From: Chloranthus sessilifolius
Lineage: Eukaryota > Streptophyta > Magnoliopsida > Chloranthales > Chloranthaceae
Assembly: GCA_021018995.1 (NCBI GenBank)
Contig: CM037597.1
Location: forward strand, 34,474,936-34,538,935
Reading direction: 5' to 3'
Length of the DNA: 64,000 nt
Position 1 is the first letter of the stretch; each line of letters opens with the position of its first letter. The notes below the pieces were generated by a model. The model searched no databases and was not told the origin of the DNA. It saw nothing but the letters and a program-made list of their open reading frames with translations. Shown in pieces: positions 1 to 64,000 of the stretch. A program made the position numbers and the translations under genes.

Positions 1-3000
1 CTTCTATATCCCCATATTCACCGCAACTCCAAATATTTTGAAAATCTCTAGAGGAATAGTGGCAACGTACCTCGAGTGATGACGAGGACTACCGGATAGA
101 CCTCCCGACACTCGAGTTAGCGGAGCGAGCCAATCTAGGACTTCAAGCACTATCAGATCAAGAAGATGAATTCGATTATGTCTTCCACTCTAACCTAGAA
201 AGATGAGAATGTCCTTGGGGATCCCCCTGCATTCTTCACCATTAGCAACGTCGCTACTGAGCATAAGCGCTCATTCTAACATATTATGAAGATCAAAGAA
301 AAGAACTTGCTACCCCTGAGGATCCTTTGGGAGATCCCCCTTGGTGGGAAGAATAATATTATTACAACCCAGAGGATGATAGTTCAATTGACTATGATCT
401 TCAAATCTTCTTCGAAGAAGAGGCGATCAATGTGGCAGGAGAAGTCCAAGCGTTAGTGTCACTGTCACTAGCGTCACTCATTCAAAAGATCTCATCAAAT
501 GAGGGCTCCAAAAAAAAATGTCAAATTCACAACAAGTTCGCATTTCCAAAAGAATCGTAGGAACGGCTCCAGCAACTGTCTCGCTCCCTCAACTAGAGGA
601 AGCAATTCTCCTGGTGCCCCTTAAGGCGACCGGCCCTGTATCATATTTATTATTAAAAAAATAGAAAAAATAGAAAACCCTAAAAATTTAGAAATATAAA
701 ATCCAAGAAAATCATAAAACCCCAGAAAAGAAAGGGAACTCTTCGTCCCAAAGCAAATTTGTGGCCAACAAGGAGACTTTTCTCCTAAGGTTTCTATCTC
801 ATTCCCCGCCTGAGGATGTAAAGCATCTCGGCTAAATAACAAGCTAGTGATCATACCGGATGAGATACTTCATGACTTTGAGAGAAGAATCGGTAGTCTT
901 GACCTTCACCTTACCAAAGATCTCTCAGTCATAGATTGTGCCGATGAAGGATTACCTTTCGCAAGCTCAGGTCCCCAGTGTAGAAATTTCACAGTATACG
1001 AACTTACCGAGGATGAAGAAAGAACACCAATTGCCGAGAGGGCACTGGACTTCTAACGAGTTATCAAGTGTTTTGATGAGCAAACCTAAGCTGCCGTGGA
1101 ATCCACAGAAGAACTTAACTTGGGCACTGAAGAGAAATCCAAGAAGCTACTGATTAGTGCAACGCTTAACTCTAAGGAATGCCAACAAATTATACAAGTC
1201 CTATAAGAATACCTCGATTCCTTCACATGGTCCTACGAGGACACGTCCGATTCAGACCCAAGTTTTGTAGAACATCGCCTCATCTTAGAACCCGATGTGA
1301 AGCCTGCTAAGCAGAAGCTTCGCAGGATGCACCCACAAACCGCCCTCCAAGTTAAAGAGGAAGTCAACAAGTTACACAAAGCCAAATTTATCCAAGTCGT
1401 TCTTTACCCTAAGTGGGCCGCCAACATAGTACCTGTTGCTAAGAAAGATGGCAGAGTACGGGCTTGCATCGACTTTTGAAACCTCAACTAGGCATGCCCA
1501 AAAGATGACTTCCCACTTCCACATATTGACACTCTAGTCAACAATAGCGTTGGACAAGAAATGCTATCGTTTATGGACAGTTTCTCTGGATATAATCAGA
1601 TCAAATTAGCAGAGTCCGACCAAGAGAAGACTTCCTTCACCACACTATGGGGAACATATTGTTACATCATTATGCCTTTTGGGCTCAAGAATGCAGAAGC
1701 CACGTATCAATGCGCCATGATGGCTATCTTTTACGATATGATGCATAAGTCTATAGAAGTCTACGTCGATGACATATTAGTGAAGTCTCAAATGCGAGTA
1801 GGACATGTCGAAGCGCTCCAACTAGTATTACAAAGAGCCAAGAAATATCAGCTAAAAATGAACCCAAAGAAATGTGTCTTCGGGGTCACTTCCGGAAAAT
1901 TACTTGGTTTCATAGTTAGCAAGCTAGGGATCAAAGTTGACCCTGCAAAAGTCAGAGCCATCCTCGAGATGGCGCCTCCTAGAAAGATCAAAGAGTTACG
2001 AGGCCTGATGGGAATATTGCAATTTATCAGAAGATTTATTTCTCAGCATTCGGACAGATACAATCCTTTCTACAGACTACTTAAAGGAGGAGCTGAGTAC
2101 AAATGGGATGATCAGTGTCAGCAAGCCTTCGACAATATCAAGAAGTACCTTCTTATCCCACCAATACTATCGCCACTAGTCCTCGAAAGACCCCTAATTC
2201 TATACGTCTCGGCGAATAACAAAGCAACAAGAGTAATTCTGGGACAATATGAAGAAGACGGCAAGAGAGAGAAGGCTATCTACTACCTCAGTAGGATGAT
2301 GGTCGAATACGAACAAAAATACACTTCAATGGAGAAGACATACCTCACATTAGTGTGGACCTCTACCAAATTACGACACTACTATGGAGCACATAAAATA
2401 CTAGTACTAGCCCGAATGGACCCTCTGAAGTACGTATTCAAAAATCCCACAACATTAGGAAAGATCGCTCACTGGCATATGCTCCTGCAAGAATTCGATA
2501 TCACTTACGTCAAGCAGAAATTGATCAAAGGACAAGCAGTCATCGATTACCTCACAGATCTCTCACTGCCGAGTGATGAGCCTGTGCATGCAGATTTCCC
2601 TAATGAGGACCTACTCAAGATTCATAACGAAGAGCCCGATAAGACCTCATGGATCCTTTATTTTGATGGTGCTCTAAATCACAAAGGAAAAGGCATCGGG
2701 ATAGTCCTCCTAAGCTCAGAAGTAGTTGTCATACCTAAGGCTTTTCAACTAGATTTCTTTGTCACTAACAATGTCGCAGAATATGAAGCCTTTATAGCTG
2801 GACTACGAGCAGCACTACAAGTAGGTGTTAAACAGTTAAAAACCATCAGTGATTCTCAACTAGTAATTTCACAAGTCATAAGAAAATGGAAAACTAAGGA
2901 AATGAGATTAATGGCATACCTGAAAACCGCTCAATATTTAGTAAAGAAATTTGAAAGAATCTCTTTCACGCACATCCCTAGATTAGAAAACGAGCTCGCA

Positions 3001-5756
3001 GATTCCTTAGCCACGCTAGCCTTGGACATCCAAATACCCATCAGGCAAAATACCATGACCTTCTTCATCGAAAAGCTTACAGTACCCACTCATGAGGTAG
3101 CATGAACCGTCAAGAGAGAATTACCTGTCCTCCCCACAAGTACAAGACCAAAAGAAGCAATCACCCCAGAAAAGCATGTCAAGATAGAAACCAAAGTCGC
3201 TATGTTCAGATTTATAAAATCACCAACCGACAATAGACAACCATGGTAATTTGACATCTGAAACTTCTTGAAACATCAACACGTCCCTCCATACACCACA
3301 AAGATTGAACGAAAGACTACAAGGAACCGATACGCTCGATTCTGCATACTCAGCGAAATATTATACAAAGAGGCCTTCACTAAAGGAGTACTACTACCAT
3401 GCATCACAACAGCCGAAGGATAATACATCATCCAAGAAGCACACGCTAGTGCCTGCGGCACCCACTTCGGTAGATAGAGACTCGACAATCAAGTTACATG
3501 ATAAGGCTACTTCTGACCGATAATGATCAGAGATTGCCACCTCTATGTCCAATCCTACAAGTAATGCCAATAACACGCTGCACTCGTCAAAGCTCCATCA
3601 GTTACATTGAATACTATGACCTCGCCATGGCTATTTTTGATGTGGGCCTTCGATGTCATTAGACCTTTCACAGACACCTTTGGGAACACTCACAATCATG
3701 CGTTCATACTTACAGCGACCGAATACTACACCAAATGGACAGAAGTTGGATCCTATGTCAGAATCACCGCTTCAACACTTGTAAGGTTTATCGTTTGAAA
3801 TATCATCACCAAGTTTGGAGTACCCAGGATGTCTGTCGCTGACAATGGACCATAGTTCATCATAGAGAAGACGAAGAAATATGCAAGAAGTACGACATTG
3901 ATATGCGCCATTTATCACCGTTCTACCCTCAAGGCAATGGACATGTAGAAGCTACAAACAAAATGTTGATTTGAATCCTAAAATACATAGTAGAAATGAG
4001 CAATGGAGTCGACTGGCCTGAACGATTACCATAAGCACTCTGGGCCTATAAGACCTCTATTCGTACAGCGACTGACCAAACTCCCTACCTCCTTACCTAA
4101 GCGATGGAGGCAGTCCTACCATATAAGATATAAGTATCATCCTTACAAATTTAACTCGATGATGAGTGCTCCTCAGACGAGAGGAGAATTGCCTTACTCA
4201 TGCAGCTAAAGTAACTCGATGAAATACGTCTAAGGTAGCTGATAATGCTCAGGTATATAAGAGGAGAGTGGCTAGGGCTTACGATAAGAAAGTCCTTGAA
4301 CAAACCTTTAATATTGGCAAATTAGTCTTGAAGAAAATCATGCCTTCCAAGCACGCTCATCCGAAAGGAAAACTGAAACTGAATTGGGAAGGCTCTTATG
4401 TCAAAACAGCCGCATACCCTGGAAATGCCTACAAACTGGCGAACCGAGACGGGGAAGAACTCCCTAGCCCTTAGAACGCCATGTACCTTAGAAAATATTA
4501 CCCTTAGCCCTATGATCGTCACATCCCGTGGTAAAATACTTATACTTATCACCCCCGTCACGACCAATTCATTGGTCGTACGCCTTCAATTCTAAAAATA
4601 TCCTTAAGACCTCTGATTTATCGCCAACCTTTTCCCACTTGGGCAATCTGATTAAAGGACTAGTAACCTATCTAATCTCCTTCGAAAGCATAACTAACAC
4701 CTGATCCTTATTTCCCTTCCTCTACCATTGGACGAGATGTTAGAGTAAAAAAAATGAAGATGTTAGGTTCAATCAAAACTCATTATTCTTTACGCTAGCG
4801 GGATACTTTCAAGAATACATACATAAAAAATTTTGAGTGAGAGCATTACGACGAATGAATATGTCAATGAGCTCATGAAAGCATAAGCAGACCATGAGGA
4901 CGTCCCCGGTAACGTTACTAGAAGTGTATAAGAAAGCTGCGAGGGCACCCCTGATGTCCCCATACTACTAGATGTCATCGTAACATGGTGGGAGGAGGAT
5001 AAACTCCTACTAACCATAGAATGTGAGATTTTGATGGTACTGAAATATGACAAAGAGCTTGATCATGGCACCCCATATCCCCTTGAGAAAAAGATTGTTA
5101 CTCACCCCTTTTGGAAAGCCTTAAATACAAACTGTTCCCCACATCACTAAACCTTACCCCTCGCTTCTATTTTTATTTCGGACGATAAATCAGAAGCCCT
5201 ATAGGATGTTCCTAGAAATGAAACTAAAAACTGATGAATGACGATTGATGCAATCACCTACTATACCTATCATACTTCTCCCTAATAACCACTGGATAGG
5301 ATGCCCATCACCCTAAGATAGACCCCCGTATACAACTGACCTAATCAAAGAGACCTCCCCTGTTCGATGACAGTACCGATCAACTTATCTTCAAGACTAA
5401 CTCACCAAATACCCATGATTGCTTATAGACCTAAAGTGCTCATCGCGAAACCCAAAAATGCTCCATTACATCTTGACGCTGGGGCATTATTTTTTAGATT
5501 AGAGGAAGAATCATATCAAAAGCGCCAGCTTGTCAACGGAGAAGATGAGGAACGATGAAGTTACCATCCGAAAAGTGCTACCGAAGATACCATACTGCCA
5601 ATCCTACCATGCTCCTACACTGGGGCATTTTTATTTTTATTATTTTGTTATTATTTCTATCTTAGCTATTTGCTTTCTCTGTTGCATTATGGTCATTCCA
5701 AAGAAAGAAAGAAAAAAAAAAGATTAAAAAAAGATAAAAAAGAAAGAGCACATATT
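1..5756 (+). mobile_element. Ty3/gypsy Tat-lineage retrotransposon, pol remains
   Basis: This is the fossil pol region of a Tat-lineage LTR element; its 5' end lies outside the window. Parts in order: a spacer before RT (about 1-1200), RT (about 1200-1950, with the motif YVDDILVKS), a first RNase H (about 2100-2560), a second RNase H (about 2640-3030, with ILYFDGA, NNVAEYEA and SDSQLV), integrase (about 3600-4210), and the integrase C-terminal part (about 4268-4500, with VLKKIMP, LNWEGSY and DGEELPSP). Two RNase H domains in tandem are known from the Tat lineage, which is why I chose it. The element is broken in many places, on the order of ten or more. The sequence probably continues beyond the nested element at 17254. 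Confidence 0.85.
4571..5756 (+). other. Post-pol non-coding stretch of the Tat element
   Basis: No recognisable coding signal was found here. The sequence runs from the end of pol to the nested Tekay-like LTR and ends in an A-rich tract (about 5697-5745). Tat elements commonly have a long region between pol and the 3' LTR, so this is probably that region. No LTR boundary is visible. Confidence 0.5.
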
Positions 5757-6482
5757 TGTGACAGCCCGACTTTTCCCCGTCTTGTAAATGGGAAAGGTCG
5801 CGCCGTCGGATCACCTAACATGATCCTTTCTTACAAGTGCATCATGTACAAAGTTTTATAATTGCGGAAGCAAATTAAAATAACTCTGATATGAAGAAAT
5901 ATGGCACAACTGATATCCATTCCTTTATCTAAAATAGTAAATTGAATAAGAAACATAAACAGAAAACCTATACATGAAGTAGTAAACTATCTCAAATCAC
6001 ACTGCTGTTTATGCATGTTTAAGACCACTACTTTCTCTCTCTCGCTAACCTATTTCGAAAAGAATTCTTCCGCAGAATCTTCCTCCTCGTCTCCCTCATC
6101 CTCCTCCTGATGGTAGGTAGGATCAACCTCGTGCTCTGAGCAATATCTGCAACTTAGACATAAAGTCGTAGGATGAGCTATCATCAAAGCTCAGCAGGGA
6201 CAATTAAAATGCTAATTTATATAAGAGATTATCAATTCATGTCTAGATGCAAAATAAAATAAAACACATGTCATCTGATATTATGTCTATTCTAGCATCA
6301 ATATATCCTAGCAGTATATCACAGACAAACACTAGTTCATGCAATTATTATGTCATGCTGACAATGCTGACATATTCATGCTGACATATTCATCTGACCA
6401 AATACAAGTACTGACAAGGAAATCATGAGAAATAATATCAAGGAATCATGTTGAAACAAGATATGTACAAGGACAAGAAAAT

Positions 6483-6752
6483 CAAGCTCCCAAGTAGCGG
6501 GATCACTTGTCAAGCTCCCGAGTAAGCGAGATCACTTGGATCGAGAAAATCAAGCTCCTGAGTTAGCGGGATCACTTGGACCGAGAAAATCAAGCTCCCG
6601 AGTTAGCAGGATCACTTGGACCGGGATATTAAGCCCCTGAGCAAGGTTAATAGGGCCACTTGACTCATGAAGTCAAGCCCTTGAGCTATGTTAGTAAGGT
6701 CACTTGACACAAGACTGGTCAAGCCCCTGGGCTAAGGTAGCAGGGTCACTTG
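6483..6752. repeat. Tandem array of seven covarying hairpins
   Basis: Seven units of about 27-34 bp start near 6483, 6511, 6551, 6591, 6631, 6674 and 6720. Most begin CAAG and end CTTG, which are complementary. Inside is a second stem: CTCCCG with CGGGAT in early units, CCCCTG with CAGGGT in the last, and CCCTTG with TAAGGT in the sixth. Paired positions change together between units (T-A to C-G, C-G to T-A). A few units contain a mismatch. The other LTR carries the homologous array at about 14075-14313. Confidence 0.8.
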
Positions 6753-7809
6753 GCTCAACATGAAACAAATGAGTATCAAGAATCAAGACGTGACCATGTA
6801 CGAGAGCAAGCAGGCGAGAGCATTATGCACATATATATGCAAATCACATGGTTGTATAACCTAGCATATAACGGAGCATAACTAAATTAAGCTATGCATA
6901 TAACTAAGCATAACTGAAGCATATAACTGAGCCTAACTAAATTTCACATGCCTGTATGTACGAAAACTAGCATACTCAAACGTAGAATGGTCATATCCAC
7001 TTTATTCAGCAAAACTAAGCTAACCATTTATTAAAGTTGACTTAGCAACTAAACTTATCAAAGTTGATCTCTAACGCTGCACTATCAAAACAAGCATACT
7101 CAAAACTAGCACGACATGGTCATACTACGCATGCAAGCATACCTGATCTATCAAGTTATCAAATCTGAACTTTCACAGCTAAACTCTCAGAACTTTCCAC
7201 ACGAGCATATTCAAAACTGACCTAGCATGGTCCTCCATATTTAGCAAAACTGTGCTAACAAGTTATCAAACTGAACTTTCAAAACTAAACTATCAACTCT
7301 CAAAGTTGTCAAAACTGACATAGCATATCATACAACTTCATCCCTCGTCAACTAGCATATTGATTTCAAAATAAGATCTTATATTGGAACACACACCTCT
7401 AAACTGATATCTATCACTTGATGAATTGAACTAGCATATTCATTCTTAACTGAAACTGAATTGAACTCCAAATATTTCTTTATCATCAAAAAACTGCTAT
7501 GCGTATAGGTCTACATATGCTTATATCAAAAGTTTGCTTAGCTTAGACAAAAATCAGAACTACCACATAAATCAGTAAGGTAATTTCCCTACTTGCACAG
7601 ACGCTTACGTAAATCTTCTAGTAAGGGTATTCATGCATCAAAGAACACCGCTATCATATCAATTTCTCAAAACGTCTCATGTGCACCAAGTTGCACCTAT
7701 AGTGTATATAAATGGAGTTTAGTATACCCAATGGAATATACGTCACTTGAGACCCAACACACATATTTTATACTATTTAAAGGTCATTGAAGCAAAGACG
7801 GTAACCAGA

Positions 7810-8118
7810 CATAGGCTTGCCTCGGCAGGCCATAGGGGTTGCCGCGGTAAGCCTTTCAGCTGGGCACCTTGTTGTAACTTGTCACTAATTTTTGACCTTA
7901 TAAATGTTAGATTTAGGAATTTGTAACTTCTAGGGCTCGTTGTTCCCTTTCTAACGCATCAAGAATCATGCTAATCAGAGTTCGGGGTCAAAAGTTATAA
8001 AAAAAATACCGAATAGTGGTTTGAGCATAAGGTTGCAGTGGCAAGCCTGAGCACCTTGCCGCGGCAACCACGTAAGGTTGTCGCGGCAAGCCTGTCAGAC
8101 TTGGCTTGCCGGGGTGTT
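7810..8118. repeat. Cluster of GCCGCGGC-centred inverted repeats
   Basis: Short imperfect palindromes built on CTTGCCGCGGCAAC recur about six times in this part of the LTR. The partner LTR holds a matching cluster at about 15388-15685. Confidence 0.6.
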
Positions 8119-9130
8119 TTCTACTCCACTTTGGCTTCTTTTAACTCAGGCAATTGGCTAGTTATTTTGTATAAATATGGATAATATATTTCATATATAT
8201 ATTGCACAGAAAATTGAATTTTCTTATTCATTTTTGTGCAAAATTTTTGGTGTAGTTTATTTACCACTACGGGTTCCAAAACCCATTTCAATATGTGATT
8301 CATGATGCCGATTCGGTCTTAGGGAATCGACAACACAGATTTATTATTTATCTAAATGAACTTCTTAACTAACCTAGTCTAGGAAAGTTGTGTGTTTACG
8401 GTATACCTTTTGGTGATCTTGCGGTCTCGACAGTGCGGTGTCGGACATCTATTGACGTTGCACTTGTCGAGTTTGTGACCTACGAAACTGACCTTCACTG
8501 GACTACATAGAATTTCGTTGAACTCAACTCAACGGACTCATAGTGTTGAAGTGAAGGTGTGAAGACAAAAGTGCATCAAGTCAGGGTTTAAACAAAACAC
8601 TTAGCAGAGATGAAGAAATGATAGCAGTACGTAGTGGTTGGTGTGCATCCATTCTTTCGACTAATTCATAGACAACAAAAGAAAAGAGTTGGTACGATTT
8701 TTTTTTATATGATGTCTCTTCACTTTGTGTGCATGGAGTCGAAGAGTGACTCATGCACCCATGGAGGTTTCTTAGTAACATAATCAGCTTATAAGCTGAT
8801 CTGAGTTGCCTTCCCCTACGCAGCCCATATTAATCAAGAGTGTATAAGCAGATAAGTTAAGTAAGGCTTACTTCATGTTTGCATTGGTTTTGTTTTTAGT
8901 GAATCTGCCTACCAATTAAACTAGGTCTGACTTTGGGCTTGAGACATTAGCTACCCAAGTGGCTTCAGTGTAACTACTTTGAAGTGCTCAGTTCACTTGT
9001 GTGTTGACTACCTCCAGGATAAGTGTATGACAATGACCAGTTTGACTATCCAATCTTGGTACTCATGAATGTTGAGAGGTCCTTTGTGTATACTTTAACT
9101 CAAAGAACTTAATTTAATATGTGAATATCA

Positions 9131-9245
9131 TTGCCTCAATTGCTGAGGCAACCTCTGGGCTTGCCTCAGGTCCTGAAGCAACATACATTGCTTGCCTCAA
9201 GTGGCCGAGGCAACTGATTTCACTTGCCTCAATTGCCGGCCTTGG
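9131..9245. repeat. Cluster of TTGCCTCA/TGAGGCAA hairpins
   Basis: Three to four units of about 21-23 bp have arms TTGCCTCA and TGAGGCAA around a short loop; individual arms vary. The partner LTR has about four at 16770-16935. Confidence 0.65.
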
Positions 9246-12200
9246 TTAGCATTTCTTTATCTACACTAATGTGTCTTGAGTCAAAGGGTCGACACCCCTC
9301 AGTGTCTAGCAGTCCTATGCATTATTTAAAATTGTGTTACACAAATTTTCGTCCTTAGGAAGGCTCCGAATATTTTAATTTCTACCTAATCTCTGATCAA
9401 CCGTTGTTTTCCTTAATACTTAATACTGGGCCACTAAGGCTCCACTATTTAATAATCAACATCAAAATGCCAAATCAGTTCTTTGTGTCACGTTTTTGGC
9501 ACAATCCTGACCCTACTCAAGTCAGTACCCGATGTTGTCCGGATAAAAATGTGGCAGCTGTTACACTCTCCCCTACTTAAGGAATTTTCATCCTCGAAAA
9601 TAAAAGAAGACGAGAAAGTGAGATTAGATTCGGTTATATGTTGAGGGCATATCCATTATAAGACAGAGTAAACATGACTAGGTAATAATGCATAATAAAA
9701 TAAATATATAATAGATTTAGAACAATATAAAGTAAACTGAATCATGTGCAGTATCATGTGCCAATATATAATGCATCAAAATCTAATATCCATCTATTTC
9801 TCTACTTCAATAAATGATGTACCTTTGGGAAATAAATGGGGATACTGAGCGCGAATATCAGCGTCGCATTCCCTAGTGGCTGATAATCCAATACGTGAGT
9901 TGGATCACTAACGTACTTCCTCAGCATAGACACATGGAATACATCATGTACGCTGGATAAATGTGGAGGTAATGCAACTCGTTATGCTATCTCACCAACT
10001 TTGCCCAAAACTGGGAATGGTCCAACATAACAAGGATTTAACTTGCCTCGTTTCCCAAATCGCATCATGCCCTTTTGTTTGAGATATTTTGATAACGACA
10101 TGATTGCTGATTTGACATAATACACTCTGGTATCCCGTGTAGTCTGACTATCTCTCTCAGATAGGCGTTGGCCAATTTCGACGCTTCGAGCCACTCCACC
10201 AAAACGTCTTTTTTAAGTCCTGATACATCTTCGTGCTACCAGGATGAATGACATAAGTTGACTTATGAGCTTCGTCAAGATTTTCATGTCGCAAGGCACT
10301 ATCATCTGGTACTCATACTCTGCCTCGAAATGATAAGGACCCATCGTCCTTAATCAAAAAATCTGGTTGTAGCCCACTTTGTACTCCCTGTCTGATGGAA
10401 ATAAGCTCTGCATCCTGCATCTGGAGCTCTTTGATCCTATCGAAGAGTGAAGCTCGGATCATTACTGTAGCAAGTAAACCTCGAGTTGATGTTGCTCGTA
10501 GAGTGGCACTCGATGATACAATTTCATTGAGTAATTTACATCTTTGTAGTCGTGTCACTAGATGAGATAACTGAACAGATGATTTACGACTGAGCGCATC
10601 AGCTACTACATTGGCTTTGTCGGGATGGTACTGAATAGAACAGTCATAGTCCTTCAAGAACTCCATCCATCTTCTCTATCTCATATTAAGCTCTTTTTAT
10701 GTAAAGAGATATTTGAGACTTGTATGATCAGTGAAAATATCGAAGGTTTCACCATAAAGGTAGTGCCTCCAGATTTTCAATGCGAATATAACCGCTGCTA
10801 ACTCTAGATCATGAGTAGGGTAGTTCTTCTCGTGATCTTTCAACTGTCGAGAACCATAGGCAACCACACATTCCCTCTAATTCAATACACATCCTAGCCC
10901 ACTATACAAGGCATCACTGAATACAACAAAGCCTCTGCTGCCTGATGGTATTGCGAGGACTGGGGATGAAGTGAGTCATTGTTTCAACTCCTTGACACTC
11001 TGCTCACATGCCTCATTCCACTCAAACTTAACATTCTTTCGAGTGAGCTTCGTGAGTTGTCCAGGAAGCTTTGAAAACCCTTCAACAAGACATCGATAAT
11101 ACCATGTGAGACCTAGAAAGCTAACTTGACCAAATTGTGGTTGCTTCCATTGCACTACAGCGTCTATCTTTGCAGGATCTATGGTAATACCGGCTTCGGA
11201 AATGACATGACTAAGAAAACTAACTTGATTCAACCAGAAGTCATAGTTACTGAATTTCATATACAGCTGAGAATCTCTTAATGTCTGTAAAGCAAGCCGC
11301 AGATGACTTTCATGCTTTGCTTTCATCTTTGAGTAGAGGAGAATATCATCGATGAATACTACAATACACTGATCTAAGTAAGACTTGAAGACTCGATTCA
11401 TCAAGTCCATAAATGATGCAGGAGCATTGGTCAACCCGAAGGGCATCACGAGAAACTCGTAATGACTATAATGTGTCCGAAAAGCTATCTTTGAAATATC
11501 TTCAGCTTTCACTTTCATCTGATGATACCCCAATCGTAAGTCAATCTTTGAACACCATCATGCTCCTTGTAACTGCTCGAAGAGATCGTCAATTTTGAGG
11601 AGCGGATAATGATTTTTAATCGTCAGTTTATTTAATTGACGATAGTCAATGCGAAGACGCATTGACCATCTTTCTTCTTCATGAACAATACCGATGCGCC
11701 CCATGGAGACACACTCGGTCTGATAAACCCTTTGTCAAGAAGCTCTTGCAACTGAGTTCTTTCAACTCCACTGGTGCCATTCGATAAGACGCCTTTGATA
11801 CCTCCTCGGTGCTCGGGGCTAAACCACTAGCGAATTCCACTTCCTTGCTAGGCAAAAATCCTGGCAACTCAGTAGGGAAGATATTAGGGAATTCACAGGC
11901 TATTAGCAATCTACTTCTACAATCAATGCTCGCATGATGATTGGATAGCCAATCAATGCCAAGGATTACGTTGAATCCTTGCATATCGAGTAACTCGAGT
12001 AAGATCAATCGGCTACTGCTTCATACTATGTCAGTAGTGACAGACTATCTAGTCGGGACTGACACATCACAATAAAGTCAAGAGGTTCTGGGGTGACTCC
12101 CAACTTTTCAATAAATTAGGTGTAACAAAGGAATGTGTCGATCTAGGATCTATCAAAACATGTGCCTCATATAACAAGTAGGCATCCTCTGGATATAATT

Positions 12201-13344
12201 TCAAGGTATCTAATGTATATATATACTAGTGTTAGCTAAATTGTGTCAACTTAACAATTGTGTCTACATAACAAACTATAAATTTATCATTTCTAAAACT
12301 AATGAAAAGAAAATAATATACTAGATGTACACATATAAATTATTTACCTAGACACACCTTTCTTATAAACAATTTAAATACTTATAACTAAATAGTTCAC
12401 ATGCCTTAGATAATATCGTTGCTGGTTTGGACATCTTCTGTCGTCTTTGATGTCATTCCCACCATCTCTAGGCAATCCTTAATCCGATGTCCCATCATAC
12501 CACAATGAAAGCACGCCCCAGACGCTGTATGGCATTCGTCCATGTTATATGCCTTCCCACATTTTCTACATAATGCTAACGGAATGGATGAAGAGGTGCA
12601 TGAAGTTTGTGGAACTCTGAACACTCCCGTTATAGTAGGGTTCAAGTGACGAAATGACCCTGAAGGTGTAGATATAGTCAGTTTTGGATAAACACCTTGA
12701 GCATGTTGCTTTGAGTCTTCTTTTTCGTTTTTGCCGTAGGGCAATTTTTTATCAGATGTCGTCGTCTACCACATCTGAAATACTCACCTGTGGCCCACCT
12801 ATATTTTTCCGTCTTGTGCTATATTCTGCACCATGAGCATGACCCAATGAGTGTGTGCGAAGAAGTGCGTGCAGTGGGCTGCACTAGTGTTGTAAGTAAC
12901 TCAGTATTCTGGGCCTTGGTTCTGACCATTGTCTCTAGTAGTTGCCGAGTTTGTTCATGATCATCCCTCTCAGCATGCGCGGTCCTAGCACTTTTGTGAG
13001 GTGCCATAGTGATCTGTCAAAATTAAACAAATATTCCAATTAACAGTAATCGTGATCCTCATGATCCCATGACTTGAAAACATTTACATCCCACCTCGGA
13101 TCCTAAAGGCATACTTCGATCACTATTGACCAATCACTTCAGTCAAACGTGGTTGTACAGATCCATAATAGTGACCAATTACTTCAATCAAATGTGGTCG
13201 TACAGATCCACAACCTATGCTCTAATAAAACCTACTGCCATAGCCTTCAGTCCAACCTAAAGCCTAAGCTCTAACACTGAATAAACATCAAAAGTCATGT
13301 CATATATCCGCGCCAGAGTTAAGTCGCCAAAGACTTAATGCCGA

Positions 13345-13356
13345 GCTCTGATACCA
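13345..13356 (-). promoter_or_regulatory. Primer binding site, initiator Met tRNA
   Basis: The minus strand reads TGGTATCAGAGC, complementary to the 3' end of plant initiator Met tRNA, two bases inside the 5' LTR. It fixes the orientation of the element. Confidence 0.9.
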
Positions 13357-13358
13357 CC

Positions 13359-16300
13359 TGTGACAGCCCGACTTTTCTGCTTCTCATAAATAGGAAAGGT
13401 CGCGCCATCGAATCACCTAACATGATCCTTTCTTACAAGTGCATCGTGTACAAAGTTTTACAATTGTGGAAGCAAATTGAAATAACTCTAATGCGAAAAA
13501 ATATGGCACAACTGATCTCCATTCCTTTATCTAAAATAGTAAACTAAATAGGAAATATAAACAGAAAACCTATACATTAAGTATTAAACTATCTCAAATC
13601 ACACTATTGCTTATACATGTTTAAGACCACTACTCTCTCTCTCTCTAACCTATTTCGAAAAGAATTCTTCCATAGAATCTTCCTCCTCGTCTCGCTCATC
13701 CTCCTCATGATGGTAGGTAGGATCAGCCTCATGCTCAGGGTCCTGAGCAATATCTGCAGCTAAGACATAAAGTCATAGGATGAGTAATCATCAAAGCTCA
13801 GCAGAGACAATTAAAATGCTAATTTATATGAGAGATTATCAATTCATGTCCAGATGCAAAATAATATGAAACACGTCATCTTATATTATGTCTATTCTAG
13901 CATCAATATATCCTGCCAGTATATCACAGACAAGCACTGATTCATGCAATTATTATATCATGCTGACAATGCTGACATATTCATGCTGACCAAATACGAG
14001 TACTAACAAAGAAATCATGCGAAATAATATCAGGGAATCATGCTAAAACAAGATATGTATAAGGATAAGAAAATTAAGCTCCCGAATAGTGGGATCACTT
14101 GTCAAGCTCCTAAGTTAGCGAGATCACTTGGACAGAGAAAATCAAGCTCCCGAATTAGCGGGATCACTTGGACCGGGATATTAAGCCCCTGAGCAAGGTT
14201 AACAAGGTCACTTGCCTCATGAAGTCAAGCCCTTGAGCTATGTTAGCAAGGTCACTTGACACGAGACTGGTCAAGCCCCTGGGCTAAGGTAGCAGGGTCA
14301 CTTGGCTCAACATGAAACAAACGAGTATCAAGAATCAAGACGTGACCATGTACGAGAGCAAGCAAGCGAGAACATTATGCACATATATATGTAAATCACA
14401 TGCTTGTATAACTGAGCATATAAAGGAGCATAACTAAACTAAGCTATGCATATAACTAAGCCTAACTAAACTTCACATGCTTGTATATACGAAAACTAGC
14501 ATACTCAAACGTAGAATGGTCATAGCCACTTTATTCAGCAAAACTAAGCTAACCATTTATTAAAGTTGACTTAGCAACTAAACTTATCATAGTTGATCTC
14601 TAACGCTGCACTATTAAAACCACTTATCAAAACAAGCATACTCAAAACTAGCATAACATGGTCATACTACGCATGCAAGCATACCCGATCTACCAAGTTA
14701 TCAAATCTAAACTTTCATAGCTAAACTCTCATAACTATCCACCCAAGCATATTCAAAACTGGCCTAGCATGGCCCTACATATTCAGCAAAACTGAGCTAA
14801 CAAGTTATCAAACTGAACTTTCAAAACTAATCTATCAACTCCCAAAGTTGTCAAAACTAACATAGCATATCATACAACTTCATCCTTCTTCAACTAGCAT
14901 ATTGATTTCAAAATCAGATCTTGCATTGGAACACACACCTCTAAACTAATATCTGTCACTTGATGAACAGAACTAGCATATTCATTCTTAACTAACATTG
15001 AACTGAACTCCAAATATTTCTTTATCGTCATTCAAAACTGCTATGCGTAAGGTCTACATATGCTTATATCAAAAGTTTGCTTAGCTTAGACAAAATTCAG
15101 AACTACCACATAAATTAGTAAGGTAATTTCCCTACCTGCACAGACGCTTACTTAAATCTTTTGGTAAGGATACTCATGCATCAAAGAACACCGCTATCAT
15201 ATTAGTTTCTCAAAACATCTCATGTGCACCAAGTTGTACCTATAGTATATATAAATGGAGTTTAGTATACCCAATGGAATATAGGCACCTGAGACCCAAC
15301 ACACATGTTTTATAGTGTTTACAGGTTATAGAGTCACCACACATATGCCAAATACAGACGAAGAGTCATTGAAGCAAAGATGGTAACCAGACATAGGCTT
15401 GCCTTGACAGGCCATAGGGGTTGTCGCGGCAAACCTTTCTGCTGGGCACCTTACTTCAACTTGTCACTAATTTTTGACCTTGTAAATGTTAGATTTACGA
15501 TTTTGTAACTTCATAAAAGTTATAGGGCTCATTGTTTCCTTTCCAACAAATCAAGAATTGTGCTAATCGGAGTTAAGGATAAAACGTTATGACAAGAATA
15601 CCGAACAATGGTTTGGGCATAAGGTTGTCGCGGCAAGCCTGAGCACCTTGCCGGGGCAAGCCTGTCAGGCTTGGCTTGCCGGAGTGTTTTCTGCTCCACT
15701 TTGGCTTCTTTTAACTCAGGCAATTGACTAGTTATTTTGTATAAATATGGATAATAAATTTCATATATATATTACACAGAAAATTGGATTTTCTTATTCA
15801 TTTTTGTGCGAAATTTTCGGTGTAGTTTATTTACCACTACGGGTTCAAAATCCTATTTCAATTTTTGATTCGTGTTGCCGATTCAGTCTCAGTGAATCGA
15901 CAACATAGATTTATCATTTATGTAAATGAACTTCTTAACTAACCTAGTCTTGGAAAGCTGTGTGTTTATGGCATACCATTTGGTGATCTTGCGGTCTCGA
16001 CGGTGTGGTGTCGGACGTCTATTGACGTTGCACTTGTCGAGTTTGTGACCTACGAAACTGACCTTCACTGGACTACGCAGAACTTCGTTGAACTCAACTC
16101 AACGGACTCATACTGTTGAAGTGAAGGTGTGAAGATAAAAGTGCATCAAGTCACGGTTTACACAAAACACTTAGCAGAGATGGAGAAATGGGTTTGATAT
16201 GATAGCAGTACGTAGTGGTTGGTGTGCATCCGTTCTTTCAACTAATTCATAGCCAACAAAAGAAAAGAGCTGGTACGGTTTTTTTTTAGATGATGTCTCT

Positions 16301-17253
16301 TCACTTTGCGTGCATGGAGTCGAAGAGTGACTGATGCACCCATGGAGGTTTCTTAGTAACATAATCAGCTTATAAGCTGATCTGAGTTACCTTCCCCTAC
16401 GCAGCCCATATTAATAAAGAGTGTATAAGAAGATAAGTTAAGTAAGACTTACTTCATGTATTACTCTCATATATTTTGTGAAGTGTATATGTGAGTAAAA
16501 GCTAGAATTCCATGCGATGTCTGCATGGGTTTTGTTTTTAGTGAATCTGCCTACCAATTAAACTAGGTCTGACTTTGGGCCTGAGAGATTAGCTACTCAA
16601 GTTGGCTTTAGTGTAACTACTTTGAAGTGCTCAATTCACTTGTGTGTTGACTACCTCCAAGATAAGCGTATGACGAGGACCAGTTTGACTATCCAAACTT
16701 GGTATCTTGAATTTAGAGAGGTCCTTTGTGTATACGTTAATTCAAGGAACTTAATTAAATATGTGAATATCATTTCCTCAATTGCTGAGGCAACATACCT
16801 TACTTGCCTTAGGGGCTGAGGCAACCTCTAGGCTTCCCTCAGGTGCTGAGGCAACATACATTGCTGACCTCAAGTGGCCGAGGCAACTGATTTCACTTGC
16901 CTCAGTTTTCGTGGCAAGGCCATCAGGCCTTGGTTGGCATTTCTTTATCTGCACTAATGGGTCTTGGGTCAAAGGGTCGACACCCCTCAGTGTCTAGTAG
17001 TCCTATGCATTATTTAAAATTGTGTTACACAAATTTTCATCCTTAGGAGGGCTCCGAATATTTTAATTTCTACCTAATCTCTGATCAACCGTTGTTTCCC
17101 TTAATACTTAATACTGGGCCACTAAGGCTCCACTATTTAACAGTCATCATCAAAATGCCAAATCAGTTCTTTGTGTCATGTTTTTGGCACAAGCCTGACC
17201 CTACTCAAGTCAGTAACCGATGTTGTCAAGATAAAAATGTGGCAGCTATTACA
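13359..17253 (-). repeat. 5' LTR of the Tekay/Del-like element
   Basis: On the minus strand it begins TGTAATAGCTGCC and ends GGGCTGTCACA, that is TG...CA. It matches 5757-9565 along its whole length with scattered substitutions and small indels. It contains a tandem hairpin array (about 14075-14313) and two further clusters of short inverted repeats (about 15388-15685 and 16770-16935). Confidence 0.9.
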
Positions 17254-17620
17254 ATATCTATCTTTTCCTACCAGACCCCGGTCTGAGACACTTACCCACC
17301 TTGAAAACTAGCAAGGGGGAGAACAAAAACTACTGACAACATTACTCTCACATGTGCAGATACGAAGCAACCTTCAACCATCACCGGGCCAGCTCAAAAA
17401 GCATCCAAGTCCCAATGACGGTCGATGGCGCTAAAGCAACTAAAAGAAAAAGTAGATGCAAGAGGTAACTAAAAGTATAGGAGCCAATCAGGTACATCTA
17501 AACCAAAAATCTCTCTATATATATGTCAAAATCTTTTCATTTCTTTTTACACTTGTCATCGAGGGCATCCCCCTATATATACAACACACACATTCCATGA
17601 ATACAATAAAAACACACACA
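17254..17620. other. Downstream flank of the antisense PMD gene
   Basis: No coding signal was recognised. The sequence begins at the target-site edge of the Tekay-like insertion and runs to the last PMD coding block. It probably belongs to the interrupted Tat element and to the 3' untranslated part of the antisense gene. Confidence 0.4.
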
Positions 17621-17623
17621 TCC

Positions 17624-20600
17624 CTACTCCCTACACTGTCGCTGGGACGGTCGATCACCGCTGTCCCCAGTATCACCAACTCGAAGGTCCATAGAATGGT
17701 CCTCTGAAAATACAATCCCGACACCTAGAGTCCTCGAAACCTCTAAATGATGAGGCCCTGCTATAGAACCCCCCTCACTCGTCTGGCTAACAGACCTCCT
17801 TGATTGAGAACGAGGAGGATACCCCATAAGAAAATCACGAATGGCCGAATCCCTACGAGCATCATCCCTGATGTGATCATGTGACGTATGACGAGACTGT
17901 CCAGCCGAGGAACCCGTAGCCCTCGAGTTTGACCCAGCAAGCTGACTAGCCAACCTACGGACCCTCACTCACTCCTCATCAGACGATATTGCAATCGATC
18001 TTGAGACACCTGCATCTCCGCCCTGATCATCCGACATGCCACATCTAATGCCTCGGTCTGAGTCCTCTGTGTGACCATCATCTCAATGACCAGGTCCTCG
18101 CGACTCTGTGTCTCCTCGAGGATCATTCTTGTCTCAGGAGTGGCACGCGCTCGCCCCGCCTTTAGGCACACCTCCTCAAGCTGACGAACCTGCATAACCA
18201 TACCAAGTCAAAGAAAGTCAACATATATACATGAACATTAAAAGAGGAGGAAAACTTTGAAAAGGAAAAAGTCGTACCAACTCCAGCCACTCCTCCAGAA
18301 GTCGCTCAACGGTCATAGCAGTCACTGAATCAGCAGGCGGCCCCCGAGGGACAGTAAACGCAGGCGGCTGTAATGAGAACCAACAAATACATCATATAAA
18401 TACTATAATGATAAATAAACCATGAATACGATAACTAAAACATACCTGAGTAGGGATAGGAGCAGACTCCTGGGGGGGAGCCTCGGGAGCAGAGTCCAGA
18501 ATAGCTAGCACAAAGAACCAAACAAACCAACACAAACATGTCAGAACAAAATAAAGATGAAATAACCTGAAAAAAATTATGCCATAAAAAAAAAACTATA
18601 CCTGACTCTCGGGGCGTAGAGAGGCAGCAGCCGCCTCCCTCGCCTGAAGATCCTTGGCAACCCGATGTTGAAATACCGCATGATATTAGTAAGCTACTAA
18701 GAAAGCGAAATACTGATACCCAACAAACTAATGCAATGACACAAACAAGATAAAAGATTGAATTGAACTTACCCAATGATCTAGCTCGGCCCGAAGCTGA
18801 GCCATTGTTGGATCCTCCCGACTAGAGGAAGCAACTGAAGATGGATGAAATGCCCGAACGGGACCTCCAGCGGCGAGCTCGGCTCTCTAAGAATAACAAT
18901 AAACACATCAATTGGCAAGCTCACAATGCTAACAATTAATAAAACCATATTTGTAAAGACACTTACCAATCAATCGACCTCAGAACGTAGACTGGTCGCT
19001 GCCTCCCGGTCAGCCAGCTACAGACTGCGATAGACATCCAGCAGGGCCACTTGACGAGCAACCTCACCCTCCCTCTTAGACTATCCAAAATACAATAAAA
19101 CGAGACACCACGACCATGTCAGAATGACCAGAAGACCGAATCCACATAATACAAAAAAAAATAAAAATTAACTCACCAGGAGCCGTCGAGTTTCTGCTAG
19201 CCCCCAACTCATCCTTCGCCGCCCTACCCTGAGCAACAGAGGAGGCTAAAGAGTGCAGCATTTCCTCATTCGGACAAGGAGCACACCCCATCTGCTCCAT
19301 CTCTCTATGGAGAGCGTCTAATGCCCCCCGCATGCTGGCGGTGAGATGGCCTTGCTCCAACGCAGCCAACCTCTCCCTGAAAGTTGGCGCCGACTCTAGC
19401 CCACCTATCGCGAAAGAGCCACTCCCATGGAAGGGACGTGTAAAGAGGTTCCCGCCACCCAATGCACTAAACCACCAAACATACTCTTGGGCGTCCGCCT
19501 CATCATGCGCCCCTATAACCTTGGTCCCCCAGCTCTAAAATTCATTATCTGAAATGCCATCCGCTCCGTAAAATTTTGGCCAGGAGGGCCAATCATCCTC
19601 TTCGCCACCCTATGGTGAATCTCTGGAGGACTCCCTGAGTGAGCCCCAACTGTCGTAACACTCGAGATGTGTGGAACCTCTCCACCCTCTCAAAACAATG
19701 AACCCATATGTCCACATCAAAGAAAGGTCGGCCAGACTGAATCACTGGTATGCCCGCATCCTCCTCATCCGCATACGGCCTCCAAATCACCTACAACCAA
19801 GCAAACGAGTTGACCCCTCAATGAAGACTCAGATCCTAAAAGCATCGAAATGAAAAAAAAAAACATATGCATGACGATCTATACCTACCCCGCATGCATA
19901 TCCTTAAAGAGACCGCACGCAGTTTGAAGATCCGAAGATCAACGGCTACCCCTCAATGCCTCCCTCCATACGTGCATCCGTGGAAATGTGAACCTCACCT
20001 CCAAAGGAACCCTCGGACGAAGAAAAGAGAAGTGATCATATGCCCAAAACTAGAAAACAAATAGAAGAAACGCTAAGTAGATGCTACTATCAAAAGACCA
20101 AAAAAAAAATAGAGACACTATGACATTAATTAACTAAAACTCACCTGGAGGAACGGAAGGAAACCTCTGATCGTCACGACACCCCATTCTCAATGATAAA
20201 ACTGCTCATAGAGATGCGCCAATGCGGCCGCTCCCCATGCATAGGTGGGGACTCGATCCAAGTCCCCGAGAACCATAAAAAATAACCTGGGAACGCATCC
20301 CCGAGTCAAAGTAGAGAAGAGTACCGCACTAAGAAGTGCATCAAGAATGCTCGAAGCACCCTATCCGCAGCCAACCCCGGCTCCACCATGGGCTCCTGGC
20401 CTGCCACTATCACACAGTGTACCTCATAAGATGCCTTCGCCTCCGAATGGCGCCTCGGGGGGACGAAGCCACTCGCAAATATATCAAAAAACCAGGTGAC
20501 TCGAACTACACCTAGCCTCGATCCACTCGATCTATATGGCACACCCAAAATCTCCTCACACACCTCCAAATAATATCCTACCATCCGCCCTGTGATCGGC

Positions 20601-21410
20601 TCACTCTTAAAACGAAGGTCGGTGATGTGGACCCAGTCCTCTGGATTCGGCAACATCATACCAACTGGAAAGAGAAGCACCTGATGTGTCTCCCTCCACC
20701 TCTCCAAGATCACCGCGATCAGGCCACGATCGACCTAAAAAAGCTCCAACGCTAGGATCGGTCCAAAACCAAAAGACACTAGTTGTGCCCGCTGAAACTT
20801 TGGCAAGGCACGGTACCAAGTATGAGACTTAGTCCATGCCGGGCTGATAGCCAACTACGAGGGATCCGATTGAACGAAATACAAACAATAACAGTAAGAC
20901 TAGCACATACCCATGATGAAAGACAAACGAATTTAAAATTAAAAGCAAGTAAAATATGCCCTAAACATAATAACAATTTACAACAAACACACAAAACGTG
21001 ATAAGGGCAACTAAACAGAAACATGACCTATCTCTAGATGCTGTCATGATGCATGAGTGAGCACACAACCAAGGATCAATGCAGGTTTGATATAAATTAG
21101 AAGGGATTCCATAGCCTAATAGGCCTATGTCATAACCTAAATGGCTAAGAAAATGAAAGAACTCTTGCTTAAGGGCGCTTACCTGGCCTCCAACGAAGAA
21201 ATCCTCGAGCGGGAAGTGTCTGCGATCTCGATGCTCCTCAGCCGCACCCTCAGCCACACCCTTAGCTCTCTCACCCTCAACCCTCTCACCCTCATCCTCA
21301 GTGACCCCTTGCTAAATCTCAAGCACCTCCTCCCTGACACCCGACTGGTCAACCTCCAGTACCTCCTCTCTAACAACCTCCCTAACATCCACCTCCTCGA
21401 CAACGTTGGT
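17624..21410 (-). pseudogene. Plant mobile domain (PMD) gene with introns, antisense, broken
   Basis: The minus strand carries a multi-exon gene of the plant mobile domain family, as in MAIN/MAIL1 proteins and in PMD copies carried by transposable elements. Exon-like blocks with GT-AG borders include about 21183-21400 (acidic repeats, then HFPLEDFFVGG), 20145-20854 (PMD core with LERWRETHQ, FPVG, LGDLDRVPTYAWGAAALAHL), 19889-20049 (FWAYDHFSFLRPR), 19177-19790 (VIWRPYADEE, then VLRQLGLTQG), and shorter blocks at about 18970-19080, 18774-18894, 18599-18655, 18445-18510 and 17970-18201, partly coiled-coil-like. The order matches PMD proteins. The reading is interrupted, so it is probably non-functional. 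It likely lay antisense between pol and the 3' LTR of the Tat element ending at 5756. Its upstream end abuts the Athila-like element. Confidence 0.75.
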
Positions 21411-21412
21411 TC

Positions 21413-22457
21413 AGGCACATGGATCACTGCATATGTATAAATAGGCATTATCTTTGTTATAATTCTTCAGCAAGGAAACTAGGAAATTCTTTGAGTTCTC
21501 CTTGACTCATTTAGGTTTAATTTTAGCTTTTATTTTCTTTTTTTTCTTTCCCCTTCTCTCCCTAATCTAGCATGTTGAATTAGATCTAGGTAAGAGCTCA
21601 GATCTATTTTGTAATTATAATTTCAACATGAAGAGGTGTGGATTGATGTACAGACTACAGATCTAAGAAAAAGGTTATTGCACGTTGTTTGATTCAATAA
21701 ATTGTTGATTTTAGAGTTTAATTAAATCTAAAGATCTTGTGATTCCATTAGATGTCTATAGGATTCATGTATTTGGGAATAGCCCATTCAATTTACCAGT
21801 AGATCTATTGATTGCCATTTGATTTCCCTTCGTTTATTATCCCTATGGGTGCCTGAGCTTGTAGCCTTGCATCCACATCATTTGTAGTGATTTTAATGTT
21901 TCAATTTGAACCTTTGGATTGGAAGAAGTTTATAGGATGATCTGTGACAATTCAAGTGGACAAATCATACCCTTAAGATCAGTTCAATCTTTTTTTTTAA
22001 TTTGAATTCATCTACCTTGCACTTGAGCTTATAGCCAAGTGAAGGACAGCTGCATATTCACATGCCGTGATATGTTTTGCAATAAGAACCAGTCCCTAGC
22101 TGTCTATTTCTCCCCATTTTATATTTTATTTTACCATTCATCTTCCTCAATCTTTTAGATTTAGTTTTATATTTCAATTTTGTAAATTAGATCTAGTGAC
22201 ACCCAAAAAATTCTCTTTCATCTTAGACTAGGCTAGAATTGCCAGATCTATAGCAGATCTGGAGGTCTACTATATAGCCTATTAGGTTTTAGATCACTAC
22301 TCCATGTAGGACAAACTCTTACTTTTAAAACTTGCTAGAAAAGGACCCTGTTTCTTGCAAGTCTGAATATTTTAGATGTGCTATTTTCATCTTCTGTTTT
22401 ACTTTGATTTTAATTTACTTTCACTACCAATAATAATCAGCACTCTAAAATATCACA
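21413..22457 (+). repeat. 5' LTR of the Athila-like element (partial)
   Basis: It matches the right LTR from the AGGCACATGG segment onward and ends ATATCACA. A TATA-box-like TATAAATA lies near 21436 in both copies. The upstream part of U3 present in the right copy is not found here; the left edge abuts PMD coding sequence. Confidence 0.75.
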
Positions 22458-22466
22458 AGAAGTTTT

Positions 22467-22484
22467 TGGCGCCACTGCCGGGGA
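22467..22484 (+). promoter_or_regulatory. Primer binding site, Asp-tRNA type
   Basis: TGGCGCCACTGCCGGGGA lies nine bases after the LTR end. This spacing and sequence are characteristic of Athila-type elements. Confidence 0.75.
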
Positions 22485-23016
22485 GTTTTGATCTACTTAG
22501 TAGATCTGAGTTTTTCTTTTCGTAGATCTGATTTTTTTTCTTTAGTTTTTATTGGTGTTTTGTTTTAAATCTATATAGTGCATTGAAATTGTTTGAATAA
22601 ATGTATGTTGCAGTACATGTATAGAAAATCTATTTTACTACTGCAGTATTCTTTCTTTTTTTGAGTTTTTCTTCAATGCCTTGTAGCTGTTCGAATAAAG
22701 TACTGCTGTAGTTTTTGAATTTTTGTAGATCTGGAGCAGTAGCCAAAGGAGGAACAACTAAATTACAGCTGGAGCAAATTTGCCTGAGTTTGCATTTCCT
22801 TCTCCTTTATTTTTATTTTCAATTTTTAATTCTTTAAAACCAGAAAACTGTTGTGTTTTTATTTGTTTTTGTTTTCAATTTTGCTGTATATTTGGTTTTT
22901 GATTTTGTGTTTGTTGAAATATGTTCTGCTGTGTGTATAATTGTGAGCCATTTGTAATGGGTGAGTAACAAAAGACCTTGAAGACTATTGTAATGTGTGT
23001 ATAATTGTGAAATCAT

Positions 23017-23286
23017 ATGTCTGCACAAGCACCCCAATCTAGTACACCCTCCTTTGAGGAGCAGGTTATGTCCTCATTACAGAACCTCAGCTCTTTAGCA
23101 CAGATTATGCATTTCCACAGCCAGAGCATAAAAAAGATTGAAGACCGGCTTGGTCAGCTGTCCAATGCTCTAACTAAAAGGGAAGAGGGTAGACTCCCCA
23201 ACCAACCAATGAATAATCCTAAGGGACTCCAGATGATGGGTGAATATTCTTCCAAAGAAGATGGCAGAGAACAAGGCTGCTTTTGA
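23017..23286 (+). pseudogene. Gag C-terminal remnant, Athila type
   Basis: An 89-codon ORF resembles the segment after the Gag core in Athila elements: a Gln/Ser-rich start, an amphipathic helix containing KIEDRLGQLSNALTKRE, and a Pro/Asn-rich LPNQPMNNPKG piece. The Gag core was not found. As part of an LTR element it is treated as a fossil; I do not see a likely function. Confidence 0.5.
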
Positions 23287-23299
23287 ACTAAAAATAGGT

Positions 23300-26200
23300 G
23301 CAGAAGGACAGGGTAACAAGGTCTTTACTGCAGTTTTCAGATTTAGGCATACTAATTTTTTGTGTAAACCAATAAAAATAAATAAAAAATAAAAGAAAAG
23401 ATAAACACAAATAAAAATTTCAGATTTCTTTTCAATAATATTGTTTGTATTCTTCAGTAGTAGTAAAAAAGGGCTATTGATTGAGCCCCGACTGATAAAA
23501 AATACATAAAAATTAAAAAAATAAAAAAATAAAAAAAAATAATTTTTCCAGATGGGTTGTTTTCTTTTGATGTCATTCATATACACTCATCTAGAACTGC
23601 TGAGATCATGGTTCTTAAACTTTGAAAGAATCATGAAAGTTAATGAGCAGAGGATCTTATTTTTGTTCTGAAAATTCAATGGATCCTCTGAATTCATTCA
23701 CTTTCAAGATCATTCACTATTAATGGATCTCAGCTGTGTATGAATCCTGCTTTTAAATGTGTGCCTCCATGCTTCATTACTTTGAAATTCATATTGATTC
23801 ATAAAAATCCATAGCACAAAACTCATCACAACACAGACCTTACCTTATCACAGCTGACTATAGGATATTGTCTTAGGATTTTCTGTTTTAGGAATTTTTT
23901 TTGTCTAAATGCTATTTTTAGTTGCTGATTTTTCTTTCTTAGGATAATGTGTGTACTATTTTTACTGACTTTCTGCATTTTTTTATGTTTGTATTCAGTT
24001 TTTACCTTTATTTTGTTATTTTTCTGTTTTTAGTAGTTATTTTCTTTCATTTGTATATCATTCTTTCTATTTTTTTTATCCATATATTCAGTTTGAGCTT
24101 TTATTTTGTCTTCTTTGCTGCATAGAGCTTTTGTTTTCCTGCTTATTTTTCTTTCTTGGTTTGCCCTGCTACCCCTAGTTACTCACTGTGTAAACATTGA
24201 GGACAGTGTTCATCTTAAGTTTGAGGGTATGGCAGGGTGTGCCAATAGAATAGTTAATGTTAGTACAGCAGGTGTTGGATAAAAAAAGTTTCAAATAAAG
24301 TGATTTCCCAACTGATTTTTGAAAAAAGAGGAAATTAAAAAAAAAAATTAAACTAAAATTTGTTGAAGCTCTAACACTTTCATGAAGCAAATGTCAAAAA
24401 AAATTTCAAAATTGGTACTTAGTGACCCTCGAAAGAGAGAAAATTTTGAGGATATACCCCAGGAATTTGATGGAAGACCATAACCAGTGAGATTTGGGCC
24501 TGAAAAATTTTCTTTGAAGAGTGTTTTGGTAATTTTTCTGCTCTAATGACTGATTGAATCTATTCTCTTTCACTAAAAGTTATGCACTCCAAGTTAAAAC
24601 AGCTTGACAGTATTCATGACATTGAGGACATAATGTAAGGCCATCCTTTGGAGAGTTTGAGCTTAAAAATCCTTACCTTTTGAACTGCCCTTGATACACA
24701 CCATTTGAGCCTTAAAAATCTAAGTTTTTCTTTGACAAAAACCAAAGAATTTGAACCCAAACCTCAGTGACCTGATGCAGCCTGACCCTCACTCTGAGAT
24801 TTTATAAGGTAAAGGAGAAGAAGCTGAAGAAGGTAGAGCTGGTTTTGGAAGAAGAAGAATGCACATTGAAGGCAGTTGTGTATCAGATGTATAGCTGTGG
24901 CATTTCAGCCCATAAAAGAAAAAATTGAGAAAAATACAAAAGAAAGGCATACAAAATGAAAGAGAAAAATAGAAAAATAATACAAAATGAAAAAGAGAAG
25001 TCATTTCATAGGAAAATTTAAATGAAGATTAAAAACTGATCACTTCAAATCTGAAAGTTCAAGAAGTAGATGGAATTGTGCTGAAATGGAGAAGGTGATG
25101 TCATGAATCATCTCCTTACCTTACTGATTTCTCAATTTTGAATCCCTTTTTACCCATTTATTCTTTATAAACTTCACCCATAAGCCACATTACAACCCAA
25201 TAAAAAGACCCTACTGATCTGAAATGGATTGAGTTGCCATGTGGAGATGAGGATTTGAATAATCTATGGTGAAAAGAGCTAGAAGATTTTAGGAATTAGA
25301 GAGCATTGCCTATGCTCATGCTTGCAGTCCTATTTGAGGGCTGTAACTGCTCTTGAGCTATGTGCAATGATACATCCTTCATGTTTATTTTGAGTAACAA
25401 CCATGGTGAGACTTCGATCTGAAATTGAATTTGTTTGGTGGCATTCTCAAAACAGAATTATCAAATTAATGGTGAGCTTTGCATTAATTTTCACACACAA
25501 TGCCTTGATATGAGCTGATTGATTGTGAAGGAATTATAGCAGAATCTCAATATTAAACTGCTGATTTACTGTTGAGAATCCTCTAAAAAGTTGAATGAGT
25601 AATGTGTGCAATGAATTTTATTTTGTTTTGACCTCTGTTTTGACCTGTTGCACTAATATTAACTGATTTTATTGGAGAAGTTTGTAAGTACTTTCACTGA
25701 AAACCCTCAAGAGACTCCACTCCTCCACTAGGGATCACCTAGGGGTTTAAAAGGCTTGGTGCATATGCTAAATGCATTCGTGCTCCCTACGAAAGTGGCA
25801 TTTACTGTTGTAGGTTAATTGTTTTAAGTTTCACTTTGCTCGAGAACTAGCAAAGATTAGGTTTCAGGGTGTGTTAGTCACTGATTTATACCATTTTATA
25901 CCCTCAAAACCTAGCCTTTGCTAGTACTTAGAGTACTTAATAATTGATTCTTATGCTGCCTTGCAGTTTAAGAATAAAAATACAGCAAGTGCATTTTTTC
26001 CATGTAGCAGGTGTCAATAAGAGGAGATGAGAACCATTTTGTATATCCAAGAGAAGTGAGGTCCATGGCTTGGAAAACAACCCCTGCTGTTGGAATAAAT
26101 GACAGAACAAAGCAGCCCCAGCCTTAGTACTTTCAAATTCCCAACTGTCAAGAAGAAGAGGTTTCAGCTTTGTGCACATTGGGCAAAACAGTTTAAGCAT

Positions 26201-26600
26201 GTGCACACTAATGTGCACACTGAAATAGTTGTGTACACATTAAAAGAGTTGCAGGAGTATGGGTTTCAGCAGAGAGGATGCACACATTTAAGCAAGTACA
26301 AAGAATCATTTGGTTCACCATCTTAAGTAGCAACATTACATTTGCTCTGATGAATTTAAATCTAAGGTGAAATGGTTGTTGCACCAACCAGCCATGCAGG
26401 TTGATAGCCATGCACTCGAGCACTTCAAATCTGCAGCAAGACCTTCCACTCAAGTTGCAGCTCCATCCCTTCAATATACAGACCTGTAGTTGGAAGAACT
26501 GAAGCAGCCCTTGCACTTATATTCACCAGCTCAAAAGTGCAGGCCTGCTACCTTTAAACATCACAAGCTGCACCTTGATACACCATAGCTAGCTGGATGA
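23300..26600 (+). other. Non-coding internal region of the Athila-like element
   Basis: This AT-rich stretch has no recognisable coding content. A segment at 24200-24240 (CATTGAGGACAGTGTTCATC, then TTAAGTTTGAGGG) resembles a sequence often seen in the 3' non-coding part of plant gypsy elements. Positions 25690-25880 are matched in reverse by about 62280-62470 in the second Athila-like copy. Confidence 0.5.
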
Positions 26601-26629
26601 AGCTCAAGCAGTTTTAGTTGTTTAAAATG

Positions 26630-27435
26630 AACCTCTCGGATTGGTGCTTAAACAGAAAGGTGCAAGTCAAGGGGACCTTATCCATTCAGCCAACTTATCA
26701 AGTTGTTCAGCCCCAAAGAGAATCTCCCGATATATATGCAGCGGATAACCAACCTCTCAAGTACTTGCTTTAGTACTTGTCGACTAGTTCGGCATTCCTT
26801 TCGAGCATAACTAAATCTGGAAGTGAACCTATCGACATATAGCTGCAGCCTACAGCCTTCCTGTTGACTTTTGCTGGAACAATAGCTAGAAAACCTCTCG
26901 AAATCTCCTTCAGTTCAACCTCTCGAATAGTGCAGCCTACAGCCTTTCATCCTGTCGAGATTACCTCCAGCAACCTATCGAAGTGCAACAGTCCTCCATC
27001 CTTTCAAGCACTCCAACATGTAATCCTCTCGAATGGATCCTCCACACCATCAGCCAACCTATCGAGTGGCAGCCTTTGCGGCTTCAGTACCTCTCGAGTT
27101 CCAGCTTAACCTCCCATGTCCTCTCGACTTCAAGCACACCTTCAGCAGCAACCTCTCGAATAGTGGGCCTCATCCTCTCGAGAGGATTACTGACAGCTTC
27201 AGTACCTCTCGAGCTTCAGCCCTTCAATCAGCCAACCTGTCGAGATCTTCTCTTCAGCATTCCTTCATACTCTCGAGTGGTAGAAACTCCAACCCAACTA
27301 GTCGACCCGCAGCTCCCATCCTCCCACAACCTCTTGAATGGATGAGCTTTACCTTCAGCCATCCTAGCGAGTAGATAGTGCACACTTCAGCCATTACCCT
27401 CAGCCTCCCTCTCGAAGTCTTCATCCTCTCGAGTT
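26630..27435. repeat. Dispersed CCTCTCGA(G) motif cluster
   Basis: About 20 copies of CCTCTCGA or one-base variants (CCTATCGA, CCTGTCGA) recur at irregular 20-60 bp spacing, just before the 3' LTR of the Athila-like element. Many extend to CTCGAG palindromes. The sequence between copies is unrelated. Confidence 0.75.
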
Positions 27436-27530
27436 AATCTTCTCCACCTCATAAGATGACTGCTGAAGCTGCAGATTTTAAACTTCATCAGCCTATACTT
27501 CTTCAAGCTGATCCAACTCGGGCTCCATCA

Positions 27531-28854
27531 TGTCTAAAATGTGAGGACTATTTTTTGTAATAGCTGCAGCTAGAGTATTTTGGGTCAAATATCAATAAAT
27601 AGTAGGGGCATTTTTGGAAACTCCAAGGCACAAGAGAAGTCTACACATGGGAAAAACTGATTTTCAATTCAAATTCTTGGCGGGAATCAAAATACTTCAG
27701 CTGGGTAGAACTGAATTGAGCTCTCTTCTCTTTGATTGGACAGAGCACTAATCACATGCATTAGAAGTATTTGCAATGGAAATTCTCTCTTCTGATTGGC
27801 TGAAATTCAAGGCACATGGATCATTGCATATGTATAAATAGGCATTCTCTTTGCTATAATTCTTCAGCAAGGAAACTAGGAAATTCTCTGAGTTCTCCGT
27901 GACTCATTTAGGTTTAGTTTTAGCTTTTATTTTCCTTTTTTTCTTCCCCATTCTCTCCCTAATCCAGCCTGTTGGATTAGATCTAGGTAGCAGCTCAGAT
28001 CTGTTTTGTAATTGTAATTTCGGCATGAAGATGTGTGGATTGATGCAGAGACTACAGATCTGAGAACAAGGTTATTGCAAGTTGTTTGATTCAATAAATT
28101 ATTGATTTTAGAGTTTAATTAAATCTAAAGATCTTGTGGTTCCATTAGATGTCTACAGGATTCATGTATTTGGGAATAGCTCATTCAGTTTACCAGTAGA
28201 TCTATTGATTGCCATCTGATTTCCCTTGGTTTAATATCCCTGCGGGAGCCTAAGCTTGTAGCCTTATATCCACAGTATTTGTAGCAATTTTAATGTTTCA
28301 ATTTGAACCTTTGGATTGGATGAAGTCTATAGGATGATTTGTGACCATTCAAGTGGACAGATCATACCCTAAAGACTTGTTTAAACTTTTGATTTAATTT
28401 GAATTCTTCTACCTTGCACTTTAGCTTGTAGCCAAGTGAAGGACAACTATAAATTCACATGCCTTGATTTGTTTTGCAATAAGAACCAGTCCCTACCTGT
28501 CTATTTCTCCCTATTTTATATTTTATTTTACCATTTATCTTCCTCAATCTTTTAGATTTAGTTTTATATTTCTGTTTTATAAATTAGATCTAGTGACACC
28601 CGAAAAACTCTCTTTGATCTTAGACTAGGCTAGAATTTCCAGATCTGTAGTAGATCTGGAGGTTTACTATACAGCCTATTAGGTTTTAGATCACTACTCC
28701 TTGTGGGACAAACTCTTACTTTTAAAACTTGCGACAAAAGGACCCTGTATCTTATAGGTCTGAATATTTTAGATGTGTTATTTTCATCTTCTGTTTTACT
28801 TTGATTTTAATTTGCTTTTACCACCAATAATTATCAACACCCTAAAATATCACA
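27531..28854 (+). repeat. 3' LTR of the Athila-like element
   Basis: It ends ATATCACA like the left LTR. The start at a TGTC near 27531 is a guess; the matched part begins near 27809. The sequence after 28854 (GCAAT) would be the target duplication, but the left partner cannot be checked because that LTR start is missing. Confidence 0.6.
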
Positions 28855-29036
28855 GCAATCTCGTATGCCAAGATCTGTGGAACAACATATTAATGAGATT
28901 TTTATGGGCTTCATAGGAAATAAAAATCAAAATTATAGTAGACATATTACCCTCAAAATTAGAGCAGACGACGTTACATGCAGGGCAATCGTGCAGCCAT
29001 AAATATTATATTCTTACACAGCCTCTGCCCTCTTGG
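28855..29036 (+). other. Flank with a short unidentified ORF
   Basis: A 45-codon ORF starts at an ATG near 28865 (MPRSVEQHINEIFMGFIG...) and ends near 29000. I do not recognise it, and its length allows chance. Nothing else is visible in this stretch. Confidence 0.2.
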
Positions 29037-29385
29037 CTATTCCCAGTTCCTTTTCATTTTGTCCACGCACTGCAACAGGTGCTTGTACGCCACATCACCC
29101 CATGGATATTCGTTGAAATTTGGGAGATTATCAATGAGACCGAGGTAGGAGTCGTCGAGGATGTATTTGGTGTTCAAAAAGAGGACGATGGTGAGGACGA
29201 ACAACAAACAGAGTTTCAAGAAGTTCTCATCAGCACCCTCAGCTACGCCATTAATGGCGTTGATAATGTCTCCCCTCTTTACAAGGTTAATGCACCTGAA
29301 ATACTTATTTCTGATCGTCTGGTCTTCGAGAAGGGGCTTGGAGGGAGGATAACGGTGAGGGGTCAGTCATTCGAAGACCAGTTAT
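29037..29385 (-). pseudogene. DUF1985 domain fragment
   Basis: The minus strand reads through about 110 codons with the DUF1985 pattern: a TIRNKYFRCINLVKRGDII segment, a hydrophobic LKLCLLFVLTIVLFL helix, and LIDNLPNFNEYPWGDVAYKHL. In plants DUF1985 is found mostly in transposon-related proteins, often with a Ulp1-like protease as in some Mutator-like elements. No protease or transposase is seen nearby, so this is a fragment. The sequence at 29396-29590 on the same strand is open but not recognised. Confidence 0.6.
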
Positions 29386-29649
29386 TAAGAAAAAATCAAG
29401 TGGGCACAATCTGATATGGCCCTTCCCAAAATTCCTGATGTTTTTTCCAATCCATAACTTGATGATTGTGTCTAGGAGGTCGTTGGCACTTTACACGTCC
29501 TTCGGTGCCAATTTTTTTTTCTGAAGATAGATTTCGAAGTAGACTTTTCCTATGTTCAGATGCCTCGTCAAAGATCGACCGGCACTTCACAATATTGCAC
29601 TTAGTCGTTGGAGTTTTGATAACTATCTTGAAAATCTATGTATCATAAA

Positions 29650-30480
29650 AAGGATAAGTTTAAAGAAGAAGACATTAAAAAAGGAGTGTCGTAGCGCTAG
29701 CACCTCTTGATAGAAGGGCTGACGCTTCCCATAAGAAGCACTAATGCTCTATACATGAGGCGACGACAGATCTATGTAGAGGCGCTAATGCATCATGAAA
29801 GAAGCGTTAGTGCTCCATCAAGGAAGGGATGGCGCCTCTATATAGCAGCATATTTGAAGCAGAATGAAAATAAAAGGACACTCAACTTGTTGTTTCAGAA
29901 AAAGAAAAAAGGAGTTCACCGCTTCGATCTATCTTCTTACTATGCTCTGAGAAGATTAAAATTAGGGCAAATATGAAAAGTAATTTATGAATTTTTAATT
30001 CACAAATTTGCCACCTCAAATAGTCTTTTTGATTAGTAATAATGGTCATTGCAAACCTCAATGTCAGGCGTCATATTCCCATCCGCTTCGCACGGCTTTA
30101 TGCTTCAGGTTCTGACTGTGGTAATATATGATATAAAGTCATACGTCGCTTCGCACAAAAAGATACTACATGTCAATAAAAAGGTGTTACATGTCATATT
30201 GTAGGCGCATTCCACTCCTTGACGGAGTGCTAACACTTCATGAAAGAGGTGCTAACGCTCCGTCAAGGAAGCGATGGCACCTCTATATAAAGGCGCTAGC
30301 GCTTCATATACGAAGAGGAAAAAAAAAAATTTAATTGGGGCAATAATTGTCTTTTTGAAGGATAATAATGGCCATTGCAACCCCCGATGTCAGGAACGTA
30401 TCACAAGTTGCTTCACAGTACTTTGCTTTTCAGATTTTGCCAGTGGTAACTTTGGTTAAAGCGGAGTTAAGTGATTAAAA
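29650..30480. repeat. Duplicated hairpin-rich block
   Basis: Two diverged copies of a unit are seen: about 29790-29900 matches 30230-30330, and 30000-30110 matches 30335-30420. Both carry recurring GGCGCTAGCGCTTC-like motifs. Similar motifs (GAGGTGCTAGCACTTC) occur at 33250-33930 beyond the nested LTR element, so this probably belongs to the same foldback-like element. Confidence 0.5.
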
Positions 30481-30902
30481 GGTTGGAATGTCACATCAGC
30501 CAAAAAGGCGCTATGTGTCAAGCCCATATCAATATTCGCAGAGATATCTCTATGTCCGAGCGCATTCTCTGCGCCTATTGGTACATTGTGGCCCAGAAGA
30601 ATGTGCCCGGGCTTAAAGATATCTCTACGCCTATTGATATAGGCAAGACGCGTAGAGCCTTTTTATGAAGTGATGGTTGTCATAGGGTCCACTTTACTAA
30701 CTAGGGTTTAACTTTTAAAATATTTTAAAAGTTATGCTCTCTTTCAGTCGTCATTCTTGACTTTTTTAGAAGTCTCTTTCTTTTCTCTGTCATCTCTTTC
30801 TTTTTCTAAGAATGTGTCAAACATACTTTTTCAGGTATATTTTACTCAAAAAATGTGGGCACCCCGGTATAAAAGAGTTGGCACCTTGAGAGAGAAGCAT
30901 TG

Positions 30903-31576
30903 TGTCACAGAGTTACTCTTTGCAACATAATCTCCCGTGTGGCAACTAGCTTTCCTGGACTAGATCAGCCTACTCATGTTTCAAACCTGCACGGTAACAC
31001 ATTAGGTTAGAAACTATTTGAATTCTCGAATGCAATTCATATAGCTATACACAGCAACCATCCTAGGGGTAGCCCCACTTAGGGTCTAGGTTCGCACCAT
31101 GGATGGTGGTCGTGGACCACCAACATGATGGCTCCAGCACACGACATGACAAGAGCAACCCATCACCTATGTGAGGCCCGGATGCACGAACTCAAGCCCA
31201 CAAGGCTATCATATGCATTTCGTAGGGGCTCACTTAGGCTAGCGACATGTCACGTGACTGTTAGATCACTTCCCCATATATATGGTTTAAATATCAACAG
31301 AGGCCAAATGGCGGGAGGACCTCAAACGTATCGGTTTGACATACTTTACTGTTCACACCACAATACCTTGCAACACTAGCCCAACTGGCCATGTCGCAAT
31401 CGTGTCGCTCCCATGTCTTGGCCCTTCATCCCAACGTGCCATGACACCCTCGTGGCCTACGACCAATACGCTTGGTGCTGCCCTAGGGGCCTTGATGCAC
31501 CAGTGATGCTCATGATGCAGAGAGGGAAAATGGCCCTACGTTGGACCTGAATGGCCACACTGTGGCCCCCATCACA
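30903..31576 (-). repeat. 3' LTR of the gag-only element
   Basis: The plus strand starts TGTCACAGAGTTACTC and ends CCATCACA. It is a direct repeat of 32472-33144. Confidence 0.8.
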
Positions 31577-31650
31577 TCCTCCTCCACTCAAAATCGTCAA
31601 CGTCCTCATTGACGCCAAGGCACTTCTCTGTAAGAACATGCTAAAACTAC

Positions 31651-31815
31651 ACCTGGTGTATTGTTCATCGGCGCTTCCGCCTCACCTCAAGCCCCAAAAC
31701 TGTACATGATGTATTGTTCATCGGCGCTTCCGCCTCACTTCAAGCTCTAAAATTATACATACTGTATTGTTCATCGGCATTTCTGCCCCACCTCAAGCCC
31801 CAAAATTGTACATGG
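31651..31815. repeat. Three tandem copies of a 55-57 bp unit
   Basis: Each copy contains GTATTGTTCATCGGC followed by a Pro/Ser-codon-like pyrimidine stretch and AAGC. It lies in the internal region of the gag-only element. Confidence 0.75.
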
Positions 31816-32471
31816 TTGGTGTCTAAGTCCTCCCACGGCCCACGCCAACAAGATCGCGGTGTATAGCTCTCTTCTCAGTGGTTTGTCACCTTTAAGCTGA
31901 CATTTTGAGGGCACTGCTTCGCTAGATGCGGTCCACCACATATGAAGCAACCGTGCATCTTCTTCTGTGTACCCTCCTACACAAGATGCGATGCTCATGG
32001 GCACTCTTTCACTACGTGCAGTCCCTCACATATGAAGCACTTCCTCACCTACTTCGGCTTGACTGTCACTTTCTTCTTACCTCCAGCTTGCTCCTCACCT
32101 TTCTGTTCAAGTCCGCTCTCATGTGTCTTCCTTGCATCCTTCGTAGAGTTCTCGAGCACTTCTGCATCGCGAGAGCCTTTGGATGTCTCAGATTCGAGTT
32201 TCTTGACTTGTGGTGATAGTGTCTCAACTGGTATCGTAAGGATCAATCTCTTCAATATGCATACATCTTCGCGTAATTCTCCCAAGGCCACCTTCATACC
32301 TCACACTTTCGCAAACAAGTATTCCACTTTCTGGGCCAACACAGCATGGTTTTCCTCATGCTCATTCAACCTTTGTGTCATCACCATCGGTCCTAATGTC
32401 TCTAATGGTTTACCTTGAATTTGCAACGAAGCTCCTTTTGCCTCTGCCATCTTAGTGGCTCTGATACCAAA

Positions 32472-33144
32472 TGTCACGGAGTTACTCTTTGCGACGTAAT
32501 CTCCCATGGGGCAACTAGCTTTCTTGAACTAGATCAGCCTACTCATGTTTCAAACCTGCATGGTAACGCATTAGGTTAGAAACTATGCAGATTCCTGAAT
32601 GTAATTCCTATAGCTATACGCATCGACCATCATAGGGGCAGCCCCACTGAGGGTCTAGGTCCACACCGTGGATGGTGGTCATGGACCACCAACATGATGG
32701 CTCCAGCACATGATGCGACAAGAGCGACCCAACACCTATGCGAGGCCCGGATGCACGAACTCAAGCCCACAAGGCTATCATACGCGTTCCATAGGGGATC
32801 ACTTAGGCCAGCGACATGTCACATGGCTATTAGATCACTTCCCCATATATATGGTTTAAACATCAACAAAGGCCAAATGGCGGGAGGACCTCAAACGTAT
32901 TGGTTTGACATACTTTATTGTTCACACCGCAACGCCCTGCAACGCTAGCCAAGCTGGCCATGTTGCGACCGTGTCGCTCCCATCTCTTGACCCTTCATCC
33001 CAGCGTGCCTCGACACCCTCATGGCCTACGACCAATACGCTTGGTGGCGCCCTCGGGGCCTTGACGCACCAGTAATGCTCATGATGCAGAGAGGGAAAAT
33101 GGCCCTATGGCGAACCCAAATGGCCACGCTGTAGCCTCTGTCAC
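32472..33144 (-). repeat. 5' LTR of the gag-only element
   Basis: The plus strand starts TGTCACGGAGTTACTC next to the primer binding site. It is a direct repeat of 30903-31576. Confidence 0.8.
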
Positions 33145-33149
33145 CGTTG

Positions 33150-33890
33150 GCACCGTTGGGGTGCCTTGATATCGAGGTGTATGTGCTTCACTATCGAGGT
33201 GTAAACAAATAAAATAAAAAATAAAAAATAGGGTACAAACACCTCGATATCGAGGTGCTAGCACTTCAATATCGAGGTGCAAAAAAAAAATTCTTCTTAT
33301 TTTTAGTTTTTACACCTCGGTGGCGAATTGCCAACACCTCGATATTGAGGCACCGACGCCCCGGTGGTGCCAAATCTTCTCTCCTAGGGTATCAGCACTT
33401 CTCTACCAGAGTATAGGCGCTTCGCAATCGGGCGCCTACAAGTTTTTTAGTAAAATATACTTGGAAAAGTAAATCTGACACTTTCTTGGTAAAAGGGAGA
33501 AGAGAGAGAAAAGAAAGAGACTTTTTTTTAAATATTTTAAAAGTTATATTCCCTTTCAGCCGTCATTCTTAACTTTTTTAGACTTTCTTTTCTCTTTTCT
33601 CTTTTCTCTTTTCTCTTACTTTTTCCAAGAAAGTGTTAGACTAACTTTGTCAGGTATATTTTACTCAAAAAATGTGGGCACTGTAGCAGTGCTACTTCTC
33701 CAGTAAGCAGCGGCACCCCGTATATAGCGTCGGCACCCAGAGAGAATCGCTAGCATTTAGTATTGAGGTATCGGTTCTTCGCTATTAAGGTACAAAAAAA
33801 AAAACTCAGTATCGAAGCGTCGACACCTCGATATCGAGGTGTCAATGCCTCAGTAGTGCCAGCGCTTCTCTACCGTGGTGGTGGCGCTTC
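33150..33890. repeat. CACCTCGATATCGAGGTG palindrome cluster
   Basis: The exact 18 bp palindrome occurs near 33240 and 33825, with many half copies and variants (about 33165-33280, 33300-33360, 33760-33910). Several are followed by GCTAGCACTTC. It lies in the right half of the foldback-like element. Confidence 0.75.
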
Positions 33891-34165
33891 GAAACCGAGG
33901 TGCTAGCACTTCACTGCTGGGCGCCCACATTTTTCGACTAAAATATACCTGAAATAGTAAGTCTGACACTTTCTTGAAAAAAGGGAGAAGAGAAAATAAA
34001 GAGACTTCTAAAAAAGTCATGAATGACGGCTGAAAGGGAATATAAGTTTTAAAATATTTTAAAAGTTTAACCCTAGTTAGAAAAGTTGGCCCCATGCCAC
34101 CCATCACTTCATAAAAAGGCACTACTTGTCACACCCATATCAATAGGCGTAAAGATATTTCTACA

Positions 34166-34742
34166 CCTAGAAGAATTCTCCCCTCAACCATATATATATG
34201 CGTTATAATTTAATTGCAAACCCCCTCTAAAATCACTCATGAACACATTCAAGCTCCAAAACTCTTTATTAAGATGAGCTATAAATAAATCGATCAAAAC
34301 TAATCAATTTTATGCCCATCGGAGGTAAAATGTTGAGTATGCTGATGATGCCAACATCAGCAACACTGAGGTGACCTCATTGGTTAGACAGGTTAATTAT
34401 GAAAGGGTAATGCAACATAGAAGACTAAATAAGGTTTAGGCTTTAGAGAATGATACTGAAAGAATTAGGGTTAAGCTATGAGATAGAGAGATAGGAGAAG
34501 AGCTTTAGCTGCGTTCTAATAACCCACTAGCATATATATTAATCTCAAATGAAGGTTATGGGGTCCCAAGTCCCAACACTAGTGATACAGGAATGCTGCA
34601 CTAGTTTGGAGATCATGTGCCATGAGGGCTTGGACCAATAGCAAAATGGAAGGTTGACAATAATGCAACCTCAAGGTATGCAACCTCAAGGTCGCAAATT
34701 GGAGCCCATGCACACACCTTACCTATTAAGCGTGAAAACATG
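34166..34742. other. Flank between the foldback-like and CACTA elements
   Basis: AT-rich sequence. I see no gene, repeat or RNA that I can support. Confidence 0.4.
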
Positions 34743-35010
34743 CACTACAAAAACAAGTACCTACACCGACGGCTATCCACCGTCGGCGTAGACTGCACCA
34801 GCCGTCGGTAAAATGAATCACCAATTGCTGGAAACTCTACGCAAACGACTACCAGTCGTCGGCAATATTCCCGTCAACGAATACATATGCTGACAGTTAC
34901 AAACCGTCAATTTTTTTTTTTAATAATTTTTTTAATTAAATTAGCCTAGCCGTCGGCGTAGGGTATTTGTCTTTTTCTACGCCGACGGCTCTTGTTTCCG
35001 CCGTCGGCAC
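34743..35010. repeat. CACTA left terminus with subterminal repeats
   Basis: The terminal CACTAC is followed by at least five CCGTCGGCGTAG-like motifs in both orientations (about 34770-34800, 34850-34865, 34945-34960, 34980-35010). Such repeats are where CACTA transposases bind in studied families. Confidence 0.75.
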
Positions 35011-36937
35011 AGGTCCTTTTCAGAAAATTAAAAAAAAAAAAGAAAATTCCCAATTTTTACTATTTCCATTTTTTTTGTAATTATTTTTATTTTTTTTAAT
35101 TATTCTCTTTTTTTTTATTTTCAATATTTGATTTGCATTCCACATATTGCTATAACTCTAGAGAGGGGAAGTGGTTGAGCTTCTATAGAGTCATCACCTT
35201 CAGCCTCGTTGAACTCTTGATTTTGCATACTCAGAGGTATGAATTCAAAGTAAGAAACATAGGTATTACTGCAAAATTTACCATCTCAGGTGGTGATGAA
35301 AGATTCACATTCACCCAACCCAACTCTCTGTAGATCCATAATCAGCACTCACCAAAGCCAAATCTCCTGCCAAAATGCCGTAGTTTTTTCAAGCGTCACA
35401 TTTACCCAGTCATTATATAGTACACATGCTTGGTATTAGGCCACAGTTTTGGAATCACACACCACCAATCCATCTCCTTCACATGTCTACATATAGGCCA
35501 CAGTAGGTAGATTGCCTGTAATCGCCACCTGAGATCACTTCATATGGGCTACAAATGAAAGATTGAGTGCTCTTTTGTCTTATTTGAATTCTTCACTTGC
35601 ATAGTAGTGGGTTAATCCACCCTTTGTTTTGAACTATTTGCTGCTATAAATGAATTCTAGCTAGGACCCTCCCACCTGATCTTATTGGAAAAAACCTTGA
35701 ATCTAAACAAAAAAAAAAACAAAGAAATTGGTTAATTAGAACCCCAAAAATTTGTAAACCTGGGAATGAAATTTGTAATATAATGAGAAGCTGCCAGTCC
35801 ATTTTAAAGTCTTTTAGTCTCGACTATTGTTGGATGAATAATGAGAAAATCAGGCATCACAATTCTGACATTAGGTCCTTAAATATGTTTGAACTTGAGT
35901 CATGCAATTTATCAGAGTTGCCATTTGGTGGTGCACAAGCATGCATGCTATGGCAGAAGCATTGAGACATGCACAGACTTAAAAAGCCTCTGGATCTATG
36001 TGTGTCTAAGTCTGCACCACCACAGCGCTCATGCTTGTGCCCCATCCCTGGCCCAACCACCATATACCAACTTATATATCATTAGAGGCCCATCCAAATT
36101 TTCAATTCTGTATCTTCATCCGAGAATAGGAATGCCTTTAAAATATGAAAATAGTAATCTTACCTTTAGCTCTGTTAGTTCAATTACACAAGCACATTCA
36201 ACCACCTCCACTCCAATGCGTTCTATAAGGAAAACATTGCTAAGATGGATAATAGAGATGAATCAAAATGACGCAAATATATTGTGTACATATACAAGCA
36301 TTCTCAGGTGTTGAATCTTGTCCACCAACATACTAAAGTAAAAGATCTTATACACTCAGCCATTAGTCATTTTTCCATGTGTTTCCACATTTTACATCCA
36401 TCATAATTTCAATCTCAAGAGTATTCCAAGGAGATCGGAGGACTTAATAGGTGACACCACATCATATTTTCAATGAAAATGGACAAAGGCATTAGGTGCT
36501 GGATTAGAGGCTGCTTAGATGACAAAAAATGATAGTATCAACTGATACTGATATGTTTTGGCCGATGCCAAAGGATACCAAACCCCTTGGTTGGCTGACA
36601 ATAAATAATAGTATCAACAGATACTGATACGTTTTGACCGATGCCCTCCAATACTCATACAACGAATACTATCAGTATCGGCCGAGTTTTAATACCCTTC
36701 TACTAAAGTCCTAGAAGTAAAACAAAAAATGAGGACTATATTTTACAAAAAATTGCAGTACGTGGATAATTTTTCTGATGAGACAAGTTTTTGTAAACCA
36801 TCCATACCCATAATATTTTCAAGTTGCAGGCCCTGCTCACAATGAGATTGCATTTCTTTCGCTTGTTTCAACAAAATTTCCTGAATTATAAAAAATAAAA
36901 AAATGAATCAAAGTTCACGACGAGATTTGTTATCCTT

Positions 36938-37180
36938 ATTTTGGAAGCAAATCCATGTACGGTGTAATATTCATTTTAAAAAATTGAACCAATCATAAGA
37001 ACTACGCTAGATTCAGCTGAAATGAGCACATAATTGTTAAATACAGGTAAAAAGCATATTTTGGAAACAAATCCATGTACACTGTAATATTTATTTTAAA
37101 AAAATTGAACCAATCATAAGAACTACACTAGATTCAGCTGAAATGAGCACATAATTGTTAAATACAGGCAAAAAGCATAT
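36938..37180. repeat. Tandem duplication of about 117 bp
   Basis: Two adjacent copies start with TTTTGGAAGCAAATCCATG and TTTTGGAAACAAATCCATG and end at AAAAAGCATAT. They differ at only a few positions, so the duplication is recent relative to the rest of the element. Confidence 0.85.
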
Positions 37181-38184
37181 ATATAAGTGCGGGTAAAATT
37201 AACTCTATAGCCTATTAGAAGTACTTCAAACAATGGTTTTGGTTCCTTTAATTCCATCAGAGGCTCCTTTTGCATTCAGGTCTATATGATCTCTAAATAT
37301 GAACCTCAATTTAATTCTTGTGAAAGGTGAAAGCCTCCTCCATTCCTTAAAAGTCCAAATAATATTTCTCTAGTTTCTCCTTCATATCTGAGTTCCTAGA
37401 TCTGTGATTTTTAAAGGAAACTAATAAATTTTATCAAATTCTAACATAAACTCAATCTGTGTAGCAACTATAATATAACAATGGTAGATGAATATTTAAA
37501 AATTTTGCACGAAAACCCTCCTCTGATTGAAACACTTTGCAGTGTTTTTTTCATATAGAGAGAGAGAGAGATGCAAGAACAAGATAGAAAATGATACACC
37601 ATAATCATAAAGAGCTATAGACAGTTCATTTACCATAATTCAGCAAGAACAAGATAAAAATGTATGTTGATTCAAATTACTACTACACATAATACGGATT
37701 AGATTTAGGGTAATGAAAATTCGAATTGGTACTACACAACTAATTAGATTTAGGGTAATGATCACCTGACTCAAGTCACGGTCAATGTTTTACCATGATC
37801 TGATGGTCACTTGTTCAAGTCAGTGAGGTGATCACTGCCCTTAGATATATTATCTATCATGTATTTAATTAATATAACCTGTTGAATGTAGTTGATAATT
37901 CTCTGGTCAATGACTTTGTTGCCCAGCTCATCTGTGACATGAAACACTACAAAAAAATTCTTTCTTATTAGAAGAATCAAATATGCAAAAATTATAGGTC
38001 AATCTGAAGTCATAGGGTGATTTTATTACCATCCATGAACCACCCAGCGTCACAAGAAATGAAGCTTTTTGAAATAATAAGATTCATATTTGTTCACACT
38101 TACACCACTTCCAATAGGAGTCCATTGACAAATCCCCTATAGTACACAATCACAACATCTCATCCACTTTGAACTCTCTTAACG

Positions 38185-38502
38185 TTAGGATTTTTCACTC
38201 CAGCCAAAAAAGGAGGAGTCCGCAGTTGGGACCTGAAGATGATTCGGAATTATTACTGTTGGGTTATCCTCTGCAGGTGGTGCACTAAGCTCCTTCTCAC
38301 GTAAACATAGTTGTTGCAAGTTTGCAACAGCTGATGATACTGTTGAGCTTGCATCTTCAACTGTCGAAGGTACAGGATAATCAAGCATGGAAAAAAAAGA
38401 GTTAACAGCAGTTCCTGGAAAGAAACCATTTCCAGCAATCACATTTTCATCCTCAATCAATTCCGAAAATAAAGAAGAGTCGAATGAAAACTTAATTGAC
38501 AA
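38185..38502 (-). pseudogene. Probable GBF-interacting protein 1-like fragment
   Basis: A 105-codon minus-strand ORF ends with NLQQLCLREKE, APPAEDNPTVIIPNHLQV and PTAD. The stretch VIIPNHLQV followed by TAD resembles the conserved core of plant GIP1-like proteins, where it is usually followed by CSHLSFGSFG; here that continuation is lost. The N-terminal part was not recognised and has no good start. GIP1-like proteins bind G-box factors and carry a UBA-like N-terminal region that is absent here. It lies inside the CACTA element, so I infer a captured gene piece. The family call rests on a short match. Confidence 0.45.
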
Positions 38503-39179
38503 AAGATCATAATTCAGTAGCTATGGTGACAGAAAATTTTCATAAATTCCTCAATGATGGTGACCGAGACGGTATGTGTGGGCATAGCTTCATTTGAGGG
38601 CGTTGCTATAGTCTCATTCTCTCTTTGGTGTGGGACAAGGATGGTGCAAAGCCGGCGGTGCGAGTGTGGCATAGGTGGTACAGCAGTGTGTTTCAACTTG
38701 TGTCAAGCATACATCTCTGGTGGGATGTAGAGCGCACTAGCCTGGTCAAGTGAATAAACGTGCAAGTGAGTGAGAGACAAGGGCAGAGACACAAGCGAGG
38801 TTGCCTTTCAATTGCATTGGAACAAAGGCACAACAAAATGTGTGAATGACACATGGAATAGATGATATATGACTTAGGATTTTCTTGAACTAGGGGAACC
38901 CAGTAGTTGACATATGTTCAATTTATTTTTAACTGCTACTTAAAGAAGAGAAAAAAACCATTCAAATTCAATTAGGGACTTATTACTTGCACAAGAAAAG
39001 TGTGTCCTTGCACTTATTTTTTTTTTTAAAAGATGGTATTTTGGGGACTTATGCAATGTGAAAACATCATCGAAGCCATCTAACATGAAGGCCGTGAGCT
39101 ATAGATATAGGGCTCAAGAGATTGGCACAAATTTGATCTCAATCATATATTTCAATTAGCTAATAGGCTATGACTTCAT

Positions 39180-39660
39180 TATATCATAAAGATCATGTTT
39201 GGTGCTAATATTTTCCCCCTAAGATCTTTAGATCATGCCCTGCAAATCAGACAAATTAGATTGTATTTTTTTTCCGTTGTAAGAACCAGAAAACTTTCGA
39301 ATATCCTCTTTGATCTTTCTATCGCCCCTGAAGGTCTATGGAATGAGATTAAAAAGAAGTACAGAGACTGTTTTCCTCCATGAATTCAGAACATAAAAAT
39401 GCAAGTCCATTTTGTTTTCATTATAATTTATAAGAACTAGAAAGATTGCCAATTTCCTTAGTAATCTTTAAATCAATCCCTGAATGTCTATGGAATGAGA
39501 TAAAAACAACAGAGATGGAAACATTGAAGATGTTTGCTGATTTGAGGTTTAGCCAAAAAGCTTGCCAATATCCTCATCGATCTTTCAAGCAACCCTTGAA
39601 GGTCTATGGAATTATATAAAAAAGAATAGACTACAGAGATGGGAACACTGAAGATGTTTG
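39180..39660. repeat. Segment repeated three times, diverged
   Basis: A motif set (AATATCCTC or similar, then GATCTTTC, then AAGGTCTATGGAAT) occurs at about 39295-39350, 39445-39510 and 39550-39620. The last two copies also share ACATTGAAGATGTTTGCTGA-like text. I see no coding function. Confidence 0.6.
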
Positions 39661-39745
39661 CTGATTTGAGTTTTAATTAATTTCCTTTGAATGTATTTGT
39701 AGGCTATAACTACGAACTTTATTTTATTCTGACCCTCTTGTGTAG

Positions 39746-39868
39746 AATTGAGTCACCGTGACAAGTTCCCATTGCCTTCTTGGAACGTGTTAAGGATGAT
39801 TTCAAGAAGAGATATGGAGGAGGAAAAGCTGCAACTACAGTTGCCCACAGCCTCAACAAAGAATTTGG
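39746..39868 (+). pseudogene. Captured exon of a VAMP72-type R-SNARE
   Basis: Between a TGTAG acceptor and a GTAATT donor the plus strand reads [20 protein letters not shown] followed by [16 protein letters not shown]. This matches the end of the longin domain of plant VAMP721/722-type R-SNAREs, which act in secretory vesicle fusion at the plasma membrane. The exon boundary after EFG matches the known gene. The codon before QVPI is TGA at 39759-39761, where VAMP72 has Arg; a CGA to TGA change is typical of methylated DNA. No SNARE motif or membrane anchor is found nearby, so only this exon was captured. Confidence 0.75.
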
Positions 39869-42151
39869 GTAATTATTTCAACCCTTGTAACAATAGCAAA
39901 AGAAAGTCCCATTAACAAGGTCTGTGAGATCACTACAAGTCTATGCTCATAATGTAGGGATTGTATATTTCAGCTTCCAAACAAAGAACCTTGGAATATC
40001 AAAATCACATTGAAATACACCTGATGTTTTTAGAGTTTTGTTATGGATAAATGGCAAATGACCACCTCTTTACAGATTGAGGCTTGATCGCTCAAATTTG
40101 TGGCCAAGTGGCATATAGTGTTAGCAATCTAGGGTAGATCTACGCCGACAGCTCTTTACGAGCTTGCAAAATGGTGGAAGTAGAGGTTTGAAGAATTTCT
40201 AATAAGAAGATTGAACCGTTCACACTTAAGAGTGGATGGTGGTTACCCTATAGCAAGGGAATTTCAAGAAACATTATTCTTCCTCCTAAAGTACCTTGGT
40301 TGGTTGACACCCACGTCACTGAAACAAGACCACCCATCACCATCTTACAGGTTCATTTTAGCACAATCGCTTCCAAATATGCGGAAGAGAACAACATACA
40401 AATAACCCTCAACTTAACTCGATAAAAATATCATCCAATACCATGCACATTATCCAAACCTATATTGGATTGACTGGGTGATGATTTAAAAAGAAAACAA
40501 AAAACACATCATTTACCCTATATCTAAGTGGGGGAAAATAGAAACGTGGCGCATGAGTCCAGCCTATTCAAATTGTCAAATGGTTGGGTTTCACCTTGCA
40601 TTGGCCGAAGCCCAAAATTTGCACCAATCATACACTCTGATCAATGTGTTGCTCACTGAATGTGGATTGTTGCCACAAATATGGTCAAGGATCCATGTTT
40701 AATATCCATCGTTGCTCATACTGATTTTTTGGGGCTAGGTCCAATTAGTATCTGCATCCATGATATAGATACTTAAGTGTAACAAACTACTAACTTCTCT
40801 GTTATTTCGAGTGTTTTTCGTTATTTCAACTGTTTTAAGGCCTAAAAGTAATTAATGTATGAACACTATATTTTATACATAACAAGGTTTTTTTTCTTTA
40901 GATAAGCAGTAACCATTTGTGTTAGATGATTAAAATAACAAGGTAAGAGTTAAAACTTCTCCTCTCCCTATAGGAGGGGCAATAGCCCCAATTATTGGAT
41001 TTCCTCTCTTATTTATCATCCTCGACCCCCTGCATTTTCCCTCAAACAGTACCAGCTGTCAAGTTAAAAAATATACAAAGAAATTTTAGTGGCTACAAAC
41101 TTTTAATTTGGGAATGACACATAGAACCTAGCTACAAAAGAATATAGCTTGTAATACATTGCTCACTGCTTAACAAAAAACCTATATAAATTGCTTGTCG
41201 ATTCTTAACACAACAGACAGAAGTGAATCTTAAGCAAGCAAAAGGAACAAAAATTCAACCCAAAAATGTATATATTTTGGTAAAATAGTACCTTAAATCT
41301 TTGGCAGTATAATTTGAACCACATCAGCTTTTGTCACTGCAAAAAAGATCCTGCTACCTGAGAAATCAAACATGATTTATGAGTCAATTGCAGATGATGA
41401 GAATGCCTTTCCTTATTCGGATGCAAATAGCCCTGCTTAGCCACCAATTTCAATTCCTCAACAAGATCTGAAAGAAAACCTTAATGACAAATATATAAGC
41501 CCTAACCAAGAATATCTAGATTATGAAGGGCTTTTTAGCCCATGAATCTTGTCAAAAGCTAAAATCCTTAAATATGGGTCATGCAAATCTGTAGAAGATA
41601 GATATTGATAAGATTGATTGCTACAAATCCGTTCAATCATATTATTTTCAATCTACAGTTCAATATGATGGTTTTAAGTGTCCAAAATCAAGACGAAAAA
41701 AAAAACCCTAAACATCAATGAGAGATCAAATCGTTAGCAATTAAAATGAGGTTTTCATATCAAATCATACCTGAAAATTGCTGAAATGCGTCACTAAAAT
41801 GAGATACGAGACTAAATAGGGTTCGAGGGGGAGAAATTGAGAAGAGGAGTAGACAATAAGTATTAATAGCAAAGCCATCAAAATCAAACTATTTTGGGGC
41901 AACAAACACCTAATCAGAGGGATCTTAGGGGTGGGTGATAGCAATTTAGGGTTGACAAAGAAAATGGGTTTAAGCGAGAGAGATTTAGGCGAGTGAGAGG
42001 GGCCAATGAATTTGGAGGGAAAATAAATTCCGCTTTAAGTTATATACTCGTTCCTATGCCAACGGTTTGCTACATTAGTCGTCAGCATAGGATACATCTA
42101 CACCAACAGTTACCACTACAGCCATCGGTGTAACCTCTTTTTCTTGTAGTG

Positions 42152-42415
42152 ATGGGCCTGATTTCATAAACCAATCACTTTGTACGTAAGAAGCTAAATG
42201 CTATATATTGTTACATATATTTATTACTTTACAATATAGTAAATATTTTAAATAAATCAAAGAAAAAAATTTCATTTTAGATTTCTTTGTTTGGTGTGTT
42301 GGTTTTTAGGCAATAGAAGTTCTCATTTTTGTATGCAAATAAGTAGTCTCACATTGAAAAGTGTCAAAAGTGGTCCATACTGCATATAAAATCTTTCAAC
42401 TTCTATTATTGTCAC
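42152..42415. other. Flank between two CACTA-type ends
   Basis: Starts with the ATG target-duplication copy. Nothing recognisable is present. Confidence 0.4.
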
Positions 42416-42560
42416 TACAAGAAATAAGACTATTAGCGACCGTTTTTTGGAGAAAAAAACTGCCGCTATTAATAAAAAAACTATTAAGACTATTAGCGGC
42501 AGTTTATTGTTAATAGCAGCATTTTTTGGCTGCCACTAATAGCAGCATTTTTTGGCGAGC
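42416..42560 (+). mobile_element. CACTA-type terminus, partner not found
   Basis: CACTACAAGAAATAAGAC is followed by repeated TATTAGCGGCAG-type motifs in both orientations, the usual CACTA end plus subterminal repeats. No matching TTTCTTGTAGTG end was found downstream in the window. It may be a truncated element, or its other end lies beyond. Confidence 0.6.
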
Positions 42561-43307
42561 CGTCACGTGTGAGTGATGATTGGAGTTTAGGCGCATTAGC
42601 GCTTTAGGGGCAAACACTTTGCACTTCTCATAGGAGCCCACTATAAGTTTGACTTTTTGACCAGGTAGATCCAATGGTCGAATTATTAATGGGTTGGGTC
42701 TTATGGCCGATCATTAATCAGTGGGTAAATTCGGTTCTATTGGGTCAAACGGATTGGTCAAATATTGATCGTTAGACCTAACCGTTTCATAACCGCTTAT
42801 AAAGGTGTATAAATTTTCGAATTTAAATTCGTAAAAGTACAACATTCCTTCTAGACGTTGGATGGAGCGGTTGGAATCTTTGAAAGATCTGAGTCATCCA
42901 AGATATGACTATTAGTCCAACAGTTATATTGAAAAGGTGCTTAAGATCTATAGAAAGAGATCTCTGAACACAGATTCGGATACTCTGAAATCCATCAAAT
43001 TTTCTTGCATACAGATTTGAGAATTATCTTGCTTTCATGCATGTTCGCTATGCATTCACTCATTTTCGTTGTTCCCAAAGAAGTCATGAATAATCCCAAG
43101 GAAATAAACAAAAAATAGGTGCTAGTTAACTTGGACAATTGATCGATCAACTGCCCTTGGCATGTATTATGATCTACCGGTAGCTTTATGGCCACCGTTA
43201 TGACCGTCAGAGTTAATGAGTTAGGGGTGAAGAGTTTAGAAGGCAAGCATAGCTTTCTAAACTCTCCATTGTAACAGTACCCAGATTTCATGATTCTTCC
43301 TCCTATT

Positions 43308-43338
<31 letters not shown>

Positions 43339-43615
43339 TTATTATTATTATTATTATTATTATCAAATCATATTCAGCTCTCATTTTAGCCTTAGAACTT
43401 GTCTAAAGAGTGGCGAACTTCTTCTCTTGTCCCTATGATTGCACTCAATTTTTTTTTCTTGAGACCAAAAAACCCTTTTACATCTATTTTTATGTACATT
43501 AAATAAGCGAGAACTATGTCTAAACACATTTGTAGCCAAGGCCTATTAGTTCTTTTTCAGAATTTGATCACTTTCATTAAAAAGAACCATAAGCAAAGAA
43601 ATTCTGAATTGGGAT
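42561..43615. other. Unidentified stretch with a microsatellite
   Basis: No gene is recognised. Positions 43297-43364 hold a compound (TTC)n(TTA)n microsatellite. The open frame across it encodes only Ile and Arg runs and is not a gene. Confidence 0.5.
43297..43364. repeat. Compound (TTC)n(TTA)n microsatellite
   Basis: About ten TTC units are followed by about nine TTA units. Confidence 0.9.
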
Positions 43616-43630
43616 TGGAATGATCCCTAT

Positions 43631-44126
43631 CTAGACATTACAATCAGAGATATTTGTAATAGAAGAAGCAAACTTTTCCAAGGATTCAGCTCCTCTATTA
43701 GCCGATCTGGGAACATGCACACATTTTGCTACATCAAAAAGTTGTAAATTCTCCTTTATATCTTCAACAATAGTACAATATTCCGATAGATTTTCTATAG
43801 CTTCCACCACCGATCTAATAACATAATTGCATGAATAGCCGTCGAAGAGAGCCAATGTCCACCCATTTTCCAGAGCAAATTCCACCCCCATCTGCAAGGC
43901 TAGCATTTCTGCATGCTAATTCAGCCTTTGGAATAGTGCTCAGATGTTTTGCCATAGCTCCACCAACAACACCTTCATTACTAGCAATGACACCAATGCC
44001 CCCTTTAGACTCTTTAAAAGCGCCATCCACATTGATTTTGATAACATTGGGTGTTGATAAAAATGATATTGACAATGGCTCAAAGGCATATAGTTCACTA
44101 CGCTGTCTTAAAGATAATAGATGCAC
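43631..44126 (-). pseudogene. LINE-type RNase H (RVT_3) domain, frameshifted
   Basis: The minus strand encodes an RNase H-like domain as found in plant LINEs and in the many stand-alone RVT_3 genes derived from them. The first part (about 43910-44126) has NVIKINVDGAF with the first catalytic Asp, then GGIGVIASNEG and KAELACRNASLADG with the catalytic Glu. The second part (43631-43906), in another frame, has MLALQMGVEFALENGWTLAL and ends HVPRSANRGAESLEKFA, the usual C-terminal helix. The two frames overlap by about 90 bp, so there is at least one frameshift. No RT, zinc knuckle or poly(A) tail is visible beside it. Confidence 0.65.
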
Positions 44127-46124
44127 TACGTCAAAATAGGAGAAAAACGACTCTAACTAATCTGAAAAGAACTACTGCCTGACAGTGGTAAATGGATGGA
44201 CGGTGGTTTATTATGTTGTCTAGCCAGAAAATTCGTGCCAACCCCATTATAAATAGGGCAAACACAAAACCATCCCTTTTATAAATTGGGCCAACACAAA
44301 ACCCATCATCTCTCTCACAGGAAGCCCCGAGAACCCATCGTCTCCACTCCAAACCCATCGTCTCCCTACAAACCCTAGAAACCAATCTCTCAAAACTCCA
44401 TTAAAACTCTCGATTCCTTCACAAAACAATGCCACCCGCTTCTCTTCAGTCTGTCTCTCTCCTCAAATATCTTCCTCCAATCCTATAAAAGACACCAATC
44501 TCGAGATCGATATCTTTCAGACGGTTGGAGGAAGAGATTTGAGGACATTCATGGCCTGTGAATCAATCTCGTTGAAGTATCCTTGAGTAACGGATTCCGT
44601 ATCGATCCGCGTACCTTCAGGCATTTGAAACTGACAGAACTCAAAATGGTTGGTTTGATCTAAGTTTCTGAAGAAATCGTAGTTGAAATCACCAAATCCT
44701 CGACAAGTAACCAGTGCATTTTTTTTGTTTTTTTTATTTCTTACAGTCTTATTTATCTTTTGTTTTTTTTTTCTGATCCAAAACCCTAAATCGGAGTCAG
44801 ATTTAGGGCTAGGGTTTTTTATTTTTATTTTTTTATTTCTTAGATTTCCTGAGTTTATTTATTTGTTTTTCCATATCCAGACCTTATTATTTAAATTTTT
44901 TTTCTTTTTTTTTGTTCTTCTGACTATAGGTTTCAGGGCCTTTCCTCTCTTTATATGTTGGTATTTTTCTTATAATTAAGTTCTAGCCTTTTCAAGTTTT
45001 CAGCATTGCGATTTCTCTCTATTTTTTTTTCCTCAATATTTTTGTTATTTATTTTGATCCTATTTAGCTCCCGACTACCTTCTATGAAGGCCCCTTCATT
45101 CATCGAGTTCTTTATGGTTTTTATCTGTAAAGATAGTTTATATTTTATTCTGTTGTTATTTAGTTTTCAATATAATTTATTTTTTAGTTGTTTATTTAAC
45201 AGTTATAGAATATTAATGGCCGCCATTTAATCAAATATTGTTTATTTTGAGCTGTTTATTTCACTGTTTAACTTTGTAATGAAACTCTTTTGATCCAAAG
45301 TCGTCTTATATCGGTCTATTTCATGCGTAGCAGCTGCAAAAACTACTCTACCTTAGCTATAGTTATTATTGTTAATTTTTCTCCTATAGCTAGATCTTTG
45401 TGGGTTCTACTTCTTATCTTCAATTTGTTGATGGCTTCTCTGACATTCATTTTACTAATTCCACAGCCTTTTTTTCTAATTCGAAAATTAATTAATTTCA
45501 TAGAAACAAACTATAGATCTGCAATATGTTCTATGAAAGATGATTTAATTTTTAAACATAAAAAGAAAAAAAAAATTCTATTTTAATGCTTAAAAACTTC
45601 TGTAGAACAAAGTTTTAAAATGTTTCTCGCGTAGTTTTCATTACCTTTTAGTGCTACCACTACTTCTCCACAATTTATCATAAATTCAGTTGGCAATTTA
45701 TTTTTCACCTGCTCTAGATCTATGGACTTGTTCTTTTTGTTTTGCTCCCTTCTTCATCTAGCTCACCTTCTTAGGCAAATCTCATCTAACATGATACATG
45801 TCACCTGTACACTTATGTATCCCACTAATGCAACTCATATAAAACTGGATAAATACTTCAAACATTTTAATTATGTTATATATATATATATATAGTTATC
45901 TATTTTTATCCCACTTTTTCTTATTCTTTTATTTTTCTTAATTCACACTGTATCAATCCATGCACATCTGGTATCACGCCCGCGAAATGTATCAGTATTT
46001 GAGGTGACCAATGTGTGTGACACCAAAATTCCCTATTCTTATATTTTAACAACTGGATCACCAAATTTCTTTTCATTTTCCCATCATGTGATAATTGATT
46101 CACAAGAACTTCCATAGATTTTAG
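44127..46124. other. T-rich stretch, possibly 5' leader and intron of the GH3 gene
   Basis: Positions 44283-44690 are C-rich with CCCATCGTCTCC repeats, like a plant 5' leader. They are followed by about 900 bp of T-rich sequence with the low complexity of a plant intron. A GTAACC after ACAA near 44706 could be a donor. The open frames in the T-rich part (about 44683-45586) encode only Phe/Leu runs. The link to the GH3 exons is inference. A (TA)n run lies near 45877-45895. Confidence 0.3.
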
Positions 46125-47630
46125 TTGCTTGGAACCCACATACTAATTCTCAGCTTCAACCCGTGGATCGGGCACTATTTGACAAATTTGGGGAGCTTTA
46201 GAATCCCTTTGTTGGGTCTTCTATTATTATTATGTTGTTGGGAGGCAGAAGTTGGACATATGAAATACAAAGACCCCAAGCATACATTGAATGTTCAAAT
46301 GAAAGATCTGATGAGCCGAATGACTCTAGCCGGTGCAAATTCATCGAACTGTCACATCAGCTGAACTAATGAAAAAGTACTTCATAAGTAAACAACTGCT
46401 TCCCTTCTATTTGTATATTCATTCTGATCAATGGAGTTTCTCGCTCGTTAAAGAGTCAAAACAAAAATAGAGAAAAACAAGACTAAATTGAACAAGAAGT
46501 TTTACAGGAAGTATATTAAGTGGTGAGGGGAGTGTGCTGGCTCCACGGGCCTCTGCCGAAACCTGGATTGATATGGTGAATGACTTCCAGAAGGGGAGTC
46601 TCTCTACAAGTCTTGGAATTCCAATGATTTACAGGATTGATGTTGTTCATGGACATAACAATGTCTACAAAGTACATTATTCCCTCACAATGTTGGGCTC
46701 GGACCTACCAGGCAAGTCCTAATTATTAATTATTCAGAAATTATATTTGGGGGCTTCATCTGCTATCATATATTTATATCTATTCACGATCTTTTATTTT
46801 GCTTGTATTCCCATATGAATTATGATTCCTGATGAATTTTCAAGACTGACTTGGCGTGATCAATAAAACTTCTTCCCATTTTTATAAAGTTATATATGTT
46901 CTTATCATCAACTTAGCCAATGTTTGGAGTCAATTAACATGTCCTTAAATAGTTGTTAGAAATCTGTCAACATTGTGTTATTAGTGTATAATACGATTCT
47001 TGGTCTTATCTAAGAGAGTATTAGCCCAAAACTTTTCATTAACTGCTCCTTTTTGGTTTGTGGGTTATATGGTTAAGCCTAAACAGTGGATGGTCCCTTG
47101 GGACTAGTGATGCTATTGGGTCTAGCTTCTTATGGTTTGTCTTCCTTATCACGAACTGGATTAATCCAAAACTTTAGAAAGAACAAATAGAAGAGAAATG
47201 ATGTTCTCTTTTCAAACTATTGGAACTATTCTTTCCTTATATGGTCTTTCTTACCTTTGTGTTGATTCATCTTTACTCTTCTAGGGATTCTTTGCTTGTG
47301 AAGAAATTGGTGATGTAACCGCTCTTGAAGTTATGGCAACAGGCATTACTTATGTTTTTGCTCCATGCATTGCGGTAAACTCGACAGATCATTTTCATCA
47401 ATCATGTAATTTGAGTTCTGCTAATACTTTAAAAAAAAATGTTTTGTTTTTTATTATCCTTTTTCTTGAAATTACATATAGGTCAGGAGAGATCCCAGAT
47501 GGGGTCGGTGCTATGAGAGCTACAGTGAAGGTCCCAAGGTTGTCCAAGCAATGACGGATATCATTCCTGGTTTACAGGGAGAAATCTCTGCAAATTCTCG
47601 AAAGGGTGTCCCTCACCTTGCTGGAAAGTA
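46125..47630 (+). pseudogene. GH3 glucan exohydrolase / beta-D-glucosidase, partial and broken
   Basis: Four exon-like blocks match the N-terminal part of plant family-3 glucan exohydrolases, secreted enzymes that trim cell-wall beta-glucans. Block 1 (46125-46397): a signal-peptide-like IPLLGLLLLLCC, then MKYKDPKHTLNV and KDLMSRMTL. About 20 bases that normally encode EEKIGQM are missing, and the frame shifts before VQIHRTVTSAELMKKYFI. Block 2 (46516-46720): [37 protein letters not shown], then [10 protein letters not shown] in another frame. Block 3 (about 47287-47373): LLVKKIGDVTALEVMATGI. Block 4 (47482-47628): [20 protein letters not shown] to KGVPHLAGK. The catalytic Asp region and the C-terminal domain are absent, so it is a pseudogene. 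Confidence 0.85.
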
Positions 47631-50600
47631 AGGTAAACTTTTGACAAAAAAAGATGTGGGAGCTTTGGCTCTCTTTCAACTTAACCTTTGACAAAAAAAA
47701 AAATCATCGTGGGACTACCTTACCTGAGCATAAAAATTATCTTACATTTTAAAAATCTTTCTAAGCCTTAACACGCCTGCAAAAAAAGTTAAAAGGCATG
47801 AATGAAATACATTAGTAGTATATTATTAAGGATAGTGTACTTCATATTATTTAAATTTAACTTAGTGGTATGTATGTCATTCACACACCTTCAATGCAGT
47901 TCTTAGCTCATGACGTTCACAACTTCACATATCCAGTACAGTTACTCATAATTTTATCACAGATAACATTATGACAAAAGGAAATGTCTTCTTAATACGA
48001 AACCTAGAAAATTAAAGCAATGTACAAACATTGCAGCTTACTCTCTCCAAGAAAGAATTTGCGCTCAAGGGATCCAAAAAACTTTTACATGGCTAGAAAG
48101 TTTTCAATATGTTACCATTCTTTCGTTAATTAATTGTATTACGGCCAGTTTTCATCCTCCATGCTAGATTCTTGTCTTTCACTCTTTTGTAAATGCCGAC
48201 AAATCATCATTGGCCTTGAATGCACTGGCTTAGTTATATGGTAACTAATCCTTTTGCAACTTGCATTTGAATAGCTCACTTAGGTAATGTGAATCATCAC
48301 CAGCTCACTTGAGAAACTACCTCTTACCCGAAAAGTTATCAGACCATATCTGGTGGTGTTCCAGTCAGCTACCTAATACTAACTCAATTTTATGTCAATA
48401 TTAGCTTCTTAGGTAGTTTTTTATATGTGATAAGAGTCCAAGTAAGAATAGGAAACATAATTGGAGATAAGATAGAGGACTAGTTAGAGAAAGGGTACGA
48501 GTAGGAGTTTCTTTCTATTATTCCATTTAAATACTATAATTGTCCAGAAGAATGAATAGAGTAATGATAACTATCTTTTATGAGAATGTTCTTTTAGAAG
48601 AAGTTGGGAAATTTTGAGAAATTCTTAACTCTGATTTTCTGGTGACCTTTGAGCCTTAGATCTGCATTGAGGGTTTACATCCTCCAATTACTCTTTTAAA
48701 TCTCAGCCTTTTTAGACTGAATTTCATCCCTGATCTGGTGCTCTTTTGAGATTTCAGTGTGCTGCTACTGCTGGTTTTGAACCAGTTCTACTCTTCATTA
48801 ATTTATGCCGTCAAACTCTATTACTGCTCCTAAACTTCCCAGCTGCTGTGATCTGATCGCACATCGTCATCAGTGCTTTTTGGTTTAGGTCAGGGGCTCT
48901 TCTTCCGATTCAAGGTGCATTGTGACTATATTTGGTTTGTTGAAATACAAGCTATGTCAACAAATTATTCCTTTTAATTAACACAGTAGAAAAGATTTGG
49001 GCAAAAATTGTAACAATATTGTGGACAAATTCTCAAGTTGTCAAGAGGGTGATAAGAACTTAGAAGTGTGGAATTTGCGTAGAAACTCCTGTAGTAGACA
49101 TATGTTAGGCTTTGTTTTACTGTGTTTTGATGCTGTAAAATAGAGTCCCTAGTAGGATTTATCAACTATTCCAATTTTGAGTAAATGAGGGCTGCGGTTC
49201 TCATCTTTTCTAGTCCTCCTGATTTTTCACCTGCGTATTTAGTTTTATAATGGGAGTTTGAGTTTAGTTAACTGTCTAACATTTTCAACTGCTGCTATTG
49301 ATTTTAACAATTTTTGTAGAATATCTTGTTCTAAGTATGTTTTGATATTGAAATCATAACTTCTGGCTTTGAAGATTATGCTCTCAAACATGGGAATGCT
49401 GTGGATAAAGTGTCAGGCGCGCTTCTCAAGTAGGTAAGCTTCGTAGGTCTACGTGCGAGCTTGATTGCTTATCTTCTGCACATGGCATCAATATTATGGA
49501 TCTTGTGGTTTATCCTTCTCTCATGTCGTTTCCCAGATGCCCCGCAGATGAATGATGTTGAGATTGAATATCTCTAGTGGTCCCTACCTCACTCTTCACT
49601 TAGTTGAAGAGCTTACTTCTTATTGATTAACTTTAGATTCAGTCTAGGTGTACGGACCCACGCACCAACTCTGATGCAGTTGTCATCAATCATCAATCAT
49701 CAATCATCAATCATCAATCAAGTATAACTACCATCTAACTTCATCAATAATGTACAAGTAGTGCACGTACATTATTTTGATAAATGATTAGATTCAGCCC
49801 AAAGAACACCATCTCTGCCGTAGATATCTGAATTTTTAACACATGATCTATCGCATCTTTGGCCGTAGATGGATCATAGACAGCTAAATCATGTTTGTTG
49901 ACAATACACTAGATATATTTTGTGGGTGCATTTGTATACATAATGTTATGTGTGTCCATGCCCGTGTCGTGTCCCATGTGGGTGCTTATGTGGTGTATAA
50001 AGTTGGCTCCATTGTCCTTCACGCTACTGCTTAATAGGGATCAAAAGCAACATTTGTGTCTTATTGCAGGTTTGGTCAGATGTCCCTCAACCTCCCTACA
50101 CTACTTGGGCTCTACTTGAGAAATGATACCGTAAAGCTCCATGCATCTATTCATGTACATTCCCATAAATCCAAAGCCATAGATTCGATGGGCTGCATGA
50201 TCCCTAACCGTAGATTAAGTGGGCCACCCATTGTATAGTTTAGCGCCAAAAAATTCAACAATATATAATTTTTTGGATTGATGACTATGCACGCAGTGGC
50301 CAATCTCCTAGGCAAAGCATCTAGTATAGTAATGCAGTTTTCCATGTTATCATTGTTTTTTCTTCTTGTGTTTTAGATTCCCATTTCTCTCGTGGAAGGC
50401 AGTAGGTAAACAGTCTTCAGTATCTTCAATTTCAAATGAGGACTTGATTGAACTTTTATGAGAGAGAGAGAGGACTTGATTGAACTTGCCGAACTTCTCC
50501 TTGTTCCACTTTGACAACCCCTTAGCTAGTCGTTAAATAGTAGCTGCGACCCCTATAGTTGGGTCATTTGTGTATGCATCATCCCAATTATTTTCTACTA

Positions 50601-51050
50601 CCCCATTTCATTCATCAGACGTCAACCATAGCACTTCGAACCTGAATTGCTTCAGACCATTATGGAAGGCTTCGGCTGTTGGATTAGTGGTATCCCAAAT
50701 CAGAGAATGATCGGAAGTTATATAGCTCCGAATTTTGAGTTTTCCATTAGAAAACATCAAGAACGAACACTGTTACAGAAGCATCAATCCAGCCTTTCTT
50801 CTAATTCTTCCCCCAACCTGATATAAGATCATTTAAACACCATTTTGGTGTTTAAATATGGGTAAGGAGCCATTACTCCTTAATATCCCCGGTAAGTACA
50901 ACTGAAAATCACTGACTGTTTGAATTGGAGGATAGAAAATGCCTTTTGCTCCAATATTTCACATAACTGATCTTGAGATCACAGGCATATAGTGTAGGAA
51001 TCCATGCATAAAGGGGTATTTCCAATATTAGATTGGTGGTTAGACACTTT
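47631..51050. other. Intergenic sequence without recognised genes
   Basis: I looked for later GH3 exons and found none. A 7 bp CATCAAT unit repeats about five times at 49683-49720, and a short (GA)n lies near 50460 with a small duplication of GAGGACTTGATTGAAC around it. Open frames in this stretch are short and unrecognised. Confidence 0.5.
49683..49720. repeat. CATCAAT heptamer minisatellite
   Basis: About five perfect tandem copies of a 7 bp unit. Confidence 0.85.
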
Positions 51051-52636
51051 TGTAGACACCCAAATTTGGCCCAAGGCCCGATCGAGAGAGGCGCATTTTT
51101 GAGCTTTTGATGGCATGTATGGAACCCTTAGGAATCACCCTAGATCCCTTAGGAACCTACCTCGAACCTTTAGAAGCCAACCCCGACCCTTAGAACCCTT
51201 ATCGAACCCTACCCTAACCTTCTCAGGCGATAAGGAGGAGGGGTGCACCAGAACTGGTTACGACCCTCTACAGTGACCAACACTTATACCATTGAAGAGT
51301 AGAGGTCGTCAGCTTTCCAACGGTTCAAGAATTGCCCCAATCAGAGGTATATATCAGAAGATATGACAGTCCAAACCCGGAGGGTAGGAGGGTAATTTCA
51401 AGTAAGGCCCCCTAGGGATTTGGCGCAACTATTAGTCGCGCCAGGCTATTACCTGGCGCAACTATTAGTTGCGCCAGGCCAATTCTCCTAGTTTTTAAGC
51501 CTGGCGCAACTAATAGTTGCGCCAAGATTAAAAGGTGGCCCCCACCCCGCGAGCTAACCTCCAGACACTATTCTTCACTATTTTACTGTGCATTTACCTG
51601 GCACAACAATTAGTTGTGCCAAGCATATGAATAGTAACTCTGGGAATTTGCCTCGAAAATCATGATTGGGGTTTGACTTGTTGACTACCTTGACCTTTGG
51701 GGTGTGTTTTGCTAGTTCTCTTGCACCCATTCCTTACCTATTTGCAACCCTCCAAGTGGCCTAAAGCCTCACCCCATCATCCACCATTAGAACCACCTTC
51801 ACACCTTTTCAAGCTCTCAAAATCTTAGGAAACCTTAGATTTGAGATTACCTAATTGCTAACCCCAATTAGCATCTAAGTAGCCTCCTAATCCACACATT
51901 TCCTATAAATAGAGCCCCCCTCCCCTTGGTTTAAGGGTTGAGAATTTCTACCTAAGAGAGAAAGAGCTTAAAGTGAGAAGATTTTTCTCCCTTTGGTGCA
52001 CATCCCCATACAAATTCTAGAATTCACAAAACTCCTTTAGACCTTAGCAATTCATAGAAAACCCTTAGGTTAGGTGTGTGTGATCCCCTAGCCTCCCTTC
52101 CCTACCTCTTAACTCCAAGCCTTAAGAGTTAGAACCCCACTTACCACCATACAAAGCCTTCAAGAGCTCATCAAAGCAAGCCACGCAATGCTCTCCTACG
52201 GTGCTACAAGGGCCCGAGGGCTCCGGCTCTCCCCTTTCTTCTCCTATCTCTTTTCGGCATTCCCTACTCTTTCATTTGTGCCGTTACGCCGCCTAATTTT
52301 CTGTAGGAACGGAGGGGCACAAATAGGATTGGAGGCCCATTTGGGCAAGAGGGAACCGTTTCCATGTCTTTTACATCATTTTATTTTTAGCCATTAGTAG
52401 AGACCACGTTAAGCGGGTTGATCGGGTGCCTAATACCTTCCCGATTGATAACCGAAGCCCCTACCCAAGAGCCTTTGGTGTGGACCGGATTCAGAGTCAT
52501 ATTTTTAGCACTTAGGTGCTCATAAAAATGAACTAGGTATCCCGGGACACTGAAAGCTCCGGGTGGCGACTGTATATATTTTAATCGTTAGAGAGCACAT
52601 CGTCGCGACGGGATCGTCTCGATTCCCACGGTTGCA
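51051..52636 (+). repeat. Solo LTR of the Tat-like element family at 54829
   Basis: It starts TGTAGACACCCAAATTTGG and ends CACGGTTGCA, as does the LTR at 54829-56439. It matches that LTR over its length with scattered changes and indels. There is no primer binding site after it and no purine tract before it. ACTTT precedes it, and ACTTT also follows two bases after its end, a possible target duplication. A solo LTR left by recombination is the simplest reading. Confidence 0.75.
51419..51625. repeat. Four GGCGCAACT palindromes
   Basis: Units read TGGCGCAACTA, one A or T, then TAGTTGCGCCA; the copies lie at about 51420, 51455, 51503 and 51598. The last has GGCACAAC with GTTGTGCC, matching changes in both arms. 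Confidence 0.85.
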
Positions 52637-53167
52637 AAACTTTGAATTTACAAACTTGAGTAGGAACTAAATAATGCCATGCCAGCTAAATATTTGATTT
52701 CATCCCACGGTGTGATTTTGTTTGTGCATAGATTTTTCATTAAAACCCCTTCTAGGAGATTTCATGGCACATCTAAAACATGAAAGTTTAGGTCAAGTAT
52801 GACATTGTAAGGCCGAGAATCAGAATTTAAGAGCTTAGCAAGAGTGCGTTCTTTGCGTTGAACAATTCTTTGAGTTCTAGTTTAGAGCTTGTGGATATTT
52901 TTGTCTGTGTATTAATGGTCCTGTTTGGGTCTCATTACCTGCAAATTAGCTGCTTTCTTGACTGCCATCGAAAATTGTAGCTTTTCCCTGCTTTTGTGAT
53001 GCTCACCTCAACCTGACTTTTTTCATTTTGAAGTAGTGGAGTACGAATAGTACAGGGAGGGTAGCATGTGGGATTTTTATTTTTAATGTTACACAAAAGT
53101 GCTGTTTTATGCAGCTTATGTTAAGGTTGCCCAAACGTGCTGCTTAATGCAGCTTATGTTATCTTCT
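52637..53167. other. Flank without recognised features
   Basis: Nothing supportable apart from a short repeat of GTGCTGTTTTATGCAGCTTATGTTA-like text around 53100-53160, in pieces of under 25 bp. Confidence 0.4.
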
Positions 53168-54828
53168 TTTGTAATGACCCTGAAATTCCGAACAAGAACC
53201 TGACTGTTTCAATATGCATGCTCGGCACAGAAATCGAGACAGATTTTTTAAAATTTAATAATCAATATTAGTTGAGGTAAAGATACCCCCATAGTTAGAT
53301 GAATTCACACGTGAATTCTCGCTTCAGTCTGAGTCGTGTAGGATTTCGACATGTTGCGTTACGTCGTAGAGATCGTGAGGGTGCTTAACACCGGAGTTTA
53401 AATTAGGGTCTAAACTGAAATATCATAGATATTTTAGTTTAGGTAGCTTATAATGGGAGGGAGAGACCTGGAGAGATGTTTCTTCTTCTTCTTCCTCTTG
53501 TTCTTGAGCTAGAATCCAGTGGTTAGGTTGGGTCCTGAGAGTGTTCTTCAAGGAAGTAGGGTTAGGGATACCAAGATCATAAGTTAATTTGAGTTGGAGT
53601 AGGTGGAGTCCAAAGGAACGAACTCAAGCGTAGCCCGGGTGTGTGTGAGACCTCTGCATGCTGAATCGGGGTCGATACATTACATATCGGAGTCATACAG
53701 ACAATACAGCCCGAATTTCGGATCCAAAACCCTCTTTCGGATCATTTGCCGAGACCCCGAAAGGGCCCATGTAAAGGTGAGTTTATGCGTTTAGATTTGG
53801 GCAAATGAAAGCCCTTAAATATGTGTTTGTGTGTGTAGTAATGGTTATGAGAAACCATTAATGAAGATAGGTCAAGTGGTGGAGAAATAAGTGACATCCA
53901 TTAATGACACTGAAGCTGTCATTATTGATCGATCAATGCTAGATTGATCGATCAATGAAGGGTGTTGATCGATCAATAAAGGATATTGATCGATCAATTC
54001 GTATAAGACAAAGAAGGGAACAGAACACTGAAATTTCTGGAAGTTCAATGCTCAAAGGGTGTTGATCGATCAATTAGTGAATTGATCGATCAATCATGAG
54101 TATTGATCGATCACAGAGAGTGTGATCAATCAATGGCTGGTATTGATCGATCAATGAAGGCATTGATCGATCACTTGTGTGTATTAATCAATCAATGAAG
54201 GCATTGATCGATCGATCTGTATAAATTTCAAATGAGAATAGGAGGGAATTTTGAAAATTTAAGCTATTGATCGATCAATGAGGTCATTGATCGATCAACA
54301 AGACACATTGATCGATCAACCAAGCTGGTGATTGATCAATTTGGCTATGACAGAGTGTGAAGAAGAGGAAAGTATTGATCGATCAATTAAAGTATTGATC
54401 GATCAATGAAGGGTATTGATCGATCAATAAAGGCTATTGATCGATCAATAAAGGCTATTGATCGATCAACTACCTCTGTTACTGGTGAGTTGAGTTGAGG
54501 GTATTGATCGATCAATGGGGCTATTGATCGATCAACAAGGAGGATTGATCGATGAATAATGGTGTTGATCGATCAATCACCCCTATTTTTTTCCTGTTTT
54601 GTTTGTGTGAATTGAATGCTACTGGACGCCGTACCAGTTGACTTTCTGAACTACCTGACATAAAGTTTACTATATTTATGGTCTAGGATCGGACCATGAC
54701 GCTTTAAAAAGCTTTAGATTTGCTTAGAAAGAGGTCTGATTTTAGGTAGTGGAAAACCAACTTAAACTGCTTTTGACTATGATTTCATGATTCTTGCATC
54801 CCTGTGCCCTGATTTCTGTTTTAACAAG
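53168..54828 (+). mobile_element. LTR-like sequence with GATCGATC palindrome array
   Basis: It begins TGTAATGACCCTGAAATTCC, a start typical of plant gypsy LTRs, and runs uninterrupted to the LTR at 54829. No end, primer site or coding part is visible. It may be an LTR cut by the insertion at 54829. The open frame at 53603-53794 is not recognised. The palindrome array at 53935-54582 is its main feature. Confidence 0.4.
53935..54582. repeat. Array of about 25 ATTGATCGATCAAT palindromes
   Basis: The core TTGATCGATCAA recurs about 25 times in 650 bp at roughly 20-45 bp spacing. Most copies are perfect; a few are TTGATCAATCAA-like or have one arm changed. Spacers are unrelated except for a recurring GAAGG or AAAGG. 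Confidence 0.9.
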
Positions 54829-56439
54829 TGTAGACACCCAAATTTGGCCCAAGGCCCGATCGAAACTCCTTTTAAGAGAGGTGCAATTCTGAACTTTTGA
54901 TGGCATGAATGGAACCCTTAGGAATCACCCCAAACTCTTAGGAATCACCCTATATCCCTTAGGAACCTATCCCAAACCTTTAGAAACCAATCCCGACCCT
55001 TAGAACCCATTTCGAACCCTAAACCTAACCTTCCCAGGCAATGGATTAAGAGTGGCGCACCAGGACTAGCTGAGGTCTTTTACTGATATCAAATCATATA
55101 CCATTAAAAATAAGACTTCTCCAGCTTTCCAATGAGCCAAGAATCACCCCAATCGGAGTTGTATATCAAAAGTTATGGCCGTTTGAAGATCGGGCTTTTT
55201 TTAGAGGGATTTTTACCTGGCGCAACTAATAGTTGCGCCAAGCCATTTTCCCCCTGAATTTGCCTGGCGCAACTAATAGTTGTGCCAGGCTTTTGTCCCC
55301 CAGAAATGGGATGGCGCAACTAATAGTTGCGCCAGGTATAAGTGGGTCCCCCCACCCCTCGCGAGGCCAACTTCTAGGCTACTGTTCGCTACTGTTTTAC
55401 TGTGCATTTGCCTAGCGCAACTAATAGTTGCGCCAGGCATATGAACAGTGACTGTGGGTTTTTGCCTCAAAAATCGAGATTGGGGTTTGACTTATTGACC
55501 ATCTTGATCTTTGGAGTGTGTTTTGCTAGTTCTGTTGCACCCTTTTAGTGCCTATTTGCAACCCTCCAAGTGGCTTAAGGCCTCACCACCCCATCATCCA
55601 CCATTAGAACCACCTTCACACCTTTCCAAGCTCTCAAAATCCTAGGAAACCTTAGATTTGAGATTACCTAATTGCTAACTCCACTTAGCATCTAAGTGAT
55701 CTCCTAATCCACCCTTTTCCTATAAATAGAGCCCCCCTCCCTTTGGTTTAAGGGTTGAGAAAATTGCTTAAGAGAGAAAGAGCTCAAAGTGAGAAGTTCT
55801 TCCTCCCTTTTGTATATTATTTTTACCTAAATTCCAGAACCTCCCAACCTTATTCGAAGCTTGTTCTTGCATCCAAAACCCTTAGCCTAGGTGTGTGTGA
55901 TCCCCTAGCCTCCATCCCCTACCTCTTAGCTTTAAGTCTTAAGAGTTAGAACCCCATTCTCCACCATACAAAGCCTTCAAGAGCTCATCAAAGTAAGCCA
56001 CGAAGGCTCCTCTACGGTGCTACAAGGGCCCGAGGGCTCCGGCTCTCCCCTTTCTTCTCCTATCTCTTTCTAGCTCCCTCCATCCTCTCATTTGTGCCGT
56101 TACGCCGCCGAATTTTCGGTAGGAACGGAGGGGCACAAATAGGATTGGAGGCCCATTTGGGCAAGAGGATGTTATTTTCTTTGCTTTTACATCATTTTAT
56201 TTTTGGCCATTAGTAGAGACCGCGTTAAGATGGTTAATCAGGTGTTCCCGATTGATAACCGAAGCCCCTACCCAAGTGCCTTTTGGTGTGGACCAGATTC
56301 AGAGTCATATTTTTAGCACTTCAGTGCTCATAAAAATGAACTAGGTATCCCGGGACACCGAAAGCTCTGGGTGGCGACTCTATATTTTTATCAGAGAGCA
56401 CATCGTCGCGACGGGACCGTCACGGATCCCACGGTTGCA
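54829..56439 (+). repeat. 5' LTR of the Tat-like element
   Basis: 1611 bp, TG...CA, followed at once by the primer binding site. Four GGCGCAACT palindromes lie at about 55216-55440. A solo copy is at 51051-52636. Confidence 0.85.
55216..55440. repeat. Four GGCGCAACT palindromes
   Basis: Copies at about 55217, 55264, 55310 and 55412, with the same 11+1+11 design as in the solo LTR. Three further variants lie in the leader at 57428-57550. Confidence 0.85.
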
Positions 56440-56443
56440 TAGA

Positions 56444-56461
56444 TGGCGACTCTGCTGGGGA
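56444..56461 (+). promoter_or_regulatory. Primer binding site of the Tat-like element
   Basis: TGGCGACTCTGCTGGGGA, four bases after the LTR. This type is common in Tat-lineage elements; I am not certain which tRNA it pairs with. Confidence 0.65.
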
Positions 56462-56564
56462 GTAGCTAGTAGAGCTTCCCCTTGAACTAGGCCTTTTTCA
56501 TTTTTTATTTTTCTAATATTTTATTGCTGTTTTTTTATTATTTTTACTGTTTTTTTGTCACTCA

Positions 56565-56900
56565 CCCCTCCGATTACGTCATTTTACTCACCCCTACGAT
56601 TCCGCTTTAAATTTCTGCAATCTTTGCCTAGACACTTGACTGGCACCTTTTTTTTTACTCACCCCTACAATTCCGCTTTAAATTTCAGAAATTTTTGCCT
56701 AGTCACTTGACTGGCACCTTTATTTACTCACCCCTACAATTTCGCTTTAAATTTCAGTAATTTTTGCCTAGTCATTTGACTGACAACTTTCTACTCACCC
56801 CTACGTTTCCGCTTTAAATTTCAGCAACTTTTTGCCTAGTCACTTGACTGGCACTTTTTAAATTTCAGCACTTTATATTTCCCGCCTAGTCGCTTGACTG
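56565..56900. repeat. Leader minisatellite, five units of about 65-75 bp
   Basis: Units contain ACTCACCCCTAC, TTCCGCTTTAAATTTC, TTTTTGCCTAG and CACTTGACTGGCACC. The units differ by small indels. It lies in the untranslated leader of the Tat-like element. Confidence 0.8.
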
Positions 56901-57427
56901 GTTCCATTTTTTTATTTATTATTCATATCCTAACAGTGGACGCTGGCCCGTAGTGGCAGCACGGGATAATCACCCCCGGTCTTTGAACTAAAGAAAACTT
57001 CCAAAAAAAAAAGAGAAAAGTTTTGAAAAATTAAAATTGAACCAAGTTAGGGAGCTTAATTAATTTGTTTTGCGGGGTAGATTTTTCAAAAGGGTTGGTT
57101 TAGGCACACATACAAACACCCGGGTCTTAGTATGGCGGCAGCCCCTAGTAGTGATGATCCAGAAAAGTCTCAGCCTACCTAGTATCTAAGAAGGCGCTTG
57201 CGCCGGAGGTATATCGGCTGGGTTCCCATTCCTACAAAGCTTAAAACCCTTGGAGAGCATGCTAGCGAGTTATACCGGACTCAATCCTTTAGGCATCTGT
57301 GAGGAGAGAATCGATCATCAAGAAAACAGCTCAGTTCCCGGAAGCCTAGATTCCACAAAAACCAAAAAAAAGAGACTCATTTTGGGCTACTGTTGCTGCT
57401 ATTATACACTCTGGAATCCCATTTTTG

Positions 57428-57550
57428 GCTGGCGCATGTATTAGTTGCGCCAGCACAAAAATCTGGCATTTATAACTGGCGCAACTAATAGTTGCGCCAA
57501 CTTTAAATCCCCAGATTTTACCTTGGTGCATGCATTAGTTGTGCCAGGTG
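57428..57550. repeat. Three GGCGCAACT-family palindromes in the leader
   Basis: Copies at about 57428, 57476 and 57524. The middle is canonical; the others read TGGCGCATGTATTAGTTGCG and TGGTGCATGCATTAGTTGTG. These are outside the LTR. Confidence 0.8.
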
Positions 57551-57883
57551 GGGTCAGCAGCCCTCCAGCCCGAATCTGTGGCCTTTTCACATCCCGAGTT
57601 CCCCAATTAGTGCGCTTAGTGCCTGGTTTAGGCCTCGCCATCTCCAACACCCAATACGCCCCCGCCGGTCAAAAGAGGGCAACTTCTTTTTGACTCATTC
57701 CGGGGGATCGGGTTGTTTGCCTCATTTTTTGTGCCTTCAATAGATCGAAGGTTCTCCTTCGATTCTTCCGAAGTGCATCGGGATTGTCGCTGCAGGACTT
57801 GAATTAAGGTACGAAGGCCACCCGAGAAGGGAATTCTAAGGCCTCGAAACCGTCATTTTTTAAAAAATCTCTTTCGAAAAAAA

Positions 57884-57914
<31 letters not shown>
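57884..57914. repeat. (TA)n microsatellite
   Basis: A run of about 14 TA units in the leader. Confidence 0.9.
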
Positions 57915-58040
57915 ACCCAAAAAGATATAGTTTGTGGTGCCGGCACAACGGCGTCATCTTGCCCTCTGTCATCCCATAGGGGAAGAAGGAAGGGTTTTGG
58001 GCCTTATCCAAGGCATCCTTACCCAACCCGCTCCCGTAGA

Positions 58041-59650
58041 ATGTCGTGGGTAGTGGACCCGGCTTATGCCGATCCCGACTCATCCCCACCACACTCTCCA
58101 ACCCACTCCCATTCGGGAGAAGTCTTTTCCACCATCCCCCTCACCCAACCTCCCTTTACCGTCACCGATCCATTTGGCGCCCCCATATTCCCAACCACTA
58201 CCCCCCAAAATATCCAAAATCAAACCCCTCATTCTCCATCTTTTGCCCAAACCATGCAAAACCCTAACCCATTCTCCCAATTCACATCCATGCCCCAATT
58301 CCCATCATCCCCCTATAGACCCGATCTGCCCTCATTCACCTATGTCACCTCTGCCCTAACCAATCCCCCACAAATCCCCCCATCTACACGAGTCATGCCC
58401 ATTTTTACCGAGGCCATGCCCAATTTTTCCCAAGCACCCACCCTTTACCCTCCATCATCTTTAAACATCTCCAACCCATCCCCCTTCACCAATGCTCCAC
58501 CCCATTCCTTTAACCCCTCCCATATCCCATCACCTACCGGGGCCATGCCCAATTTTCCCCTCACATCCATCCCATCCACACCTAACCATCCATTAAATCC
58601 ACCATCCACTTCCAATCCTTTCTCCATGGCCATGATGGAGGAGATGTTCCAAGCCTACTCCGCATGGACGACTTCCCAAAATACCCCTCCTCCACATCGC
58701 ACATCCATGAACCCATCCCATACCTTAGCCAATCTCCATGCCTCACTCCCTCATGACCCCCATAATCCACACCATCCAAACCCCCTTTTCCCACATGCCC
58801 CAAGGCCCCATGGCCCAAACCACCTTTTTCCATACACCCCAAGGCCAAATGGCCCAACCACCAAACTCCCACATATCCCAAGGCCCATTGGCCCAAGCCC
58901 CCTCTTCCCACATGTCCCAGGGCCCAATGGCCCATCACCCATGCTCCCCAAGGCCCATTGGGCCAAACCCATCAAATCCAAACCCATCAGGGGCCCATGG
59001 CCCAAATCCACCAATGGCCCATGGCCCAGACCCAGTAAGGCCCATTGGGCTAGACCCACCAAGAGCCCATAGCCAGGCCCATTGGGCCAGACCCAGCAAG
59101 GGCCCACGGCTCAAACCCACCAAGTCCCATTAGCCCAGACCCAGCAAGGCCCATCGGGCAAGACCCACCAAGGGCCCATGGCCCAAACCTACCCAAGCCC
59201 ATTGGCCCAAGCCTACCCAGGGCCCGTGGCCCAAACCATCAGTGGCCCATGACCCAAAATGGCCAAGGGTTCATGACCCAAAACCAAACCCCACACCCAT
59301 ACCTTACACAATACCCCCAACACCAAGCCCAACCTTCGCAGCTGGGTCAAATCCATGCCGTCCCCCAAACCCAATTCCCCCATGGCCCCACACCCCAAGG
59401 CCATCCCCAAACCTTCCCTCACACCCAATGGCCCTATCCGACCCCACTTCAAAACCAAATTCCCATCACCCAACAAGCCTTTCCACACCCCCAATGGGCT
59501 CACCCAACCCCTACTCATGTCATTCCCATCCAACCCATGCAGCAACAAGTTGAGAATCCCGTCTTCACTGCACATTAGGCCGATCAACAGTATGAAGAGG
59601 ACGAGATTAGAAATAGCGAGGCCTATGCTGGGGCATTGACCAGCCTTCAC
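58041..59650 (+). pseudogene. Proline-rich N-terminal Gag part of the Tat-like element
   Basis: An open stretch starting MSWVVDPAYADPD runs 343 codons (to 59072) and is rich in Pro, Ser, Asn, His and Phe. It is followed by Gln/Pro-rich coding sequence (about 59249-59578). The second half of the first stretch is encoded by the GGCCCA minisatellite at 58790-59240. Low-complexity N-terminal extensions of Gag occur in Tat elements. The cell-level role is unknown. It belongs to a broken element. Confidence 0.6.
58790..59240. repeat. Degenerate GGCCCATTGGCCC minisatellite
   Basis: More than 20 copies of an approximately 15-25 bp unit built on AAGGCCCATTGGGCC or GGGCCCATGGCCCA, followed by ACCCA. 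The core is palindromic. Translated in the gag frame it gives Pro-rich repeats (RPIGPSPLFP and similar). Confidence 0.85.
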
Positions 59651-59845
59651 CCTCCTCCCATAATTGTCCATCCCCTGGTAGCCTAGAGTGAAGTCCAATC
59701 GTCGAGAAAGCGACTCCGTGTCCAAAGAGTCGGCAGTGAAAGAAACAGTTGGATAAAATACAAAAGCACTAATGAAAATGGGTGGTCTGAGATCCACGCC
59801 ACAGACTTCACGGACCTATGCACGTGAGGTCCCCCCAAATTTAAA

Positions 59846-60400
59846 ATGCCCGCCTTCGACAAATATAATGGCACGGGCAATCCTATTGCACACCTCAAGT
59901 CCTATTGTGGGGACATGTGCCAGTACGGGGAGGATGAAAGACTACTAATAAAAGTCTTTCAGAAAAGTTTGACTGGGCCGGCTTTGAGATGGTTCACATC
60001 CTTAGAACCATCTATGATGAAAACATGGAGGGACTTAACGCACCTCTTTCAAGAGCAGTATGTCTACAACATAGACATTGAGCCGCGCAAGTCCGACTTG
60101 GCCCGTTTAAAGCAGAACCAGAACGAGACCTTCAGCGACTACTTGGGTCGATGGAGAGCACTGGCAGCTCAGATCAGGAACAGAATACCTGACGAGGAAC
60201 AGATAGAGATGATTTCGAAGAGAACTCTGCCAATGATCTCTGATTTTCTTGTATACCAACAGCAGTCTAGTTTTGCCGACTTGGTGAGGAATGCCAACCG
60301 ATGCGAGGATGCCATCAGGGAGGGACGTCGAAGTAAGAACACATCGAGCGGACCCAGTGGGGTTAGAAGGTTTTTAGAGCAAAGGAATGAGAAAAGAACA
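59846..60400 (+). pseudogene. Gag core domain of the Tat-like element
   Basis: About 185 open codons match the retrotransposon Gag core: MPAFDKYNGTGNPIAHLKSY at the start, ALRWFTSLEPSM, then WRDLTHLFQEQYVYN, FSDYLGRWRALAAQIRNRIP, and a Cys/Arg-rich end. Gag forms the particle that packages the element RNA. The frame runs into unrelated sequence near 60409. Treated as a fossil part. Confidence 0.85.
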
Positions 60401-60408
60401 GGGGGCGA

Positions 60409-63400
60409 TGTCTGTTGTTGCTTCTTAGTGTGCTTGATTTATGTGTGTTTTGAAAACAGGTTTGCAACTGCTAAATTATACTAAAAAAATAAAGAAATAT
60501 CAGCACAAGTAGAAGTGAATTAGCCTGCAAGATCAGGGCCAATTGTAGCAAGTTTTAAATGTAAGTGAGTGAAAGATCGTCCACAGAGAATTTGTCTAAA
60601 ATGCAAGATAAACCTCCAGATCTGAGCTACCAGATCTGGCCTCTTATCCTATCTAGAAAGCACATAAGATGGGAGGTTGAATTTGTCACATTAACTAAAT
60701 GATAAAAGTAAAAATTAAACTAAGTGATCCAGATCCGAGTTGGGGAAACGTTTAAGGTAAACTTATATAAAAAAAATGGAGAAGTAATATCTAACTTTGA
60801 TTTGGTCCTTGCAAACTAATGAGAACGACTGCAGCTCAACTGAGAGATGATCCAATCTTCATCTGGCTATAAGCACAGACGCAAGAGAAATGAATCTAAT
60901 TTAAGGATTAGGTTTAAGCTTATGGCTATGGTCTATCCACTTTAATGGCCACAAACCATCCAATAGTCTTTAATCCAAAGCCTTAGTTTAGAACAAGAGA
61001 CATCACTACAAATGCCGTGAGAGATTAGGTTACCAACACTAATTCTCACAGGATTAATGAATCAAGGGAAATTGCATGAAAAATAGTAAATCTAAAGGAG
61101 TCTAATGCAATAAGGAGATCAGAGGGAACCCTTAACATGAGTCCAATTGAGAATATACGGTTTACAGCAACCTTTTCAAATCCACCATTATAATTACAGA
61201 GCACAGCTTAAACAGCTCTCAGATTTGTAGTCTTGAATACAACTCTCCTTTGAATTATAGAAATGTCTCACAGCTCCCAATTGCAAGTCAAAGTGAAGCT
61301 ATTACAGGGATTTCAGACAAACTATCTGGTTTGGAAATGGGGGAATAGGAATGAATCTCAAAATCTGGATGCCCAAATTGGGCAAATGGTTCGTCTATTT
61401 ATAGTTTTCCCTAAGTCCAGCTCAGATGTGTATCAACCAATCAGAGGTGCTCAGATCTATATTGACCAATGGTGGTCGAGCACGAGGATCCAGATCTGTT
61501 TTGGCCAATCAGAATTCCTTGATCTAGTTCAGCCAATCAGGTGAAAAAGGTATCAATTCTGTTATGCATTTTGCAAATCTGTTAGAGTTTCTAGAAGTTC
61601 CTGCCAAGTTATTTCATCTCTGGGTGCTCACATGGGGTGGAATATGCCTTCGCTTCATGCTTAGAATCCTCTGGAACGTCCCTAGGTTTTTAAATGCATT
61701 GGGATGCGTGAAACAAATTACTGAATTGCCCTTGCAAAAGCTGAGGACCTCCAGAATACCTTTTCGCAATGTTTAGGGGGCTTTTCGCCAGGTGTTGTAA
61801 CTCCTGAAGCTCTTTTCGCAAGGTTCTGGTTCTGTTTGAATTGAGTTTTCTCCTTTTCGAAAAGGTAAATCATCTCTTCGAAGAGTTCAGATGCTCTTCG
61901 AAAGCTTAAGCTTGGAGTTTTTGTTCTTTTCGCAGAGTTTCAGGTTCTTTGCGAAAGGTTCAGGTTCTTTGCGAAAAGTACTCTGTAGTGCATTTTTCTG
62001 TTCGAATTGCTCCATACTTCTTCTCTGGGTTGAGACCAGGTCTTTGCCTCTTCAATTCAGTCCTTCCAACAGCTAGTGAGGTTATTTCTTCTCTTTCTTT
62101 CTTTGGATTGACATGGGTTGTCATCTTTTTGGCACTTTTACGCTGCTTTTATGATTAAGTATGTCTTTATTGTTAGTTGCAACACAAGCACTTAAAACAC
62201 TTATTTAGTTTTCTGAAAGGTCTATCAAGACTCAAGTTAAGGGGTGAAAAATGGTATTTTTCAGTTCTCAACACAGCCCCAAACCTAAGCTTTGCTAGTC
62301 CCTAAGCAAAGACAGAATTAAAAATAAAGTAAAAAGCCACTTTTGTAGGGAGCACAGTTGCATTTAGCATATGCAACAAGCCTTTTATACCCCTAGGTGA
62401 TCCCTAGTGGAGGAGTGAAGTCTCCTGAGGGTTTTAAGTGAAGGTACCCACAAACTTCTCCAATAAATCAGTTAAGATCAATGCAGTTCTGTTAAAACAG
62501 ACTTTCATCCAATCAGAATATTCACACCTGTATCAGTCAAGTTGTAAGAGGATTCTCAAGAAAACATCAGTTCAAAACTGAAATTCTGCTGTAATTCTTG
62601 TATCATTCACTCAGTTGGTGTCAAAAAGTTTTTACAACAAAAATTAATGTAAAGCTCGCCTTCTATTTGAGAATTCAGTTTTGATGTTACCCCAAATAAG
62701 TTGATTTCAAACCCAACTCTCACTAGGGTTTTCACTCAACATGCAAGTAGGAAGGTTGTACTATTTCACACAACTCAAGAGCAGTTACAGCCCTCAAATA
62801 AGACTGTAAGCAAGAGCATAGGCATTGCTTTTTAGTTCTGAATTCACTGCTCTTTTCGCCATAGATTACACAAATCCTTATCTCCATGTGACAGCTCAAT
62901 CCATCATTGATCAGTAAGGACTTTAACTTGGGTTGTGGCTTACGGGTGAAATTTATCAAGAATAAAGGGGTGGAATGGAGTTCAAAATTGAGAAGTCAGT
63001 CAAGGTAAGGAGGTGATAGACACACCTTCTTCAATTCAGCACAATTTCATCTTCTTCTTTGAAATTTCAGAGCGAAAGTGGCCATCTTTTTCTCTTTCTT
63101 TTTCAAACTTCCAATGAAATGCCTTCTCCTTTGCTTTTTTTTTTTTTTCAAAGCAACATTGACTGGAATGCCACATTTCTTCTGCTGATACAGCATTGCC
63201 TTCAATTATTTTATTTTTATTTTTTATTTTTTTTACCAAACTCTTACCCAACTCACCTTTCTTCAGCTTTCTTTCCTTTACCTTCTGAATTCTTAGAGTG
63301 AGGGTTAGGCTAAATGAGGTTGAAGAGGTTTCAAAGAAATCTTGGATTTATAAAGCTCAAATGGTGTGTATCAAGGGCAGTTTTAAAAGGTGGGGCTTTT

Positions 63401-64000
63401 TGAAGTTCAAACTGTCCAAAAGAAGGCCCTACATCATGTCTTTAATATCATGATTGCTATCAAGCTATTTTAACTTGGATATGTGTAACTTCCTTCAAAT
63501 TTCCTAGAGCAGAAAAAATTGCCAATTCATACCTCCAAAGAATACATTTCAGCAGGCCCAAATCTCACTGGGTGTGGTTTTCTATCAAATTCTTGAGGTA
63601 TATCATCACTGTTTTCTCTCTTTTAAGGTTTACTAAAACATCAATTTTCTTTTAGAAATTTCCTGACATTCACTTCATGAAAGTATTAGAATTACACTAG
63701 AAATCAATTTAAAAAAAAAAATTTAACTTCCTTATTTTTCAAAACAGCAGGTGTGAGTATACTTCATTTTCAAAAAATCCACTGATCATAAGCTGTATTG
63801 ATGTTAACTCAATTGTTGACATTTATGCCACACCCCCAAACCTAAGGGGAGCAGGGTCCGCACTGGTCCAAAGCAAAGAAAAGACGCAATCAAGAAAAAA
63901 ATATAATGACAAAAGGAAAGAACAGAAATGCATAGTAATTTCATAGAAAAACCAGAATTTTATATTACAAACTCATAACACAGATAAGTACAATGTGATC
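60409..64000 (-). mobile_element. Second Athila-like non-autonomous element, runs off the window
   Basis: The reverse strand matches the element at 21413-28854: about 60490-61560 corresponds to its LTR (shared AGATCTGG segments, and a TATA-like CTATAAATAGAC near 61395). Positions 62280-62470 match 25690-25880, and 63810-64000 match around 24150-24250. Divergence is high, so it is a related subfamily rather than a copy. The LTR edge is uncertain (60409 or near 60470). The rest of the element is outside the window. No coding region is seen. Confidence 0.65.
61755..61985. repeat. TTCGCA/TTCGAA motif cluster
   Basis: About nine copies of CTTTTCGCA, CTTCGAAAG or CTTTGCGAAA at 10-40 bp spacing. 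The cluster is at the same structural position, just before the 3' LTR, as the CCTCTCGA cluster of the other Athila-like copy. Confidence 0.7.

Follow-up and report, generated by a model that had tools for sequence, protein, structure and literature searches.

The array of short inverted repeats at 6483-6752, in the 64,000-nucleotide window of Chloranthus sessilifolius DNA analysed here, lies inside a long terminal repeat (LTR) of a Ty3/gypsy retrotransposon and consists of tandem dyad-symmetric units, as is expected of a palindromic cis-regulatory array. We put at roughly one half the probability that it is indeed a set of tandem dyad-symmetric cis-regulatory DNA repeats. While the element lived, the array would most likely have worked as a set of putative enhancer or silencer boxes, at which a host DNA-binding protein may have bound and read two inverted half-sites of the form CAAG-n(1-3)-YCCYG. 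We infer protein binding, regulation and a selection that would have held the symmetry before insertion. Since then the inserted copy has decayed in step with the remaining LTR sequence, C-to-T change being fastest at CG and CHG. With the most economical reading placed first, regulatory repeats are followed by a neutral origin, then by a folded RNA element and last by a target of host silencing.

The window is rich in LTR elements and is plant-like by these elements. Self-comparison of the window detected a pair of LTRs on the minus strand, whose boundaries were set by reading the sequence: the 3' LTR at 5757-9565 (3809 bp) and the 5' LTR at 13359-17253 (3895 bp), both with TG..CA ends. Just outside the LTRs stand the 5-mers ATATT (5752-5756) and ATATC (17254-17258), equal at four of five bases, which look like a worn target-site duplication. 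By reading we also placed, on the same strand, a primer-binding site (PBS), TGGTATCAGAGC, at 13345-13356, 2 nt past the 5' LTR, which we take to match initiator tRNA-Met, and a purine-rich tract at 9566-9577 that precedes the 3' LTR. The minus strand further carries a protease fragment (11679-12020; RVP_2, E 5.2e-7), a reverse transcriptase fragment (10976-11557; RVT_1, E 1.9e-20) and an integrase zinc-binding remnant (10157-10312; Integrase_H2C2, E 5.9e-9), its domains running in the order zf-CCHC (below its cut-off), RVP_2, RVT_1, Integrase_H2C2 and pieces of SH3_Tf2-1. Two LTRs, TG..CA ends, a PBS and a purine tract are marks of the Ty3/gypsy type, and the minus-strand reverse transcriptase, protease and integrase-end pieces, together with the PBS and the purine tract, therefore assign the element to that type and to the minus strand. 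A chromovirus of the Tekay/Del-like kind would carry a chromodomain behind its integrase; no Chromo match was found in four fragments at E up to 1, which is weak evidence because the region has decayed. The element looks dead, because the longest listed stop-to-stop frame inside it is 193 aa and the integrase core had no match among the element fragments searched. Its LTRs diverge by a K2P distance of 0.079 over 3709 aligned sites, and 192 of the 277 differences between them are transitions.

As the earlier note had described, seven tandem units occupy 6483-6752 within an LTR, and the other LTR holds a homologous array, in which six units are found at 14075-14304. All of the units are on the minus strand and fall into two classes. 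Class A consists of units 1-4 of the 3' LTR (6483-6618, with units at 6483-6509, 6511-6538, 6551-6578 and 6591-6618) and of three units of the 5' LTR (14075-14170, with units at 14075-14101, 14103-14130 and 14143-14170); with departures, these seven units have the sense form CAAGT-GA-TCCCG-(5-6 nt)-CGGGA-GCTTG. Class B consists of units 5-7 of the 3' LTR (6630-6752, with units at 6630-6662, 6674-6706 and 6720-6752) and of their counterparts in the 5' LTR (14182-14304, with units at 14182-14214, 14226-14258 and 14272-14304), and the sense form of these six units, again with departures, is CAAGT-GA-CCCTG-(11 nt)-CAGGG-GCTTG. The hairpin had first been read on the antisense strand. Since the reverse transcriptase, the protease and the PBS show that the minus strand is the coding one, the hairpin in RNA sense is the reverse complement of that reading, with 5+5 pairs, ten in all, a 2-nt bulge and half-sites that differ in length (12 and 10 nt). 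The outer CAAG/CTTG stem, which had been ascribed to every unit, is not universal: the plus strand has TAAG in unit 5 of both LTRs and in unit 1 of the 5' LTR. The half-site CAAGTG is unvarying in 13/13 units, which is conservation of sequence and is uninformative on pairing; we take CAAGTG/CACTTG to be an E-box-type hexamer.

Tandem Repeats Finder reported pieces of the array with periods of 28, 40 and 44 in the 3' LTR and of 44 and 46 in the 5' LTR, and a degenerate pattern of the unit matched nine times in the window vs none in 100 shuffles. The array starts ~2.8 kb into the LTR and stops 726 bp short of its 3' end. TATA-like motifs common to both LTRs flank it on both sides (LTR-sense ~1799/1947 and 3348/3433), so that the array may belong either to U3 or to the transcribed R/U5.

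Covariation between the arms was examined in 13 related units, seven from the 3' LTR and six from the 5' LTR, with none dropped. A whole-unit MAFFT alignment shifted the register of the inner 3' arm, owing to a 5-nt difference in the loop; it was left out of the counting in favour of an alignment of the arms with the loop removed. In sense orientation the 130 stem cells comprise 103 Watson-Crick, 19 G-U and 8 C-A combinations, and 13 of the 19 G-U cells come from the fifth outer pair, which is a fixed U-G in 13/13 units. The tool's own count, made on 12 distinct rows, has 93.3% of 120 cells paired. Two-sided change is seen in three of the ten stem pairs and agrees with what had been noticed in the letters: the T-A/C-G and C-G/T-A changes are present between classes A and B, and a further C-G/T-A change is present in unit 6 of both LTRs. 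Covariation was 0.285 vs 0.188 in shuffles, of which 0/500 were as high, and slid registers gave 0.087-0.212, below the value of the true register. The number of two-sided pairs was 3 vs 2.8 in shuffles, with 306/500 shuffles reaching 3.

Tandem units are not independent, because one palindrome that is then duplicated gives every unit the same fold. In a tree-aware null, the substitutions per column were kept and re-dealt on a tree. Here the covariation score was 164 vs means of 41-49 (P 0.00025-0.0035), a P value which, like the other covariation P values given below, is uncorrected for the choice of the array by its paired changes. One tree was made from the same data, and the other had a topology of our own by position with assumed branch lengths; two trees combined with two branch weightings gave P 0.00325, 0.00025, 0.0005 and 0.00025, and a separate run of the null gave P 0.0035 and 0.0005. 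The same null returned P 0.017-0.021 for the Watson-Crick fraction, P ~0.11 for all standard pairs and P 0.29-0.39 for the number of two-sided pairs (3 vs means of 2.0-2.8 over this null and the shuffles). When the T-A/C-G pair was left out, P rose to 0.039-0.084, and when either of the other covarying pairs was left out, it was 0.0005-0.012. Paired change is beyond chance in the 13-unit set, yet it is carried by about three events. Set against the shuffled-tree null that the earlier note had named, the covariation score beats the null, whereas the count of covarying pairs stays at the chance level.

Palindromes hold a trap in this respect: their symmetric methylation sites can decay in mirror image and mimic RNA covariation. 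A neutral origin, in which slippage or unequal crossing-over multiplied a palindrome that had arisen by chance, as happens with LTR satellites, and the mirrored changes came from parallel decay of methylated cytosines, is a possibility that we consider rather unlikely. Between the LTRs, C-to-T differences are found at 26.7% of CG and 23.0% of CHG vs 8.9% of CHH positions; CG/CHG decay is thus 2.6-3 times as fast as CHH decay in these LTRs, and we read this context-dependent change as decay of methylated cytosine. Mirrored decay is easier in palindromes because both arms carry the same cytosine context, and CG and CHG sites account for two of the three paired changes (one pair CG, one CHG in most units), the third covarying pair being CHH. 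The neutral origin is also consistent with the chance-level number of covarying pairs, with the array of the 5' LTR being one 40-bp period shorter than that of the 3' LTR, and with the frequency of equally stable sequences: shuffled LTRs often contain 33-nt windows that match the best class A unit (-10.3), with means of 4.1 and 4.6 per LTR. On the other hand, the tree-aware null keeps the substitution counts of each column and so allows for fast columns, and the P value is still 0.00025-0.0035. Separated by context, the CG/CHG pairs alone give P 0.007-0.024 and the CHH pair alone gives P 0.0035-0.014. Both LTRs also have an excess of local hairpins that a neutral origin does not lead one to expect, with 20 on the sense strand of one LTR vs a mean of 6.8 (maximum of 20 shuffles, 12) and 18 in the other vs a mean of 7.5 (shuffle maximum, 13), though most of the excess hairpins sit outside the array.

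Changes since insertion can be followed in six pairs of homologous units across the LTRs, with unit 2 of the 3' LTR taken as partnerless. Eight stem pairs differ, through nine arm differences of which none is compensated; read in sense, four are Watson-Crick vs G-U, three are Watson-Crick vs C-A and one is G-U vs A-C. The array and the rest of the LTR have diverged alike (15/230 vs 262/3479 sites). These observations fit a symmetry that the lineage maintained or restored while it was live and that was lost later, in a comparison of unequal time spans and low counts. That the fold is conserved while the sequence drifts, as had been suggested, is partly supported by the co-change of the arms above the tree null, but not by the arm differences that arose after insertion (0/9 compensated).

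The reading as regulatory DNA sites is favoured because a similar half-site is found in both arms, with CAAGTG in all 13 units, because the changes in symmetry beat the tree-aware null, and because the two-sided changes all lie between classes or in the shared unit 6, with none compensated since insertion. It is also favoured because the departures have no strand preference in their wobbles. In the inner stem the sense strand has 6 G-U vs 5 C-A, and inner and outer departures without the fixed U-G amount to 6 G-U vs 8 C-A, similar counts that therefore indicate no wobble preference for one strand. Further support comes from an independent dyad array in the same LTR, TTGCCTCA-n5/6-TGAGGCAA, with three units at 9131-9213 in the 3' LTR and five at 16773-16917 in the 5' LTR, all on the minus strand; this TTGCCTCA/TGAGGCAA array has no pair with two-sided change. 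The window also contains another LTR family, with matching stretches at 51123-52636 and 54933-56439, in which TGTAGACACCC begins at 51051 and 54829. Four GGCGCAAC..GTTGCGCC dyads occur in each of its LTRs and precede the TATA-like CTATAAATAG (51903 and 55720) by 283-501 bp, and the position of these dyads before CTATAAATAG, as in the layout of Sireviruses, favours regulatory sites too. The regulatory reading is weakened because the half-sites are unequal and because TATA-like motifs stand on both sides of the array.

That sense transcripts of the LTR fold as a row of bulged hairpins used in packaging, dimerisation or translation is, in our estimate, improbable. The covariation of the arms would be expected of such an RNA element, and RNA is favoured over DNA sites because 11/13 units have a better fold in sense than in antisense and the U-G pair is fixed in 13/13; the better folding in sense is, in our reading, partly due to this fixed pair. 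By eye, the minimum-energy fold of the 5' LTR array shows units 6 and 7 each as a hairpin of its own, and if the upstream TATA motif is real, the array could be located in a 5' leader, ~0.7-0.95 kb before the PBS. However, in the corresponding fold of the 3' LTR array, again by eye, units 7 and 6 and units 4 and 3 pair with one another instead. The whole array has an unremarkable fold energy (z -0.93 and -1.44, with 33/200 and 22/200 shuffles folding as well); the array is not stable above shuffled sequence, and its energy was rejected as proof of structure. Each unit had been said to fold, which applies at shuffle p<0.05 to 3/13 units in sense and 1/13 in antisense, the rest being no better than chance (single-unit sense-strand z from -2.83 to +0.48). 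An RNA element is further opposed by the lack of G-U bias and by the finding that no Rfam family reached the gathering score in the window; a tRNA search with bacterial settings likewise found none in the window. Little evidence favours RNA over dyad symmetry of DNA. It is a slightly less probable proposition still that the Ty3 family keeps a row of hairpins in its LTR transcripts, with arms that co-evolve in live elements and lose their match only once a copy is dead. If this were true, the symmetry before and after insertion would offer a general test for selected LTR structures.

Least probable is that the array serves as a target of host silencing, whose structured LTR transcripts would be cut into small RNAs, as is proposed for the palindromes of maize Sireviruses. 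PMC10760457 gives a rule of -40 kcal/mol per 110 nt, and windows over the class B half pass it on the plus strand (-43.1 in the 3' LTR, -42.3 in the 5' LTR) and on the minus strand of the 5' LTR (-41.0), and the margin is wider for blocks within 7755-8170 and at 9103-9256, which go as low as -55.8 and -51.6, but the array of the 3' LTR gets only to -37.1 in sense, and a role in silencing alone would not select for the fold.

Several other palindromes and repeats were met in the window. The strong hairpins of the Ty3 LTR, at 7755-8170 and in blocks between 15349 and 15732, fall below -40 kcal/mol per 110 nt, and several of them arise from TTGCCGCGGCAA-like palindromes. In the other LTR family, two further GGCGCAAC..GTTGCGCC dyads stand at 57431-57498, past a PBS-like TGGCGACTCTGCTGGGG at 56444. 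One G-C to A-T paired change is found among the dyads of this family (51600-51620), with CG in both arms, and it is subject to the same ambiguity of CG decay as the main array; double changes at positions 1-2 were discounted as lying outside the dyad, and the CG pair at position 8 was kept. The GGCGCAACTAATAGTTGCGCC-like dyads at 51422-51620, 55219-55434 and 57431-57498 are far stabler than shuffles (z down to -10.7). Between the LTR copies of this family lies a dense ATTGATCGATCAAT palindrome array (53924-54577, period ~20, z down to -12.8), and four tandem repeats of 69-71 bp occupy 56582-56859, shortly past the PBS-like site of this second element. An isolated 90-nt window at 44461-44550 on the minus strand, outside the LTRs studied, has a z of -10.9.

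Relatives of the array were sought in sequence collections that, by design, are without plant genomes. The unit patterns had 0 matches in viral_contigs and 0 in genome_contigs, and the GGCGCAAC palindrome had 0 in viral_contigs. The reverse transcriptase fragment had four pattern matches in viral_contigs, where plant genomes are outside the collection's design, and none was a relative; the 5' LTR had no match among plasmids or phages. A pattern joining the LTR end to the PBS had 0 matches in viral_contigs, and its six bacterial-titled matches in genome_contigs (five Pseudomonas, one Pseudidiomarina) were taken as chance. Because of the design of these collections, the absence of further copies of the family says little. 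Of six short sequences, only the 11-mer AAGCTCCCGAG had text matches in the literature, in five papers unrelated by title, and no paper describing the array was recognised among the literature matches listed.

The known palindrome arrays of plant LTRs that we met in the literature, to the extent that the sources were available, are those of the Ty1/copia Sireviruses. Two arrays in one Ty3 LTR and a third in another family suggest a convergent use of tandem dyads. According to the available part of PMC2829016, the palindromic repeated motifs of Sirevirus LTRs sit upstream of the TATA box and have a proposed regulatory role; they resemble the units described here in being short dyad-symmetric repeats arrayed in plant LTRs, and the place of the GGCGCAAC/GTTGCGCC dyads before a TATA-like box agrees with their layout. 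Their host is a copia element, whereas the array here is in a Ty3-type element with the integrase after the reverse transcriptase (RVP_2, RVT_1, Integrase_H2C2). Most Sirevirus motifs, as far as that part of the paper goes, have a CGG-CCG core, which is absent from the CCCG..CGGG of class A and the CCCTG..CAGGG of class B, and the class B stems, unlike most of those motifs, are without CG. Two classes of unit with paired change between them are a feature of the present array that the same part of PMC2829016 does not mention for Sireviruses. The tandem repeats in U3 of Tnt1, a Ty1/copia element mentioned in PMC3601003, are likewise plant LTR repeats tied to transcription. The hairpin-rich maize LTRs enriched in small RNAs share palindromes of miRNA-like stability, but PMC10760457 reports an LTR peak for Copia and generally no obvious one for Ty3, while the Ty3 LTR described here has several such blocks. 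Finally, Retand and other gypsy elements show that family-specific tandem arrays occur in plant Ty3 elements; their arrays, in the available part of PMC11963269, lie between pol and the 3' LTR, whereas the array described here is dyad-symmetric and lies within the LTR itself.
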